Origin: Candidatus Eisenbacteria bacterium | GTDB taxonomy: Bacteria; Eisenbacteria; RBG-16-71-46; CAIMUX01; JAHJDP01 | Direction: 5' to 3' | NCBI GenBank assembly: GCA_018831195.1 | Contig: JAHJDP010000004.1 | Coordinates: 1-53,775 of the forward strand | Length of the DNA stretch: 53,775 nucleotides | Shown: positions 1 to 53,775 of the stretch, in pieces | How the letters are laid out: each line of letters opens with the position of its first letter | How positions within the stretch are numbered: the stretch's first letter is position 1 | Translations under genes and position numbers: made by a program | Notes under the pieces: generated by a model | The model's database searches: none | Told to the model about the DNA's origin: nothing | The model's input: only the letters and a program-made list of their open reading frames with translations

Positions 1-960
1 CAGGTCGGCGTACGCTCCCAGCATCACTTCGCCAAAGTCAAGGGAGGTCGGATTCACATCACAGTCCGGCGCATAGTCGCCGTCACCGGTGCAGGAAACA
101 TCGGCGCAGTCGGTACCCGTCTCGATCGTGCACTGATGAATACCGGCCGATGCCGGCGCATACCGGACCGTCACAAGCTTGGACTCATCCGCGCCGAGGC
201 TGTAGGAGCCGCCACCACCCGTGATGCTATAGTGATCACACGACTCGCTCACCGTGCCGGTCAGGGTGCTTCCACCGATATTCGTGATCGTGAAGGTCTT
301 ATACAGGGTGCTACCGATATCAACCTCGCCAAAATCAAGATTGGTTGGAGAGACCGAACAGGCGGCCGGATAATCGGACATGCCGACGCAAGAGACATTC
401 TCGCAATCGGTGCCTGTTTCAATCATACAGTTGTTATCGCCGGGGATCACCGGCTCAAATCGCACCGTGACAACGACAGACTGGCCGGCGCCAAGGCTGT
501 AAGGGCCGCCACCGGAGACGATGCTGTAATTCGGATCCGATGCGCTCACCGTTCCTGTTAATGTGCCCCCACCGGTATTTGTAATTGTGAAAGGGGCATC
601 TGCGTTTTCTCCGATGAACATAAATCCGAAATCGATTTCTTCCGTATCGACGGAGCAGAGCGGCGGATCTTCGCCCACACCTGAACAGGAAACGTCGCCA
701 CAACAGGGGCTGCCGGTTTCAATGGCGCAGCTATGCGGCCCCGAGGATGTCGGCGCGAATCGCACCGTCACCGTAACAGATTGCCCCGCATTGAGGCTGT
801 AGGATCCCCCGCCTGAAATGACGTTGAAATCGCTACAAGTCTCGCTCACCGTTCCCGCTAAAGTCCCCAGCGCCGTATTTGTAATAGTGAATGAATCATC
901 CGCAAATCCGCCAACGGCGACCGTGCCAAAATCAAGAGTGGATGGTGCGGCAAGGCAATC
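1..960 (-). repeat. Tandem ~300-bp repeats encoding choice-of-anchor D (ASH-like) domains
   Basis: Inside the M6 protease gene, about 300-bp units recur at roughly 960-660, 660-360 and 360-60, with a fourth beginning at about 60. Each encodes the same cysteine-framed Ig-like domain, with the landmarks LDFG, FTITN, GTVS, YSL and IETG in the same order. The DNA of the units is still visibly similar, for example around the IETG and FTITN codons, so copy number may vary between strains by recombination. They probably act as a rigid stalk or sugar/protein-binding array. Confidence 0.8.
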
Positions 961-2574
961 GGCCGGCCCGTAAAAATCGGCCGACATTGTGCCTGTGCTG
1001 CCGCTGATATTTTCTACAGAGATATAAGTTCCACAATCATCATAAGACGTACAATTCGGAATCGTTGATTCGTTGAATGCCGCATATCCTGTTATGGAGT
1101 TATAAAAATCCTGCGAATCACCGCTGTTGTTTCCGAGCTCTAGATCATAGCTTCCGTCAGCCTGTTCAATTGAAATGCCATACCATTTCTCGCCATTCGA
1201 GGGATTCGGTGGGAGGCTGCTACAATCGCAGTTATCTTCTCCCCGATAGGTTCCGCCCGAAACACACTCCGCTTCATTAGGCCGCCAATAGTTCCTATCC
1301 ATCACATCTTCATCCACGTGATAGATAAGAACTCCGTGGGCATTCGGAGAAATGCGGATGAGCCCTTCGTCAAAGCCGATCTGCTGCCGGTTTTCAACAA
1401 GCCAATATTCCTGACCTGAACTCGAGGGGTTGATCAATTTGAATATGGCATCGGAACCTGTTGTTTCAATTGGAGGAATATCTGTATCTGGAAGGCATCC
1501 CAGTACCTCAACAGGAGTGGCAAAACCTAATTGCATGATACCCCAGGCGCTTGGATGAGCTGGTGAATTTCCGGAGCACTCGCTAATATTGGGGCTTCGG
1601 TTCCAACTGCCGCCGGCCATAAGACTGTAGCGGCCGGTACCGGAAGATTGACTACCGTAGTCGTATTCGTCGGGCAATCCGAGAACATGCCCGAATTCAT
1701 GCGCGTAGACACCCACGGCCGGCAACCAGGGGCCGCTGGTCGATCCGCCCTCGCCGGTCGTGTTGCCGCCGCACTCCGGCTCCATTGAGTAATTCGTGAT
1801 CTGAACGCCATCAACATAGAGATCGGGCGGGGTTGTGCCCCATCCGTCGTTTGTATCAATGCTCCAGGCATGCGACCAGATGAGAGTCTCGTAGCCGTTC
1901 CATTCGGCGCCGGAGCCCGAATGAACGATAAAGAGATTCTGCACCTTTCCGCCAGAGGCGTATTGAGAGAAATCGACATACGGATCTGCGGCCATGACCG
2001 CTTCCATGACCAAACGTTGTACATTACGGGGATAAGGCCCAAACCCATTGTCGTGTGTGCCATCATTGTCACAATAGTAGGTGTAACTATTTGGAGCTGT
2101 TACCCATCCCACCGAACTGGGGAGGTTTAATGTAATAATGTCAACCTCGCCATAGGAGATTTCATTGTAAAAATTCTTTAGCGTGCGATCAGTTGTCGGA
2201 TCGGCGCCGCCGCGAACATACGTCGTTCCGAAAAGCATATCGTCGAAAACCGTTGGGGAATACCGAATGGTAGGTCCGCCGGGCGGGTTATCGGTAAACT
2301 CAATGAGTATAACAATCGCCTTGACCGTTTCGGTGAGCTTGTCCGGTGTCCTCGATAGCGCATTGACGGATCTTCCACCTTGGGAAGCGAACCGCGCCTC
2401 GGTTCGAGAGATTGGGATTTCCTCTCCCCGCTCTTTCATCCGGTCGATGATATCGGGGTCCAGCGGCATAAAGCTTGGAATACTGCCGACCGCTTCCGTA
2501 TGCGAATCCGCCTGAACCACCGCAAATGCCAGCAAACACACCGCACAACCCAAAACCCACCCTGAACATCTCAT
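1..2574 (-). CDS. Secreted M6-family metalloprotease with choice-of-anchor D repeats (3' truncated by window edge)
   Basis: The minus frame is open from ATG at 2574 to base 1, so the C-terminus lies outside the window. The start has a Shine-Dalgarno AGAGGGG at 2584-2590, nine bases away. The N-terminus is a signal peptide (MRCSGWVLGCAVCLLAFAVV). The catalytic core shows HEFGHVLGLPDEYD at residues 292-305, matching HExxHxxGxxD zinc ligands H292, H296 and D302, followed by a Met-turn-like YSLMAGG; this is the immune-inhibitor-A/M6 pattern. From about residue 540 come tandem ~100-residue Ig-like units (C...LDFG...FTITN...GTVS...YSL...VTVRF.P...C.IETG..C..VSC.G), three complete and a fourth cut by the edge. 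A secreted peptidase acting on extracellular protein is expected. By analogy with its neighbours a C-terminal sorting tail may follow outside the window; that is inference. Confidence 0.88.
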   Translation of the reverse strand, partial: MRCSGWVLGCAVCLLAFAVVQADSHTEAVGSIPSFMPLDPDIIDRMKERGEEIPISRTEARFASQGGRSVNALSRTPDKLTETVKAIVILIEFTDNPPGGPTIRYSPTVFDDMLFGTTYVRGGADPTTDRTLKNFYNEISYGEVDIITLNLPSSVGWVTAPNSYTYYCDNDGTHDNGFGPYPRNVQRLVMEAVMAADPYVDFSQYASGGKVQNLFIVHSGSGAEWNGYETLIWSHAWSIDTNDGWGTTPPDLYVDGVQITNYSMEPECGGNTTGEGGSTSGPWLPAVGVYAHEFGHVLGLPDEYDYGSQSSGTGRYSLMAGGSWNRSPNISECSGNSPAHPSAWGIMQLGFATPVEVLGCLPDTDIPPIETTGSDAIFKLINPSSSGQEYWLVENRQQIGFDEGLIRISPNAHGVLIYHVDEDVMDRNYWRPNEAECVSGGTYRGEDNCDCSSLPPNPSNGEKWYGISIEQADGSYDLELGNNSGDSQDFYNSITGYAAFNESTIPNCTSYDDCGTYISVENISGSTGTMSADFYGPADCLAAPSTLDFGTVAVGGFADDSFTITNTALGTLAGTVSETCSDFNVISGGGSYSLNAGQSVTVTVRFAPTSSGPHSCAIETGSPCCGDVSCSGVGEDPPLCSVDTEEIDFGFMFIGENADAPFTITNTGGGTLTGTVSASDPNYSIVSGGGPYSLGAGQSVVVTVRFEPVIPGDNNCMIETGTDCENVSCVGMSDYPAACSVSPTNLDFGEVDIGSTLYKTFTITNIGGSTLTGTVSESCDHYSITGGGGSYSLGADESKLVTVRYAPASAGIHQCTIETGTDCADVSCTGDGDYAPDCDVNPTSLDFGEVMLGAYADL

Positions 2575-2661
2575 CGACGAAAACCCCTCTGGATGTCCTG
2601 ACACGCGCTGCTTGGAAAAGTTGGCTTTTGTGACCCCGCAAATCCCTGTAATTGAATCTCT

Positions 2662-2679
2662 TGTTGAGATTTCTCAACA
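2662..2679. promoter_or_regulatory. Perfect 8-bp inverted repeat in the leader of the M6 protease gene
   Basis: TGTTGAGA-TT-TCTCAACA is a perfect inverted repeat with a 2-base centre. It lies between the likely -10 box (2705-2710) and the ATG at 2574, about 20-35 bases past the expected transcription start. It could be a repressor operator or a leader hairpin. No regulator gene is adjacent, so the partner is unknown. Confidence 0.4.
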
Positions 2680-2704
2680 GAAACAATGATGCGGATTCCG
2701 CCAT

Positions 2705-2713
2705 ATTATACCA
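2705..2713 (-). promoter_or_regulatory. Extended -10 promoter for the M6 protease gene
   Basis: On the minus strand the sequence TGGTATAAT is a consensus TATAAT with an upstream TGn extension. No good -35 hexamer is found 17 bases upstream (TAGCAA). The start codon is about 125 bases downstream. Similar TGn-TATAwT boxes precede two other secreted-protein genes in this window. Confidence 0.55.
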
Positions 2714-2789
2714 GAAAAACCAGCGATTTGCTAATGTGTTCGCACTTTTTCAAGGGCTGGATCTGTCCGTTATTTTTACTTCGTCAGCA

Positions 2790-2844
2790 TTGCCGGCGCA
2801 GAGCGTGACAGGCGCGATTGTCAGCGTGCAGGCATTTGTTAGGT
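2790..2844 (-). other. attC-like recombination site after the DUF6796 gene (one end degenerate)
   Basis: The minus-strand ACCTAAC at 2838-2844 fits the integron inverse core RYYYAAC and contains the TAA stop of the preceding gene. Next to it is the L-box-like CAAATGCCTGC, and TGACA/TGTCA pairs around 2811-2829. The far core is not recognisable, so the left boundary is approximate. This would be the distal end of the cassette array. Confidence 0.4.
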
Positions 2845-3501
2845 ATCAGATTCTTTCTTCCAAGTTGTGATGATTGACACCGCAAAGAAGACACAGAAGG
2901 TCAAATTGATATACCCCCCCATGATCACCGCGCCAACCGGCGCCGGAAAGAACGAAGTCCCCAGTAGGAGACCGAAAAGCATCAACAGGCCCGGATTCGC
3001 CAAGACCGTCCAACGTGGGTAACGACTTCGACCCATGAGAACAAGGACGGCGAGAATCGCACTTACAAGATAGCCTGGCGCTGCTGAAGCCTTAAATACC
3101 GTTTCCAGGTAGGATCCAAGGGCGTCGGTAAATGGATTGAAACCGGCTACATTTGCCAATCCGTACTTGAAAGAGAGCATTCGGACGCCCCACAGAACAT
3201 GGTATGCGCTCCCTGTTACAATCATGGCGGTGAGTCCAACTAAGATCATCCTTGCTGCAAACCGCCCAGCCTGACGTGTGTTGAGGTAGATGTGCCAGAA
3301 ACCGGCAAGGTACAACATCGCGCCGACAGGCCCCAACAACCCACCAACATAGATCCGTGCCAGGGACGCCTTTTCCGCTACTCGATGGGCGTCAACCCAA
3401 AAGTCTGCCGCGCTCCCCCAGTGGCCGTAGAGAAGCATATCCCCCACGAGAAGGACGATAGCGCCAATGAAGCCGACGATTCCAGCGGTACGCCTGTTCA
3501 T
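2839..3501 (-). CDS. Multi-pass membrane protein, DUF6796-like
   Basis: This encodes about 220 residues with roughly six to seven hydrophobic segments, beginning MNRRTAGIVGFIGAIVLLVG. The start at 3501 is chosen because GAGGAGAG sits six bases upstream; an alternative start at 3534 lacks one. Conserved-looking features are the early GDMLLYGHW motif and a proline/glycine-rich C-terminal helix pair. I recognise the family only as the uncharacterised DUF6796-type membrane proteins; no catalytic residues are evident. The TAA stop is embedded in an ACCTAAC integron-like core, and a degenerate core lies 19 bases upstream of the start, so this is probably a mobile gene cassette. Its function is unknown. 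Confidence 0.7.
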   Translation of the reverse strand: MNRRTAGIVGFIGAIVLLVGDMLLYGHWGSAADFWVDAHRVAEKASLARIYVGGLLGPVGAMLYLAGFWHIYLNTRQAGRFAARMILVGLTAMIVTGSAYHVLWGVRMLSFKYGLANVAGFNPFTDALGSYLETVFKASAAPGYLVSAILAVLVLMGRSRYPRWTVLANPGLLMLFGLLLGTSFFPAPVGAVIMGGYINLTFCVFFAVSIITTWKKESDT

Positions 3502-3519
3502 CTTCTCTCCTCGTGCGAC

Positions 3520-3639
3520 ACCTAAAGCGAACATCAGCGTCGAAACCGCTGTCTCTGCACAAGAATCTCATGAGGCAGGTGGGGCGGGGGGTTAGATGTC
3601 CCCAACGACGTCGGTGTCCGGTTCATATGCTGGTTAGAC
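3520..3639 (-). other. attC-like site between the GAF gene and the DUF6796 gene
   Basis: On the minus strand the site opens with GTCTAAC (3633-3639), which contains the TAA stop of the GAF gene, and closes with TTTAGGT (3520-3526), one base off GTTRRRY. The closing end is preceded by GCTGATGTTCGC. Internal pairing is modest (CAGC/GCTG, AACC/GGTT). A second RYYYAAC (minus ATCTAAC, 3592-3598) is an alternative inner core. Confidence 0.42.
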
Positions 3640-4317
3640 GGATTTATTGATCTCCCTTTCATAGCACTGCGGGCAGATCCCGTGAGAGGGCCTTGCGCCG
3701 GAAATATCATGGACATATTTTTCTACCGAGATCCACTTGCCTGTTTTTTCGCGGACCTTCTTGCAATAACTACAGATCGGATAAATCACACTCAAATCAT
3801 CAAGCAAACGATCCCGGCGGTCTATCTCCTCTTTGTCTAAAACAATGCGAAGAGACAGTTCGATCATCCTCTTGATCTGCTTGACCAATCTGATGTGCAT
3901 TTCATTATGAGCGTTCTGCTTGTTGTCCAGGAAACAAACTGTCCCGAACTGCCCTCCATCAGGACGCTCAATGGGCATGCCCAGGTAAGAGACAATGTGC
4001 AGATCGACTGCAGCTGCATTGTCTTTCCACTGAGAATCCTGGAGCGCATTTGGAATTAGATTAAGCCCCCTGCTCTTCAGAGTATACTCACAGTACCATC
4101 CGGAATCTGGGTACGGCGACGTGTACGCCGCAGGATAGGGGTTGCCCTCAGTCTCACTTGAAAGGAGGATCTCAATTTCCTTACCGTCAACGCGCGTGAT
4201 CAGCCCCGCTGGAACACCAAGGATCTCAGCCGTCTCGTTGAGCAGGTTCTGCCATTCTCTTAAAAGATCTTCGGTAAGCGTTTTTCGATTGAACGGGTTT
4301 GCATCCATGTTTTCCAT
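3634..4317 (-). CDS. GAF-domain sensor-like protein with C-terminal Cys cluster
   Basis: This protein has about 227 residues. The ATG at 4317 is preferred because GGGGAAGTG precedes it; a GTG at 4341 is possible. Residues about 25-175 read as a GAF domain (LLNETAEILGVPAGLITRV, then GWYCEYTL, then YLGMPIERPDG.QFGTVCFLD), a fold that binds small molecules or chromophores. After a helical linker (IDRRDRLLDDL) comes a compact ICSYCKKVR...W..VE.YV...SHGICPQCYE segment whose two CxxC pairs suggest zinc binding. There is no output kinase or cyclase domain, so it is probably a soluble sensing or adaptor module. It is flanked by integron-like attC sites and is unrelated to its neighbours, as expected for a gene cassette. 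Confidence 0.8.
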   Translation of the reverse strand: MENMDANPFNRKTLTEDLLREWQNLLNETAEILGVPAGLITRVDGKEIEILLSSETEGNPYPAAYTSPYPDSGWYCEYTLKSRGLNLIPNALQDSQWKDNAAAVDLHIVSYLGMPIERPDGGQFGTVCFLDNKQNAHNEMHIRLVKQIKRMIELSLRIVLDKEEIDRRDRLLDDLSVIYPICSYCKKVREKTGKWISVEKYVHDISGARPSHGICPQCYEREINKSV

Positions 4318-4365
4318 ATTCACTTCCCCTGATTTTTCCACAAGATATCGCTTTGAATGCGGTAG

Positions 4366-4427
4366 GTCTAACGCTGCGGATTAGAAGCGGCTCGTCAGAG
4401 GCGTCTCACTGCATCCGCTTGTGTACA
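4366..4427 (-). other. attC-like integron recombination site (best example in the window)
   Basis: The minus strand ends in GTTAGAC (4366-4372), a perfect GTTRRRY core, 49 bases before the GAF gene start. The imperfect palindrome pairs GCGGAT (4376-4381) with ATCCGC (4413-4418), and the opposite core is degenerate (TGTACAC, 4421-4427). The arrangement of core, CGCTGCGGAT arm, central hairpin and GCATCCGCTTG arm is that of common ~60-bp attC sites. Confidence 0.6.
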
Positions 4428-4513
4428 CCCGGCAGGGGCGTGGTCTGAAGGAGGCCTGCGTGTTCGAGCGTGCTACTGGCACCGCCGGTCGACGTTGCTC
4501 ACGACGCGCTACA

Positions 4514-5041
4514 CTATTCCTTCACTCTGAATTCCTGATAGTGGCCCCCCGCCAACTCGCCATTTTCTTTTAGCTTGAACGTGTCCTTCAAAACACCTGT
4601 TGGGTCGAGTTGGAGCACCGTTTCGAATTCCTTCGACTCCTCGGGCCAATGATTATGACCTCGAAGCACGATATTTCCGTCCTGCAGAGCGACGACACCC
4701 TCTCCAACTATGCCTCGGCTGTTCAAGTCAATGAAAAGAACTTCCTTGCGATTCGGGCTCCAAAAGAAATGGGTTTCGCTGAAGAAGTTGAGCGCAACAA
4801 CCTCTCTCGAGTATTTCACCGCCATTCCATTCAAAACCGGCTCGAATCGGAGAGAGATGACCAAATCGGGAACGTTGTCGCCAACGTATCCACCCTCCCA
4901 GTTCAAGCCTAACAGCGGCTCTAGAAAACGAAGATGTTCTTCCAAATCAGCACCACTCGATGCTGAAGAAAGGGCCACCAATAACAAAATGGCCACAAGG
5001 GTCGTCAGTCTCGACATACACTGCATTCGCTCAATCCTCAT
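4514..5041 (-). CDS. Small secreted protein, predicted beta-barrel (lipocalin/DUF1579-like), function unknown
   Basis: The product has up to 175 residues with a signal peptide (MSRLTTLVAILLLVALSSASSGA). Three in-frame ATGs lie near the start; the one at 5026 has GAGG at suitable spacing, while 5041 is the longest. The mature part alternates short beta strands: LLGLNWEGGYV, VISLRFEPVLNGMAVKYSREV, ETHFFWSPNRKEVLFIDL, GIVGEGVVALQDGNIVLRGH, then a final GGHYQEFRV. This layout resembles small periplasmic barrels that measure or bind a ligand. No catalytic motif is visible. It is a single gene between integron-like sites with AT-richer codons than its chromosomal neighbours, so lateral acquisition is likely. 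Confidence 0.65.
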   Translation of the reverse strand: MRIERMQCMSRLTTLVAILLLVALSSASSGADLEEHLRFLEPLLGLNWEGGYVGDNVPDLVISLRFEPVLNGMAVKYSREVVALNFFSETHFFWSPNRKEVLFIDLNSRGIVGEGVVALQDGNIVLRGHNHWPEESKEFETVLQLDPTGVLKDTFKLKENGELAGGHYQEFRVKE

Positions 5042-5321
5042 TGGTTTTTGCCGAAGTTGCTGTCCGCCTCACCTGCCGCTTCTCCTTGATTGTAAGGATA
5101 CTCCATGCCCCAGGATAAATGGTCAAGGACCATTCATTGTTCTATTCATCCCCGCTTCAAAAGCCGGCTCAACGTTTTCAGCCTCTTTGAGAGCAAAGCC
5201 GCGGATGGATCGATTCCGGGGAGCTAATATTCCTTGCGCTCCATAGCTGAATTCATGGGGATCGAGTCAATCTGCCCTATGACAGCCGAGGACAGAATAG
5301 GTAAGGTAAATAAAATCATTA
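5042..5321. other. Gene-free 280-bp spacer inside the cassette region
   Basis: No convincing ORF is present. On the minus strand a GTTGAGC (5167-5173) fits the integron core GTTRRRY, and GCCTAAT (5321-5327), one base off RYYYAAC, overlaps the upstream gene's TAA stop. The two could be the ends of a decayed ~160-bp attC, but the arms do not pair convincingly. Confidence 0.3.
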
Positions 5322-6020
5322 TTAGGCCTCTCTTCGCCCCCAGCCTACCGATTCATTTGCGTCTGAGACGCCCGGCAGGGTTCGACAAAATAGGGTCGCC
5401 AGCAATACACAAACGACCAGAAATACACCAACGTACCCTACGATTCCAATGTTTCGCACTTGCATGTTCCCCAGTACGACACCAATCAAGCCGGCGAGTG
5501 CGAGCGCTCCACTTGCGAACATCGTTACTCGGACCCAAGTGGCTAAACGGGTCCCGTTGAAAACTGGGGCTGCGAACAGCATCGAAAAAGCAAAGAAGAC
5601 GTCCCAGCCTAGTATGTCGAGCGCGTATACTACCGAGGGCCAATTGAACGACATAAACAAAGGCAGCCACGGCTGCGCGGCAAAGATAGGCTGGCGGCTT
5701 AGAGTCAAAATGACAAAGTGCAGGCTACAGGTCAGGCCGGCGAGGAGGCCCATGAAAACGACGGATATAAGGCTAAGCGATTTTGACGGGCGTGGCGCCC
5801 AAGCATGAACCGCCACCATGAGCGCGACCATCGCTGGCATCATGGCGATGATAAGGATTTCGAGGATCGAGAACATCGGATCGCGTATCGGCTGATCCGG
5901 GGACTCAAGCATTGCGAGCCCGAGAACCAGCGTAGATGCGTAGGCGACCAGTAGAACAGCTGTCGCAACGGCCGAGTATATCCCGAGCCGGCGAGCGGTT
6001 GCGGTGAATTCTATCGACAT
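5322..6020 (-). CDS. Seven-helix-like integral membrane protein, function unknown
   Basis: This encodes 232 residues with about seven hydrophobic helices: YSAVATAVLLVAYASTLVLG, ILEILIIAMMPAMVALMVAV, SLISVVFMGLLAGLTCSLHF and others. The N-terminus is short and the C-terminus is charged (ANESVGWGRREA). No active-site motif or known family is recognised. A perfect integron-like core (minus GTTAGGT, 6050-6056) lies 29 bases upstream of the start, and the TAA stop overlaps a near-core GCCTAAT. It is therefore best seen as the first gene of the proposed cassette array; the spacing suggests translation from a nearby leader rather than an operon with the propeller gene upstream. Confidence 0.65.
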   Translation of the reverse strand: MSIEFTATARRLGIYSAVATAVLLVAYASTLVLGLAMLESPDQPIRDPMFSILEILIIAMMPAMVALMVAVHAWAPRPSKSLSLISVVFMGLLAGLTCSLHFVILTLSRQPIFAAQPWLPLFMSFNWPSVVYALDILGWDVFFAFSMLFAAPVFNGTRLATWVRVTMFASGALALAGLIGVVLGNMQVRNIGIVGYVGVFLVVCVLLATLFCRTLPGVSDANESVGWGRREA

Positions 6021-6049
6021 GCTGCCTTCCCCCGCGCTCTGTTTAGTAA

Positions 6050-6132
6050 ACCTAACCGTAACGGTTTTCTTGCGTTATGATGACGGCGCGATAACCTCAT
6101 TGGAGCCAGGGTATCGGCCGGTTCATTTTGTT
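6050..6132 (-). other. attC/attI-like boundary of the cassette region
   Basis: Minus GTTAGGT at 6050-6056 fits GTTRRRY exactly and sits just before the first cassette gene. About 75 bases away is minus CTCCAAC, one base off RYYYAAC, followed by AAAATGAACCGG. AACCGTAACGGTT next to the core is a small inverted repeat. No integrase gene is nearby, so whether this is attC or attI is unclear. Confidence 0.4.
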
Positions 6133-6169
6133 GGAGATATCAATATGATGAAATCGAACCGCTGCCATA

Positions 6170-7969
6170 TCATCTCAGAATCGTCACATTTCTCCTTATG
6201 ACCATTTGCTCCGTTTCCAGTTTAATAAAATAGACTCCCGGGGGTACCCTCGTGCCATCGGACGCGAGGCCGTCCCAGCTCACTGTGTGTCTGCCGGCGG
6301 GTCGTTGTCCCTTTGTAAGAGTGCGCACCACGCGTCCGGTCACATCATAGACAGCCAGCGTCGCCCGGCCGGGCTCAGGCAGATCAAAGCGGACACGGGT
6401 CGTTTGAGTGAATGGATTCGGACGGCAGCAGATGAGTCCATTGGTCCCGTGGGCGCCGGGCTCGGGCGCGCCGCTCTCTGCAGTCGCGGGTCCGTCATAA
6501 TAAATATCGTATAAGTCGGTGGCATAGTCGCGCTCATCGGTCCAGCAGATGGCGGCCTCCTCCTCAGTCGGCCGGGTAGGATTCACGCCGACAGCCGGCC
6601 ACGGATAGTCGGAGCTGGCGTTCAAGCCATCATTTATATGCGCCGAGAGGGACCACGCCCCGGGCGCCGTGTAAGCGGCCGATCGGTAGTCGATCATATT
6701 GTCATGGTGGAAAGCGGCGTGGAAAGCTCCTTGGCTGAGACTTGTTTGCAGATCCGGCGCCAGCTCGTTGTCGACCGCCGCACAACTCATGCACAGCGGT
6801 GAACTCCATGAAGCGCCGGCGTCTTGCGAGTAGATATACCAGATGTCCTCGTCGAGCTCGTGATAGAAGCGGGCATAGGCAATCAGTACGGTTCTACTGG
6901 TCAGGTATTCTTTGATGGCGCCTATCACCGGATCATAATCCTTGTCGTCGTTTGTGATCAGCCGCACTGCGCCGTCCCATGTCGCCCCATAGTCGGTGCT
7001 GCGGTTTGCAAAGATCTCTTGGTCCTGATCCGTGTGTGGATAAACAGGCGTGTTGTACGTGGCATAGAGATACTGGGTCCCGAAGTCTATATCGGGACGG
7101 TTCTCAGACGCGTCGTAACCGCTGTCGTGCCAGCCGATGATATCGGGCATGGCCTGCCAGTGTTGTCCGTGGTCGAGCGACCGGGAGAAACATACGGCCC
7201 AACCCTCCACCGTCAACACATTGAAAACCATATAAGCATACCAGGCGTCGTATTCGGATGAGTCGGTCACGATGCGCGGGTTCGATAAGCCATCGGGATT
7301 GTCGAAAACATGCGGCGTGTCAGTGACGCCGGAGCCGTCGAGGGCAATCCGCAAAAGCCAAATATCATTCGTTTCCAATTGATAGGCGACAAGCAGCCAA
7401 TTTTCATCCCCCTCGCCCACGGCCATTGACAGGTTGCCGCGGTCAGTCGTGGGACTTCCCATTGAGAGCCAGAGTTCCCAATCGTTTCCTCCATTGACGG
7501 AGCGGAAAATCGCAAGGGAGTTTGAATTGCTGACTTCTCTGGCGGCGTACAGCGTGCCGTTCGAGTCCCCGGCGATGACGGGTTTGATCTCGCCGTTCGG
7601 ACCCCCGCAGAGAAAGATGTCATCGTTCGTCCAGCGCTCACCTTCCAGGATTTGCCCACCGTTCGCATAACTCACCGTGACACCCGGCTCGAGTCCGCCA
7701 TCCGACATTTGGAACTCGAGCGATTGCCCGCGCAGACGGGCGAGCTCTACCTCGAGGGCCAGGGCGGCTTCCAAATCCCCGGCTTTCTTGGCGTCATGCA
7801 GATCATCGAGCAACCGGGATACTTCTGGGTCGGCCGCTGTGGGCCAACCGGTCACGACCGTTTCCCTCCCTTCATCGGCTTCCCGATTCCCCGCGTGGGA
7901 TACCTGAGGGGTTAGAAACATTCCGAGGAGAAGCGCAACAACCATTATACGGCGAGAGATATGCGGCAC
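6170..7969 (-). CDS. Secreted Asp-box beta-propeller protein (sialidase-like fold) with T9SS-type sorting tail
   Basis: The protein has 599 residues and starts at GTG 7969 behind an excellent AAGGAGG. A signal peptide (VVALLLGMFLTPQVSHAG) is followed by a helical segment with many charged residues, then a six-bladed-propeller-like region carrying four Asp boxes (RSVNGGNDWELW, RSLDHGQHWQAM, RSTDYGATWDGA, YSQDAGASWSSP). The sialidase arginine triad is not evident, so carbohydrate hydrolysis is uncertain; the fold may only bind. The last ~85 residues are a FlgD-like Ig/T9SS type A tail (PNPFTQTTRVRFDLP, YDVTGRVVRTL, GVYFIKL) ending in ILR. Export across both membranes is inferred from the tail. 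It is divergent from the PQQ-propeller gene, which carries the same kind of tail. Confidence 0.82.
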   Translation of the reverse strand: MPHISRRIMVVALLLGMFLTPQVSHAGNREADEGRETVVTGWPTAADPEVSRLLDDLHDAKKAGDLEAALALEVELARLRGQSLEFQMSDGGLEPGVTVSYANGGQILEGERWTNDDIFLCGGPNGEIKPVIAGDSNGTLYAAREVSNSNSLAIFRSVNGGNDWELWLSMGSPTTDRGNLSMAVGEGDENWLLVAYQLETNDIWLLRIALDGSGVTDTPHVFDNPDGLSNPRIVTDSSEYDAWYAYMVFNVLTVEGWAVCFSRSLDHGQHWQAMPDIIGWHDSGYDASENRPDIDFGTQYLYATYNTPVYPHTDQDQEIFANRSTDYGATWDGAVRLITNDDKDYDPVIGAIKEYLTSRTVLIAYARFYHELDEDIWYIYSQDAGASWSSPLCMSCAAVDNELAPDLQTSLSQGAFHAAFHHDNMIDYRSAAYTAPGAWSLSAHINDGLNASSDYPWPAVGVNPTRPTEEEAAICWTDERDYATDLYDIYYDGPATAESGAPEPGAHGTNGLICCRPNPFTQTTRVRFDLPEPGRATLAVYDVTGRVVRTLTKGQRPAGRHTVSWDGLASDGTRVPPGVYFIKLETEQMVIRRNVTILR

Positions 7970-8055
7970 GGTCGACCTCCTTAGCTGGAGTTGTAAATCT
8001 TGATGGGCGGGTCGATTTTTTAGGCCCGGGAAGGGCCTGGCTGCGACTGCAAACT

Positions 8056-8064
8056 AATATACCA
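8056..8064 (-). promoter_or_regulatory. Extended -10 promoter for the Asp-box propeller gene
   Basis: The minus strand carries TGGTATATT, an extended -10 box, about 90 bases upstream of the GTG start. No strong -35 is seen. It closely resembles the box ahead of the M6 protease gene. Confidence 0.5.
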
Positions 8065-8261
8065 AATTTCCAGGCAATTATGAATGATCTTTTTGCCTCC
8101 AGGCATTGTTCATAGCGCCGCCAAGGTTTCGAGCAGCCCGGTCTGGAAGGTCGCCATTGACCCGATCCTGTTGTATGATTCTCCCGTTGATTCTCGGAAC
8201 AAATCATCAATGATCTTTAAGATCTCAAGGATCACAACCATCTCAAGAAAGGAGCCGGCCG

Positions 8262-9833
8262 ATGGACTTCCTGAATGCGGAAAGGTTAAACAAAAGAAGA
8301 ACTGCACATCGGATAAAAGCCCTTCTCATCGCAGCAGCGATAACCTTTCTTTTCGCCAGTCCCGCGCCCGCCGACTGGAACACCGGTGTCGGCGGAAACG
8401 GCGCGCGCGACGGCTACGCGCCGGTCACGGGCCCGTCGATCCCGGAGATTCTTTGGGAGGGAAGCCGTCCCGCTATTGTCTCGCAGCAAGCGGCCTGCGA
8501 CGGTACCATCCTGGTCGTAAGCCGCATCACGAGCTTTACCATTCCGACCGGGGCCTGGATCGTCGCGCATGATCTCAATAGCGGCGAAGAATTGTGGGCC
8601 GTTCAACTTCCCTATGATTTCCCCGGGACCTCCTGGCGCAGCCGCCTCTCGGCGATCCGCGACGGGCAGGTCTACGCCACGCGTGCCGGGAATACCAATC
8701 TCGATTACCTCTATGCGCTCGATGAGAACGACGGCTCAATCCTCTGGCAATCAGAAGACCTCATCGATGAGGGCAGCACTGAGAGCCTCGCCTTTGCGCC
8801 CGATGGCGATCTCATTGCCGGGAATTTCAGCTCCCTCCTGCGGATCAATCACACCGACGGCGCGACGGTCTGGCAGACCAACCGCAGCACGCCGACCTCG
8901 AATGGCGCCCAGGCGACGGTCTACGGCGATCGCGTCTATCTTTGGGAGCCGAGCCCCTATGGGCCGGTCGTCACCGCCTTCGATCTTGCCAACGGCGACC
9001 GCCTTTACTCCAGTGATGCGCTTTCAGCCGGAATCATCCAGCAGCTCGGCCTCATGTGCGGTTCCGACGGGACGATTTATGCGCCCCGCTCGATGAACAA
9101 TCCGTCAACAGACTATTTCGTCGCCCTCACCGATACAGGAGCCGGTTTCACCGAGAAGTGGCGCTACCCGATCTGCTATCTCCCCTTCGCCTCCTTTTGC
9201 GTGGGACCGGACGGATCGGTTTTCACCTACTCGCGCGACTACGAGATCGTGGCCCTCGATCCCGACACAGGCGCCGAACTTGCCGTCAGCGATCCGATCC
9301 CGCATGGCACGACCTTCGCGGCGCGGATCGCCGTCGACGAGCGCGGGTGGATCTATCTCACCAACGGCGGATTCGAAGACGGCGCCGTCTTCGCCTTCAA
9401 TCCCGGCCTGACCCTGGCCTGGTCGGAGCCTCTGGTCGGCGTTAATGTCGGCGGGCCGGTCCTGGCCGACAACGGCGCCCTGGTGGTCTGCGGCACGGGG
9501 ACCGACGTGAGGGCCTACCGCGGTCCGATCTCCGCCGTGGGAGAGCCGTTGGCGTCCGGCCCCAAGCTGATCAACCTGCCCAATCCCTTCGCGGGGCGGA
9601 CCGAGATCCGTTTCCAGTTGGCGCAGGCGGGCCCGGTGACCCTGCGGATTCTCGATGTGCGGGGGCGGCTCGTGCGCGGCCTCCTCGAAGGGGCTCCCGC
9701 TGCAGCGGGGGAGAACCAATCGTTCTGGGACGGATGCCTTCAGGCCGGGCGTCCGGCCCCCGCCGGCGTTTACTTCGCCGCCTTGTCGACGGCGGACGGG
9801 GATCAGATCCGCAAGCTGATCCTGCGGCGCTGA
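8262..9833 (+). CDS. Secreted PQQ-type beta-propeller protein with T9SS-type sorting tail
   Basis: This product has 523 residues; ATG 8262 follows AAAGGAG by seven bases. A signal peptide (LLIAAAITFLFASPAPADW) precedes repeated propeller blades with the pattern A-x-D-x-x-x-G-x-x-x-W: AHDLNSGEELWAVQLP, ALDENDGSILWQS, RINHTDGATVWQT, AFDLANGDRLYSS, ALDPDTGAELAVS. This is the quinoprotein/BamB-like fold. No quinone-cofactor cysteine pair or metal site is apparent, so an enzymatic role is not supported; binding or scaffolding is more likely. It is not BamB itself, because it ends in a sorting tail (NLPNPFAGRTEIRFQL, LDVRGRLVRGL, PAGVYFAAL) with LILRR. Together with the divergent Asp-box gene it forms a pair of exported propellers. 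Confidence 0.82.
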   Translation: MDFLNAERLNKRRTAHRIKALLIAAAITFLFASPAPADWNTGVGGNGARDGYAPVTGPSIPEILWEGSRPAIVSQQAACDGTILVVSRITSFTIPTGAWIVAHDLNSGEELWAVQLPYDFPGTSWRSRLSAIRDGQVYATRAGNTNLDYLYALDENDGSILWQSEDLIDEGSTESLAFAPDGDLIAGNFSSLLRINHTDGATVWQTNRSTPTSNGAQATVYGDRVYLWEPSPYGPVVTAFDLANGDRLYSSDALSAGIIQQLGLMCGSDGTIYAPRSMNNPSTDYFVALTDTGAGFTEKWRYPICYLPFASFCVGPDGSVFTYSRDYEIVALDPDTGAELAVSDPIPHGTTFAARIAVDERGWIYLTNGGFEDGAVFAFNPGLTLAWSEPLVGVNVGGPVLADNGALVVCGTGTDVRAYRGPISAVGEPLASGPKLINLPNPFAGRTEIRFQLAQAGPVTLRILDVRGRLVRGLLEGAPAAAGENQSFWDGCLQAGRPAPAGVYFAALSTADGDQIRKLILRR

Positions 9834-9912
9834 GACCTTTCGGCATCTATTGGGGATCTCCTGGAGGAGCAGGGATGGGGGATTGTGAAACGCACGTCCA
9901 CCCCTTAGGATC

Positions 9913-9941
9913 TTGATGCGGGGTTCTTCTCACCGCATCAA
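9913..9941 (+). terminator. Perfect 9-bp hairpin after the PQQ-propeller gene
   Basis: TTGATGCGG and CCGCATCAA pair perfectly across an 11-base loop. No uridine run follows (CCGTTTCATCC), so it would be a weak or factor-assisted terminator, or an mRNA 3' stabiliser. Confidence 0.45.
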
Positions 9942-9981
9942 CCGTTTCATCCAATAAAGGCCGCCATCAAGGGAGGTTCGT

Positions 9982-10701
9982 GTGCGAGGAATCGTTTTGG
10001 CCGGGGGATTGGGAACACGCCTCGCCCCACTCACCACGATCACAAACAAGCACCTTCTGCCGGTGTATGACAAACCGATGATTTACTATCCGATTGAGAC
10101 CCTCGTTCAAGCCGGGGTCCAGGATATCCTTCTTGTGACCGGTGGAAACAATGCGGGGGATTTTCTCCGGCTGTTGGGGAATGGTAAAGCTTTTGGATTG
10201 TCTCACATCGATTATGTCTATCAAGAGGGCGAAGGAGGTATCGCCGAGGCGTTAGGCCTGGCTGAATACTACTCATCCGGGCAATCGATCGCCGTCATTC
10301 TGGGCGACAATATTATCCAGGACGATATCACTCCCTATGTCACATCATTCCATCAGCAAGGGGGCGGCGCGAAAATTCTGCTGAAGGAAGTCCCTGATCC
10401 GCAGCGGTTCGGTGTGGCGGTGCTGGAGGGGGAAAGGGTATCGCGGATTATCGAAAAGCCGAAGGATCCACCCAGCAATTACGCGGTCACGGGGATCTAT
10501 ATGTACGATTCCCGGGTTTTCGACATCATCAAGACGCTGAAACCCTCCGACCGGGGAGAGCTGGAGATTACAGACGTCAACAATGCCTATATCAAGATGA
10601 ATGAAATGACGTACGACTTTTTAAAGGGATGGTGGACCGACGCCGGGACCTTTGAATCGCTCTACCGGGCCAATTGCCTGGTCGCCGAGCTTCCACGCTG
10701 A
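9982..10701 (+). CDS. Glucose-1-phosphate thymidylyltransferase-like sugar nucleotidyltransferase (short form)
   Basis: The protein has 239 residues and a GTG start after GGGAGG. It transfers a nucleoside monophosphate from NTP (typically dTTP) to a sugar-1-phosphate, the first step toward activated deoxysugars for surface glycans. The signature GIVLAGGLGTRLAPLT...NKHLLPVYDKPMIYY is at the N-terminus. The metal-binding and sugar-site motifs VILGDNI (around residue 110), EKPKDPPSNYAVTGIYMYD and WWTDAGTFESL follow. Full-length RmlA enzymes are about 290 residues; this one stops after the catalytic core and lacks the C-terminal helices that form the allosteric site, so product feedback may differ. 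No other rml genes are adjacent, and the nucleotide and sugar specificity is not proven by sequence. Confidence 0.85.
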   Translation: MRGIVLAGGLGTRLAPLTTITNKHLLPVYDKPMIYYPIETLVQAGVQDILLVTGGNNAGDFLRLLGNGKAFGLSHIDYVYQEGEGGIAEALGLAEYYSSGQSIAVILGDNIIQDDITPYVTSFHQQGGGAKILLKEVPDPQRFGVAVLEGERVSRIIEKPKDPPSNYAVTGIYMYDSRVFDIIKTLKPSDRGELEITDVNNAYIKMNEMTYDFLKGWWTDAGTFESLYRANCLVAELPR

Positions 10702-10875
10702 TTCTGCGGGGAACGGCGGGCGACCCGGGAAGCGAGCGCCGCTGGACGGCCCCGTAGGGGAACTCCATCGCGACCAGGATGGTACTAAGACCGCGGACGG
10801 CCGCCGGCTTCTCGATCCGGCCTTAACAGAGTTTTCTAGGTGTTTGTAATGGGGAGGGGTGAGGAGGTTTTCTGA

Positions 10876-11733
10876 ATGCGCTGGAGCTGCTTTATTAAGA
10901 ACCAACCATCAATGATGCCGCGCGTGAGCCCGCAAATGATGCCGCGAGGGACCGCGCCAATAATCCTGCCGCTGATACTCCTGGGGATGATTTTGGTTTT
11001 TGCCCCGGCCGGCGCCGGCGCCGCCATCTACTTTGAAAACCTGGGCTACCAGGTCTTCCAGGCCGATACGATCATCCCAAGGGCCCATCTCTACGACAGC
11101 GAAGATTATCAGTCGATGCTGCTTCTGCCGGGAACCGGCGCTCCCCTGCTTCTGGAACTGGGAACCCAATCGGTCTACGAGATCGCCCCAGAGGATCTGG
11201 ATCTTTCCGGAGAGGATCCCGTTCTTTCCAACCTGGAGAACGGCCTTTTTTTCTGCGCCCTCATCACCGAGGAGGGATCGATACATATCGATTCTCCCGT
11301 GAGGAGTTACCGGCTTTCACCGCTCCCTCAATTTCTCGGTCCCGCGACACTCGCAGAAGTTTTGGCGCTGAAACCGGCTTATGCCCTCGATGCCCGGGAA
11401 TATCTGCCGGACCCCGACGCCATTAAAATGTTAAAGACGGTCGGCGAGCCCGTGGATATCAAGGTTTTCTTCGGGACCTGGTGCCGCTTATGCAAGCATC
11501 TTCTCCCCGGATTCCTTCGCGTGATGGAGGAAGCCGGCAACCCGAATTTCAATGTGGAGTTTATGGGTGTGGATGAGGATGTCATGGAACCGGAAACCTT
11601 GCTTCAGCGCTATAGTGTGTCGCAGACTCCGACGATAATCCTACTGAAAAATGGTTCTGAAATCGGACGGATCGAGGAAGCAGCCGTTCCGAATGTGGAA
11701 AAGGAGTTGGTGGCGATTTTAGTAAAATCCTAG
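10876..11733 (+). CDS. Periplasmic thioredoxin-fold protein (WCRLC motif)
   Basis: This encodes 285 residues with GAGGAGG seven bases before ATG 10876. A long signal/anchor (APIILPLILLGMILVFAPAGAGA) directs it to the periplasm. Residues about 55-170 are an uncharacterised domain. From about 190 there is a thioredoxin domain with the redox pair C203-R-L-C206 in FFGTWCRLCKHLLPG and the cis-proline segment SQTPTIILLKNG. A dithiol-disulfide exchange role in the cell envelope is expected. The next gene couples a MauE-like membrane domain to a second thioredoxin-like domain, suggesting an electron-relay or disulfide-forming pair; the partner proteins are not identifiable. Confidence 0.8.
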   Translation: MRWSCFIKNQPSMMPRVSPQMMPRGTAPIILPLILLGMILVFAPAGAGAAIYFENLGYQVFQADTIIPRAHLYDSEDYQSMLLLPGTGAPLLLELGTQSVYEIAPEDLDLSGEDPVLSNLENGLFFCALITEEGSIHIDSPVRSYRLSPLPQFLGPATLAEVLALKPAYALDAREYLPDPDAIKMLKTVGEPVDIKVFFGTWCRLCKHLLPGFLRVMEEAGNPNFNVEFMGVDEDVMEPETLLQRYSVSQTPTIILLKNGSEIGRIEEAAVPNVEKELVAILVKS

Positions 11734-11791
11734 TTTTTTTGGCGACGCCACAGCAGTTTGAAGTGGATTCAGTGAGGAGTCGATTCAGTTT

Positions 11792-12703
11792 GTGAAATTC
11801 CCGGTTCGCACATGGTTCGCTTATCTGCTGGCATGGGTCCCCATCGTGGCCTTCGCCGTCGCCGGCTTTCTCAAGGGCGCGGACCCGCTGCTCTTTTCGC
11901 AACAGATAACCGAACACGGCGTCAGCCCCGCGGCCTGGTCGCCCGTCCTTTCATATGTCTTTATCGCAATAGAGCTTCTTCTGGCGCTTGCCTTGGTCCT
12001 GTGGATTGCGCCGCGGCCGGCGCTCTTTCTGTCGGGGGGTCTTTTATTTTTCTTCATTGCCGTGACGGCGGTGGCCTGGTCGATGGGAAAGGGCGAAGCC
12101 TGCGGGTGCTTCGGCCGCCTCTCCGATCGCGGGCCGGAAGCGGTGATCAAAGAAGATACCCTCCTCATCGCGGCGACCGCCCTCGCCTTCTTTCTCGCGC
12201 CCCGCAAGAGACCGACGGGCGCGGGCGGCCGGACGATCCTCTTGCTTGTCTTGGCCATCCCGGCACTCGCCTATACGGCTCTCGGTCAAAATCTCCCACT
12301 GGACGGCCTCATCACCGGGATCCGGCCCGGGACCGATCTTTCGGATATCTCCCTCGATGGACTCAGGCAACCAGTGGGGCAGGGGCGCGTCCTGCTTGTT
12401 CTGGCCGAACCGGAATGCCCCGTCTGCGATGAGGCCTTCTCGGATTTGAAGGCCATTGCCGGCCCCGATACCGGCGTCAGGGTTGTTTATACAATTCAAG
12501 GGGATTCAAAGACGGCCTCGCAATGGCGTCTCAGGCATCTTCCTCCCTTCCCGGTGGGCCGCGCTTCGAAGCGCGTGCTCCGCCAATATTACCGCCGGTT
12601 GCCTTGCGCTTTTCTCTTGCAGGATGGTGTCGTGGTTCAGGCCTACTGGAATCGGCTCCCGATATTGACTGATTTGCCGGCACCCGTCGCCGCCTCGTCC
12701 TGA
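11792..12703 (+). CDS. MauE/DoxX-like membrane protein fused to a thioredoxin-like domain
   Basis: The protein has 303 residues and starts at GTG 11792; GAGGAG lies about 12 bases upstream, a long spacing. The N-terminal half has four hydrophobic helices in the MauE arrangement (YLLAWVPIVAFAVAGFLKGADPLLF, YVFIAIELLLALALVLWIA, LFLSGGLLFFFIAVTAVAW) and the family's ACGCFG cysteine motif. After a fifth helix comes an extracytoplasmic domain with VLLVLAEPECPVCDEAF, where C209 and C212 form a CxxC pair. MauE proteins assist disulfide formation in the periplasm. The fusion to a redox domain and the thioredoxin gene just upstream support a shared disulfide pathway. No methylamine dehydrogenase genes are present, so that substrate is unlikely. 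Confidence 0.75.
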   Translation: MKFPVRTWFAYLLAWVPIVAFAVAGFLKGADPLLFSQQITEHGVSPAAWSPVLSYVFIAIELLLALALVLWIAPRPALFLSGGLLFFFIAVTAVAWSMGKGEACGCFGRLSDRGPEAVIKEDTLLIAATALAFFLAPRKRPTGAGGRTILLLVLAIPALAYTALGQNLPLDGLITGIRPGTDLSDISLDGLRQPVGQGRVLLVLAEPECPVCDEAFSDLKAIAGPDTGVRVVYTIQGDSKTASQWRLRHLPPFPVGRASKRVLRQYYRRLPCAFLLQDGVVVQAYWNRLPILTDLPAPVAASS

Positions 12704-12867
12704 TCACTACCGCCTCCTGATCACCACCGCCCAGGGATTGTATAAAGAGCGATAGATGCGAATCGCCTTGCAAAATGCAATGGGAGCCGGCGATGCTCTT
12801 TGTCAGGATTTCCGATAAGTTTAAGTAACTGATTGAAAGTCATCGAGATAGATTACCGATCCCATGC

Positions 12868-12882
12868 TGGCACATTTCGTGC
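12868..12882 (+). promoter_or_regulatory. Sigma-54-like (-24/-12) promoter before the lipoprotein gene
   Basis: TGGCACATTTCGTGC has the GG and GC dinucleotides exactly 10 bases apart and matches 9 of the 11 conserved positions of TGGCACGN4TTGC. It lies 52 bases ahead of the chosen start at 12934. No enhancer-binding regulator is adjacent. Confidence 0.45.
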
Positions 12883-12933
12883 GCAAGAGAAGGCCAGGAG
12901 CCAAGGTTCTTGCAACAGCATGGGGGTCGAAGA

Positions 12934-14565
12934 ATGTTCACACACCCGTTCAGATTCTGGATCCGCGCCATCTTGGGGCGGGGATTCTTCTACCGGACGG
13001 GTTTCTTTCTATTCCTCCTCTTTTTTTGGGGATGCGGCCAGGATTCGAAAAATCCGGCCGTTCCCGGTTCACCGGCCGGGGAGACCCGCGTCATTCTCAC
13101 CGGTCAATCCGATCTCTCCGGCACCGCCCGGCTCGCAAAGGACTCGGGCGATCTCCTCATGGAGGCGGAGCTCCGGGATCTTTCCGGCGCCCCTCTGTCC
13201 GGATACCCGGTGACCCTGCTCATGTCGGGGGATGTGGTTCTCATCGCCTTCCAGACGCCGGAGACAGGATGCTCTTGCGGCACGCTTTTGTTAAAGACAA
13301 CCCCCGGATCAAAACAGGAATCGGCATCCGATCCGATTCATGCGGGAACTTTTATCCTCAATAGAGATGATCCGCGGGGTACGCGCCTTTATGACGCCGC
13401 CCTGGATCCCCACCCCACGCAAGCCTCGGCATCGGTGACTGGAGCGCAACTGATTGAGGATCCAGCCCAATTGATGGAGATATTGCAGCAAATGCCGGGA
13501 CTGCGGGATGAGGGAAGTTATACTTTAAGCGATCTGGCGCAAGACCGTATCTCTTGGAATGAGGAAGTTGTCTACGTCATGCCGCCGGCCGCTTCTTTTC
13601 CTGATTCGGGCGGCCCGATTCTGTTTGTCCGCGCCTCTTTCGGGGATCTCTTACCAGGAATGCCGTCTGAGTTTGTCGTGCGATTGTATAAGACGGCCGC
13701 GGGCCGTAACCTTTGCATTCCTGAGGGATTGGAGATTCTGCTTGATTGGGAGTCACCGGTGGCGGGTGAGACATTCGCCGGTCCGGAGGAATCGACGCTT
13801 GATCTTGCCGGCCGGTTGAGTCTTCCACAAAGCCTGTTGAATGATCCTGAATTGAAGATCGAGTGGACGCTCGATGGAGCGGCCGTCCCGGGATCGGGCG
13901 ACCTCAAGATGGCTCTCGCCGGCGCGCTGGACCCGCTCCACTTTTCTGTGCCGGTGGATTTGGCGCCGGGATCCCATCGACTCGATCTGGCCGTGATCCT
14001 GCCGCCGCGGCTGCGGGGTCTCATGACGCCTGTTTCGGGTGAAGCGATCCATGTGCGGCGGACGATTCTCTATGAACCGGATCGATCCGCCTCCTCCGCG
14101 CCGACCCTAACCCAATTCAGTCATCCCCAAACAGCCCCAGCGCCGGAGGCGAGCTTCTATCTTTCCTTTTATTTCCAGGACCCTGATGCGGATGTGACAA
14201 CGGCTCATGAAAGCATCCGTTGGTCGCTGAACGGCCTTGAGGGAAGCTGGGCGGGCAGCGGCCGGGTGACGGAGACGGCGGAGCTGGAAGGCTTCACTGC
14301 TCTCGAGGGCCAGATCCATTTTCCCCTCTCTTTCTACGGGGCGATTCCCGGCGACTGGATCGAGTGGACCTTCTGGGTCGAAGACGCGCAGGGTCATGCG
14401 AGCCATCCGCTCCATGCCCGGGTCGAGATCATTTCAAGGGGATCTTCGCTGGCCGCGATCCCTGCCTCATTGCAACAGCTCATTCCGCAACAACGCATCC
14501 CGCAGCGGCAAGATGGGGGATATCCCCCGGTTCGTGGCCTCACATGTGATGCAACCGGCCTTTGA
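12934..14565 (+). CDS. Large outer-membrane or periplasmic lipoprotein, function unknown
   Basis: The product has about 543 residues from ATG 12934 (GGGGGT upstream); a TTG at 12910 is an alternative. The signal peptide ends in FLFLLFFWGC, an acceptable lipobox with Cys at the cleavage site. After it come apparent Ig-like beta-rich segments (TRVILTGQSDLSGTARL..., LSGYPVTLLMSGDVV; GEAIHVRRTILYEP; FYLSFYFQDPDADVT, WSLNGLEG, IEWTFWVEDAQGHASHP), giving a beta-sandwich series. A GCSCGTLLLKT segment near residue 110 resembles a metal or disulfide site, but this is unproven. It follows the two thioredoxin-like genes, but a 230-bp gap holding a sigma-54-like promoter suggests separate control. Confidence 0.65.
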   Translation: MFTHPFRFWIRAILGRGFFYRTGFFLFLLFFWGCGQDSKNPAVPGSPAGETRVILTGQSDLSGTARLAKDSGDLLMEAELRDLSGAPLSGYPVTLLMSGDVVLIAFQTPETGCSCGTLLLKTTPGSKQESASDPIHAGTFILNRDDPRGTRLYDAALDPHPTQASASVTGAQLIEDPAQLMEILQQMPGLRDEGSYTLSDLAQDRISWNEEVVYVMPPAASFPDSGGPILFVRASFGDLLPGMPSEFVVRLYKTAAGRNLCIPEGLEILLDWESPVAGETFAGPEESTLDLAGRLSLPQSLLNDPELKIEWTLDGAAVPGSGDLKMALAGALDPLHFSVPVDLAPGSHRLDLAVILPPRLRGLMTPVSGEAIHVRRTILYEPDRSASSAPTLTQFSHPQTAPAPEASFYLSFYFQDPDADVTTAHESIRWSLNGLEGSWAGSGRVTETAELEGFTALEGQIHFPLSFYGAIPGDWIEWTFWVEDAQGHASHPLHARVEIISRGSSLAAIPASLQQLIPQQRIPQRQDGGYPPVRGLTCDATGL

Positions 14566-14694
14566 GGCGCCGGACTGAAGTTTTCCCCCCCATCCATCCG
14601 ATCCTCAAAGTAAACCGTTCCTAATCAATAATCCTTCAAGAGGAACCGAGGGACGTTCCCATACCCGCCAGGCCTATTTCCCAGGGGCGATTTA

Positions 14695-14703
14695 TGCTAT
14701 AAT
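14695..14703 (+). promoter_or_regulatory. Extended -10 promoter for the subtilisin-like protease gene
   Basis: TGCTATAAT is a perfect extended -10 element 67 bases upstream of the ATG at 14770. No clear -35 hexamer is present 17 bases upstream (TATTTC), which is usual for extended -10 promoters. Confidence 0.55.
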
Positions 14704-14769
14704 ATAGTCAAATTATCGTCTTCCAAGAAGGGAGGGCGCCCCCAAGGGAAATGCAGCCGTGGAGGAATA

Positions 14770-17256
14770 ATGATCCTTTGCTTGTGTCGCAATCAGGGAA
14801 AAGGAGTAGGGAAGCCGGCGGCGGGATGGATCTTGCCGCTTTTCGTCATCGCTCTTTTGTTCGCAGGGCCGGGTTTTGCCCATGCCGCCGGGGATGCGAC
14901 GTGGCATGACAAGATGTTTCAAACGACCTGGGATCTCACGCCGCGCACCGATGAGATCCTTCTTCAGTATGCGCCCGAAGCAGATTCTGTGGTCCGGGCC
15001 TCATTGCGGAACGCCTATGGGCTGGAGTTGCTGCAGGATTTCAACGGTGTCACCCGGGTGGAGGTCTGCAGGGTACCGGCCGGGCAGGAAGCTCAAGCGA
15101 TCTCCGAGATCGTGGGCCGGGAGTATGGGGTTGCCGCCGCCGTGCCGGCGATGATCGACCAAGAGGGTTTCACAAAATATTATATTCCGGGCCGGGTCAC
15201 GGTTCAGTTCCGCAAGGATCTGAGTCCTGAAGTCTGTCTGCAATATATCGCCGATGCGGGAAGCGCCGTTATCAAGGATCTCTGGACGCCGGGTTACTAC
15301 ACCATCACGGTGCCGGAGGGGATGACCGTTTTCCAGGCGGTTCGAATCTGGCAGAGCCATCCGCAGATTCTCTTCTCAGAACCGCACTACATGATGTATG
15401 ACGACGCCGTCTATGCGCCGAACGATCCCTACTATGATGACCAATGGCACTTGAACAATACGGGCGCCATCGGCGTTGCGGGGAGTGATATCGATGCGGA
15501 AGCAGCGTGGGATCTGGAAAAGGGGGATCCCAATGTCATCATCAGTATCATCGACACGGGCATGGATATGGCGCACGAAGACCTTGCCGGCAATTTGTTG
15601 CCCCGGGGCAGTGCGGATTGGGACTTTTCCGGAGCCGGAACGGTGCCCAATGATACCAACGGACATGGTACCTCCTGTTCCGGCCTTGCCGCCGGGATTC
15701 AGGATAATGGGATCGGTGTCTCAGGGGTGGCCCCCGGATGCCGCCTCATGCCGCTGAAGGTGAGTCTCAACTCCGGCGAAAATGACAATCGCGCCGACGC
15801 GATCAACTATGCCGTCAGCCGTCGTCCGGAATTCAACGGGATGGTCATTTCCTGCTCCTGGCGGATGTCTTCCGGATCCTTCACGGCCGTCGAGGCCGCC
15901 TGCCAAAACGCCTGGGATAACAATGTCGTCATGCTGGTCGCCAGCGGCAATGATAACAGCATCATTAATTATCCGGCGCTCTATCCCACCACCATCGCCG
16001 TGGGGGCGAGCAGCCCCTGCGATGAGCGCAAGAACCCCGGCTCCTGCGACGGCGAAACATGGTGGGGCAGCAATTATGGCCCCGAACTGGATGTCGTGTC
16101 GCCCGGCGTTCTCATGACGACCACCGACATCAGCGGCAGCGGCGGATATACCAGCGGGAATTACGTCGATTACTTTAATGGGACCTCCTCCGCCACGCCG
16201 GTGGCGGCCGGTGTCTGCGGTTTGATTCTCAGCGCTAATCCAAACCTCACCAATGTTGAAGTCCGCCAAATCCTCCGTGACACCGCTGAGGATCAGGTTG
16301 GTCCGGCCAATGAAGACGGGCCGGGATTCGACAATTACTTCGGATGGGGCCGGATCAATGCCTACCAAGCCGTTCTCCTGGCGATGCCGAATAATGGTTT
16401 TGAAGATGATATGGAGGCTGGTGAAGGGGGTTGGACCCACCAGATAATTCACCCCAGTCTCGGATACGGTGATGATTGGCATCTCAGCCAGCAGCGGAAT
16501 CACACCCCCGGCGGCCAGAATTCTTGGAAATGCGGGGCCACCTCCGGCGATTACTCAAACCAGATCAGCGCCGCCTTGATCAGCCCCTCTATTAACGTCT
16601 CGGCGGGGTCGGTTCTGCGCTTCTGGCATTGGATGGATGTTTATGCCGAAGATGACGAGATAGCCGGAGACGGTGGCGTGATTGAAGTGTCGTCCAACGG
16701 TGGAGCGACCTGGCAGCCTCTCATTCCGGCCGGCGGCTATACGCATCGCTGGGCGGGCACCTCACTGTTGCCCTTCTTTGATGGTCAACGAGTCTGGTCC
16801 GGATCTTTTGACTGGCGCCAGGAGACGGTCTTCCTGACCGGGTTCAGCGGCTCGATCCAGATCCGTTTCCGGCTCGGTACGCGCGGGGCCGACCCCACCG
16901 GCGAAGGTTGGTATGTCGACGATGTGGAGATCGTGGCGGATCCTTCATCCGTACCGGACGAGCAGGTTTCCAGACACCTGGTCGAGGTCTTGCCGAGCCT
17001 TCCCAATCCGGCCACGGGATCGGCGGCCCTTCGCTTCCAACTCGCACAGGCGGGTCCGGTAAGTTTGGTGCTGCATGACATTTCCGGGCGGGTGATCCGC
17101 CAATGGGATTTGGGATCCCAGGCGCCGGGGAGACATCAGGTCGTCTTCGACGGATTCGATGCCTCCCATCGGCCGACGCCGGCCGGAGTTTACCTTTACC
17201 GGGTCGTCACAAAGAATGAAGCATCCCAGACCGGCCGTCTGGTCTGGGTTCGTTAG
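14770..17256 (+). CDS. Secreted subtilisin-like (S8) serine protease with sorting tail
   Basis: The protein has 828 residues; GGAGGAA lies just upstream of ATG 14770. The order is: signal peptide (LPLFVIALLFAGPGFAHAA), propeptide-like region to about residue 210 (YYIPGRVTVQFRKDL is typical of fervidolysin-type propeptides), then the S8 domain with all three catalytic residues: D262 in IISIIDTGMD, H299 in NGHGTSCSGLAAG and S473 in GTSSATPVAAG. Residues about 545-715 form a jelly-roll, choice-of-anchor J-like domain (DDWHLS, VLRFWHWMDVYAEDD, GWYVDDVEI). The C-terminus is a FlgD-like/T9SS type sorting tail (PSLPNPATGSAALRFQL, LHDISGRVIRQW, PAGVYLYRV) ending in VWVR. Extracellular protein degradation is expected. 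An isolated transcription unit is suggested by its own promoter and the hairpin after it. Confidence 0.92.
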   Translation: MILCLCRNQGKGVGKPAAGWILPLFVIALLFAGPGFAHAAGDATWHDKMFQTTWDLTPRTDEILLQYAPEADSVVRASLRNAYGLELLQDFNGVTRVEVCRVPAGQEAQAISEIVGREYGVAAAVPAMIDQEGFTKYYIPGRVTVQFRKDLSPEVCLQYIADAGSAVIKDLWTPGYYTITVPEGMTVFQAVRIWQSHPQILFSEPHYMMYDDAVYAPNDPYYDDQWHLNNTGAIGVAGSDIDAEAAWDLEKGDPNVIISIIDTGMDMAHEDLAGNLLPRGSADWDFSGAGTVPNDTNGHGTSCSGLAAGIQDNGIGVSGVAPGCRLMPLKVSLNSGENDNRADAINYAVSRRPEFNGMVISCSWRMSSGSFTAVEAACQNAWDNNVVMLVASGNDNSIINYPALYPTTIAVGASSPCDERKNPGSCDGETWWGSNYGPELDVVSPGVLMTTTDISGSGGYTSGNYVDYFNGTSSATPVAAGVCGLILSANPNLTNVEVRQILRDTAEDQVGPANEDGPGFDNYFGWGRINAYQAVLLAMPNNGFEDDMEAGEGGWTHQIIHPSLGYGDDWHLSQQRNHTPGGQNSWKCGATSGDYSNQISAALISPSINVSAGSVLRFWHWMDVYAEDDEIAGDGGVIEVSSNGGATWQPLIPAGGYTHRWAGTSLLPFFDGQRVWSGSFDWRQETVFLTGFSGSIQIRFRLGTRGADPTGEGWYVDDVEIVADPSSVPDEQVSRHLVEVLPSLPNPATGSAALRFQLAQAGPVSLVLHDISGRVIRQWDLGSQAPGRHQVVFDGFDASHRPTPAGVYLYRVVTKNEASQTGRLVWVR

Positions 17257-17284
17257 TCAGGGTAATGTGAAGCGGAGATTCAGG

Positions 17285-17317
17285 GTGGGGGGATCAGAAT
17301 CCCCGGGATCCCCCCAC
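17285..17317 (+). terminator. Perfect 11-bp GC-rich hairpin after the S8 protease gene
   Basis: GTGGGGGGATC and GATCCCCCCAC pair perfectly across an 11-base loop, 29 bases past the protease stop codon. There is no T-run, so this is a rho-type or non-canonical terminator or a 3'-end protector. Confidence 0.5.
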
Positions 17318-17334
17318 GATCAGAGTCTCTGTGC

Positions 17335-17362
17335 TTGACAGGCGGACCGGGGCAGATATAGA
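17335..17362 (+). promoter_or_regulatory. Sigma-70-type promoter for the outer-membrane protein operon
   Basis: A perfect TTGACA at 17335-17340 is followed 16 bases later by TATAGA at 17357-17362. It lies about 160 bases upstream of the start at 17520 and just past the hairpin that ends the previous unit. Confidence 0.6.
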
Positions 17363-17519
17363 TTTATAGCATCAATAGATTGAACTTCGTTCCCAAACCG
17401 GAGGTGAACCACGGGATTTTGTTAACTGATCGTCTCGACGTCTGAGAGGTTTGACATAGATCGGTGGAAAAAATCCCGGCGGAAGCCTTCGGGCCCGCCC
17501 ATGGGGGCATCTCTCTAGA

Positions 17520-19412
17520 TTGAAATTCAGGCATCTGAAAGCCCACGGTCTATCTACGGTCTGCTGGATCGTCCTTTCGCTTCTGCTTCTGTCGGAGGCG
17601 GCCGGGGCGCAGTCTATTCTGGATCGCTGGAATATCCATCCCAAATATTCCACGTCGTATCAGGTCAATCGCCAGAGACAGACCTGGGATCAAAACCTCA
17701 GACTGGCCCGCATGACCCATGGTTTCAACTTTAACAATATGACGAAAATCAAGCAGATCACCAATGCGGCGCAAAATGATTATGTCGAGAACCGGGCATC
17801 CGACAAGCTCACCATCGATACCCGCCGGCGAGGGTGGACTCTGGGGATGGATACCTTCATCAAACGGGATAATTCCCAGAACAATTTTTCCACCCGCCGT
17901 GACAACAGCAATCAGTTCGATCTGCGGGCGGAGAGAACGCTGAAGCTGCCACTGCTCCATCCGGTGCACTTTGCAGGAACCGCCGGATACGCCCTCGATT
18001 CGGATCTCAGCGAGAGGGTCGGCGGCGGCGCTCAGGCGACAAAGAGGGATTCCACGGTCGAACGGGGAACAACCTGGAGCAGTAATCTGACGACGTCGGG
18101 CGCCATCACGCCGGCGCTTTCCTATTCCGCCGGGGCGAGTTACTCGGGCGCCGATCAGACCAGCGAAACAACCTCTTATCTTGATTCGGTTTTCGACCGG
18201 GTGGTCGAAGATGACAATATCGACCGCCGCCGCGATTTTAATTTGAGAACGACATGGGATCCGGAAAACGATTGGAAGGCCACGCTCAATACAAAATATA
18301 CAAGCACGCAGTATGAGAATTATGATTTTCAAGAAGAACAAAAGGAGACAAAACTCGGGAAAACGTATAATCTTGACGGCACGATTGAGGGGCCGTTGCA
18401 TGAAGGCGTGAATCTTGCCGTCACGGCGAAGCATTACCTATTTGAAACCGATTACCGGGTCAAGCAGCAGGATACAAAGAAGCTGCAGGATGATATAAGA
18501 ACGGAGTTTCGACTCGAACCCGCGATTCCCCTTCTTAAAGGATCGACAGTGCGTTATGAGATGAATGTGACGACGACGCGGAATGAGCGCGAGGGATCCA
18601 AATCGTATGATACAAACGACAACAAAACAAAACTAACCTGGGACCGCCCTCTTCGCAGCGACCTTCAGCTGGTCGCGGTGGGAGAGATGCAGCTCAGGCA
18701 GGATATCTATGATGACGGAACACTGGATAAGGATGAGTTCCGGACCAGGATCGATGGAACGTTGAATTACAATCCCAATAAACGATTCTCCGCCCGTCTT
18801 TCATATCAGCGGGAAGATAAGGAACTTATCAATATCCCGGCGGCGAAAGCGACGGGCAACAGCACCATCCAGCGCAATCGGATTTCGGCGAGATATAAAT
18901 ATCTTGCCGGAAAGAGACTCACATTCGAGCAGACCTTCAGCATGTCGGCCGATTATACATTTTACAAATTTAACGAATCCGGAAATACACTGCGGCGGAC
19001 GAATGAAGTCAAGACGGTGATCGAGCCTAATCTGTCCCCCAATACGTCGGTTAAATTCGAGCATCAGTACCGGTTCGGCGACTCGGGCGGGTACCAGTAC
19101 AATACCCTGTCGGGTATTTATACCTATGGCCCCTCTTCGGAAACGCTGCGGCAATATTTGCTGTTGAGAACCGAGTACAAGATCAGGAGGTCTATCTCCC
19201 TCGTCGCGACCCAGAGTTATGAGGCCCGGACGACGACGACCCTCTCCACGATGCGGGAATCCCTTTATGAGCGGGTCCAATTCTCCGGGGAGGCCCGTTT
19301 TGAACACAAGTTTTCCGAAGGTTTTACATTTAATGGATCTTTTCAGCAGACGCAGAGTAGTGCGGAAGACGACTACTGGCTGGTGGAGGCGAGTTTGAAT
19401 CGTGATTTCTAG
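17520..19412 (+). CDS. Outer-membrane beta-barrel protein, family not identified
   Basis: The protein has 630 residues. The reading frame is closed by TAG at 17457, and the only plausible start is TTG 17520, giving a good signal peptide (CWIVLSLLLLSEAAGAQS). The rest alternates polar and hydrophobic residues in long amphipathic strands (GWTLGMDTFIKRDNS, LNTKYTSTQYENYDFQ, RISARYKYLAGKRLTFEQTFSMSADYTF cut here), with charged loops. The chain ends in NRDF, the terminal Phe typical of barrels assembled by BAM. No plug, SprA, LptD or TonB box is recognised. It is the first gene of a unit with two lipoproteins whose starts overlap or follow closely, so they may form one envelope complex. Confidence 0.7.
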   Translation: MKFRHLKAHGLSTVCWIVLSLLLLSEAAGAQSILDRWNIHPKYSTSYQVNRQRQTWDQNLRLARMTHGFNFNNMTKIKQITNAAQNDYVENRASDKLTIDTRRRGWTLGMDTFIKRDNSQNNFSTRRDNSNQFDLRAERTLKLPLLHPVHFAGTAGYALDSDLSERVGGGAQATKRDSTVERGTTWSSNLTTSGAITPALSYSAGASYSGADQTSETTSYLDSVFDRVVEDDNIDRRRDFNLRTTWDPENDWKATLNTKYTSTQYENYDFQEEQKETKLGKTYNLDGTIEGPLHEGVNLAVTAKHYLFETDYRVKQQDTKKLQDDIRTEFRLEPAIPLLKGSTVRYEMNVTTTRNEREGSKSYDTNDNKTKLTWDRPLRSDLQLVAVGEMQLRQDIYDDGTLDKDEFRTRIDGTLNYNPNKRFSARLSYQREDKELINIPAAKATGNSTIQRNRISARYKYLAGKRLTFEQTFSMSADYTFYKFNESGNTLRRTNEVKTVIEPNLSPNTSVKFEHQYRFGDSGGYQYNTLSGIYTYGPSSETLRQYLLLRTEYKIRRSISLVATQSYEARTTTTLSTMRESLYERVQFSGEARFEHKFSEGFTFNGSFQQTQSSAEDDYWLVEASLNRDF

Positions 19413-19992
19413 ATGGGCGGCAAGGGCGGCTGTACCGCTGGCATTATCGATGCTTCTTGCGATCCTGGCGGCGGGGTGCGGCCTCTTCGATCCCCGGGAG
19501 GCGGAGACTCCAGGGAATGAAAACCAGATACCCTGGAATCCACCGCTGACGATGTCGGTCGCCCTGAAAAATATTGAGAGGACCCTGGAGGCCAAATCGG
19601 TGGCGAATTATGAGCGCTCCCTGGCGACGATCTTCACGGTCGCGGGGGACCCGACCGATTTGGCTGAAATCGGGGAAGATCCTTTCCTGCAATGGGATAG
19701 GAACCAGGAAGTTTCGGTCATGAGCCAGATTCTCTCGACCAGCGCCACCGTGACCCTCAATTGGACGGTTGGCGATTCGGCCGTGGTGGGTGAGAATCAA
19801 TATTATAAAGATATCGTCTATACCCTGAAATTCAGATGGCCAAATGACGATACGATCTACAGCGGGAAGGCCGATCTCTATTTCATAGAGGATAATGGCC
19901 AATGGTATCTGTCCCACTGGGAGGATAAGCGGGATGGGTCGGGGAATCCGACGTGGGGGATGCTGCGGAACGACGGCAGCCTACCCCGCTAG
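19402..19992 (+). CDS. Lipoprotein, NTF2-like-looking
   Basis: This encodes 196 residues. The GTG start overlaps the end of the barrel gene by 11 bases, implying coupled translation. The lipobox is LAILAAGCG. The mature part reads as one alpha+beta domain: an N-terminal helix (SVALKNIERTLEAKSVANYERSL cut at 23 residues in the protein), then strands ending in FIEDNGQWYLSHWEDKRDG. Helix-then-curved-sheet order, with a final W.L..W strand, resembles the NTF2/SnoaL fold; that is structural inference. The next gene encodes a similar lipoprotein, so the two are probably paralogues. Confidence 0.7.
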   Translation: MISRWAARAAVPLALSMLLAILAAGCGLFDPREAETPGNENQIPWNPPLTMSVALKNIERTLEAKSVANYERSLATIFTVAGDPTDLAEIGEDPFLQWDRNQEVSVMSQILSTSATVTLNWTVGDSAVVGENQYYKDIVYTLKFRWPNDDTIYSGKADLYFIEDNGQWYLSHWEDKRDGSGNPTWGMLRNDGSLPR

Positions 19993-20068
19993 TCGGCCGC
20001 CCCGATCGTGAGCGCTCGGGGCCTCCAGATCCAGCCGCGGCCTCGAACGCAACCGGAGGAAGACCACA

Positions 20069-20644
20069 ATGCAAAATCTGAAAGCTATTCGATGGATTAT
20101 TTTACTCATCATCCCGCTCGTGGCCGGATGCCCTTGGAGTACGGAATCAGGCAAATTGCCCCCACCGGTTACCGAGAAATTCTTGGAAAGAACGTCTCCG
20201 GAGAATCTGCTTCACAACTTTGGGCTGGCCTGGGAGCGGAAGAATTTCGAGGAGTATATCCTGCTCTTCTCCGAGGACTACACCTTCTTTTTCAGTGATG
20301 TCGATGTTGAAGAGCATCCCGACATTCCCCCTTCCTGGGGATTGGAGCAGGATAAGGAGGCGACACGGGGTCTTTTCGAAGATACCAATGTGGAAGATGT
20401 TGAGCTTGACTGGGTCGTGGGTCCTCGCGAAGAGTCGGAATTCGCGCAAGCCGATGTAAAGATTCTTGTGACAAATATTTATTTGACGGTAAATATTCGG
20501 GATCCGGAGGATGGTGTATTGACGACGAACATCATTCAGGGCGCCGCTGATTTTCATTTCAGAAAAACAGAAGAAACAACGGCTGAAGGGGATACACTCT
20601 GGCATATTGTCGTATGGAAAGATTTGACGACTGTAGGCCCCTAG
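20069..20644 (+). CDS. Lipoprotein, NTF2-like-looking, related to the preceding one
   Basis: The product has 191 residues; CCGGAGGAAG precedes the ATG. The lipobox is IIPLVAGC. After a proline-rich linker, LLHNFGLAWERKNFEEYILLFSED is a helix followed by beta strands (YTFFFSDVDVEE..., VKILVTNIYLTVN, DTLWHIVVWKDLTT). The overall plan and the ending (WHIVVWKDL here, WYLSHWEDK in the neighbour) match the preceding lipoprotein. A 76-bp gap with a small CCCCGA/TCGGGG hairpin separates them. The function is unknown; an accessory role for the upstream barrel is plausible. Confidence 0.7.
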   Translation: MQNLKAIRWIILLIIPLVAGCPWSTESGKLPPPVTEKFLERTSPENLLHNFGLAWERKNFEEYILLFSEDYTFFFSDVDVEEHPDIPPSWGLEQDKEATRGLFEDTNVEDVELDWVVGPREESEFAQADVKILVTNIYLTVNIRDPEDGVLTTNIIQGAADFHFRKTEETTAEGDTLWHIVVWKDLTTVGP

Positions 20645-20658
20645 GGCGGGAGAAATAA

Positions 20659-21222
20659 ATGATCGGCCGCATCTTCAAGCTCCTTTTGATCCTGTTGGCC
20701 GGTCTCGCCGCCGGCGCCGTCGTCACCTATTTCGTCATGTCGGGGGGGATTCCCCAAAAATCCCCCCCGACGGCGTCTCATTCCGCCTCTCTTGATTCCC
20801 TCGAGATTCTGCTGGACCCGGTCCGGGCCTCCCTGGTCGCGTGCCAGATCCCACTCTACCCCGGGCCGCCGCCCGATCTTGATCCGGCCACCCTGCAACG
20901 GGTGACGGGGGCGGTCCATGGTTCGGTCGAGTTCCCGATCTGGTGGGGGCCGGTACCGGCCGATTCATCTCTCATCCGTCTGAATGGCCTTGTGACGGGG
21001 GCCGTTGAGAAGGCCGGTGGGCGGGTACTCCTCGGTTGGGAGGAGACCCCTGAAGCGTCGGGTCTCCAATCCCAAAGTCAGGGCGGCGATGGATCGGAAC
21101 TCTATATCTCGTATTGCACCCGTATCCCCGGCCAGGATCCCCGCTCCTCTCTCTGGCTGGGAATCGGCTCCGATGAAAGCGCCTGCTTTCTTCTCTGCCT
21201 CCAAAAAATGAAGGCACGCTGA
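20659..21222 (+). CDS. Membrane-anchored periplasmic protein, function unknown
   Basis: The protein has 187 residues starting 15 bases after the previous gene, with GGGAGAAA as the ribosome site, so it is likely in the same operon. One N-terminal helix (IFKLLLILLAGLAAGAVVTYFVM) anchors it. A Pro/Ser-rich linker follows, then a ~140-residue globular domain with GAVHGSVEFPIWWGPVPADSS and LWLGIGSDESACFLLCLQKM. No catalytic motif is recognised. It ends before a 216-bp gap holding the secDF promoter. Confidence 0.6.
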   Translation: MIGRIFKLLLILLAGLAAGAVVTYFVMSGGIPQKSPPTASHSASLDSLEILLDPVRASLVACQIPLYPGPPPDLDPATLQRVTGAVHGSVEFPIWWGPVPADSSLIRLNGLVTGAVEKAGGRVLLGWEETPEASGLQSQSQGGDGSELYISYCTRIPGQDPRSSLWLGIGSDESACFLLCLQKMKAR

Positions 21223-21295
21223 GCGGATCTTTTGAAAGGGTCTTTTGAGCGGGTCCATGGATCCTTTCGGACCGCTGAGAAAGACCGGAAGGGGA

Positions 21296-21324
21296 TTGAC
21301 GGCCCCCCAGCCTCTAGCTATGCT
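21296..21324 (+). promoter_or_regulatory. Sigma-70-type promoter for secD-secF
   Basis: TTGACG at 21296-21301 and TATGCT at 21319-21324 are separated by exactly 17 bases. The secD start is about 115 bases downstream. Confidence 0.5.
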
Positions 21325-21438
21325 GCGTATCTGTGTCTTTTAACGATTGGGCTTCGGGCTGTGTGGGGGGCGGAAGCTCCAAATCCCATCCTGATAACCC
21401 GTTACCTTGAGGCTACTTGATCCCGAGGGGATGCCGCG

Positions 21439-23031
21439 ATGGCTAGAGGATTACGCTGGAAGTTTCTGATTCTGATCATCCTATTTCTGGGAGCGATCTA
21501 TCTGATCTATCCCTCCCTGCGACTCTATTCGATGGATGCCGGCCAACTAGCCGCACTATCCGAGGAGACTCGGGCGTCTCTGAAGGAGAAGTCGCTGCGT
21601 TTGGGCCTCGATCTCCAGGGGGGTATGCACCTCATTCTGGAACTCGATCGTTCCCAGCTGAAGGAAGGCGAGGTCGATGACGCCATGGATCGGGCGATGG
21701 AGATCCTTTCCAATCGTATCGACCAGTTCGGCGTCTCCGAACCCATCATTCAGCAGCAGGGTGATGATCGGATTGTTGTTCAGCTGCCGGGGTTGCTCGA
21801 TAAGGAGCGCGCCGTTCAGCTCATCGGTCAAACGGCTCTGCTCGAGTTCAAACTCGTCAAGACGGAAGCCGAGGCGATTCAGGTTTTGGAGCGGGTCGAT
21901 CGCTCAGTGGCGCGGATCCTCCGCCCGGCCGTCGCCGATTCGCTGGATACCTTGGGCGTCAAGAGCTTCAATCCCATCCTCGATCTTATTCCCCGGTATC
22001 CTCAGACTTTCATCGGCGGGGTGCTGATTCCCGATGACTCTGTTGATGATCTGCAGCGGATCTTCAAGGAAGTTAATATCGACTCCCTCGTGCCCCGGGA
22101 TGCCATGCTTTCCCTTGGAACCGAGGAGTTCAATTTGGGGGATGGCTCCACGGGCCAGATCCTCTATGTCCTCAATAAGCGGACCGAGTTGACCGGAGCC
22201 GTTGTCAAGAATGCCCGGATGGATGTGGGGCTCAATCAGAATGCGCCCAATGCCCCCGGTGTTGAACTGACGCTGGACCGGGATGGGACCCGCATTTTCC
22301 GCCGTGTCAGCGGCGCCAATGTCGGCAAGCAACTGGCCATCGTCCTCGACGGAAAGGTCCGGTCGGCGCCGGTCTTTAGGGAGAGGATCCCCAACGGCGT
22401 CGCCTCGATCACCGGCAGCTTCACTGATGAGCAGGCCCGGGATCTGGCGATTATCCTTCGGGCGGGCGCTCTTCCCGCCGAAGTCCATATCATCGAAGAG
22501 CGGACGGTCGGCCCCTCCCTGGGACGCGATTCGATCCGGCAGGGGGTACAGGCCGGCCTCCTTGGCGGGCTTCTGGTCGTACTGTTTATCATCATTTATT
22601 ACCGCGTCAGCGGCATCTTGGCGGTCATGGCGTTATGTTTAAACCTGCTGTTCCTCTTTGCGGTTCTTGCCGGATTGAGGGGAACGCTGACATTGCCCGG
22701 TATCGCCGGTATCGTTCTCACCATCGGAATGGCGGTCGATGCCAATGTTCTTGTCTTTGAACGTATCCGTGAAGAGTTGCGCACCGGAAAGACGGTATCG
22801 CAGGCGGTGCGTTCGGGGTACGCAAGGGCCTTGACGACGATTTTGGATGCCAACCTGACAACATTGATCAGCGCGGTGGTCCTCTTCAATTTCGGGACCG
22901 GTCCGATCAAAGGATTCGCCATTACCCTGATGATCGGTATCATCGCGAATGTCTATACGGCGGTTTTCGTCACCCGACTCTTCTTTGATGTCGTCTTGTC
23001 TCGTAGGCGGTTGGAGAACCTTTCCATTTGA
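21439..23031 (+). CDS. secD: Protein translocase subunit SecD
   Basis: The protein has 530 residues. SecD is an RND-fold membrane protein that uses the proton gradient to help pull proteins through SecYEG. Residues 1-30 form the first membrane helix, and GLDLQGGMHLILELD is the D1 signature. A large periplasmic region follows (P1 with ISNRID-like LSNRIDQFGVSEPIIQQQG and VQLPGLLDKERA; head with LAIVLDGKVRSAPVFRERI). The C-terminus has five helices with GIVLTIGMAVDANVLVFERIREEL, where the acidic residue of the D4 motif takes part in proton flow. Length and order are those of stand-alone bacterial SecD. secF follows 54 bases later, so both are expressed together. Confidence 0.97.
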   Translation: MARGLRWKFLILIILFLGAIYLIYPSLRLYSMDAGQLAALSEETRASLKEKSLRLGLDLQGGMHLILELDRSQLKEGEVDDAMDRAMEILSNRIDQFGVSEPIIQQQGDDRIVVQLPGLLDKERAVQLIGQTALLEFKLVKTEAEAIQVLERVDRSVARILRPAVADSLDTLGVKSFNPILDLIPRYPQTFIGGVLIPDDSVDDLQRIFKEVNIDSLVPRDAMLSLGTEEFNLGDGSTGQILYVLNKRTELTGAVVKNARMDVGLNQNAPNAPGVELTLDRDGTRIFRRVSGANVGKQLAIVLDGKVRSAPVFRERIPNGVASITGSFTDEQARDLAIILRAGALPAEVHIIEERTVGPSLGRDSIRQGVQAGLLGGLLVVLFIIIYYRVSGILAVMALCLNLLFLFAVLAGLRGTLTLPGIAGIVLTIGMAVDANVLVFERIREELRTGKTVSQAVRSGYARALTTILDANLTTLISAVVLFNFGTGPIKGFAITLMIGIIANVYTAVFVTRLFFDVVLSRRRLENLSI

Positions 23032-23085
23032 TCATCCGGGCTTGAGACGAAAGCGGCCGAGAGGCGATAAGAAAGGAATGGCCTT

Positions 23086-24051
23086 ATGTTTCAGTTGATT
23101 TCCCAGACCGATTACAAATTCATGCGCATTCGGCGCCAGGCCTTCATTTTTTCCGGGGTTCTCATACTGGCCAGTTTTCTGGGATGGCTCATCCAGGGCG
23201 GGTTCAACCTCGGCATCGACTTCTCCGGCGGTCTTATGATTGAATATCTTTTCAACCAGAAACTGCCGTTGGATGAGGTCCGCAACACGGTCACCGGCAT
23301 CGGTTTCCAGGGGGCGGAGATCACCGACATCCAGGGAAATCCCAAGAATCTCATGATCCGCGTCCCGATGCAGGGGAGTCGATCGGCCAACGATATGAGC
23401 CCCTCGGCGCAGATCCTGGCGGCCTTGCAGGAGAAGTATCCGGGCTTGGAGGGAGACCTCTATCTAGAAGAATCTGTGGGGCCGAAAATCGGAAGTGAGT
23501 TGCGGGGCAAGGCGACCATGGCGGTTCTTATCTCGCTCCTCGGCATCCTCATCTACATCGCCATACGGTTCGAGCTGAAGTTCGCCTTTGCCGCGGTGCT
23601 GGCCCTCTTCCATGACGTCCTCATCACCCTCGGGGTCTTCGCCATCCTTCAAAGGGAGATTACCCTCCCCGTTATCGCGGCCCTCCTGACGATCGGCGGG
23701 TATTCGGTCAATGACACAATCATCGTTTTCGATCGGATTCGAGAGCAGCTGAAGATACGGAGGCGGGTGCCGTTTGAGGATATTCTCGATCTCAGCATCA
23801 ATCAGACCCTGTCGCGGACGATCATCACGGCGTCCACGACGCTCTTCACCGTCCTGGCCCTCTTTATCCTGGGGGGGCAGGTGATTCATGATTTTGCCCT
23901 GGCGATGTTGCTCGGGATCACCATCGGAACATACTCCTCCATCTTCGTGGCCAGCTCGACGGTCCTCGTTATTCAAAACCTCTTCAATCGCGCGCGTCCT
24001 TCCGCGACCGGGCGGATCAAGACGGAGGCTTCACCGGCCCCGTCCCAATAG
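23086..24051 (+). CDS. secF: Protein translocase subunit SecF
   Basis: The protein has 321 residues, partner of SecD in the SecDF complex of the inner membrane. It begins with a helix (FIFSGVLILASFLGWLIQGG), then GIDFSGGLMIEY, a short periplasmic domain, the SecF-typical GPKIGSELRGKA and a five-helix bundle with GGYSVNDTIIVFDRIREQL. The last helix pair (SSIFVASSTVLVIQNLF) precedes a short basic tail. A strong intrinsic terminator starts about ten bases after the stop. Confidence 0.97.
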   Translation: MFQLISQTDYKFMRIRRQAFIFSGVLILASFLGWLIQGGFNLGIDFSGGLMIEYLFNQKLPLDEVRNTVTGIGFQGAEITDIQGNPKNLMIRVPMQGSRSANDMSPSAQILAALQEKYPGLEGDLYLEESVGPKIGSELRGKATMAVLISLLGILIYIAIRFELKFAFAAVLALFHDVLITLGVFAILQREITLPVIAALLTIGGYSVNDTIIVFDRIREQLKIRRRVPFEDILDLSINQTLSRTIITASTTLFTVLALFILGGQVIHDFALAMLLGITIGTYSSIFVASSTVLVIQNLFNRARPSATGRIKTEASPAPSQ

Positions 24052-24060
24052 CCTTTGAAA

Positions 24061-24086
24061 GGGCCCGCGCACGCGGGCCCTTTTTT
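24061..24086 (+). terminator. Strong rho-independent terminator of secDF
   Basis: GGGCCCGCG and CGCGGGCCC form a perfect GC stem (24061-24080) followed at once by six Ts. It lies immediately after the secF stop. Confidence 0.92.
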
Positions 24087-24249
24087 CATCCGTCCCAGAT
24101 GTGTTAACTTGATCTCACGGTTGATGCCGCTGGGGAGGTTCATGGCCCCGCCCCGGAACCCGGAAGGGGCCTTCGGGTTTCAAGGACGTATCCGGTCTCA
24201 GCCCCCATTTTGAGACGCTGATTCATAGATGCAGCAATGTGAGGAACCC

Positions 24250-24927
24250 ATGACCCGCTGGCGGCCCGTCCTGATTCTCATCCTCCTTCTAATCCCCCTG
24301 GGAGAGCTCTACGGGCAGCCCCCGACTCCCGGCATGGCCATTGGACGGTTGAAATATGGCGGCGGCGGGGATTGGTACAGTAATCCGACATCTCTACCCA
24401 ATCTGGCCCGGGCCCTCCAGAACGAAACGAGCTTGTGGGTTACACGGATCGAGGAGACCCGTCTCTCCCCGATGGATGAGAATCTCTACAATCATCCCCT
24501 CGTTTATATGAACGGCCATGGGAAAATCCGCTTCACCGAGGCGGAGGCGCGGCGGCTGCGAACCTACCTTTTGGCCGGCGGATTCCTCTTCGCCGATGAT
24601 AATTATGGGATGGATGAATCGTTCCGGCAGGAAATCCACCGGGTTTTCCCGGACCGGGAGCTGCTGGAACTCCCCTACGAGCATCCGATCTATCATGGCA
24701 TCTACGATTTTCCCAACGGGCCGCCGAAAATCCATGAGCATGACGCGAAACCGGCTCAGGGATTCGGAATTTTCGATGACAATGGACGTCTCATGGTCTT
24801 CTACACCTACCAGGCCGACATTGGAGATGGTCTGGAGGATCCGGATGTCCACTCAGACCCTCCCCAATTGCGGGAGCAAGCCCAACGGATGGCTATCAAC
24901 GTGATCTTTTACGCGCTGACCTCCTAG
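24250..24927 (+). CDS. DUF4159 domain protein, exported
   Basis: The protein has about 225 residues from ATG 24250, chosen because GAGG lies six bases upstream; ATG 24229 lacks one. A signal peptide (VLILILLLIPLGELYGQ) leads into a DUF4159 domain: GRLKYGGGGDWY, NPTSLPNLARAL, YMNGHGKIRFTEAEARRLRTYLLAGGFLFADDNYG, DRELLELPYEHPIYH, RMAINVIFYAL. The fold resembles the class I glutamine amidotransferase-like/flavodoxin group; no catalytic cysteine is conserved here. In FCB bacteria it usually occurs with DUF4175 and Bat/MoxR-type proteins. Here it is followed after 12 bases by the DUF4175 gene. The activity is not known. Confidence 0.85.
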   Translation: MTRWRPVLILILLLIPLGELYGQPPTPGMAIGRLKYGGGGDWYSNPTSLPNLARALQNETSLWVTRIEETRLSPMDENLYNHPLVYMNGHGKIRFTEAEARRLRTYLLAGGFLFADDNYGMDESFRQEIHRVFPDRELLELPYEHPIYHGIYDFPNGPPKIHEHDAKPAQGFGIFDDNGRLMVFYTYQADIGDGLEDPDVHSDPPQLREQAQRMAINVIFYALTS

Positions 24928-24939
24928 GAGTCGGCGCCC

Positions 24940-27900
24940 GTGGGGGCGAAGATGGCGGACATCGATCAGGATTCCCGGCCGGGCTCACGGCCGGGCGCCG
25001 AGCAGCGATCCTGGAATGAGATTTTAAAGCAAACCTATCGACGGGCGCTCGGCCGCGCCGGGGCCGAATCGTCGCTCCTGGCTCTTGCTTGGGTCGCCCC
25101 CTTCTGGCTCCTGCTGCTCGCCCTGGGAATGCTGATGCCGGCATCCCCTCTTTCGGCTTGGATTTTTGCCGGATTAGCTTTGGCCGCGGGCCTGGGCGGT
25201 ATTATCTGGGGGCTTCGCCGTTATCTCCGCCGCCGTAGCGATCTGGAGACATTCGGCGCCTGGCTTGAACAAAGGGCCGATCTCTTTGATAACGAATTCA
25301 TCAATGCCCTCCGTCTCGAATTGAATCCCCTGGAAGGAGACCCGCTGGCCCGCCATCTGATCGGGAGGGTTATCGCGCGGGCGCGGAAGATCCATCACGA
25401 TCTGCCGATACCGAAGCTTTATCAAACCACCTCCTTGCGCCGTCCCGGCCTGATCGCGGCGGCGGCGGGCCTCATCGCGCTGCTGCTCTTCGTCCTGTCA
25501 CCGGTGGCCTTCCGCGATTCCCTCACGGCGCTGACCACCCCCGCTTCGATTCAGCCGCCCCTGGTGCTGATGACGGTGGCGCCGGGGGATATATCTCTCG
25601 ACCGGGGATCTTCCTTGGATGTGACCGCATCGGTGGAATCGACTGAAAAGATCGAAGCGGCGCATCTGTTGGTGAAGGGGGCGGATGGCGTTTGGCGTTC
25701 CTACCCGATGACGCCCACGGATGCACTCGATGGATCGGGGCGGCCGGCGGGTTCAGCCGACGCGGTCCCGGGCAGGCTCCGCAAGGATTTTTCGTATCAT
25801 TTCGCCGATCTCCAGGCAGGCCTGACCTATCTTGTCGCGACGGAGAGCGACCGGAGCCGGCCTTATCAGGTCACCCTGCGCGAACCCCTGCGCGCGCTGG
25901 GGTACCGCAAGATACTGGAATGGCCCTCTTATACAAAACTGCCCCGTCAATCCGAGGTGGCTTCTCATGGCGATTTCTCGGCCCTATTGGGAACGCGGGC
26001 AACGCTGCAGATCACCGCGTCGCGGCCGGGGGCGGAAGGAGCGGTGATTTGGAATTCCGGCGATCGGCAGGTTCTGCGCTCCTCCGGCGGCGAGTTGGAG
26101 GGCGGGTGGATCGTCGCAAAGGCCGATACCTACCGTGTCTCCCTCCGCGACACCCTCGGGGGCGCCTGGCGTTCAGAGCCCTTCGTGGTCAGCCTGCTGG
26201 ATGATCTTCCTCCCGTTTTGAGGGTCTTGTCACCGACCGGTGATCTCAACGTTCCCACCGACATGCAAGTTATTCTCGATGTGGAGTGTGTTGACGACTA
26301 CGGCCTGGGCGAGTTGGTTCTCATCTACAGCCGGGCGTGGGAGCCGCCGCAACGCCTGTCCCTCGGGTTGTGGGAATCGGCCCGCGAAGCCCGCATCACC
26401 TATCCGTGGGATTTGGAGGACTTGGGATTGCTGCCGGGAACGGAGGTTTCTTTCTTCTTCGAACTCTCCGACAACGACGCCGTCCTCGGGCCGAAGATCA
26501 CCCGCAGCGCCATGTTTACGATTCGCTTCCCGTCGCTGGCTGAAATGTATACCCAGCTGGAGGAAGAACAGGAACAGGATATATTCGACCTTGGTGAAAT
26601 GCTTGATGTACAAGAGAAGCTCCAGGATGACCTTGAAGAGATATCGAGAGAGCTGAAGAAGGAGACGGAGCTTTCCTGGGAGAAGCAGCAGGAAATCCAG
26701 GAATTTTTACAAGACCAGAAAAATCTGGGTGAGAGGCTTGAAGAGGTTGCGCAATCTTTGAATCAGTCTCTGGAGCAAATGGAACAGCAATCCCTCTTCA
26801 CACCGGAGATGGCGAGTAAACTCCAGCAAATTCGCGAATTGGTCAACGAGATCCAGAGTGAAGAATTTCACGAGTATATGAACGCCATGCAAGAGGCGAT
26901 GAACAACCTCAGCCGGCGGGATCTTGAGCAGGCGATGGAGGATTTCAAGTTTTCGCAGCAAGATCTGCAGAAGGGTCTGGACCGGACTCTGGAGCTTCTC
27001 AAACGGTTGATGGCCGAGGAGAAACTGGGGCGTCTGCAGCAAGAGGTCGAGAAATTGGCCATGGAGCAGAAGGCGCTGAATGAACAGCTGGCGGAGGCAT
27101 CCGGCGAAAAGACCGACGAGATGAAAGAAGAGGCGGCGGACAAGGCGGCTTCCGAATCCGAGGAGGGCGAGAAGACACAAGCAGCGGCCGAGTCGGATAA
27201 AGAAGCGGAATCGAATGAATCAACCGATTCAGATAAATCGGCGGAGCAGGAGAATTCGGAGAGTCAGGATTCCGAAAGCGCTTCAAGCAAGATGTCTGAA
27301 GCCGACCGGCAGGCCCTGCAGGAAGAGCAGAAGCGAATCGAGGAAGAAACAAAACGTCTCGAGAAGCAGCTCGAAGAACTCAGTAAAATGAGTGAGGAGT
27401 CATTGAAGCAATTGGCCGAGCAGATGAAGGAACTCCAGCGCAAGAACCTCCTCGATCAGGCGCAGCAGAATATGCAGCAATCCCAGCAGTCGATGTCCCA
27501 GGGAAAACCGAAAGACTCGCTGCGCTTCGGGCGCAAAGCCCAGCAGAATCTTGCGATGATGTCCCAGCAGCTGCAGTCGGCGAAGGAAGCGATGGAGAAG
27601 GACAACAATACCGAAATCACCCGGAAGCTTTTCGCCATCGCTAACAATCTTGTCTTTGTTTCACAAACCCAGGAAGGGCTTGTCTTGGAAGAGAGCCGCT
27701 ATTCAACCGATCAGTTGGCGGTGGAACAACAGGCCCTGCTTGAAGAGACCCGCACGAATCTCGATTCGCTATTTGCCGTGGGTCGTGAAACGCCGGTCAT
27801 CAGCATGGAACAGGCCCGTCTCATGGGCGAGGCGCTCCGCAAAATGGATCAATCGGTCCGCCATTTCGAAAGGGGCAGCCGCCAGCCGGCCAATGTTTTC

Positions 27901-28536
27901 GCCATGGAGTCCCGCGAGGCGATAGACAGCGCCATAGCGGGTCTTTTGCAAACCTGCAGCGGGATGTCCAAGTCCTCCTGCTCCAACCCGAACTCCCAAT
28001 GTCAAAACAAGCTCCAAGGCTTGGGCGCCCAGCAGAGCCGTCTTAATCAGGATTCGCAATCCCTCATGGGGCAATCGATGAGCCCCCGCCTGACGCCCGC
28101 ACAAGGGGATCAGATGAAGAAGCTCGCGGCGCGTCAGGAGATGATTCGGAGAGGGCTTGAGGATGTGAATCAACAGATGGGGGATCAAAGAAATGTCCTC
28201 GGACGGCTCGACGATCTCGCAGAGGAAATGAAAGAGATCGCCGAAGAGATGCGCCAGCGGGGCGTTGATGAGAAGATTCTGAAACGCCAGGAGAAGATCC
28301 TCAGCCGCCTGCTGACCGCGCAGCGCAGCCTCCGAAAGCAGGATGAACGGGAAGAGAGAATCAGCAAACCGGGCGGGAATAGCGCGGATCGTTCACAACC
28401 GCAACCTTTGCCGCAGCAAACAACGCGGCGGGAGGCCTTGATGCGGGGTATCCTCCGCGGCGGGCAGGATCCGATCCCCGCCGAGTACCGGCGGCTCGTC
28501 GAGGAGTACTGGAAAGCCTTAATGTCAAACCCATGA
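24940..28536 (+). CDS. DUF4175 family membrane protein with very long coiled-coil region
   Basis: The product has 1198 residues (GTG 24940; ATG 24952 is equally plausible). Two helices lie at about residues 44-93 and a third at about 167-190 (GLIAAAAGLIALLLFVLSPVAF). A periplasmic Ig-like region runs to about 530 (VMTVAPGDISLDRGSSLDV, LLDDLPPVLRVLSPTGDLNVP). From about 540 to 1150 almost everything is Glu/Gln/Lys/Ser-rich heptad sequence (LEEEQEQDIFDLGEMLDVQEKLQDDL cut), i.e. rod-like coiled coil, with a short Cys-containing segment SKSSCSNPNSQCQNK near 1010. This is the DUF4175 arrangement. It probably spans the periplasm as a structural or stress-linked rod; this is inference. The stop overlaps the next start by ATGA. 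Confidence 0.85.
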   Translation: MGAKMADIDQDSRPGSRPGAEQRSWNEILKQTYRRALGRAGAESSLLALAWVAPFWLLLLALGMLMPASPLSAWIFAGLALAAGLGGIIWGLRRYLRRRSDLETFGAWLEQRADLFDNEFINALRLELNPLEGDPLARHLIGRVIARARKIHHDLPIPKLYQTTSLRRPGLIAAAAGLIALLLFVLSPVAFRDSLTALTTPASIQPPLVLMTVAPGDISLDRGSSLDVTASVESTEKIEAAHLLVKGADGVWRSYPMTPTDALDGSGRPAGSADAVPGRLRKDFSYHFADLQAGLTYLVATESDRSRPYQVTLREPLRALGYRKILEWPSYTKLPRQSEVASHGDFSALLGTRATLQITASRPGAEGAVIWNSGDRQVLRSSGGELEGGWIVAKADTYRVSLRDTLGGAWRSEPFVVSLLDDLPPVLRVLSPTGDLNVPTDMQVILDVECVDDYGLGELVLIYSRAWEPPQRLSLGLWESAREARITYPWDLEDLGLLPGTEVSFFFELSDNDAVLGPKITRSAMFTIRFPSLAEMYTQLEEEQEQDIFDLGEMLDVQEKLQDDLEEISRELKKETELSWEKQQEIQEFLQDQKNLGERLEEVAQSLNQSLEQMEQQSLFTPEMASKLQQIRELVNEIQSEEFHEYMNAMQEAMNNLSRRDLEQAMEDFKFSQQDLQKGLDRTLELLKRLMAEEKLGRLQQEVEKLAMEQKALNEQLAEASGEKTDEMKEEAADKAASESEEGEKTQAAAESDKEAESNESTDSDKSAEQENSESQDSESASSKMSEADRQALQEEQKRIEEETKRLEKQLEELSKMSEESLKQLAEQMKELQRKNLLDQAQQNMQQSQQSMSQGKPKDSLRFGRKAQQNLAMMSQQLQSAKEAMEKDNNTEITRKLFAIANNLVFVSQTQEGLVLEESRYSTDQLAVEQQALLEETRTNLDSLFAVGRETPVISMEQARLMGEALRKMDQSVRHFERGSRQPANVFAMESREAIDSAIAGLLQTCSGMSKSSCSNPNSQCQNKLQGLGAQQSRLNQDSQSLMGQSMSPRLTPAQGDQMKKLAARQEMIRRGLEDVNQQMGDQRNVLGRLDDLAEEMKEIAEEMRQRGVDEKILKRQEKILSRLLTAQRSLRKQDEREERISKPGGNSADRSQPQPLPQQTTRREALMRGILRGGQDPIPAEYRRLVEEYWKALMSNP

Positions 28537-30233
28537 GAGAATCAACATATACAATAGTATTTGCTGCAGTTCTCGCCGTCGCGGGGGCGATGCTTCCTTC
28601 CTGCAATCTCTTTGCGCAGGATTCCCCGCCGCCGAACGGGCAGCTGAAGAATCCGCCGGTGAAACAAGAAGCGGTTCAAAACCGCCCGAGACCGGTTGTG
28701 TCGCTCGATCTCCGTATCCGGCAGGCGCAGCTCTACCTTCGGAAGGGCCAGACCGATCAAGCCCTTGAGATTTTAGAGGAGCTGCGTACAACACATCCTC
28801 ACGATTCCCGCGTCATCCGGGGCTATGGGGACATTCTGGAATCATTGAATCGATTTGATGAAGCGGCGGCCCTCTATGAGGGTGAGGTTCGGGCGGGCAA
28901 CAATCCGGCCCTTTATCTGCTCGATCTGGCCTCCTGTTATCAGCGGATGGGCCGCGCGCAGTCGGTGTTGAACACCGTCTTCCGTTATCTCGATCTCTAT
29001 CCGGCCAGGACGCGATGGGCGCAGGACATGGTGGAGGGTTTGGTCCGGCGCAATGAAATGGGGCCGGAGGAACTCGCTTATCTTGAAGGAGAGGCGCGCA
29101 GCCGCAGGAATCCGGCGATTCTCCGTCTGGCGGCGAACGCCTATGTCTACGCGGAGAATCACACCCGCGCGATTGAACTGCTGCGGGAGGCGGACATTGA
29201 GGGCAAGGCCGGCGGCCGGACGCTCTTTCCCCTGGTGGAGGTTTTACAAAACCGGAATAAACCCGACCTCGCTTTGGCGGTGATCGATGACGTTTTAGCC
29301 ATGAAGCCGGTGGCCGGTGTTGAAGAAGAGGTCCGCCTGGCTCAGGCGCGGCTGCTCGTCGATCTCATGCGGTTGGAAGAAGCGGTAGAGGCTTACAAAG
29401 CGATGGCGGAAAGGTTTCCGAAGGGGCAGATGTCGCATCGCGCTCTCATGGAGGCGGCGCAGATCCTTCGGGACCGGCTGGGCGATCCCGGCCGGGCCCG
29501 GGAGGTTTATCAATCCCTGGTCACAAATCTGGAATCGATCCCCCTGACCCCGGCGACAGAACGTCTGCTCGATGAATCGCGTTTGGGGTTGGGCGAGTGC
29601 GCCATGTGGGAGGGGGCCTGGGCCGACGCCGAGTCGACCTTCACCGCCATCCTCGAGAGCTCTTCAGCGAAGGAGTCAAGGGAGGAGGCGGCTTTTATGA
29701 TCGGTGAGCGGCGTCTCTTCAGCGGCGATTTCCCGGGGGCTGAAGAGGCCTATTATGTTGTTCCCGATTCTTTTCCCGGCGGGTTATGGGTCAATGATGC
29801 GCTGCAGAGGATTCTCTTTCTGCAGGGGAATGCCCTCGTCTACCCTGAGGAGCTTTCCGGGGTGGTGAGGGTTATTTATGAGCGGCGCCGGTCTCGGCCT
29901 GAGGTGGCCCTGGCCGAGGCTTCCCGGATGCTGGCTGGGGGGCTCAGCGAGGAACTGGTCGATGATCTCCTCTACGAGAAAATCCTCTGTCTCATCGATC
30001 TGGAAGGTTGGGATGAAGCCGTGACGGCCGTAAAGAGCTGGCCCGATACATTGAGTCAGAGCCCGTTGGGTCCACGGGCGCTGGCGGCCGTGGCGAAGGG
30101 ACTCACGGGGCAGGAGGACCGCTTCGATGAAGGTGTGGAGCTCTATGAAGAATTGCTCTTCAGATTTCCGCAAAGTCTTGAAAGCCGCCGGGTCCGCCCC
30201 CAATTACCGGAACTCCGCAGCCGCGCTTCTTGA
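28533..30233 (+). CDS. Exported tetratricopeptide-repeat protein
   Basis: This encodes 566 residues, with ATG overlapping the DUF4175 stop (ATGA), so translation is coupled. A signal peptide (IVFAAVLAVAGAMLPSCNLFAQ) contains a possible lipobox, MLPSC. Then helix pairs of TPR type run through the chain: RIRQAQLYLRKGQTDQALEIL, VIRGYGDILESLNRFDEAAALY, LYLLDLASCYQRMGRAQSVLN and, near the end, ALAAVAKGLTGQEDRFDEGVELY cut. TPR scaffolds bind partner proteins; here the obvious partners are the products of the neighbouring DUF4159, DUF4175 and AsnB-like genes. Confidence 0.85.
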   Translation: MRESTYTIVFAAVLAVAGAMLPSCNLFAQDSPPPNGQLKNPPVKQEAVQNRPRPVVSLDLRIRQAQLYLRKGQTDQALEILEELRTTHPHDSRVIRGYGDILESLNRFDEAAALYEGEVRAGNNPALYLLDLASCYQRMGRAQSVLNTVFRYLDLYPARTRWAQDMVEGLVRRNEMGPEELAYLEGEARSRRNPAILRLAANAYVYAENHTRAIELLREADIEGKAGGRTLFPLVEVLQNRNKPDLALAVIDDVLAMKPVAGVEEEVRLAQARLLVDLMRLEEAVEAYKAMAERFPKGQMSHRALMEAAQILRDRLGDPGRAREVYQSLVTNLESIPLTPATERLLDESRLGLGECAMWEGAWADAESTFTAILESSSAKESREEAAFMIGERRLFSGDFPGAEEAYYVVPDSFPGGLWVNDALQRILFLQGNALVYPEELSGVVRVIYERRRSRPEVALAEASRMLAGGLSEELVDDLLYEKILCLIDLEGWDEAVTAVKSWPDTLSQSPLGPRALAAVAKGLTGQEDRFDEGVELYEELLFRFPQSLESRRVRPQLPELRSRAS

Positions 30234-30270
30234 TCCGGCCCTGATGCCGGGGAGAGGGATAGAAGAGAAG

Positions 30271-31548
30271 ATGAGACGCACCACCCTGACGACACTTATC
30301 ATCTGCTGTCTTATAATATTCAGTCTCACGGGGCTCACGCCGCCGCTTCAAGCCCGCTATCTCATCCCGATGGATCTTTCACAAATCGATCACCTGAAAG
30401 CGTATGGTGTCGCCTACCGGTGTTTGGAACGGGGACAAGAGGTTGAATGGCTGCTCAATTATCGTGGGGGTTCCTTCTTGATCGAGGAGACCGAAACGAA
30501 TCGGCGGGACCTGCTGGTGGAGGGGGTCGGTTTTGAGCCCTGTTCGGGATCCCAGGCCGCTCAGATCTACGCCACAATTGAAGAGAATAACATGGAGTTG
30601 GTTCTGCTTGAGAAGGCTCCCAAAGTCGCCGTCTATATCCCACCCATCGCCGAGCCATGGGATGATGCCGTGACCCTCGCTCTGACCTACGCCAAGATCC
30701 CCTATGACCAGATCTGGGATGAGGAGGTCCTCTCCGGCAAGTTGAGCCGCTACGACTGGCTCCATCTCCATCATGAGGATTTCACCGGCCAATATGGGAA
30801 ATTTTACTCCGCTTATCACACGGCGAAATGGTACAGGGATCGACAGACACTCTATGAAGAGAGGGCTCTGGCCGCTGGATATCCAAAGGTATGGCAACAC
30901 AAGCATGCCGTGGCGGCGGCGATAAAGCAGTACATCGCACAAGGCGGTTTCCTCTTCGCGATGTGTTCAGCCTGCGACACTTTTGATATCGCCCTTGCCG
31001 CCGGGAATGTCGATATCGTCGACCGCGTCTATGATGGAGACGCCCCCGACCCGGGATGCCAGTCCAAACTCGATTTCTCCCGGGGCCTCATTTTCGAGAA
31101 TTTTCTGCTCGAAATGAATCCCATGGTCTATGAGTACTCCAATATCGATATGAGTGACTATTCAGCCCTCCGGGGACCCCAAGCCGATTATTTCACCCTC
31201 TTTGATTTCTCGGCGAAGGAAGACCCGGTTCCGACCATGTTGACGCAGTGCCATGTCAATGTGATCAATGGATTTATGGGCCAAACGACGAATTTCAACC
31301 GGAAGTGTCTCAAACCCTCCGGAATCATTCTGGCCGAGGTTGAGGGAACCGATGAGGTTCGCTATGTCCACGGGAATTACGGCCAAGGGACCGTGACCTT
31401 CTATGGAGGGCACGATCCGGAGGATTATCAGCATAAAGTTGGAGACCCCCCGACCCGCCTCGATCTACATAAAGATTCGCCGGGCTATCGATTAATCCTC
31501 AACAACATCCTCTTTCCTGCCGCTCAGAAGAAGGAGAGGAAAACTTAA
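30271..31548 (+). CDS. 'Asparagine synthetase B-like' exported protein (family name misleading)
   Basis: The protein has about 425 residues from ATG 30271, with AGAAGAGAAG upstream; the longer 30127 frame overlaps the TPR gene. The N-terminus is a signal peptide (LIICCLIIFSLTGLTPPLQA). Conserved blocks are RYLIPMDLSQIDHLKAYG, VEWLLNYRGGSF, PWDDAVTLALTYAKIPYD, YDWLHLHHEDFTGQYGKFY and FAMCSACDTFDIALA. These match a family in Bacteroidota that databases often label asparagine synthetase B, but no N-terminal glutaminase cysteine, PP-loop or synthetase domain is present, and it is exported. A glutamine-amidotransferase-like fold is possible. It closes the DUF4159/DUF4175/TPR cluster; the true role is unknown. 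Confidence 0.8.
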   Translation: MRRTTLTTLIICCLIIFSLTGLTPPLQARYLIPMDLSQIDHLKAYGVAYRCLERGQEVEWLLNYRGGSFLIEETETNRRDLLVEGVGFEPCSGSQAAQIYATIEENNMELVLLEKAPKVAVYIPPIAEPWDDAVTLALTYAKIPYDQIWDEEVLSGKLSRYDWLHLHHEDFTGQYGKFYSAYHTAKWYRDRQTLYEERALAAGYPKVWQHKHAVAAAIKQYIAQGGFLFAMCSACDTFDIALAAGNVDIVDRVYDGDAPDPGCQSKLDFSRGLIFENFLLEMNPMVYEYSNIDMSDYSALRGPQADYFTLFDFSAKEDPVPTMLTQCHVNVINGFMGQTTNFNRKCLKPSGIILAEVEGTDEVRYVHGNYGQGTVTFYGGHDPEDYQHKVGDPPTRLDLHKDSPGYRLILNNILFPAAQKKERKT

Positions 31549-31572
31549 ATCGGGAGCCGAGAGGCTTACGGC

Positions 31573-31603
31573 TTGACATCCGCCCGGCCGGTCCCGATAG
31601 AAT
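31573..31603 (+). promoter_or_regulatory. Sigma-70-type promoter for the zinc-ribbon/HAD/NnrD unit
   Basis: A perfect TTGACA at 31573-31578 is followed by GATAGA at a 17-base spacing or TAGAAT at 19. It is the first promoter-like sequence after the AsnB-like gene and lies 111 bases upstream of the small zinc-ribbon gene. Confidence 0.45.
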
Positions 31604-31713
31604 GTGTCAGAATCTCAATTTTTACCCGTGTCCCTGCCTTTGACGGCAAAGGCTGGTGGGAGGTGAGGTTCTGGGGTGGTGGTGGATAGCTGTGTTGTGA
31701 GGTGGAGGTGGTT

Positions 31714-31905
31714 ATGGACCGGGGTTTCCCAGAATGCAAGAAGTGTCATAACGGGGTCCTGCTTCCCTTGTCGGACTACGGTCGCGATGGAGCGCCGATC
31801 GAGTACAAGGCTTGGGTATGTTCCAATCCCGAATGCGGCTTCAACATTCGGATCGACAACGGCGAAATCTCTTTCGGGCGAACACTGACTCAATCCTCCA
31901 AGTAG
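31714..31905 (+). CDS. Small zinc-ribbon protein
   Basis: This encodes 63 residues from ATG 31714, with GGAGG five bases before. Two cysteine pairs, ECKKCHNG and WVCSNPECGF, about 30 residues apart, form a zinc ribbon. The rest is short beta strands (YKAWVCSNPECGFNIRI). Such proteins bind nucleic acid or another protein, or simply serve as a structural ribbon; nothing here tells which. It lies 65 bases ahead of the HAD gene, in the same direction. Confidence 0.7.
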   Translation: MDRGFPECKKCHNGVLLPLSDYGRDGAPIEYKAWVCSNPECGFNIRIDNGEISFGRTLTQSSK

Positions 31906-31970
31906 TCCCATAATGGAAAATCCGTAACAGGGTATTCCTTCTCCAATGGGTAGGAGAGCAATCCTTCTCA

Positions 31971-32660
31971 ATGATTCGTGCCGTACTCTTCGATTTGGAT
32001 AATACGCTCACTGACTTCATGAAGATGAAGGAGGAGTCTATCCTTGCGGGGGTTCAGGGCATGATCGACATGGGACTGGAGATGGCCCCCAAAGAGGCGC
32101 GCCGGCGGATTTACGATATCTACGATCTCAAAGGGATCGAGTATCAAAAGGTTTTTGATCAGTTTCTGAAAGAGACATACGGAAGCGTTCCCCCGGAACT
32201 CCTGGCCGCCGGTATCGTCAATTACCGCAGAGCGCGGGATTCCTATCTCATCCTCTATCCGCATGTCGATCTCACATTAATGTCTCTTCTGCGCCGCAAT
32301 ATCCGGCTTGCCGTGATCTCCGATGCCCCCTCCCTGCAGGCCTGGCAGCGGTTGCATCATCTCAAGCTGCATCATGTCTTCGAAACCGTCGTGACCTTTG
32401 AAACAACCGGTGAGTACAAACCCTCACCTCAACCCTTTCAGAAGGCGCTCGATCATTTTGGATTGGAGCCGCCCGAGGTTCTTATGGTGGGTGATTGGCC
32501 TGAGAGGGATATGGTGGGAGCGGCCCGGCTCGGTATCCGCACCATCTTCGCGCGCTATGGCGATACCAAAGGGGTGGTTCATTCCGGAGCGGACTACGAG
32601 ATCGATGACATTATTCAATTATTGGATATTATCGACAAGATCAACGCCTCCGTGACCTAG
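31971..32660 (+). CDS. HAD-superfamily hydrolase (phosphatase-like)
   Basis: The protein has 229 residues. Motif I is FDLDNTLTD (Asp 8 as nucleophile, Asp 10 as acid/base), motif II is the VISDAPS strand, the motif III lysine is in GEYKPSPQPF and motif IV is MVGDWPERDM. The helical cap between motifs I and II places it in the HAD-IA group, which removes phosphate from small metabolites. The substrate cannot be read from sequence. Its neighbours (metabolite repair, class II aldolase) allow a housekeeping or damage-control role, but this is a guess. Confidence 0.9.
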   Translation: MIRAVLFDLDNTLTDFMKMKEESILAGVQGMIDMGLEMAPKEARRRIYDIYDLKGIEYQKVFDQFLKETYGSVPPELLAAGIVNYRRARDSYLILYPHVDLTLMSLLRRNIRLAVISDAPSLQAWQRLHHLKLHHVFETVVTFETTGEYKPSPQPFQKALDHFGLEPPEVLMVGDWPERDMVGAARLGIRTIFARYGDTKGVVHSGADYEIDDIIQLLDIIDKINASVT

Positions 32661-32737
32661 GACGAGGCGGCTCCAAAGAACGAAGTGGTCTTCTCTGCGG
32701 AACAGGCGCGGAACAAGAGTCTGGGGAGGTGAGGAGC

Positions 32738-34360
32738 GTGCGAGTCGTTACCCCGGAACAGATGCGGGCTCTCGATCAGCATACGATTCAAAACGGCGTT
32801 CCCGGACCCCGGCTCATGGAAAGGGCCGGATGGGGCCTGGCGCTGGCCTTGTGGCGACATATCGACCGCTTCGGAGCGCGGCCCGTTCTCATCCTATGCG
32901 GACCCGGTAATAATGGCGGCGACGGCTTTGTCTTGGCTCGATTGCTCTGGAAGAGAGGGCTTCGCCCCGATGTCGTTCTCGTGGGTGCCCGCGAGACTGT
33001 GCGCGGTGACGCCCGCCAGGCGCTGGCCCGATTGATGGCGGTGGGTTGCAGCGTCAGGATCTGTTCTGAGGCCCGTGATCTGGAACCCCTCGTCCGCTGG
33101 TGGGGCGCCCGAACGGGGGCGGTCGTTGTCGATGCCCTACTGGGAACGGGGACCCAGGGAGCTCCGCGGGGTCTCATCGCCGAGGCGATCAAGGTCATTC
33201 ACGAGATCGTCCACCGGGCTGGTGCTCTCGTTGTGGCCGTCGATGTGCCGACCGGCGTCGATACCCTCACCGGCGCCGTCTCCGGGGAGGCGATCTCGGC
33301 TGATCTCACCGTGACAATGGCAAACCCCAAAACGGGATTTTTCTTTTACCCCGGCCGAAACCATATCGGACGGGTTGTTGTCGTCGATATTGGGGTTAAA
33401 GAACCCAGGCCAGAAGCGCTGCCGCTCGATCTGAGCGCCTTGACGGCCCCGGAAGCGGCCCTGTTGGTGCCCAGACGCCGCCACGACGCCCATAAGGGCG
33501 ATCTGGGGCGCGTTATTGTGCTGGGGGGATCCCCGGGCCTGACAGGCGCCGTGGCGCTGGCAGCAGAAGCCTCGGTCGCGGCTGGGGCCGGTCTCGTCAC
33601 CGTCGGCGTTCCCGCAGGGCTCCATTCGATTTTTGAATCCAAACTCACCGAGCCGATGAGCATCCCCCTGGCCGAGACCGACGGACATTATCTCGCCGTC
33701 GAGGGGATGGGGACGATTCTTAAGAGAGAGCCGGGGTGGGATGTGGCCGCCTTTGGACCCGGTTTGGGGCGTTATCCCGAGGCCCACCGCGTCGCCGCCG
33801 ATTTTTATACCCATTTCCCCGGGCCTTTGGTCGTCGACGCCGACGGTTTAAATGCCCTCGGCGAGGGGGAGTGGCCGCCCCGATCCGGTCCTCCGGCGAT
33901 CCTCACTCCACACCCTGGCGAGATGAGCCGCCTCCTGGGGATCCCGATCCCCGATGTGATCTCTCATCCGATGGAAATAGCACAGGCCTGCGCCCGGGAT
34001 CGCAAGGCCGTTGTCATTCTGAAGGGAGGCCCGACCCTCGTCGCCTCCCCGGACGGCGCGGTGAGTTTTAATCCGACAGGGAATCCCGGAATGGCCACGG
34101 GGGGCTCAGGAGATGTCCTGACGGGGATTTTGGCAGGGCTATTGGCGCAGGGTCTTCCGCCCTGGGATGCCGCCAGACTGGGTGTTTATCTCCATGGTCT
34201 GGCGGGTGACATCGCCGCGATGGAAAAGGGCTGGCATTCAATGAAGGCCGGTGATATCACGCGGTGCTTAAGCAAGGCTTTCAGCCATGTGGATCAGCCG
34301 ATGACCGATTTTGAGGAAAGTCTCGTCATGGACCGTATCGATGAGGCGGCGTCGTTATGA
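32738..34360 (+). CDS. nnrD: Bifunctional NAD(P)H-hydrate repair enzyme (epimerase + dehydratase)
   Basis: The product has about 540 residues. The GTG at 32738 is chosen because GGGGAGG lies eight bases before it; GTG 32729 is three codons longer. Residues about 1-215 are the YjeF_N/NnrE epimerase (LCGPGNNGGDGFVLARLL, VVDALLGTGTQGAPRG, VAVDVPTGVDTLTG), and about 225-510 the ADP/ATP-dependent dehydratase NnrD (DAHKGDLGRVIVLGGSPGLTGA, LTPHPGEMSRLL, NPGMATGGSGDVLTG). Together they convert both epimers of damaged hydrated NADH/NADPH back to active cofactor. The ATGA overlap with the aldolase gene indicates coupled translation. Confidence 0.95.
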   Translation: MRVVTPEQMRALDQHTIQNGVPGPRLMERAGWGLALALWRHIDRFGARPVLILCGPGNNGGDGFVLARLLWKRGLRPDVVLVGARETVRGDARQALARLMAVGCSVRICSEARDLEPLVRWWGARTGAVVVDALLGTGTQGAPRGLIAEAIKVIHEIVHRAGALVVAVDVPTGVDTLTGAVSGEAISADLTVTMANPKTGFFFYPGRNHIGRVVVVDIGVKEPRPEALPLDLSALTAPEAALLVPRRRHDAHKGDLGRVIVLGGSPGLTGAVALAAEASVAAGAGLVTVGVPAGLHSIFESKLTEPMSIPLAETDGHYLAVEGMGTILKREPGWDVAAFGPGLGRYPEAHRVAADFYTHFPGPLVVDADGLNALGEGEWPPRSGPPAILTPHPGEMSRLLGIPIPDVISHPMEIAQACARDRKAVVILKGGPTLVASPDGAVSFNPTGNPGMATGGSGDVLTGILAGLLAQGLPPWDAARLGVYLHGLAGDIAAMEKGWHSMKAGDITRCLSKAFSHVDQPMTDFEESLVMDRIDEAASL

Positions 34361-35136
34361 TGACTGGAGCTCCCCGCAGGGGTCCGGTGGAACCGGCGCA
34401 TTTTCGGGCGCTACAGAAGGCCGGCCTCAAACTTGAGGAAAAGGGTCTCGTCTGCGGGACCGATGGCAACCTGAGTCTCCGGGACCTCGAAGGGGGGCTT
34501 GTGATCACCGCCTCCGGTGCGCACAAGGGAGATCTGAAGGCGGAGGATCTGATCCGGATCGATCTCGAGGGGCGCATCTTATGGGGGTCCCAGAAGCCGT
34601 CATCGGAAAGTGCCATGCACCGGGTCATCTATCAGAAGCGGTCCGATGTCCAGGCCGTCGTGCATGCCCATCCACCCGTCGGTACGGCCTTTGCCGTGGC
34701 CGGCTGCTGCCTGCAGACAGCGGCGATGCCCGAATCGATCGTGATGTTGGGTGAGGTCCCCTATGTCCGTTATGCGACGCCGGGCACCGAGGATCTATCC
34801 CGGGCCCTGGAGGCGGTCCTCCCGGGTCACAACGCCTTCCTGCTGGCTCATCACGGCGCTGTCACTTTGGGGGAGACCCTGCAGCAGGCCTTGGACAGGA
34901 TGTCGCTGTTGGAGCACACAGCAAGGATCCTCCTGGCCGCCCGTCTCTTGGGGGGCGCGAAACCGTTACCCTCTCAAGAGGTGCAGAAACTGACGTGCGG
35001 CCAGCCGATGGGGCCGCTGAGTGACCGACAAGAGAACCAAAAGGGGCAAGAGCGGCCCGCTCTCGCTCCAACCGATGAGCTGGTGCGTGTTGTGGCGGCC
35101 GCGGTATTGAGACATTTAAAAGAAGAAGACTCATAG
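34357..35136 (+). CDS. Class II aldolase/adducin-family protein
   Basis: The protein has 259 residues; its ATG overlaps the nnrD stop. Class II aldolases use zinc to cleave or join sugar phosphates such as fuculose-1-phosphate. The zinc ligands are in VVHAHPPVGTAF (H103, H105) and FLLAHHGAVTLG (H165, H166 region), and the catalytic acid is E84 in PSSESAMH. The N-terminal LVCGTDGNLSLRD is the phosphate-binding pattern. The last ~45 residues form a charged, likely disordered extension. The substrate is not determinable; the HAD phosphatase two genes upstream could act in the same pathway. Confidence 0.88.
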   Translation: MMTGAPRRGPVEPAHFRALQKAGLKLEEKGLVCGTDGNLSLRDLEGGLVITASGAHKGDLKAEDLIRIDLEGRILWGSQKPSSESAMHRVIYQKRSDVQAVVHAHPPVGTAFAVAGCCLQTAAMPESIVMLGEVPYVRYATPGTEDLSRALEAVLPGHNAFLLAHHGAVTLGETLQQALDRMSLLEHTARILLAARLLGGAKPLPSQEVQKLTCGQPMGPLSDRQENQKGQERPALAPTDELVRVVAAAVLRHLKEEDS

Positions 35137-35180
35137 ACCGGCGCGGGAGATTGCAACGTGCCTGATAAGGAGAATCAGCT

Positions 35181-36512
35181 GTGACGGAAATCACCAATCC
35201 CTCGGATCTCATGCGTTTTGTTAAAGACCGTGATGTGAAAATCATCAACCTGTGGTTTACCGATATTCTGGGTGTTCTGAAGAGCTTCGGTATCACGCCG
35301 ACTCAGCTGGAGGAGGCTTTGGAAGAGGGCTTGGGATTTGATGGCTCCTCGGTTGAGGGATTCGCGCGGATCTATGAGAGCGATCTCGTTGCGATGCCCG
35401 ATATCTCCACCTTCCAACTGCTTCCATGGAGAAAAGACGGGCATGTTTCGGCCCGGATGTTTTGCGATGTGTTGAATCCCGATCGGACGCCCTATGCGGA
35501 GGATCCTCGGCAGGTTCTCAAAAGAAATCTGAGGGGCGTCTCCACCGACGGTTACACCGTTTACACCGGGCCGGAACCGGAGTTCTTCTACTTCAAGTCG
35601 TCCGAGAATCCGGAAATCTTGGATCAGGCCGGTTACTTTGATCTCATCGCCGACGATCTGGGAACGAGCCTCCGCCAGAAGACGATCCAGGTGATGCAGG
35701 AGATGGGGATCGCCGTGGAGGTGGGGCATCATGAGGTGGCTCACAGCCAGCATGAGATCGATTTAAAATATACCGGCGCCCTCGAGATGGCCGATACCGT
35801 GATGACCTACCGGTATCTTGTCAAGGAGATCGCACGGCAGAACGGCGTCTATGCCACCTTCATGCCGAAACCCCTGGTGGATCAGAACGGCAGCGGGATG
35901 CATATCCACCAATCCCTTTTCCGGAATGGAGAGAATGCCTTCCATGACGCCGGGGCGGAATACAATCTTTCGTCCATCGGACGCGGCTTTATGGCCGGAC
36001 TGCTCCACCACTGCCAGGAGATTGTCGCCGTTACGAATCAGTGGGTGAATTCGTACAAGCGTCTGGTGCCTGGATATGAAGCTCCGGCCTATGTCGCCTG
36101 GGGACAGAGAAACCGGTCGGCTTTGATTCGTGTTCCAATGTACAAGCCGGGCAAAGAGAAGGCGACACGGATTGAGTTCCGGTGCCCCGATTCCGCCTGC
36201 AATCCCTATCTGGCCTTTTCGGTCATGCTGGCGGCGGGTATCGCTGGTATCAAGAATGGGTACGAGCTTCCGGCGGCGATCGAGGAAGACATCTTCCATA
36301 TGAGCCCGGCCGAGCGCGAGGAGAAGGGTATCAAATCTCTCCCTGGAAGTCTCTATGCGGCGATCCATGCCGCCGAGAACAGCCAGCTGGTAAAGGAGTC
36401 TCTCGGCGATCAGCTCTTCGAGAGGTTCCTGGCCAATAAGAGGATCGAATGGGACTCTTACCGGGTCGCGGTGACCGATTACGAGCTGAAGAAATATCTC
36501 CCGATTCTCTAA
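35181..36512 (+). CDS. glnA: Glutamine synthetase, type I (alpha-like)
   Basis: The protein has 443 residues with a GTG start after AAGGAG. It makes glutamine from glutamate, ammonia and ATP. Signature blocks are FDGSSVEGFARIYESDLVA (beta-grasp/active-site edge), YTGPEPEFFYF, VEVGHHEVAHSQHEIDL, MHIHQSLF, NSYKRLVPGYEAP and IEFRCPDSACNPYLAF. The length fits the short GSI-alpha form. At the position where GSI-beta enzymes carry the adenylylated tyrosine, this protein has EEDIFHMSPAERE with Phe, so covalent control by adenylylation is unlikely. It is 44 bases from the aldolase gene with no promoter visible between, so shared transcription is likely. Confidence 0.95.
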   Translation: MTEITNPSDLMRFVKDRDVKIINLWFTDILGVLKSFGITPTQLEEALEEGLGFDGSSVEGFARIYESDLVAMPDISTFQLLPWRKDGHVSARMFCDVLNPDRTPYAEDPRQVLKRNLRGVSTDGYTVYTGPEPEFFYFKSSENPEILDQAGYFDLIADDLGTSLRQKTIQVMQEMGIAVEVGHHEVAHSQHEIDLKYTGALEMADTVMTYRYLVKEIARQNGVYATFMPKPLVDQNGSGMHIHQSLFRNGENAFHDAGAEYNLSSIGRGFMAGLLHHCQEIVAVTNQWVNSYKRLVPGYEAPAYVAWGQRNRSALIRVPMYKPGKEKATRIEFRCPDSACNPYLAFSVMLAAGIAGIKNGYELPAAIEEDIFHMSPAEREEKGIKSLPGSLYAAIHAAENSQLVKESLGDQLFERFLANKRIEWDSYRVAVTDYELKKYLPIL

Positions 36513-36528
36513 TCTCCTGATCGGCAGA

Positions 36529-36551
36529 CCTCCCCGGAACCTGCGGGGAGG
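36529..36551 (+). terminator. 8-bp GC hairpin after glnA
   Basis: CCTCCCCG and CGGGGAGG pair perfectly across a 7-base loop, 17 bases after the glnA stop. No T-run follows, so termination efficiency is uncertain. Confidence 0.5.
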
Positions 36552-36645
36552 AGGCTCAAAAGACTCCTTGGATAGGATCAGAAAAAGGCACCTTAGTAAG
36601 TCCTATGCAAGCCTCATGCATGCCTCGCGGGCATCGGGTTGCCAC

Positions 36646-36674
36646 TTGACCCGCCCCCGATGCCTCTATATATT
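36646..36674 (+). promoter_or_regulatory. Sigma-70-type promoter for the lipoprotein/PorV-like unit
   Basis: TTGACC and TATATT are separated by exactly 17 bases. Transcription would begin near 36681, leaving a 150-base leader before the lipoprotein ORF. Confidence 0.6.
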
Positions 36675-36834
36675 GCTCTTAAGTAAAGCCTCTTTCCGCG
36701 CCGGGGCGGATGCGGGGCTGGGGGAGGGAGGCAGGGCTTTGCCGCCGATTCATGGGGTAGATATTCCCAATTATTCCCCAAACCATCGTAAATCGGGTTT
36801 CATGCCAAAGAGATCATGTGCCAGGGGGGCTCGC

Positions 36835-37344
36835 ATGGGCACCGACGCGGGATATCGGAAACGGCGTCCCCACGGGGGGAAGATTGTCATGGGGCTGGCT
36901 CTTATGGCCGCCATGCTGGGGCTCCTTCCGTCCTGTACACGCTACGTTGTCAAAGATGCCGCTGATATAGAGGTTCAGGAGAAGGTTCTTATAACCTTCA
37001 ATAATGGTGACCAGCTTCGCGGCCGGTTGGGTCTGGATGAGTGGGTCGATCTCACGATCGGTGGGATCGTCTACAGGGGCCGGATCGATGACCTCAATAG
37101 CGAAGAGATCCTCATCGGCGATGCGGTGCCGGTCAGGGTTGTGGGAAATTTTATTTATGAATTCCGCCGGCTGGAAGATGCGCGGATACAAGCGACCGAA
37201 GAGGTTGCGACGCATACCCTGCTCCGTAGCGAGATCCAGCAGGTCCAAATGATTAAAATTGATGGACCGAAGTTGGCGAGACGGGTTTCTTTTTGGTCTT
37301 TTTTGGGGGTTGGACTTCTCCTGCTGTTTAGGGAGCATTCTTAA
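36835..37344 (+). CDS. Lipoprotein with C-terminal membrane helix, function unknown
   Basis: This encodes about 170 residues from ATG 36835, with GGGGGG upstream. ATG 36889 would give a bare signal sequence without the basic RKRR segment. The lipobox is MLGLLPSC. The mature part has an SH3- or Sm-like run of strands (KVLITFNNGDQLRGRLGL, WVDLTIGGIVYRGRIDDL, EEILIGDAVPVRVV), a helix, and a hydrophobic C-terminal segment (FWSFLGVGLLLLF). The following barrel gene starts 15 bases downstream, so the two are cotranscribed and may interact at the outer membrane. Confidence 0.65.
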   Translation: MGTDAGYRKRRPHGGKIVMGLALMAAMLGLLPSCTRYVVKDAADIEVQEKVLITFNNGDQLRGRLGLDEWVDLTIGGIVYRGRIDDLNSEEILIGDAVPVRVVGNFIYEFRRLEDARIQATEEVATHTLLRSEIQQVQMIKIDGPKLARRVSFWSFLGVGLLLLFREHS

Positions 37345-37358
37345 AGAGGTTGTATCCA

Positions 37359-38909
37359 GTGAAAAAGGAAACACGTGGTCCGGCATATAAAATGAGTTGG
37401 GCGGTTTTGCTTTGTCTTGTCATCTTTTCCTTCACAGCCATTGAAGTCAGCCCGGTCCACGGTCAACAGCGAGTCGTCATCGATGTCGGCACATTCGATT
37501 TCACAACCCTCAGCATTATCTATCCCCAATTCGTTTTTCGCCCGATCGACGATACGTCTCCCCGCGTCGGCGCCCGCGCGATGGGGATGGGAGGCGCCTA
37601 TCTCGCCGAGGCCAAGGGGGCCGAGGCCTTGGGGTGGAATCCGGCGCTCCTCGCCTTTTCACCGGAGAACAGCCTGGTGGCTGATGTCTTTTCGAAATCC
37701 TCATCGAGTACCGCTTCAAGTTACCCCCTTGGTTTTACATTTCCCGATACGCCCCCCATGTTTATCACCAGTTATAAAGAGAATCTGAAGAGCCAGACCC
37801 GGTTCGGTTTCATTGGGATTTCCGGCAAAGTCATGGATCTGGCCTCCAGACCGGTCGTGGGCGGCATCGCCTACCGCCGGCATACCGACGTGATCTTCCC
37901 TGAGGAAATGATCGCTGAGTTGCTCTATCAGGAGGGAGCGGGGATCCCGATCGTCGCCGCAAATGATCTGGTTGAAGACGGCGCGATCGAGGCGGCCACA
38001 TTCGGTGTCGGATATGAAGTTCTTCCACATTTCGGCCTCGGAGCCAGCTTCAATCTCCTCACCGGCCGGCTGCGGTCCCATATGGCGACCCTGCGAAATG
38101 TCTCCGGTCTTCCTCTCGACCCGGGTAATGGGCATTTCAATCTCGATTATAAGGGGATCAGTTTTGAGGCGGGCGCTCATGCGGATTTGGGGCGGGTAAG
38201 CCTCGGCGGATGGATCGGTTTGCCGCACACGATCGAGGTGTCCGGCGGATCTTTCTCATTCCAAGCGCTGGAAGTTCCCGGACAGCCCCCGACGCTCATC
38301 ATCGGCCGGATGGGAGGTTATGATCTCGAGGTGCCTCTCTCTTTCAGTCTTGGGGCAGGGGTTGATCTGCTGCCGGGCCTTCTGGCCACGGCGGATTTCA
38401 ATGTGCGGTCATGGGGTGATGCGAAGGTCAAATATCATAGTCCCGAGGTCCGCGCCATGGTGACCGCATCGGAGGTTTATCCCGCTTATAATGTCGAGTC
38501 ATTCCATATTGGGATGGAGTACCGTCTTTTAAACAAGTCCTGGTATTCCCTTCCGGTTCGGGCCGGATATTCAAATGTCCCGCTTTCGATGGCCAATGTT
38601 GACGGAAACGATGTCCGAGAAGTCAATACAGTCCCCAATGGAGACGGCACGTTCACGGCGGGCGACGGAGATCCTATCTTCTTCGGAAGCCAGGTCAAAT
38701 CGAAAGCCTGGAGCCTGGGCGCCTCCCTTGAGATGAGCGATATCACCTTCCATATGGGCTTTGAAAGCAGATCGTATGAGCTCCACCGCTTCTTTTTCGA
38801 GTCATCAGGACCCCTTAGCGGCGACTACATGGTGAATCCCGATATGGCAACACCCCTGATTAAGCGGATCGTCAACACACTGAGAATCTCCGGGGAATTC
38901 AGATTCTAA
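37359..38909 (+). CDS. PorV/FadL-like outer-membrane beta-barrel protein
   Basis: The protein has about 516 residues from GTG 37359 (AAAGAGG upstream); TTG 37350 is an alternative. A signal peptide (WAVLLCLVIFSFTAIEVSPVHGQ) leads to the family hallmark near the mature N-terminus, ARAMGMGGAYLAEAKGAEALGWNPA, which in PorV, PorQ and FadL-type proteins forms the N-terminal plug-proximal strand. About 14 amphipathic strands follow, ending EFRF with terminal Phe. FadL members carry hydrophobic compounds; PorV shuttles T9SS cargo to its attachment enzyme. Because this genome exports several proteins with T9SS-type tails, a PorV-like role is attractive but unproven. Confidence 0.78.
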   Translation: MKKETRGPAYKMSWAVLLCLVIFSFTAIEVSPVHGQQRVVIDVGTFDFTTLSIIYPQFVFRPIDDTSPRVGARAMGMGGAYLAEAKGAEALGWNPALLAFSPENSLVADVFSKSSSSTASSYPLGFTFPDTPPMFITSYKENLKSQTRFGFIGISGKVMDLASRPVVGGIAYRRHTDVIFPEEMIAELLYQEGAGIPIVAANDLVEDGAIEAATFGVGYEVLPHFGLGASFNLLTGRLRSHMATLRNVSGLPLDPGNGHFNLDYKGISFEAGAHADLGRVSLGGWIGLPHTIEVSGGSFSFQALEVPGQPPTLIIGRMGGYDLEVPLSFSLGAGVDLLPGLLATADFNVRSWGDAKVKYHSPEVRAMVTASEVYPAYNVESFHIGMEYRLLNKSWYSLPVRAGYSNVPLSMANVDGNDVREVNTVPNGDGTFTAGDGDPIFFGSQVKSKAWSLGASLEMSDITFHMGFESRSYELHRFFFESSGPLSGDYMVNPDMATPLIKRIVNTLRISGEFRF

Positions 38910-39117
38910 TCCATTCTGCGGATGGCCCCCACTCGTCATCTTTTTGTCTCCCTTACCGGTATTCCATGTGTACAAAGTACCCATCCTAATCCATTGGGAA
39001 ATAATCGATTATATGTTTGTGCCCCCGGGTGACACCTGATGTCCCTCGATCCCCCCGAAGCAACAAGACTGCCTCGACGCGGCGAACTCTGACAATTTGG
39101 TCTAACCTTATGTTTTA

Positions 39118-39127
39118 TAACATGTTA
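39118..39127. promoter_or_regulatory. Palindrome upstream of the sigma-54-like promoter
   Basis: TAACATGTTA is a perfect 10-bp palindrome in an AT-rich stretch, ending 27 bases before the -24 element. It could be part of an activator or IHF-type site, but it is too short to be sure. Confidence 0.25.
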
Positions 39128-39153
39128 CTTAAATTTTCGGGATGTCTATCTTT

Positions 39154-39168
39154 TGGCATAAACCTTGC
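39154..39168 (+). promoter_or_regulatory. Sigma-54-like (-24/-12) promoter
   Basis: TGGCATAAACCTTGC has GG and GC exactly 10 bases apart and matches 9 of 11 conserved positions of TGGCACGN4TTGC. Transcription would start near 39180, about 18 bases ahead of a 12-bp RNA stem. Confidence 0.6.
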
Positions 39169-39179
39169 CTTACATAAAG

Positions 39180-39409
39180 AGTGAAACTAGGAAGTGTGTG
39201 TCGGTCGCGGTTCTGTTAACCCAACCCCGGCAGAGATGCGTGACCAGACGGAGGGCCCGTCGAATTACGCTTCGCGACCGACACCCGCTTGTTCAAAGGT
39301 TTTAAAGGATCTGAAAAGGCTGCTATCTTACAGTTGTTCCCGATGGGGAGCCTGGCGCCATTGCTGGTAGCGGGTGACTCCAGCAAGGACCTGGGGAAGG
39401 CGGCTTTTT
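39180..39409 (+). ncRNA. Predicted structured RNA (independent sRNA or leader of the DUF4870 gene)
   Basis: Domain 1: GTGTCGGTCGCG (39198-39209) pairs perfectly with CGCGACCGACAC (39273-39284), enclosing a nested hairpin GCGT[5]GACGG[5]CCGTC[5]ACGC (39238-39270). Domain 2: TTGCTGG (39361-39367) pairs with CCAGCAA (39380-39386) inside a CGCC/GGCG and AGC/GCT outer helix (39349-39405) followed by five Ts, resembling an intrinsic terminator. Start and end fit the sigma-54-like promoter and the T-run. I do not recognise the family. Either it is a stand-alone RNA of about 230 bases, or transcription partly reads through into the DUF4870 gene (attenuation). Confidence 0.5.
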
Positions 39410-39504
39410 CAATGCCCTCGTCTTTGAGCCTCCCATACATTGCACCCCGTCGGCTTGGCGATCGATTCATTCTTTGTCTTTAACAATAGAGGAGGTCGTT
39501 AACC

Positions 39505-39942
39505 GTGAGCTTTCAGGAGAAAGAAAGTTCCGAAAAAAGGGTGTGGGGCGCCGGCGCCTACTTTCTTGGGGCGGTTGGGGCTGTCGTGGTTCTTCTTGTC
39601 CGGCGGGAACCCTTCTGCCGGTTTCATGCGGTTCAATCGATTATCACGACGGTTGTTCTTTTTCTGGTGGGTCTATTGTTAAAAGGGCTTGCCTATCTTC
39701 CGATCTTTGGCTTCCTCTATGGCTTCCTCTTCCGGCTTTTCCAGGTCGGCGTTTTTGCGCTCTGGATCTTTCTGATGTTTCAAGCCTGGCGGGGACGGCA
39801 GTATCGGTTGCCCTATATCGGTTCATGGGCCGAGGATTCAGCCGGACCGCAGGAAAACCCCAAGCCGGTTCCACTCGATGCAAGGGAACGCCCGGCTGAT
39901 GCGACGGCCACGCCGCGGGATGATGCGGACGTTACGAAATAG
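39505..39942 (+). CDS. DUF4870/Tic20-like membrane protein
   Basis: The protein has 145 residues; GTG 39505 lies eight bases after AGGAGGT. It contains three to four hydrophobic helices with the DUF4870 hallmark: GAYFLGAVGAVVVLL, then REPFCRFHAVQSIITTVVLFLV (normally FHAxQSI), then a helical hairpin FLYGFLFRLFQVGVFALWIFL and YRLPYIGSWAE. The last 45 residues are charged and likely disordered. Members are small inner-membrane proteins without an established biochemical function. It is transcribed downstream of the sigma-54-like promoter and structured RNA. Confidence 0.8.
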   Translation: MSFQEKESSEKRVWGAGAYFLGAVGAVVVLLVRREPFCRFHAVQSIITTVVLFLVGLLLKGLAYLPIFGFLYGFLFRLFQVGVFALWIFLMFQAWRGRQYRLPYIGSWAEDSAGPQENPKPVPLDARERPADATATPRDDADVTK

Positions 39943-39952
39943 ATAGGGCTCA

Positions 39953-39994
39953 AAAAAGGGGAAGGGTCCCAAATCGGGGGGTGATTTGAGACCC
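39953..39994 (-). terminator. Hairpin between DUF4870 gene and the cobalamin adenosyltransferase gene
   Basis: GGGTCCCAAATC (39964-39975) pairs with GATTTGAGACCC (39983-39994) with one mismatch. On the minus strand the stem is followed after six bases by six Ts, so it can end the nrdJ-adenosyltransferase transcript; it may also serve the plus strand, since the two genes converge here. Confidence 0.6.
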
Positions 39995-40104
39995 TGGGGC
40001 TTTGCTGCAACCATGGAGACATCAATTAATGCATCCAATGATTGATACGATACGATCCCCGATTGGTTCCTAGGATTCCCGGAGTTTCAGACTATTTTTA
40101 TGAG

Positions 40105-40668
40105 TTAGGATAAGGGTGCCGGATTTTCCCATGGCTCTTCCGGATCTTTCAGGATGAGATGAACCTCACGAGCCCAGAGAAAGAGCAAATCACTCAATCG
40201 GTTGAGATAGATGATGATGCCGGGGGGAACCGGTTCCTCCCGATGGAGGGAGATGAGACGCCGCTCAGCCCGGCGGCAGAGGGTCCGGCTGCTGTGGAGG
40301 AAGGCGGCGGCGGGCGGGCCGGCTGGGCGGATGAACTGCCGCAGCCGCGGGAGTTTGGCCTCCAACTCGTTAATACGTTTCTCGAGCCTCGCGATGGATC
40401 GATCCGCTTCCGGCCAGAGGGTTTCCGAACCGGGTACCGGTTGTTTGGAGATCACGGCGCCCATGCTCAGGAGATCATCCTGAACCCGCCCCAGGTCGGA
40501 TTTGGTTTCCGATAGAGATCCCGGCAGGTGAGCTCTGACAAGGCCGAGGCCTGCGGCGAGTTCATCGAATTGCCCGCAGACCTCTATCCTGAGATGATCC
40601 TTGGGAACCCGGCGACCTCCCTGGAGGTCGGTTTCCCCGCCGTCACCCCGTCCTGTTGAAATGCTCAT
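40105..40668 (-). CDS. Cob(I)alamin adenosyltransferase, PduO type
   Basis: The protein has 187 residues from ATG 40668, which overlaps the nrdJ stop as ATGA, so translation is coupled. It adds the adenosyl group of ATP to cob(I)alamin, making adenosylcobalamin. The N-terminal ATP-binding signature is STGRGDGGETDLQGGRRVPKD, followed by LRIEVCGQFDELAAGLGLV; the C-terminal helix with LNRLSDLLFLWARE contains the conserved Asp/Arg trimer-interface residues. Length and motifs fit the PduO (not CobA or EutT) family. An upstream extension to 40701 exists but has no ribosome site. The coupling to a B12-dependent ribonucleotide reductase indicates that the coenzyme is made for that enzyme. Confidence 0.93.
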   Translation of the reverse strand: MSISTGRGDGGETDLQGGRRVPKDHLRIEVCGQFDELAAGLGLVRAHLPGSLSETKSDLGRVQDDLLSMGAVISKQPVPGSETLWPEADRSIARLEKRINELEAKLPRLRQFIRPAGPPAAAFLHSSRTLCRRAERRLISLHREEPVPPGIIIYLNRLSDLLFLWAREVHLILKDPEEPWENPAPLS

Positions 40669-43439
40669 GAACAACCACTGGAGCTTCCGCAGTTTAAACA
40701 TTTATAGCAGGAAGCGCTGCGGATCATCATGGAGCCGCAATCGGTGCAGATCGGCGCGTCGGATTGAGCGACAAAGGTCGGATTGTCCTGTAGGAAAGTG
40801 GAGCTCTCCCCAAGAAGACCGTCGATGTCCCGGGATCCGCCGTTGTTGTTCTGTCCGTGATTCGACTCGGTATGTTTGACCTTGAATCGGTTGGCTTCAT
40901 CTTCCGGCAGGAATTTCAAGGCGAGCCACCGGAAAATATAATCCACGACCGATTTTGCAAACCGAATATCCGGGTGAGTCGTCATCCCGGAAGGCTCAAA
41001 GCGGACATGGCTGAACTTTCTCACCAAGACCCTCAGGGGCACACCGTACTGAAGAGAGAGGGAGATGGTCGTGGCGAAGGAATCCATGACTCCTGAGAGT
41101 GTTGAACCTTCTTTGGACATGACGATGAAGATTTCTCCCGGTGTCCCATCCTCGAACATTCCGACCGTCAGATATCCCTTGTGCCCACCGATTGTAAATT
41201 TATGTGTCAGGGCCTGGCGCTCTTCCGGCAGTTGGCGGCGATAAGGAACGCGAGGCTGTTCACGCGTGCTGCTCTTGCTGTCCTTCCCGGTTGTTAGAGG
41301 TTGGACCGATTTGGAACCGTCCCTGTAAATGGCAACCGATTTCAATCCAAGCTTCCAAGCCTCGATGTAGGTCTGGGCGATCTCGTCCACCGTCGCTGTT
41401 TCAGGGAGATTCACCGTTTTACTGATGGCGCCGCTGATGAAGGGCTGCACCGCGCTCATCATATGGAGATGTCCCATATAATCGATGAAACGCTTGCCGT
41501 TGATGGGCTGGAAAGCGCAGTCGAAGACAGGGAGGTGTTCCGATTTCACCTCCGGGCTCCCCTCGATGGTTCCTTGTTCATCGATATACTTCAGAATCGA
41601 GCCCACCGTTTCAGGAGAATAACCCAGTCTTTCGAGGGCGTGGGGTACGGTCTGATTTACGATCTTCAACATTCCACCGCCGACCAGTTTCTTGTACTTA
41701 ACCAAGGCTATGTCCGGTTCGACGCCGGTCGTGTCGCAATCCATCATGAAGGCGATCGTGCCGGTGGGCGCCAACACGGTAACCTGCGAATTGCGGACAC
41801 CGGCGGTTTCAGCGAGTGAAATGGCGTTGTCCCAGGCTTCGGTCGCCGAGGCGAGAAGTTCGCTGGGAACGAGCCGCGCATTGATCTTATCGAGTTGGTA
41901 CCGGTGTTTCCGAATAACCCGGATCTGAGGTTCGCTGTTCTTGGCAAAAGCCGGATAGGGACCGAGTTTCTCCGCCAGCTCACCCGATACTTCGTAGGCA
42001 TGGCCGCTCATCAAGGCGGTGATTGTCGCCGCCCAAGCGCGCCCTTCATCGGAATCATAGGGCAGCCCCAGCGTCATCAGCAGGGCGCCTAGATTCGCGA
42101 AGCCTAAACCCAGTTGGTGGCAATCCCGTGAATTTTGCGTGATCTTCGCCGTGGGATACGATGCGTTATCGACAAGGATATCCTGCGCGATGATCATCAC
42201 CCGCACCGCATGCCGGAACTGTTCAATAAGGAAGTTTCCATCCTCATCCAGGAACTTGGTCAGGTTGATGCTGGCGAGATTACAGGCCGAGTCATCGAGA
42301 TGCATATACTCCGAACAGGGATTGCTGGCGTTGATTCGGCCCGAATTGGGGCATGTATGCCAATCATTGATCGTGGTATCGAATTGGATGCCCGGATCGC
42401 CGCAGTGCCAAGCCGCCTCGGAGATGAGACGAAGAAGTTCCTTCGCCTTAATCCGTTCAATCCGCTCACCCGTGGTGACCGCCTTCAATTCCCAATCCTC
42501 ATCGTTGAGGGCGCGTCGCATGAATTCATCTGAGACGCGGACGGAATTGTTGGCGTTTTGAAAAAAGACCGAGCTGTAAGCATCGCCGTCGATCGAGGGA
42601 TTGTATCCGGCTTCGATCAACTTATGGGCTTTCTCCTCCTCCTTCCACTTACAGACGACAAACTCCTCGATGTCAGGATGATCGGCGTTAAGCACCACCA
42701 TCTTCGCGGCCCGTCGCGTTTTTCCGCCCGACTTGATCACTCCGGCGGAGGCGTCGGCGGCGCGCATAAAGGAGACCGGTCCGGAGGGTGTGCCGCCGCC
42801 TGAAAGGGGTTCCCTCGAGGAGCGGATCGGGGAGGCGTTCACACCTGATCCCGAACCGTGTTTGAAAATCATTCCCTCTTTGCGATACCACTCCAAAATG
42901 GAATCCATGGTGTCTTTTACAGAGAGGATAAAACAGGCTGAACATTGCGGTTTGGCTTCAATGCCGACATTGAACCAAACCGGCGAGTTGAAAGAGGTGT
43001 GCTGGGTGACCAGAAGATAGTGCAACTCATCCCGGAAGGCCGAGGCATCACTTTCTCTGTCGAAATACCCATCGCGAATGCCCCAATCAGCGATCGTGTT
43101 CGCAACCCTGCCGATCATCTGCTTGACGCTTTTCTCGCGTTGCGGCGTTCCCAGCGCGCCGCGAAAATATTTTGAAACCACAACATTTGTCGCCATCTGC
43201 GACCAGAACTCCGGCACTTCGACATTCTTTTGGTCAAAGATGACCTCGCCGGATTCATTGGTCAATGTGGCGGAACGGATGTCCCAGGTTATTGTATCAA
43301 AAGGGTGTAACCCCTCTTTTGTAAAAAGGCGCCGGAAGGTTAAGCCCTTCCCCGTCCGACAGATCTCGACTCCTTCCCTGGATGAAGCCATAGACTGTGT
43401 GGATGGAGCTTCGGTGCGTGGCGCTTGCGGTTTCAACAT
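40665..43439 (-). CDS. nrdJ: Adenosylcobalamin-dependent ribonucleoside-diphosphate reductase (class II)
   Basis: The product has 924 residues from ATG 43439, chosen because AAGGAGG lies five bases upstream; the longer frame to 43586 is not supported. It reduces ribonucleotides to deoxyribonucleotides using a radical generated from coenzyme B12, independent of oxygen. Recognisable blocks are TSFNSPVWFNVG, CSACFILSV, KHGSGSGVNASPIRS, the active-site NPCSEYMHLDDSACNLASINL cut here, APTGTIAFMMDCDTTG and YRDGSKSVQPL. The C-terminus ends in a cysteine-rich cluster (CTDCGSM, CYKCLNCGSSSGCS) that can re-reduce the active site or bind zinc, as in the long NrdJ subtype. Tandem NrdR boxes and a -10 element precede it, and the coupled adenosyltransferase follows. 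Confidence 0.96.
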   Translation of the reverse strand: MLKPQAPRTEAPSTQSMASSREGVEICRTGKGLTFRRLFTKEGLHPFDTITWDIRSATLTNESGEVIFDQKNVEVPEFWSQMATNVVVSKYFRGALGTPQREKSVKQMIGRVANTIADWGIRDGYFDRESDASAFRDELHYLLVTQHTSFNSPVWFNVGIEAKPQCSACFILSVKDTMDSILEWYRKEGMIFKHGSGSGVNASPIRSSREPLSGGGTPSGPVSFMRAADASAGVIKSGGKTRRAAKMVVLNADHPDIEEFVVCKWKEEEKAHKLIEAGYNPSIDGDAYSSVFFQNANNSVRVSDEFMRRALNDEDWELKAVTTGERIERIKAKELLRLISEAAWHCGDPGIQFDTTINDWHTCPNSGRINASNPCSEYMHLDDSACNLASINLTKFLDEDGNFLIEQFRHAVRVMIIAQDILVDNASYPTAKITQNSRDCHQLGLGFANLGALLMTLGLPYDSDEGRAWAATITALMSGHAYEVSGELAEKLGPYPAFAKNSEPQIRVIRKHRYQLDKINARLVPSELLASATEAWDNAISLAETAGVRNSQVTVLAPTGTIAFMMDCDTTGVEPDIALVKYKKLVGGGMLKIVNQTVPHALERLGYSPETVGSILKYIDEQGTIEGSPEVKSEHLPVFDCAFQPINGKRFIDYMGHLHMMSAVQPFISGAISKTVNLPETATVDEIAQTYIEAWKLGLKSVAIYRDGSKSVQPLTTGKDSKSSTREQPRVPYRRQLPEERQALTHKFTIGGHKGYLTVGMFEDGTPGEIFIVMSKEGSTLSGVMDSFATTISLSLQYGVPLRVLVRKFSHVRFEPSGMTTHPDIRFAKSVVDYIFRWLALKFLPEDEANRFKVKHTESNHGQNNNGGSRDIDGLLGESSTFLQDNPTFVAQSDAPICTDCGSMMIRSASCYKCLNCGSSSGCS

Positions 43440-43460
43440 TCGTTCCTCCTTGTCCGCCCA

Positions 43461-43488
43461 CGGCATGAAAAACTCATGTCCCATGCCG
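43461..43488 (-). promoter_or_regulatory. Leader hairpin of nrdJ
   Basis: CGGCATG and CATGCCG form a perfect 7-bp stem with a 14-base loop, between the -10 element (43494-43499) and the ribosome site (43445-43451). It might modulate translation. It does not look like a cobalamin riboswitch. Confidence 0.35.
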
Positions 43489-43493
43489 CAAAA

Positions 43494-43523
43494 AGTATAC
43501 CGCAAGAGAAGCTCAAATGAAAA
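43494..43523 (-). promoter_or_regulatory. Likely nrdJ promoter
   Basis: The minus strand reads TTTTCA (43523-43518), 18 bases, then TATACT (43499-43494). The NrdR boxes lie directly upstream. The leader to the ATG would be about 45-50 bases. Confidence 0.45.
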
Positions 43524-43528
43524 TATAT

Positions 43529-43544
43529 ACACAATATCTAGTGG
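43529..43544 (-). promoter_or_regulatory. NrdR box 1
   Basis: ACACAATATCTAGTGG matches 14 of 16 positions of the NrdR consensus ACACWATATATWGTGT (established for ATP/dATP-sensing NrdR repressors). It ends six bases from the -35 element of nrdJ. Confidence 0.7.
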
Positions 43545-43560
43545 TGCAGAGGTGATGCTA

Positions 43561-43576
43561 ACCCTAGGTCTTGTGT
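43561..43576 (-). promoter_or_regulatory. NrdR box 2
   Basis: ACCCTAGGTCTTGTGT matches 12 of 16 consensus positions and starts exactly 32 bases from box 1, i.e. three helical turns, the spacing at which NrdR boxes are usually paired. Confidence 0.6.
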
Positions 43577-43633
43577 TCGTCAACACGATTCGAGAGAAGC
43601 CTCGATGTTTTCTTTTTTTGTCATCGATAACCG

Positions 43634-43660
43634 ATCGACCCGGCGGTCAGCCGGGTCGAT
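43634..43660 (-). terminator. Perfect 11-bp hairpin after the LysR gene
   Basis: ATCGACCCGGC and GCCGGGTCGAT pair perfectly across a 5-base loop, 46 bases beyond the LysR stop. No T-run follows on the minus strand, so it is a non-canonical terminator or mRNA 3' end. Confidence 0.5.
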
Positions 43661-43705
43661 ATCGAAAAATATGGATATATGCAGGGTGTTTTTTAAGGCT
43701 GGATC

Positions 43706-44596
43706 CTATCGATTGATGGGGCCGGATTGCAGCAGCGAAATAAACTTCTCAATGACTTGGCTTCTCTCACGACCCCGCTTTACCAGGACGCCCAAGGGGC
43801 GCTCGAAGTCATCGCCTTCCAGTCGAACCACCTTAAGGGTTTTCGCCTTTTGCTCGTTTTGAACCGTGGCTGAAGGCACGATGCTTACACCTGCATCGAT
43901 TTCCACGGCCCGCTTGATGGTCTCAATATTGTCTAACTCCATGACCATTCTGACATTCACATGGGCGGCGCGGAGCAGGCGGTCAATAGATCGTCTCGTT
44001 GGAATATCCTTCTCAAAACCGACGAAGTTAAGCCCGCTCAACAACTTTATGTCGATGGCGACTTCATTGGCCATGGGGTGATCCGGATGGCAGATCAACA
44101 CCAGTTCATCTGATTTGAAGGGAAGGACCTCAATGCCGGGACGGCCGACCGGATAGGCGACAATCCCCAGATCAACAACATTGCCAATGAGATCGTCATA
44201 GATCTTGTTAACCCTTGTATATTCTACATGGATGGATGCGGAGGGATACCGCTTGATGAATTCCGTGATGTAAGGGGGGAGTTCGTGGAGCCCCACACTA
44301 TAGATCGTGGCGACTTTCAGTGAGCCCGTGATGATCTGGCTCAGGATTTGCAACCGGTTCTCCATCACTCGAAAACGATCTTGGATCTCCTTGGCCCCTT
44401 CGTAGAAAATCCGGCCGGCCTCTGTGGGAGCCAGGTTTCTTTTTCCCCTTTCGATCAGCCGCTTCCGGTATTTCTCTTCGAGTCCCCGGATCTGCTGACT
44501 GACCGCGGATTGGGAGATACCATTGAGACTGGCCGCACGTGAGAAGCTTTGAGTTTCTATGACATCACAAAAAATCTTCAGGGATTCAATCTGCAT
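43706..44596 (-). CDS. LysR-family transcriptional regulator
   Basis: The protein has 296 residues; GAGGTGAT precedes ATG 44596. The N-terminal winged helix-turn-helix is FCDVIETQSFSRAASLNGISQSAVSQQIRGLE, abbreviated here to SFSRAASL and SQSAVSQQI. A linker helix and a two-lobe effector-binding domain (LKVATIYSVGLHELPPYITEF; DLGIVAYPVGRPGIEVLPF; LVLICHPDHPMA) follow. The effector and target genes are not evident. It is oriented like nrdJ but separated by its own terminator-like hairpin, and the neighbouring mtaB gene is divergent, making self-regulation and control of mtaB possible. Confidence 0.93.
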   Translation of the reverse strand: MQIESLKIFCDVIETQSFSRAASLNGISQSAVSQQIRGLEEKYRKRLIERGKRNLAPTEAGRIFYEGAKEIQDRFRVMENRLQILSQIITGSLKVATIYSVGLHELPPYITEFIKRYPSASIHVEYTRVNKIYDDLIGNVVDLGIVAYPVGRPGIEVLPFKSDELVLICHPDHPMANEVAIDIKLLSGLNFVGFEKDIPTRRSIDRLLRAAHVNVRMVMELDNIETIKRAVEIDAGVSIVPSATVQNEQKAKTLKVVRLEGDDFERPLGVLVKRGRERSQVIEKFISLLQSGPINR

Positions 44597-44952
44597 ACAT
44601 CACCTCATCTGAGAGGGGGGTCATTAGGGTGTCTAATCGCGCATTACTTCTTCCATATCACCAACTGATATACTGTTATAAGGAAAACGTCAACACAGAA
44701 TTTCATTTTCTTTCGAATCAGAAGAGTAAAAAGTTTGTGGTCATCCCACCAAGCTTCCCCTGGGGAATCCCCCTCTGGTGGAATTCCCCCCTTCCCGGTG
44801 CTGAAGGAAACGGTTATGTTATCTAGTCGTTACGGGGGATCGCCCCATGGCTGAAGCGGCCGGTGAACCGGTTCGGGAGCTACCTCCCGCTACGCCGCGC
44901 CTGCGGCTGAGACTTTGTTGACACTGTAGAGATCGGAATAGGAAGACGACGG
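44597..44952. other. 356-bp divergent intergenic region, hairpin-rich, no gene
   Basis: The LysR-proximal half is AT-rich and likely holds that gene's promoter and operator. The mtaB-proximal half contains successive small hairpins: TTCCCC/GGGGAA (44756-44768), CCGG/CCGG (44860-44871), CGGGAG/CTCCCG (44874-44889) and GCCGC/GCGGC (44894-44907). A TTGACA follows at 44918-44923 without a convincing -10. A 65-codon ORF (44629-44826) has no ribosome site and is not called. Confidence 0.4.
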
Positions 44953-46365
44953 ATGAGATCCAAAATCCCACCCAAGAAATCTTACGGTGATGAGGTCCGG
45001 GAATCGGTACACGGATGCCCCGGTCGGGGTGGGACTTTTACTGTTTATGCCTTGGGCTGCCGGGTGAATCAGGAAGAAATGGAGTGCCTGCGATCACAGC
45101 TCCTCGCCGCCGGATATAAAGAGAGACCATTCGGTGACCCCGTCGATCTGACGATCATCAACACCTGCACGGTCACCGCCGCCGGTGATCGTGACGGCCG
45201 GAAGTTGCTTCGGAAAGCCCGGCGTTTTTCGCCCCAGGGTCGTATTGTCGCGACCGGGTGCACCGCACAGCGAGATCCCGGTGCTCTCGATGATCTTCAG
45301 GTCGCCGATTTGATTTTGGGCAATCGGGAAAAGGGGAATCTCGCTCTCTACCGCGGACTTTTGGCGGATCCCTCCCCTGAAGGAGAAACGACGGTCCCAG
45401 CAACCGGCATCCTTGTGGATGACGACCCCAGCCCGCAATGTTTTCTGACCCATGCGCCCGGTTTCTCGACGGCGCGGACACGAGCCACTCTCAAGATTCA
45501 AGACGGATGTAATGGACATTGCACCTATTGCATTATTCCGGCAGTCCGGGGGCCATCGATCAGCCGTCCCTGGAAAGAGATTCTCTCCGAGGCCGGGGGC
45601 CTGATCGCCCGGGGAGCGAGGGAGATTGTCCTGACCGGGATCAATACAGGTTCCTACGGATGGGAGGCCCGGCCGGGCGCCGAAACCGATTTGGCTTCCT
45701 TGGCGGAGAGGCTGGCGGGGCTTGCCGGCCTGGAGAGGATCCGGCTGGCTTCCGTCGAGCCGGGATATGTGACGCCGCGGCTTCTCGATCTCATGACCCG
45801 GATGAGGTCTCTTTGTCCCCACCTGCATGTGCCCCTTCAGTCAGGCGACGACGAGATTCTCAAGAGGATGGGGAGACCTTACCGCACAGGGGAATTCGCC
45901 GATCTTGTGAGGCGGATCAGAGCGGTCACGCCGAGGATCACACTGGGGACCGACATCATTGTTGGATTTCCAGGGGAGACGGAAGATCATTTTCGTAGAA
46001 CGCTTTGTTTTGTTAAAGAGCAGGATTTCTCCTATCTGCATGTCTTCTCTTATTCTCCCCGGCCGGGCACGCCGGCGGAGCGCCTCGAGGGAACCGTCGC
46101 GGATGGGGAGAAAACCCGGCGCAGCCGCCTCCTAAGAGATTTGGATTCCCATCTCCGGCGGGGTCATATGGCGTTAAGGAAGGGATCCCAGGACCGGATT
46201 TTGGTGGAGAGCTCGCATCATGGAGCGGGGGATGGCCTGACGGCGGACTATCTCCGCGTCGTGCTGAACGAGGGGGCGGCTGGATCAGGCGAGATGATGG
46301 ATGTTGTCATCGGCGAGCCGGTCGACGACCACCATGTGCGGGGTATCATACCGCACGGAATGTGA
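44953..46365 (+). CDS. mtaB: tRNA (t6A37) methylthiotransferase MtaB
   Basis: The protein has 470 residues. It adds a methylthio group to t6A at position 37 of ANN-decoding tRNAs, using a radical-SAM cluster and an auxiliary Fe-S cluster. The N-terminal auxiliary-cluster cysteines are in YALGCRVNQEEME, IINTCTVT and ATGCTAQ; the radical-SAM triad is CNGHCTYC in KIQDGCNGHCTYCIIP. Later blocks are ITGINTG-like VLTGINTGSYG, LHVPLQSGDDEILKRM and GTDIIVGFPGETE. The N-terminal 28 residues are an extra low-conservation tail. The GCRVNQ motif identifies MtaB rather than MiaB (GCLMN). The close paralogue miaB follows 19 bases later. Confidence 0.93.
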   Translation: MRSKIPPKKSYGDEVRESVHGCPGRGGTFTVYALGCRVNQEEMECLRSQLLAAGYKERPFGDPVDLTIINTCTVTAAGDRDGRKLLRKARRFSPQGRIVATGCTAQRDPGALDDLQVADLILGNREKGNLALYRGLLADPSPEGETTVPATGILVDDDPSPQCFLTHAPGFSTARTRATLKIQDGCNGHCTYCIIPAVRGPSISRPWKEILSEAGGLIARGAREIVLTGINTGSYGWEARPGAETDLASLAERLAGLAGLERIRLASVEPGYVTPRLLDLMTRMRSLCPHLHVPLQSGDDEILKRMGRPYRTGEFADLVRRIRAVTPRITLGTDIIVGFPGETEDHFRRTLCFVKEQDFSYLHVFSYSPRPGTPAERLEGTVADGEKTRRSRLLRDLDSHLRRGHMALRKGSQDRILVESSHHGAGDGLTADYLRVVLNEGAAGSGEMMDVVIGEPVDDHHVRGIIPHGM

Positions 46366-46384
46366 ACGAAAGGATTATTGAGCG

Positions 46385-47698
46385 GTGAAGAAGGGCGCCT
46401 TCTACGTTGAAACCTACGGCTGCCTGATGAATGTCGCTGACAGTGAGCTGGTCAGTGGAATCCTCGAAGAGGCCGGCTACGCCGCCGCGGCGGATTTGGA
46501 TTCAGCGGATATCATTTTGGTCAATACCTGCGCCATCCGGGAAAATCCCGAGGAGAAGGTGATTCAGCGTCTGATGCAGTTGGCGCTGCGAAAGCGGATG
46601 AGACCCGATCTGATCCTGGGCATCATCGGATGCGTTCCAAAGCATATCGGTCCCGCCATCAGCGAGTCCCTGGCCGGGGTCGATCTGATCCTCGGACCCG
46701 ATTCCTACAGCCGGCTGCCGCAATTGATCGAACGATCCGCGGTAGAGATACAGATCGACCTCGGTATGGATCCCCAAGAGACATTTGACCGCCACTCCCC
46801 GAAGCGGACCAGCGGTGTTAATGCGTGGATCACCGTAATGCGGGGATGCGACCGCTTCTGCTCCTACTGCGTTGTTCCCTATGCGCGGGGGCGGGAGAAA
46901 TGCGTTTCCTGCGAACGGATTCTGGATGTGACGGCCCGGGCCGCGGCGGAGGGCCATCCGTCGATCACACTTCTAGGCCAGACGGTCAATACCTACCGGG
47001 ATGGGGATATCGATTTTGCCGCTCTGCTGGGAAAGGTGGCCCAAATCGATGGTGTCGCAAGAGTGAGATTTACATCGCCGCATCCCATCGATTTCGCAAC
47101 AGAGGTCTTTGAGGTGATGGCCCGGGAACGCGCTCTCTGCCCGCATATCCATCTGCCCCTGCAATCCGGTTCGGATCGGATGCTTGAGCGGATGAACCGG
47201 GGGTATACGCGCGCGCAGTATCTGAATCTTGTTGAAGAGATCCGTCGGATCGTACCGAATATGGCCTTGTCGACCGATGTCATTGTCGGATTTCCCGAGG
47301 AAACCCCCGGCGACTTTCAAGAGACATTGAACCTCATGCGGGAGGTTCGTTTTGATTCCGCCTTTATGTTCAAGTATTCCGAGAGACCGAAGACATGGGC
47401 CTGCCGCCATCTCACCGACGATATACCCGATGAAGAGAAGGGCCGCCGCCTCCGGGAGGTGATCGATCTCCAAGAGTCGATTTCAAAGGAGATCTATGAA
47501 TCCTACATCGGCCGGGAGGTGGAAGTGCTGGTCGAGGGGCCGGCCCGCAGGGATCCCGGGCAGGTCCAGGGCAAGAGCCCTGACTTCAAGACCGTGGTTC
47601 TGGCGGCGGGGGCGCGGGAGATCAAAGCCGGAGATTTTGTGAAAGTCCGGATTGAATCGGCGACATCCCATACCCTCAGCGGGGTAATTCCAGGATAA
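46385..47698 (+). CDS. miaB: tRNA (i6A37) methylthiotransferase MiaB
   Basis: The protein has 437 residues with a GTG start; AAAGGA is about ten bases upstream. MiaB methylthiolates i6A37 in UNN-decoding tRNAs. The auxiliary-cluster cysteines are in ETYGCLMNVADSE, LVNTCAIRENPE and IIGCVPKHIG; the third motif departs from the usual GCxAQ/E. The radical-SAM triad is CDRFCSYCVVPYARGRE. The C-terminal TRAM domain (YIGREVEVLVEG, FVKVRIESATSHTLSGVI) binds tRNA. Being next to mtaB suggests a shared anticodon-modification operon, with sulfur supplied by the cysteine desulfurase downstream. Confidence 0.93.
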   Translation: MKKGAFYVETYGCLMNVADSELVSGILEEAGYAAAADLDSADIILVNTCAIRENPEEKVIQRLMQLALRKRMRPDLILGIIGCVPKHIGPAISESLAGVDLILGPDSYSRLPQLIERSAVEIQIDLGMDPQETFDRHSPKRTSGVNAWITVMRGCDRFCSYCVVPYARGREKCVSCERILDVTARAAAEGHPSITLLGQTVNTYRDGDIDFAALLGKVAQIDGVARVRFTSPHPIDFATEVFEVMARERALCPHIHLPLQSGSDRMLERMNRGYTRAQYLNLVEEIRRIVPNMALSTDVIVGFPEETPGDFQETLNLMREVRFDSAFMFKYSERPKTWACRHLTDDIPDEEKGRRLREVIDLQESISKEIYESYIGREVEVLVEGPARRDPGQVQGKSPDFKTVVLAAGAREIKAGDFVKVRIESATSHTLSGVIPG

Positions 47699-48284
47699 TA
47701 TTCGAACCTTTGTCACGCCGCGATTCAAATCGGGGCCGCCAACCCACCACGAGGGCGGCGACGGAGAGAACCAGGGCTACCCCATGAAGAGATTGTATAC
47801 CGGCTTGAAGATCGGGCAGCGCCGTAAAAAGAAACTCCTTCTGATCGGGTTGAATCATCGCCGATCGTAAAACAGCCGCCATCCGTTCCGTAAGAAAGAT
47901 CTGACAGCCCACCAGGGTGAGCGTCATCAGCAGCAGAAGGAACATCTGGTAAAGATGGATGCGGGGTCTGCGCAGCTTTGTATTGTAGAGGATGAGAATC
48001 GTACCGAGAAAAAAGGCGCCGGCGGCCCCACCCATTAAATTGACGAGACTGGAATATCGCACGCAGAAGGCGGCCGCCTCGGACGGCGGCAGGGAATCCC
48101 ATGTCAGAGCGGGAAGGATCGTCGCCGAAAGGAAAAGCAGGCCCGCCCAGGCGGCAAGAAGCATCAGATGGGACGATTCCACCAGATCGGCGGGGCGCCC
48201 CGGCCGCGAGACTCTCGGAAAATGATAGATGTATGTCCCTACCGGGGCTCCTTTTAGACTATCCTGGCTCATTCCCCTCTCCAT
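47676..48284 (-). CDS. Four-helix membrane protein, function unknown (DUF4149-like)
   Basis: The product has up to 202 residues; ATG 48272 (GAGAGGGG just upstream) is a likely alternative start. Four hydrophobic helices are visible: LMLLAAWAGLLFLSATILPAL, LMGGAAGAFFLGTILILY, MFLLLLMTLTLVGCQIFL and SLHGVALVLSVAALVVGW. A short charged N-terminus and C-terminus flank them. No catalytic residues are apparent; the layout is similar to DUF4149-type membrane proteins, but this is weak. Its 3' end overlaps the end of miaB by 23 bases on the opposite strand. Confidence 0.6.
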   Translation of the reverse strand: MERGMSQDSLKGAPVGTYIYHFPRVSRPGRPADLVESSHLMLLAAWAGLLFLSATILPALTWDSLPPSEAAAFCVRYSSLVNLMGGAAGAFFLGTILILYNTKLRRPRIHLYQMFLLLLMTLTLVGCQIFLTERMAAVLRSAMIQPDQKEFLFTALPDLQAGIQSLHGVALVLSVAALVVGWRPRFESRRDKGSNIILELPR

Positions 48285-48508
48285 GTGGCCGGATTTGGGC
48301 TGAATACCCCTTTCCGGTTGTATAAGTATAGCATGGATTTCACGGGAATGACACCTTGCCGGCTCGGAGCCTCAGTATCGGCCGGTTTCGCAAGAAGCCC
48401 GACCCAGGAAACGGGTTGACGGACTCCACGAATGAGGCTGAGAATACAAAGTCCTCAAAGAGATTTTTGGGCCTTCGAGGCTGCAAGAAGAGGTTGTAAG
48501 CAGAAATC

Positions 48509-49684
48509 ATGGATTCCCCAAGAAGAATCTATATGGATTACGCCGCCACAACGCCGGTCGATCCCCGGGTGTTGGAGGCGATGATGCCCTATTTCAAGGA
48601 GAGATTTGGCAACGCTTCCAGCCGGCATCACGCTTGGGGGTGGGAAGCGGAAGAGGCGACGGTGATGGCCCGCGAGGAGGTCGCTCAGCTTATCGGCGCC
48701 GTGGCGAGAGAAATCATTTTTACCAGCGGGGCGACGGAGAGCAATAATCTGGCGCTGCGGGGGGTCGCGGAATTCCATGGGATCGATGGGGGCGCGATTG
48801 TCTCCTCGCCGGTCGAGCACTCATCTGTACTCAATGCGGTTCGCGCCCTCGCCGAGCGCGACCACACGATACACTTTCTCCCCATCGATTCCGAGGGGAG
48901 GGTATTGTTACAGGGGATTGATGAAATTCCCAACTCAACCCTTCTCATATCCGTCATGTTGGCGAATCATGAAACAGGTGTCCTTCAGCCGGTTGAAGAG
49001 ATCGGACGAATGTGCAAGGAGAGGGGGATCCTCTTTCACATTGATGCGACACAGGCGGTGGGGAAGATTCCGATCGCCGTCGACCGGCTCGGAGCCGATC
49101 TCCTATCCCTCAGCGGCCACAAGATCTATGGGCCGAAGGGGGTGGGAGCCCTTTACATTCGCAGCCGGAAACCGAGGGTTCGTCTGCGGGCGTTGATCGA
49201 GGGAGGCGGACAGGAACGAGGATTCCGCTCGGGGACGCTTAATGTACCAGGTATTGCCGGCCTTGGCGCCGCCTGCCGGCTGGCGAGGGAACAACTCGAG
49301 ATGGACCGGGAACAAATCACCCGGCAGCGAGACGAACTTCAGCGCCGGCTCATGTCGATTTCCGGGGTGCATGTTCATGGGGGAAACGCCGAGCGGGTCT
49401 GCCATATTCTTAATATAAGTGCGAAGGATCTCACCGGCGAAGGTCTCCTGACCCGCCTCAAGGGAGTGGCCGTATCCACCGGGAGCGCCTGCGCCTCCGG
49501 AAGCCTGGAACCCTCGCATGTATTGACAGCCATGGGTGTGGCGCCGCAACGGGCGCGGAATGCGATCCGTTTCAGCCTGGGACGGATGACCACGGATGAA
49601 GAGGTCGTGGCTTCCGCCTATGAAATGGAGCGGGCGATTGTGGAGGCGCGCTCCGCGGTATCAAGAAAGTTCGCCGATCCATAA
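48509..49684 (+). CDS. Cysteine desulfurase (NifS/IscS family)
   Basis: The protein has 391 residues. It is a pyridoxal-phosphate enzyme that removes sulfur from cysteine as a persulfide for Fe-S clusters and thiolated tRNA. The N-terminus IYMDYAATTPVDP, TSGATESNNLAL, the PLP lysine K205 in SGHKIYGPKG, EGGGQERGFRSGT and the persulfide cysteine C328 in STGSACASGSLEPSH are all present. The loop around C328 is long and mobile as in group I (NifS/IscS), not SufS. MtaB and MiaB upstream are Fe-S/sulfur-transfer enzymes that would use its product. No IscU gene is adjacent. Confidence 0.95.
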   Translation: MDSPRRIYMDYAATTPVDPRVLEAMMPYFKERFGNASSRHHAWGWEAEEATVMAREEVAQLIGAVAREIIFTSGATESNNLALRGVAEFHGIDGGAIVSSPVEHSSVLNAVRALAERDHTIHFLPIDSEGRVLLQGIDEIPNSTLLISVMLANHETGVLQPVEEIGRMCKERGILFHIDATQAVGKIPIAVDRLGADLLSLSGHKIYGPKGVGALYIRSRKPRVRLRALIEGGGQERGFRSGTLNVPGIAGLGAACRLAREQLEMDREQITRQRDELQRRLMSISGVHVHGGNAERVCHILNISAKDLTGEGLLTRLKGVAVSTGSACASGSLEPSHVLTAMGVAPQRARNAIRFSLGRMTTDEEVVASAYEMERAIVEARSAVSRKFADP

Positions 49685-49717
49685 TTTCTTGAGGGGTGCG
49701 GGTTGAAAAAAGGTGAC

Positions 49718-49759
49718 GAGATTCCCTTTTCCAAGGGTATATTCTCTCAAGGGAATCTC
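49718..49759 (+). promoter_or_regulatory. Perfect 11-bp inverted repeat with an alternative hairpin before the DHH gene
   Basis: GAGATTCCCTT (49718-49728) and AAGGGAATCTC (49749-49759) are perfectly complementary, flanking a TATATT (49738-49743). The first arm can also pair internally as CCCTT-TTCC-AAGGG (49724-49737), so the two structures exclude each other. It could be an operator around a -10 box or a switch in the leader. Confidence 0.4.
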
Positions 49760-49790
49760 ACGGAAAGAATGACTTGTCGTAGGGGGTGTC

Positions 49791-50816
49791 TTGGCTTCAT
49801 CAGCGCAGCATTCCATCGCCCAAACGCCGGCCTGGGATCGATTGGATGAGATGATTACCGATGCGCCATCGATTTTATTGGCCTCTCATATTTTCCCGGA
49901 AGCCGACAGTCTTGGCTCGGAGGTCGCCCTCGCCCTTTATTTGAAAACGATGGGGAAGAAGGTCAGGATCTGCAATCCGACGCCGGCGCTCCCTTCCAGC
50001 CGTTTTCTGGAGAAAATGGCGTCGGATCACGGCATTGCCATCGAAACAGGGCGACCTGAATTGGAAGATGCCGGATTAGTTATCATTCTTGACGTCTGCG
50101 ATTGGGATCATATGGGTGCTTTAGGGGCGGTCATTCGTGATAGCGGCCTTCCAAAAGTCTGTCTGGATCATCATAGTCCCCGCGGCGAGTTCGCCGACCT
50201 GGATGTTATCGAGCCCGATGCGGCGTCGGCGGGAGAGATTGTCTTTCGATACCTGGAAGCAAGAAACGCGGAGATCACGCCGGAGATTGCGACGGCAATT
50301 TATGCTTCGCTCATCTTCGATACCGGATGCTTCCGTTTGCGGAATACACGCGATGAAACCATCACTTTGGCCGCACGATTGATTGAATTCGGGGCATCCC
50401 ACGGCGAGATCTGCCGGTTGCTCTTCGAGAATGAGAATTACGGCCATCTGGAGCTTCTTCGCATGGCTTTGGGCTCCCTGGTGACCGAGTGTCATGGCCG
50501 CCTGGCCTGGACCGTCATAACAGAGGGAATGTTCAGTCGAACGGGCACGAACTTTAACGATGCCGACGGGATACTGGATCATCTGGTTATGATCGAGAAT
50601 CTCGAAGTAGGCGTCCTTTTCAGGGACTGGGAGGAAGGGGGCGTCAAGGTCACCTTCCGCTCAAAAGGACGTGTGGATGTCTCGTCGATCGCCCGCCGTC
50701 TTGGGGGAGGCGGACGGCCGACAGCCGCCGGTGTTCTGCTGCCCTTCCCGCTTCGCGAAGCATTGGAGACAGTCTTGCCCCGCATCCGGAAGATTCTCGG
50801 CGGCGGTGTAATGTAA
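49791..50816 (+). CDS. DHH-family phosphoesterase (NrnA/RecJ-like) with altered motifs
   Basis: The protein has 341 residues from TTG 49791 with GGGGGTG upstream. The family uses manganese to cleave nanoRNA, cyclic dinucleotides or pAp. Recognisable parts are ILLASHIFPEADSLGSEVAL (motif I), VIILDVCDWDH (motif II), KVCLDHHSPRG (DHH motif), and the C-terminal DHHA1 domain (KVTFRSKGRVDVSSIA, GGGGRPTAAG). Two positions differ from usual: motif I reads PEADS instead of PDGDA, and the final GGGH becomes GGGR. Activity on nanoRNA or pAp is therefore uncertain. folE follows six bases later, so both are likely transcribed together. Confidence 0.82.
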   Translation: MASSAQHSIAQTPAWDRLDEMITDAPSILLASHIFPEADSLGSEVALALYLKTMGKKVRICNPTPALPSSRFLEKMASDHGIAIETGRPELEDAGLVIILDVCDWDHMGALGAVIRDSGLPKVCLDHHSPRGEFADLDVIEPDAASAGEIVFRYLEARNAEITPEIATAIYASLIFDTGCFRLRNTRDETITLAARLIEFGASHGEICRLLFENENYGHLELLRMALGSLVTECHGRLAWTVITEGMFSRTGTNFNDADGILDHLVMIENLEVGVLFRDWEEGGVKVTFRSKGRVDVSSIARRLGGGGRPTAAGVLLPFPLREALETVLPRIRKILGGGVM

Positions 50817-50821
50817 AAATC

Positions 50822-51424
50822 ATGAGCCCAGCAGATAAAAATAAATCCCCGGCGGATATCGAGCCGGAGGTCTTTGAGAGAATGGTTCACGAAATGCTGT
50901 CCTATTTGGGTGAAGACCCCGAACGGACGGGGCTTCAAGATACTCCCAAGCGGGTTCGCAAGGCGCTCGAATATTTTACACGGGGATATCACCAAAATAT
51001 TAACGATGTCCTCAACAACGCGATTTTTGAAGAAGAATGCGATGAGATGGTTATCGTGCGGAATATCGATTTCTTCTCGCTCTGCGAGCATCACATGCTG
51101 CCGTTTTATGGCAAGGCGCATGTGGCCTACATTCCCAACGGAAAGATTGTGGGTTTGTCCAAAATTCCGCGGCTGGTCGAGGTCTTTTCCAGGCGCCTGC
51201 AGATTCAGGAGCGTATGACGCAGCAGATCGCGCGAACATTGAATGATTTGATCCATCCCAAGGGCGTCGGTGTCGTGGTGAATGGGTTTCATCTATGTGT
51301 CGCCATGCGGGGCGTGGAGAAATTGAACGCGATGGCGACAACGAGCGCGATGCTGGGGACGTTCCGTGAAAATCGCGCGACACGGGCGGAATTCATGGGC
51401 CTCATCGAAACAAAGGCGCGATGA
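50822..51424 (+). CDS. folE: GTP cyclohydrolase I
   Basis: The protein has 200 residues, starting five bases after the DHH stop. It converts GTP to 7,8-dihydroneopterin triphosphate for tetrahydrofolate. Catalytic and zinc residues lie in FFSLCEHHMLPFYG and GFHLCVAMRGVEK; other family blocks are DPERTGLQDTPKRV, IPNGKIVGLSKIPRLVEVFSRRLQ (abbreviated to GLSKIPRLVE) and AMLGTFREN. The length is normal for bacterial type I enzymes. The gene lies before a bidirectional hairpin terminator shared with the convergent GAPDH gene. Confidence 0.97.
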   Translation: MSPADKNKSPADIEPEVFERMVHEMLSYLGEDPERTGLQDTPKRVRKALEYFTRGYHQNINDVLNNAIFEEECDEMVIVRNIDFFSLCEHHMLPFYGKAHVAYIPNGKIVGLSKIPRLVEVFSRRLQIQERMTQQIARTLNDLIHPKGVGVVVNGFHLCVAMRGVEKLNAMATTSAMLGTFRENRATRAEFMGLIETKAR

Positions 51425-51466
51425 CGCTCCGGCCGATTCACGCCTGTTGAATCCGCAACATTAAAA

Positions 51467-51494
51467 CGCCCCTCGATTGTAAAACCGAGGGGCG
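51467..51494. terminator. Bidirectional terminator between folE and the type II GAPDH gene
   Basis: CGCCCCTCG and CGAGGGGCG pair perfectly across a 10-base loop. On the minus strand four Ts follow immediately, so it is best suited to end the GAPDH transcript; for folE the T-run is weak (CTCTTC). Confidence 0.7.
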
Positions 51495-51520
51495 CTCTTC
51501 ATGCGAGATGAACGGAACTT

Positions 51521-52594
51521 CTAGATCTCATCGAAGAAGTAGGGCTGCAGGCACTGGAGTCTCGCTTCCCATTCTTCCGGATACATAAACCAGAGCACCA
51601 CCGCGACACTTGACAGCAGCGAGTTGCCGTCTTGAGGCGTAAAGCTGAAGCCGATGACGCTTCCGTCACCGGTGACATGCAGCGACTGAAGCGGCACCAC
51701 GGTCTGGTTGAGAATCCGGCCGTAGTGTCCGTGATCCCGTCCAAACGAGAAGATCGCGTTGGCGGATTTTTTCTCGGTGACCGCGACTCTTTCATTGTCG
51801 CGGATGCGGGAAATGGCTTGATTCAGTGTGATGGGTTTGTTCAGGGTGATATCAAACCATACATTATGCATATACTGCGTATTCAGTTTAATGGCGGATG
51901 AGAAAAGATTCAGATCCATGCCCAATGTTTGGAAGAGGTGATAGGCATCCCGGGCGTGGTGTGTGCCGAAGCGGGGGTCGCTGTGTTTGCCGACTTGAGG
52001 GGCCGGAAGGAAAGAGCTGTCCTGGCTGATATCATTTGCCCTTCTCATCATGACGAATTTGGCCGATTTGAGGTTTTCGGGGCCCTCATGCGCCAGTACG
52101 AGGGAATGCAACAGCACGGCGATATTATGTGTGTTGCAGGATACGACTTGAACAAACTGATCTTTCCCGCGTATAAGCGCTGAATCGTTCATACCGCGGG
52201 CATACATTTTTCCAAATCCGAATTCCGAGCCTTGGGCGATAAAGCCCAGCGTGTTGTGCTTGAATTTTTCGTAAAAATCGATTTTGTTCTGGTGTCCCAC
52301 CCCGGATGGCGTGCAATCAATCACAACATCGGCGTTATTCAAAGCGTCGAGGTGATTTGAATGAACCTTCATCCCAAGGTCCTCAAAATGTGGAATCGAT
52401 TCGTCATCTGTCGACAAGAGCGCGCCACGTCTGATGAGATCAAGCACCTTGGAACGATCAGAGGTTAACGGCTGGCGTTTGTGAAAGGAGACGACGTCAA
52501 TCCCAAAATCCTTCTTAAAATCGCACAGCAGCCCGATGAGAGGCTCACCGATGGTTCCGGTGCCAACAACATGGACCTGGCGTTTCTTGCTCAT
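51521..52594 (-). CDS. Archaeal-type (type II) glyceraldehyde-3-phosphate dehydrogenase-like
   Basis: The protein has 357 residues; AAGGAGG lies about ten bases ahead of ATG 52594. The N-terminal Rossmann motif VVGTGTIGEPLI is followed by VIDCTPSGVGHQNKIDFYEKF, which is the type II GAPDH pattern, and by the catalytic cysteine C153 in QVVSCNTHNIAVLL. The classical bacterial SCTTNCL motif is absent. Type II enzymes, typical of Archaea, often use NADP. They oxidise glyceraldehyde-3-phosphate to 1,3-bisphosphoglycerate or run in reverse in gluconeogenesis. Bacterial examples are scattered and usually explained by transfer. The C-terminal region (SRIRDNERVAVTEKKSANAIF) fits the substrate domain. 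It may be a paralogue with altered substrate. Confidence 0.85.
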   Translation of the reverse strand: MSKKRQVHVVGTGTIGEPLIGLLCDFKKDFGIDVVSFHKRQPLTSDRSKVLDLIRRGALLSTDDESIPHFEDLGMKVHSNHLDALNNADVVIDCTPSGVGHQNKIDFYEKFKHNTLGFIAQGSEFGFGKMYARGMNDSALIRGKDQFVQVVSCNTHNIAVLLHSLVLAHEGPENLKSAKFVMMRRANDISQDSSFLPAPQVGKHSDPRFGTHHARDAYHLFQTLGMDLNLFSSAIKLNTQYMHNVWFDITLNKPITLNQAISRIRDNERVAVTEKKSANAIFSFGRDHGHYGRILNQTVVPLQSLHVTGDGSVIGFSFTPQDGNSLLSSVAVVLWFMYPEEWEARLQCLQPYFFDEI

Positions 52595-52866
52595 GGTTTC
52601 ATTTCCTCCTTGGGGGGCTGAAATTTCTCATGATTCCCGTCATCGAATTTCCTCCGAGGTTTGTCATCCCCAGAAAGATCTATTATTCCCTAAAAAGACC
52701 GATTTGAAAATGCCGTGACGGCGCCAGATTAACAGGAGAGCGAGAGGAGTCAAGTTTCTGGCGAGGCCGCCTTGACCAGCGGCGCCCGGGACTGAGACAA
52801 TCCCCCCATTGCGAGGTGATATTTCAGGGTCCAATAGTCCAGTTTCAGATAGGGAGGGAGAGACCC

Positions 52867-53775
52867 ATGTCGCTGGAAGATGCAGCCGGAACCCGGTTGG
52901 AGGTGAACGCCACTGGAGAGGATAGATTCGCCGCATTTCCGGTCATCGGCGCCAGACGCCGTGTGCCGCTCTTGGACGGGCGCTGGGTGAACCAAATCTT
53001 CCTTGATAACGCGGCAAGTACGAAGCCTTTTCAGGCCGTCAGTGATTTTCTGCAGGAAATCCAGCACTACTACTCCAATATTCATCGAGGGATCGGTTTC
53101 GACTCGGCCTTCTGCACCCACCGCTATGAAGAGGCCCGGGATATCATCGGTGGCTTCGTGGGATGGGATCCTTCTCGTGATGTAGTCATTCCCGTTCGAA
53201 ATACAACGGAAGGGCTCAACCTTCTCGCTAATACCATCCCATTCGAGCAGGGTGATCGTGTCTTGATCTCGCTGCTGGAGCACCACAGCAACGATCTCCC
53301 CTGGAGGGGAAAAGCCCGGGTCGAGTTGATTCCCATCGACAAAAATGGGCGGGTCGATTTTGAAAGGCTGGAAGCCCAGCTCGATCCTGCCAAGGGCCGG
53401 GTCCGGCTGATCAGCATCACGGGGGCCTCGAATGTCACGGGAATCATCCTTCCCATACACGACATCGCACAGATGGCCCATCAGCACGGAGCCTATATGA
53501 TTGTGGACGGGGCCCAGCTGGTACCGCACCGCCGGGTCCGGATGAGATCCCATGATGATCCCGGCCATATCGACTTCCTCGTTTTCAGCGCCCACAAGAT
53601 GAATTCTCCCTATGGGGAGGGGGCCGTGGTCGGACGGCGGGACCTCTTTGCCGCAGCGATTCCCTATTTGCAGGGGGGGGGCACCGTTTACTCTGTCAGC
53701 TTGGATCATGTCGTTTGGGCCGATCCACCGGACCGCCAGGAGGCGGGAACACCGAATATTCTCGGGATGTTCGCC
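52867..53775 (+). CDS. Class V aminotransferase, cysteine desulfurase/SufS-like (3' truncated by window edge)
   Basis: The frame is open from ATG 52867 (GGGAGAGA upstream) for 303 codons to the window end. It is a PLP enzyme of the SufS/CsdA group: QIFLDNAASTKPF, YYSNIHRGIG, ISLLEHHSNDLPW, SITGASNVTGIILP, VDGAQLVPH, and the PLP lysine K244 in FSAHKMNSPYGEG. The N-terminal 40 residues are an extension not usual in SufS. The catalytic Cys region lies outside the window, so whether it has persulfide activity cannot be judged. It is divergent from the type II GAPDH gene and differs in group from the IscS-like enzyme at 48509. Confidence 0.85.
   Translation, partial: MSLEDAAGTRLEVNATGEDRFAAFPVIGARRRVPLLDGRWVNQIFLDNAASTKPFQAVSDFLQEIQHYYSNIHRGIGFDSAFCTHRYEEARDIIGGFVGWDPSRDVVIPVRNTTEGLNLLANTIPFEQGDRVLISLLEHHSNDLPWRGKARVELIPIDKNGRVDFERLEAQLDPAKGRVRLISITGASNVTGIILPIHDIAQMAHQHGAYMIVDGAQLVPHRRVRMRSHDDPGHIDFLVFSAHKMNSPYGEGAVVGRRDLFAAAIPYLQGGGTVYSVSLDHVVWADPPDRQEAGTPNILGMFA

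Follow-up and report, generated by a model that had tools for sequence, protein, structure and literature searches.

Why do four unrelated genes, all read from the minus strand, stand between two ordinary loci of a Candidatus Eisenbacteria genome, with integron core sequences at their ends and no integrase beside them? The window that we analyzed is a stretch of 53,775 nucleotides from contig C4 of this genome. A sequence-only reading of it had described the row as a CALIN-like array of four single-gene cassettes that lacks an integrase. The four open reading frames (ORFs) and their setting were confirmed, and the DUF6796 and GAF genes were recognized by Pfam. Homology to attI, one attC, two attC halves, an intron scar, and the order and strand of the genes can be read from the sequence itself, and positions 2803-6160 very probably represent what is left of a sedentary chromosomal integron between two ordinary genes. 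From left to right, the features of the locus and its flanks are as follows.

1-2574, minus strand: gene for a secreted M6 peptidase, on the left flank.
2803-2851, minus strand: left half of the predicted last attC, with R'' ACCTAAC (2844-2838), which holds the TAA stop of the DUF6796 gene, and L''; cut at about 2803.
2839-3534, minus strand: cassette gene 4, DUF6796 membrane protein (Pfam PF20599, E = 1.8e-20).
3616-3639, minus strand: left half of a predicted attC, with R'' GTCTAAC (3639-3633), which holds the TAA stop of the GAF gene, and L''; the right half is missing.
3634-4341, minus strand: cassette gene 3, GAF domain with a C-terminal Cys cluster (Pfam GAF_2, E = 4.5e-08).
4366-4426, minus strand: predicted attC of cassette 2, with R', L', and L'' present and the outer R'' destroyed by an intron.
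4421 to about 4508, plus strand: group IIC-attC intron scar, within the attC after the TTGT of the R'' core and opposite to the cassettes.
4514-5041, minus strand: cassette gene 2, barrel protein of 175 amino acids, predicted to be secreted.
5322-6020, minus strand: cassette gene 1, seven-helix protein of 232 amino acids, a predicted multi-helix membrane protein.
6050-6056, minus strand: attI core GTTAGGT (G/TTRRRY), the putative junction between the relic attI and the first cassette; 29 bases before the first ORF.
6050-6160, minus strand: predicted relic attI and first codons of a deleted intI, which would read on the plus strand from a candidate start near 6146-6149.
6170-7969, minus strand: gene for a FlgD/BNR-repeat secreted protein on the right flank, an ordinary host-type gene.

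A Pfam search gave no family for the seven-helix and barrel proteins, and none of the four cassette proteins matched a family in NCBIfam or PADLOC searches. An Rfam scan of the window at gathering thresholds likewise gave no match. All four genes read away from the start of the relic intI. The cores stand where they had been reported, with GTTAGGT ahead of the first ORF and with GTCTAAC and ACCTAAC each holding a TAA stop. The TAA stop of cassette gene 1 is also located within an R''-like heptamer, GCCTAAT, which carries one mismatch.

A TIGR02249 search for intI gave no match in C4, where the only trace of the gene is start-region homology at 6054-6160. This stretch is 80% identical over 109 bp to positions 3217-3324 of another contig of the same genome, C65, which lie directly 5' of a disrupted intI and run into its start. 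The relic attI region is also 80% identical over 60 bp to contig C37, which still has a small fragment from the interior of that integrase. A search of the same genome with this region gave no meaningful match beyond C65 and C37. The similarity to these two contigs stops at the core (GTTAGGT in the window, GTTGGAC in C65) or within about 20 bp of it. Residual similarity of about 15 bp past the core blurs the exact attI junction, and the loci differ farther on. C65 and C37 remain similar for a further 140 bp or so, as far as a second GTTA core, beyond which they diverge. At the other end, the intI homology of the window covers only a few codons and ends beside the stop codon of the neighboring gene. 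On the basis of these alignments, 6050-6160 is identified as a probable relic attI together with the start of a deleted intI.

The presence of these two elements suggests that the array once had its own integrase and is not an off-target cassette cluster. An off-target origin would mean that an integrase acting in trans, such as the intact one encoded on C69, placed the cassettes singly at a secondary site. This route to CALINs has been proposed in the literature, and it could draw on the fact that the C69 intI has no detectable array beside it. However, insertion of this kind would not bring attI DNA and an intI start, and 6050-6160 has both in the right order and orientation, which makes such an origin very unlikely. 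The description of the locus as CALIN-like survives with regard to the missing integrase, but the relic attI and intI start point to a truncated integron. Moreover, the locus has one detectable attC, and so lies below the CALIN threshold of at least two attC sites (IntegronFinder 2 default).

A scan of 2500-6200 for exact cores with complementary arms revealed no convincing attC at up to one core mismatch. The R'' of the only attC is destroyed, so that a search relying on cores passes over this site, and the failure of the scan led us to use covariance models instead. Integrons of many phyla were gathered via their integrases for building these models. Model R1 was made from 37 canonical attC sites in cassette sense, none of which come from the genome of the window. 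Model R2 was made from 150 matches in integron loci, including a few from other contigs of the same genome and none from the window. The best R2 match in the window is 4366-4426 on the minus strand, which is the cassette strand and the one expected, with a score of 19.3 bits (runner-up 9.7). Its E value is 0.02 over 53.8 kb and 0.0013 over 2600-6200, and it is the only attC with E < 1 over the window, as judged by our own covariance model rather than that of IntegronFinder. The score is weak relative to those of most integron attC sites, which range from 24 to 73 bits.

Positions 4372-4451 (minus strand) are 79% identical over 80 bp to C58:404-481, a stretch that carries an attC of 51.8 bits, although part of this similarity is intron DNA and not attC. 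The 4366-4426 element is a palindrome with R and L boxes, including an R' core GTTAGAC at 4372-4366 (minus strand), and has an extra base in L''. When folded as DNA, its bottom (plus) strand gives a z of -2.71 versus -0.11 for the top strand, which is the asymmetry expected of an attC. The R'' core RYYYAAC is absent, and the GTGTAC found there is the end of the intron scar. We identify the palindrome as an attC by these features. It had been described as a 62-bp attC-like palindrome at 4366-4427; its nature and its first rank in the window are borne out, but its outer end from about 4421 is intron DNA and not R''. A 149-bp version of the attC, running from 4366 to 4514 at the barrel stop, was dropped because the intervening DNA is intron scar. 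Positions 25999-26077 scored 16.2 bits with R1 and 9.7 with R2, and are treated as a chance match.

The R'' core of this attC appears to be ruined because an intron scar is inserted there. Group IIC-attC introns enter the bottom strand of an attC at TTGT/T in R'' and run opposite to the cassettes (PMC7923331). The plus strand of the window reads CCGCTTGT and then GTACACCCGGC, which fits both the TTGT/T insertion rule and the opposite orientation. In an alignment, the intron 5' end beyond R'' is common to the window, C58, C37, and the plasmid pENT-812c, and the last three have Rfam group-II-D1D4-3 matches about 100 bp from the aligned 5' end. The pENT-812c intron is located in a class 1 integron, beside aadA2, and has an annotated group II maturase. 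Given this alignment, we consider the identification of the intron 5' end to be firm.

The scar is composed of this 5' end (4421-4451) joined to pieces of a maturase C-terminus at 4454-4479 and then at about 4472-4507. The two short pieces resemble the maturase C-terminus (RVRACYW, compared with RVRMCYW in C65) and are joined at a common GCTACTGG. They match C47 and C65 over short lengths (E = 5e-4 and 0.07 in a small search), and the assignment of this remainder of the scar is likely. Rfam gave no match on 4366-4540, where neither catalytic domains nor a maturase beyond these pieces was found; for this reason we refer to a scar and not to an intron. The window resembles the group IIC-attC intron of pENT-812c in its TTGT insertion in R'', its placement on the bottom strand, its orientation opposite to the cassettes, and its alignable 5' end, but it retains only an 88-bp, internally deleted scar. 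A scar of this type can conceal an attC from detection.

A weight matrix for left attC halves ranks the minus-strand positions 3639, 3597, and 2844 first, second, and fourth among 107,504 positions of the window, with 13.2 bits for the first of these. The R2 score of 3600-3639 (minus strand) is 9.0 bits. Position 3597, also in the array, lies 42 bp beyond the stop of the GAF gene and may mark what is left of a further attC. The half site at the DUF6796 stop aligns at 86% identity over 50 bp with the left half of a full attC at C21:2324-2421 (31.7 bits), and at 81% identity over 43 bp with a stretch at a contig end in a Krumholzibacteriia MAG (L054). The earlier suggestion that the cores containing stop codons are integron sites gains from these well-formed left halves, but the right halves of the sites at 3639 and 2844 are missing in the window sequence.

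Partial loss of attC sites is known to yield fused cassettes in class 1 integrons (PMC4670013). The window resembles these in that attC sites are reduced to an R''/L'' half or lost and the genes are locked together. It differs in that the genome is environmental, the genes are unrelated, and several sites of one array have decayed. For the gap between the seven-helix and barrel genes, we considered a weak palindrome at 5144-5210 as a candidate attC and rejected it, because it has no model support and two core mismatches. The proposal of four single-gene cassettes holds as regards a cassette array, but is not borne out for the seven-helix and barrel genes, between which no attC was detected and which may represent a fused or two-gene cassette.

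The genome of the window (5.24 Mb in 123 contigs) was searched with TIGR02249. As anticipated in the sequence-only reading, integron integrases occur elsewhere in it, with an intact one on C69 (441 bits) and the disrupted one on C65. In addition, attC sites are present on C21, C31, C37, C47, C51, C58, and C65, and clear sites on these other contigs score 24-52 bits with the covariance model. The C58 attC is the strongest found in this genome. When the array was compared by blast with integron contigs of the same genome, its four strongest matches had scores of 87.8, 61.7, 53.6, and 52.7 bits, and the rest of the window has no blast match to these contigs at E <= 0.01. In about 107 kb of control DNA, the best blast match scores 36.5 bits. 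Control L142 was excluded from this figure, as it contains attC-like DNA of its own.

These comparisons bear on whether the locus is simply an ordinary cluster of accessory genes in which the core heptamers and one palindrome arose by chance. Seven-base cores are common, and a complete attC is absent at three of the four gene ends. However, the four matches (53-88 bits) are independent and fall exactly on the proposed sites, versus at most 36.5 bits in the controls. Furthermore, the sites on C21, C37, C58, and C65, with scores of 27-52 bits and with an adjacent intI on C65, argue that these are true integron sites. We consequently regard a chance origin as extremely improbable.

Integron contigs of this genome tend to end within arrays or introns. 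Repeats thus did break the assembly, and the locus might have been created by a repeat-driven misjoin of pieces from different integron arrays. We find this exceedingly unlikely, since the locus is located inside a 159-kb contig with host-like genes on both flanks, and since the other copies are only 79-86% identical, which makes collapsed repeats unlikely here.

In a search of relatives, 13 of 59 genomes had integron integrases above the family cut-off. Sites of the attC type with E <= 0.001 were found in 21 of the 47 genomes of the phylum. Among these 47 genomes, three of the four cassette proteins are full length in no other genome. The DUF6796 protein is found in one of the 47 and in no other genome of the set, the barrel protein is found in no other, and the GAF protein recurs only in part, mostly as its C-terminal piece. 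The seven-helix protein has a relative with 68% identity in one distant genome from another family (G046), where the gene is located at a contig end and no attC was found beside it. This patchy distribution fits cassette cargo without proving it, and the 47-genome set includes no relative of the same family. Among seven named genomes used for comparison, NTP-transferase identity was highest for Krumholzibacteriota RA.bin123 (63%), which gives at most a hint of affiliation.

For the truncated integron, we infer the order of events, and likewise that it is no longer mobile and that its genes are transcribed from the attI side. Cassettes would have been captured at the attI core (6050-6056) by a plus-strand integrase located just right of attI, and would have been read on the minus strand, away from that integrase. 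Later, a deletion would have left no more than the first codons of the integrase gene. Of the attC sites, the last would have been halved, the one following the GAF gene would have been deprived of its right half, and the one following the barrel gene was probably invaded by a group IIC-attC intron, which was subsequently reduced to the 88-bp scar. The four genes would now be fixed and behave like an ordinary string of accessory genes, possibly with transcription still starting at a promoter near attI. As it stands, the locus is expected to be immobile, because there is no integrase in cis, its one attC lacks the R'' core, and the other sites are halved. Rescue of the array in trans by the C69 integrase is possible.

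More tentatively, and with some doubt on our part, the contigs could form a graded decay series of one attI/intI lineage. The intI of C65 is disrupted, C37 has a fragment, and the window has first codons; beside this series stands the intI of C69, which is intact and apparently without cassettes. The cassettes of the window, the most decayed stage, might be a fixed string read from the promoter of the relic attI. If true, this series would provide a natural record of captured genes turning into ordinary chromosomal genes.

Compared with known systems, the window resembles a CALIN (a cluster of attC sites lacking an integron-integrase; Cury et al., IntegronFinder) in that its genes are of cassette type and share one strand, and in that no functional intI lies nearby. 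It differs in having one detectable attC and a recognizable attI and intI start, which the CALIN definition ignores. A complete integron requires a functional intI beside the array, and is expected to have an attC after each cassette, whereas the window has no such gene and carries one attC and two halves. With sedentary chromosomal integrons the window shares an attI, a divergent intI start, and cassettes that read away from it. However, its intI is deleted, its last attC is halved, and its sequence lends no support to an ability for capture or excision.

Clusters of attC sites without an integrase roughly equal complete integrons in frequency (IntegronFinder 2 counts). Integrase loss is one proposed origin of CALINs, and how such a cluster arose can usually only be guessed. 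In the present case, a relic attI and the start of an intI would mark integrase deletion as the route, as opposed to off-target insertion, and what was lost can be seen by comparison with fresher copies in the same genome. The locus also indicates that homology can reveal an attI outside class 1, a setting in which the standard tool does not search for attI. A consensus promoter scan listed no promoter near attI; for the peptidase gene just beyond the array, the scan identified a good extended -10 site at 2734-2705.

A second R''-like left half, ATCTAACCCCCCGCCCCACC, is located on the minus strand at 3574-3597 of the window, 42 bp beyond the GAF stop codon. This sequence suggests that a cassette formerly located between the GAF and DUF6796 genes has been deleted.

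Contig C69 of the same genome carries an intact integron integrase gene (C69:1123-2064) with an In0-like arrangement, wherein no attC site is detectable on the first 20 kb of the contig. The first 4400 nucleotides of contig C65 (L013) comprise an integron in which intI is disrupted. Judged by eye, its cassette genes resemble a methyltransferase gene, a HigBA-like pair and a gene for a secreted protein. At the start of this contig lies the 3' portion of a group II intron. A second, different group II intron, which matches both group-II-D1D4-7 and Intron_gpII, is found at C58:1208-1970, directly after an attC site (1086-1157) and in the orientation of the cassettes.

Another cassette array, on the plus strand of C37:1-6400, has an integrase fragment and attI relic located mid-array. 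Among its cassette-like genes are ones whose products were judged by eye to be TIR-like and TsaA-like, and its attC sites are as follows.

272-318, plus strand, attC site
985-1114, plus strand, attC site
4794-4855, plus strand, attC site
6274-6333, plus strand, attC site

The conserved attI region includes a short open frame, VTVFLRYDDGAxTxLExGYR (L013:3204-3293; window 6046-6126), that each of the three copies retains; the C37 copy carries an in-frame deletion. This frame may represent a leader peptide or a piece of a lost gene.

Short matches to the attC regions of C21, C37 and C58 occur within C87:76000-81000, which is probably another small array. One candidate site was identified on this contig.

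78370-78428, attC candidate, 19 bits

Follow-up and report, generated by a model that had tools for sequence, protein, structure and literature searches.

A putative sigma-54-dependent small RNA of Candidatus Eisenbacteria, its conserved C-rich loop and its candidate activator

The DNA analysed here (the window) is a stretch of 53,775 nucleotides of contig JAHJDP010000004.1, from a Candidatus Eisenbacteria bacterium. Between positions 35181 and 39942 it carries, in this order, glnA, a lipoprotein-like gene, a gene for a PorV-like outer-membrane protein, the RNA considered here and a gene for a DUF4870-like protein. This order is largely kept in family f3 of the phylum, and speA follows on the opposite strand in families f2 and f3. 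On the minus strand, at 40105-43586, a cobalamin adenosyltransferase gene lies beside the gene of a class II (B12-dependent) ribonucleotide reductase. Genomes and families of the phylum are given below as G and f numbers, the window belonging to G000 (f1). The features of the locus are the following:

38968-38982, + strand: predicted upstream activator dyad GTGTACAAAGTACCC, consensus GGNTAC-N3-GTANCC with one mismatch, about 180 bp before the GG of the -24 box
39153-39168, + strand: sigma-54 -24/-12 element TTGGCATAAACCTTGC, exact GG-N10-GC, with a counterpart in 9/9 homologues
39180-39411, + strand: predicted sRNA of about 230 nt, fold z -4.1, covariance model match at 39197-39285
39198-39284, + strand: 5' domain, with P1 (39198-39209 / 39273-39284) closing a three-way junction; 12/14 P1 pairs compensated in nine homologues
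39211-39235, + strand: P2 hairpin with the conserved C-rich loop AACCCAACCCC; CCCAACCCC at 39220-39228; CCAACCCCGGCAG identical in 9/9 homologues
39238-39270, + strand: P3 hairpin of the 5' domain, both-side changes at 4/8 pairs
39312-39411, + strand: 3' domain, a long hairpin with conserved GGCUGC/GCGGC base, internal loops and a T-run at 39405-39409; same shape in six f1-f3 homologues
39505-39942, + strand: gene of a DUF4870-like small membrane protein, start GTG; a neighbour outside the RNA unit, absent downstream in G001 and f6

The 5' end of the RNA was placed by inference about 12 nt past the GC of the -12 box. The region 39180-39412 folds at -101.4 kcal/mol compared to -80.5 kcal/mol for shuffled sequences (z -4.1), and the RNA consists of two domains: a three-way junction, where P1 closes P2 and P3, and a long 3' hairpin with five Ts. 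The 12-bp perfect long-range stem reported in a preliminary description of the window is exact, with GTGTCGGTCGCG (39198-39209) pairing with CGCGACCGACAC (39273-39284). It does enclose a hairpin, as had been described, but there are two of them (P2 and P3) and not one. The second hairpin ending in five Ts was also found where it had been noticed, and it probably doubles as the terminator. Concerning the conserved parts, the P2 loop CCAACCCC shows no variation across the nine homologues, and the 3' domain has the general shape GGCUGC...CAG...CUGGG...GCGGC in the six f1-f3 copies, the 3' part being different in f6. A pseudoknot between the CCCC of the loop and a GGGG of the 3' domain was considered and discarded, since G002 and G003 do not retain the GGGG and the 3' domain of f6 is a different one.

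Homologues of the RNA were found in 9 of the 47 genomes of the phylum, the window's genome included: f1 (the window), f2 (G001-G003), f3 (G004 and G005) and f6 (G012-G014). A DNA search of the 47 genomes gave three short matches in f2, and a search with the loop pattern added both f3 genomes. The initial covariance model (MAFFT alignment, RNAalifold structure) was poor and a hand-set structure was used instead; the first model made in this way, built from five of the six f1-f3 sequences, detected the six f1-f3 copies at E-values of 3e-8 to 4e-16. The three f6 copies were added by covariance model at about 0.004-0.013, and they are credible since the loop CCAACCCCGGCAG, P1 and P3 are conserved in them and each has its own -24/-12 element. 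A second model including f6 recovered the same nine and no others in 385 relatives, with none in the approximately 340 genomes from outside the phylum. In the window, the two models matched 39197-39285 at 3.0e-8 and 2.2e-10, the window sequence itself being among the model sequences. Low-scoring matches in G026, G028 and contig C87 of G000 (E 0.03-0.46) were judged to be chance. The RNA was not found in f4, f5 and f7-f11, absences that are soft because some genomes are incomplete.

In the alignment of the nine sequences, whose fitting to the model works in favour of pairing, 88.8% of the cells pair. Changes on both sides were observed in 19 of the 32 pairs. Shuffling gave 8.4, with none of 500 shuffles reaching 19, and sliding the structure gave 4-6. 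The proposed helices therefore carry the compensatory changes of a structured RNA family, and the structured RNA that had been described ahead of the DUF4870-like gene is supported. Uncompensated substitutions breaking the 12-bp stem in relatives had been named as evidence against it; the stem instead covaries, with compensatory change at 12 of the 14 pairs of P1. Furthermore, homologues differ by indels of 1-2 nt beside the conserved loop, which may point away from a conserved reading frame.

The RNA had been considered unrecognised, and the search of Rfam release 15 (4227 models) at gathering thresholds gave no match in the window, nor in the RNA of eight homologues. A permissive search near the RNA returned one chance snoRNA match (E 8.1), and no relation to the Qrr family was found by the Rfam search. 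Regarding this data, 39180-39411 is most likely an RNA of a new family that is not in Rfam.

Two options had been left for this RNA, a stand-alone sRNA or an attenuated leader. As an attenuated leader or a riboswitch it would control the DUF4870-like gene in cis, and a DUF4870-like gene does follow the terminator-like hairpin on the same strand in the window, G002, G003 and G004. The start of this gene at 39505 was as described, and its name is fair by homology since orthologues of the protein match Pfam DUF4870 (E 1.6e-7, 1.5e-5 and 5.4e-7), although the window's own protein falls below DUF4870 in Pfam. However, the next gene is a convergent speA in G001 and an O-antigen ligase in G012, and about 400 nt past the RNA in G013 and G014 there is a gene for a kinase-AAA-TPR-GAF-sigma54-Fis protein of 1754 and 1798 aa, respectively. 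The RNA is thus not always placed before one regulated gene, and the loop and the promoter stay fixed while the downstream gene changes. Moreover, separate strong intrinsic terminators are located just past the 3' domain in G001, G002 and G003, before any gene. The varying downstream gene and these terminators make a cis role for DUF4870 very improbable, and for the same reasons the RNA is most likely a stand-alone sRNA. Upstream of it, the PorV-like gene is kept in f1-f3.

The sigma-54-like element that had been noticed at 39154-39168 is exact at 39153-39168. In the window, TTGGCA-N6-TTGC has one exact match, TTGGCATAAACCTTGC, and with one mismatch allowed it has 3 matches compared to 3.2 expected, so the element of the window taken alone would be weak evidence. 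All nine copies of the RNA have GG-N10-GC at exact spacing inside a TGGCA-type -24 element, and the element lies upstream of the loop at a distance of 58-66 nt. This is the exactly spaced -24/-12 at a fixed distance that belongs to a sigma-54 transcription unit. What takes the RNA and its promoter above chance is conservation: nine homologues, covariation and a correctly spaced -24/-12 in all of them.

Further upstream, the right half of the putative dyad, GTAYCCAY, is present at a constant position in six of the eight homologues with enough upstream DNA, being located at -241 to -247 nt from the loop in f1, f2 and f6. Measured to the GG of the -24 box, the dyad-like sequence lies 178-186 bp upstream in six homologues. 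Both f3 copies present a different palindrome at about this place (GGTGGCACC-N3-GGTGCCACC in G004). The -24/-12 and the upstream dyad are arranged as in a sigma-54 promoter that has a putative site for an enhancer-binding protein (bEBP), the candidate enhancer site being this dyad in six homologues and the other palindrome in f3. The RNA family, its fold, its sigma-54 promoter and the dyad are all supported by comparison.

Sites combining the dyad with a sigma-54 element were also counted in 1.6 Mb of G012. There were 4, inside the control range of 0-4, and the extra sites at 555950 and 1816484 were dropped as regulon members. The first of them (G012:C1:555950) is a one-mismatch dyad-like site with TGGCACGATTTGTGC before a gene whose N-terminus is carboxypeptidase-like/TonB-receptor-like, and it is no more than chance would give. 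In G002, a -24/-12 with a TATCCAT half-site precedes an HSP20 small heat-shock gene (G002:C56:179587-179774; L119, L123:3966-4418), which may also be chance.

The likely activator of the RNA is a candidate TPR-GAF-AAA+-Fis enhancer-binding protein, whose gene in the window's genome is located at G000:C12:171312-174149. The right half of the dyad together with the -24/-12 pattern was searched across the phylum, and single matches mean little since a reversed control pattern gave a similar total. Two orthologous matches, in G012 and G013, have perfect dyads (GGTTACTCGGTATCC and GGTTACTTGGTATCC) and precede a small secreted-protein ORF followed by a TPR-Sigma54_activat-AAA_lid-HTH_8 protein of 1034 and 1056 aa, respectively. 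Its middle region would be GAF-like judging from related bEBPs, without a Pfam score in these two proteins. The third f6 genome has the same arrangement, and a perfect dyad with a -24/-12 (180-182 bp) is thus found ahead of a TPR-Sigma54_activat-HTH_8 gene in all f6 genomes.

In G000, the C12 protein is the best match to the f6 bEBPs in its own genome (38% identity). Its operon, a term used in this work by gene spacing alone, is preceded by two perfect dyads, one of which (GGATACAAAGTACCC) is near-identical to GTGTACAAAGTACCC of the window, and by an imperfect -12 box (TAGG-N10-GT). In G015 of f7, a perfect dyad lies 186 bp before TGGCATGTCTCCTGC, followed by a small D-rich ORF and then by the first part of a TPR protein with the f6 bEBPs as best matches. 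On the other hand, the activator operon of f2 and f3 has no dyad and its promoters appear to be of the TTGACA type, which would leave autoregulation to f6, f7 and perhaps f1. This, and the other palindrome at the upstream site of the RNA in f3, are evidence against the explanation favoured here.

A tree of 30 TPR bEBPs, made by a quick method and including mainly the best match of each genome, has one clade with a support of 97 that contains exactly the nine RNA-bearing genomes and G015. The recognition helix of this clade is of the LGLSRKGL type compared to SYPTLL-like helices in the other TPR bEBPs examined, the G005 copy being cut before the helix. The shared dyad and this co-occurrence are the evidence for the activator, whose binding is putative.

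Another bEBP could activate the sRNA, the dyad shared with the TPR-GAF operon being then a coincidence. These genomes have many bEBPs, and an example would be the large kinase-bEBP that G013 and G014 encode about 400 nt past the RNA. However, this protein has no close match in the other RNA-bearing genomes at E 1e-100. The TPR-GAF clade, in contrast, co-occurs with the RNA in 9/9 genomes and its operon has perfect dyads in f6, f7 and f1. A different activator is therefore improbable, and the TPR-GAF protein is kept as the candidate. In other genomes, a search next to the loci of the kinase-bEBP and of other bEBPs gave no copy of the RNA.

Regarding possible targets, the leader of the activator operon matches the RNA loop by complementarity. 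In each of the three f6 genomes GGGGTTGGA is located 36-37 nt upstream of the small ORF, and in G000 AGGGTTGGA is located 27 nt upstream of it. The common motif of these leaders is GGG(G)TTGGA. Among about 27 other upstream regions of TPR bEBPs, GGGTTGG was found in one, far upstream. When the loop-leader duplex was compared with shuffled leaders, values at or below 0.04 were obtained in six of the eight RNA-bearing genomes tested (G012, 0.01; G014, 0.004; G013, 0.04; G000, 0.038; G003, 0.008; G002, 0.02), a prediction and not a proof, as the motif was already known when the test was run and the f6 genomes do not count as independent cases. The same test did not support pairing in G001 (0.15) and G005 (0.36), and gave 0.85 in G015, where the RNA was not found. 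In G012, only 4 of 1350 predicted start regions pair with the loop as well as the leader does, and of 40 shuffled loops, 4 reach the pairing of the true loop with this leader. In G003 the site overlaps the TTGACA-type promoter, so it may not be transcribed. A genome-wide excess of GGGGTTGG in G012 start regions was also considered and was slight and unconvincing (4 sites; rank 2 of 27 permutations).

The loop-complementary leaders in f6 and in the window's genome suggest a feedback like that of LuxO/Qrr. The target would likely be repressed, given that the site is placed directly before the ribosome-binding region, as in the case of sX13 (PMC3771888). Alternatively, the RNA could bind a protein through its C-rich or internal loops, acting, like CrcZ or CsrB, as a sponge or scaffold and not on mRNA. 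The sequences of the loop and of the 3' internal loops are unusually conserved, as would be expected for a protein site, and CrcZ is likewise driven by sigma-54 and a bEBP (PMC6296734). However, there is a single copy of the loop and not repeated sites, and complementary G-rich sites are found in the activator leader of several lineages. This role is thus unlikely.

Taken as a whole, the preferred reading, with a probability of roughly two in three, is a stand-alone trans-acting sRNA driven by sigma-54 and a bEBP, whose C-rich loop pairs with leaders including that of the activator operon. The TPR-GAF bEBP would sense a signal and bind the dyad about 180 bp upstream, triggering sigma-54 RNA polymerase at the -24/-12 element to produce the sRNA 39180-39411. 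The loop CC(C)AACCCC would then pair with GGG(G)UUGG-type sites near translation starts. A probable target is the operon of the activator itself (small secreted protein and activator), at its leader, which would close a feedback loop. The upstream dyad, the invariant C-rich loop and the candidate activator and target go beyond the preliminary description. In this mechanism we infer the dyad-binding protein, the loop-mRNA pairing, the target and the sign of regulation.

A more specific version can be proposed only tentatively. According to it, the circuit is confined to this phylum as far as searched. The TPR-GAF bEBP, whose gene follows that of a small secreted D-rich protein, would use the same dyad to switch on both its own operon and a single sigma-54 sRNA, and the C-rich loop of this sRNA would pair with the operon leader. 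The LuxO/Qrr feedback design would then have been invented independently, the RNA and the sensor being unrelated.

The RNA would be a new family inside an already known kind of circuit. In Vibrio, the sigma-54 activator LuxO drives the structured Qrr sRNAs, which repress luxO translation (PMC8043402), and the proposed path here would likewise go from a sigma-54 activator to a structured sRNA and back to the activator mRNA. Nevertheless, Qrrs are multi-copy and Hfq-mediated and LuxO is a two-component response regulator, whereas the candidate bEBP has TPR and GAF-like regions and the RNA has no Rfam match. In Enterobacteriaceae, the GlrR/GlmY-GlmZ system has the palindromic upstream bEBP site TGTC-N10-GACA (PMC4987338). 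The present RNA would resemble GlmY in being a stand-alone sRNA with a sigma-54 promoter and a palindromic upstream site (the putative GGNTAC-N3-GTANCC), but the RNA and the site are different and only one strong RNA copy was found. GlmY works via the processing of GlmZ.

In Pseudomonas, CbrB binds three non-palindromic subsites and CrcZ sequesters the repressor Crc (PMC6296734). CrcZ is also a sigma-54 small RNA driven by a bEBP, as predicted here, but here there are one dyad and one C-rich loop. In Xanthomonas, the apical C-rich loops of sX13, placed on stable stems, need G-rich motifs near the translation starts of its targets (PMC3771888). A C-rich apical loop on a stable stem with G-rich sites near translation starts is also predicted in this case, but sX13 has three C-rich loops and Rfam gives no link between them. 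To our knowledge, there is no bEBP circuit for sX13.

An RNA family absent from Rfam is proposed from sequence together with its promoter, enhancer, candidate activator and candidate target. If the feedback pairing were true, an activator-sRNA-activator loop of the Vibrio quorum-sensing type would have had an independent origin, from another sensor (TPR-GAF) and another RNA. In that case it would also give a handle on the role of the abundant TPR-type enhancer-binding proteins.

Ahead of many genes of this type in the phylum (L118, L125-L127, L155, L157-L161, L165 and L166) lies a gene for a small and variable protein, either secreted or of the membrane, that has a D-rich motif (GDPDD or GDADE, for example), and the two genes form a recurring module. 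The giant genes of G013 (L091:7813-13077) and G014 (L092:9116-14512) encode Ser/Thr kinase-AAA-TPR-GAF-sigma54-activator-Fis proteins of 1754 and 1798 aa, respectively, and are followed by a partial sigma-54-activator protein and then by the O-antigen ligase. Finally, at L115 in f4 (G008:C166:6789-6977), a -24/-12 lies just past the 3' end of a TPR-bEBP gene and is followed by a non-coding stretch and the terminator-like hairpin GGGCCCGCCGAAAGGCGGGCCC, which is possibly a different sigma-54 sRNA.
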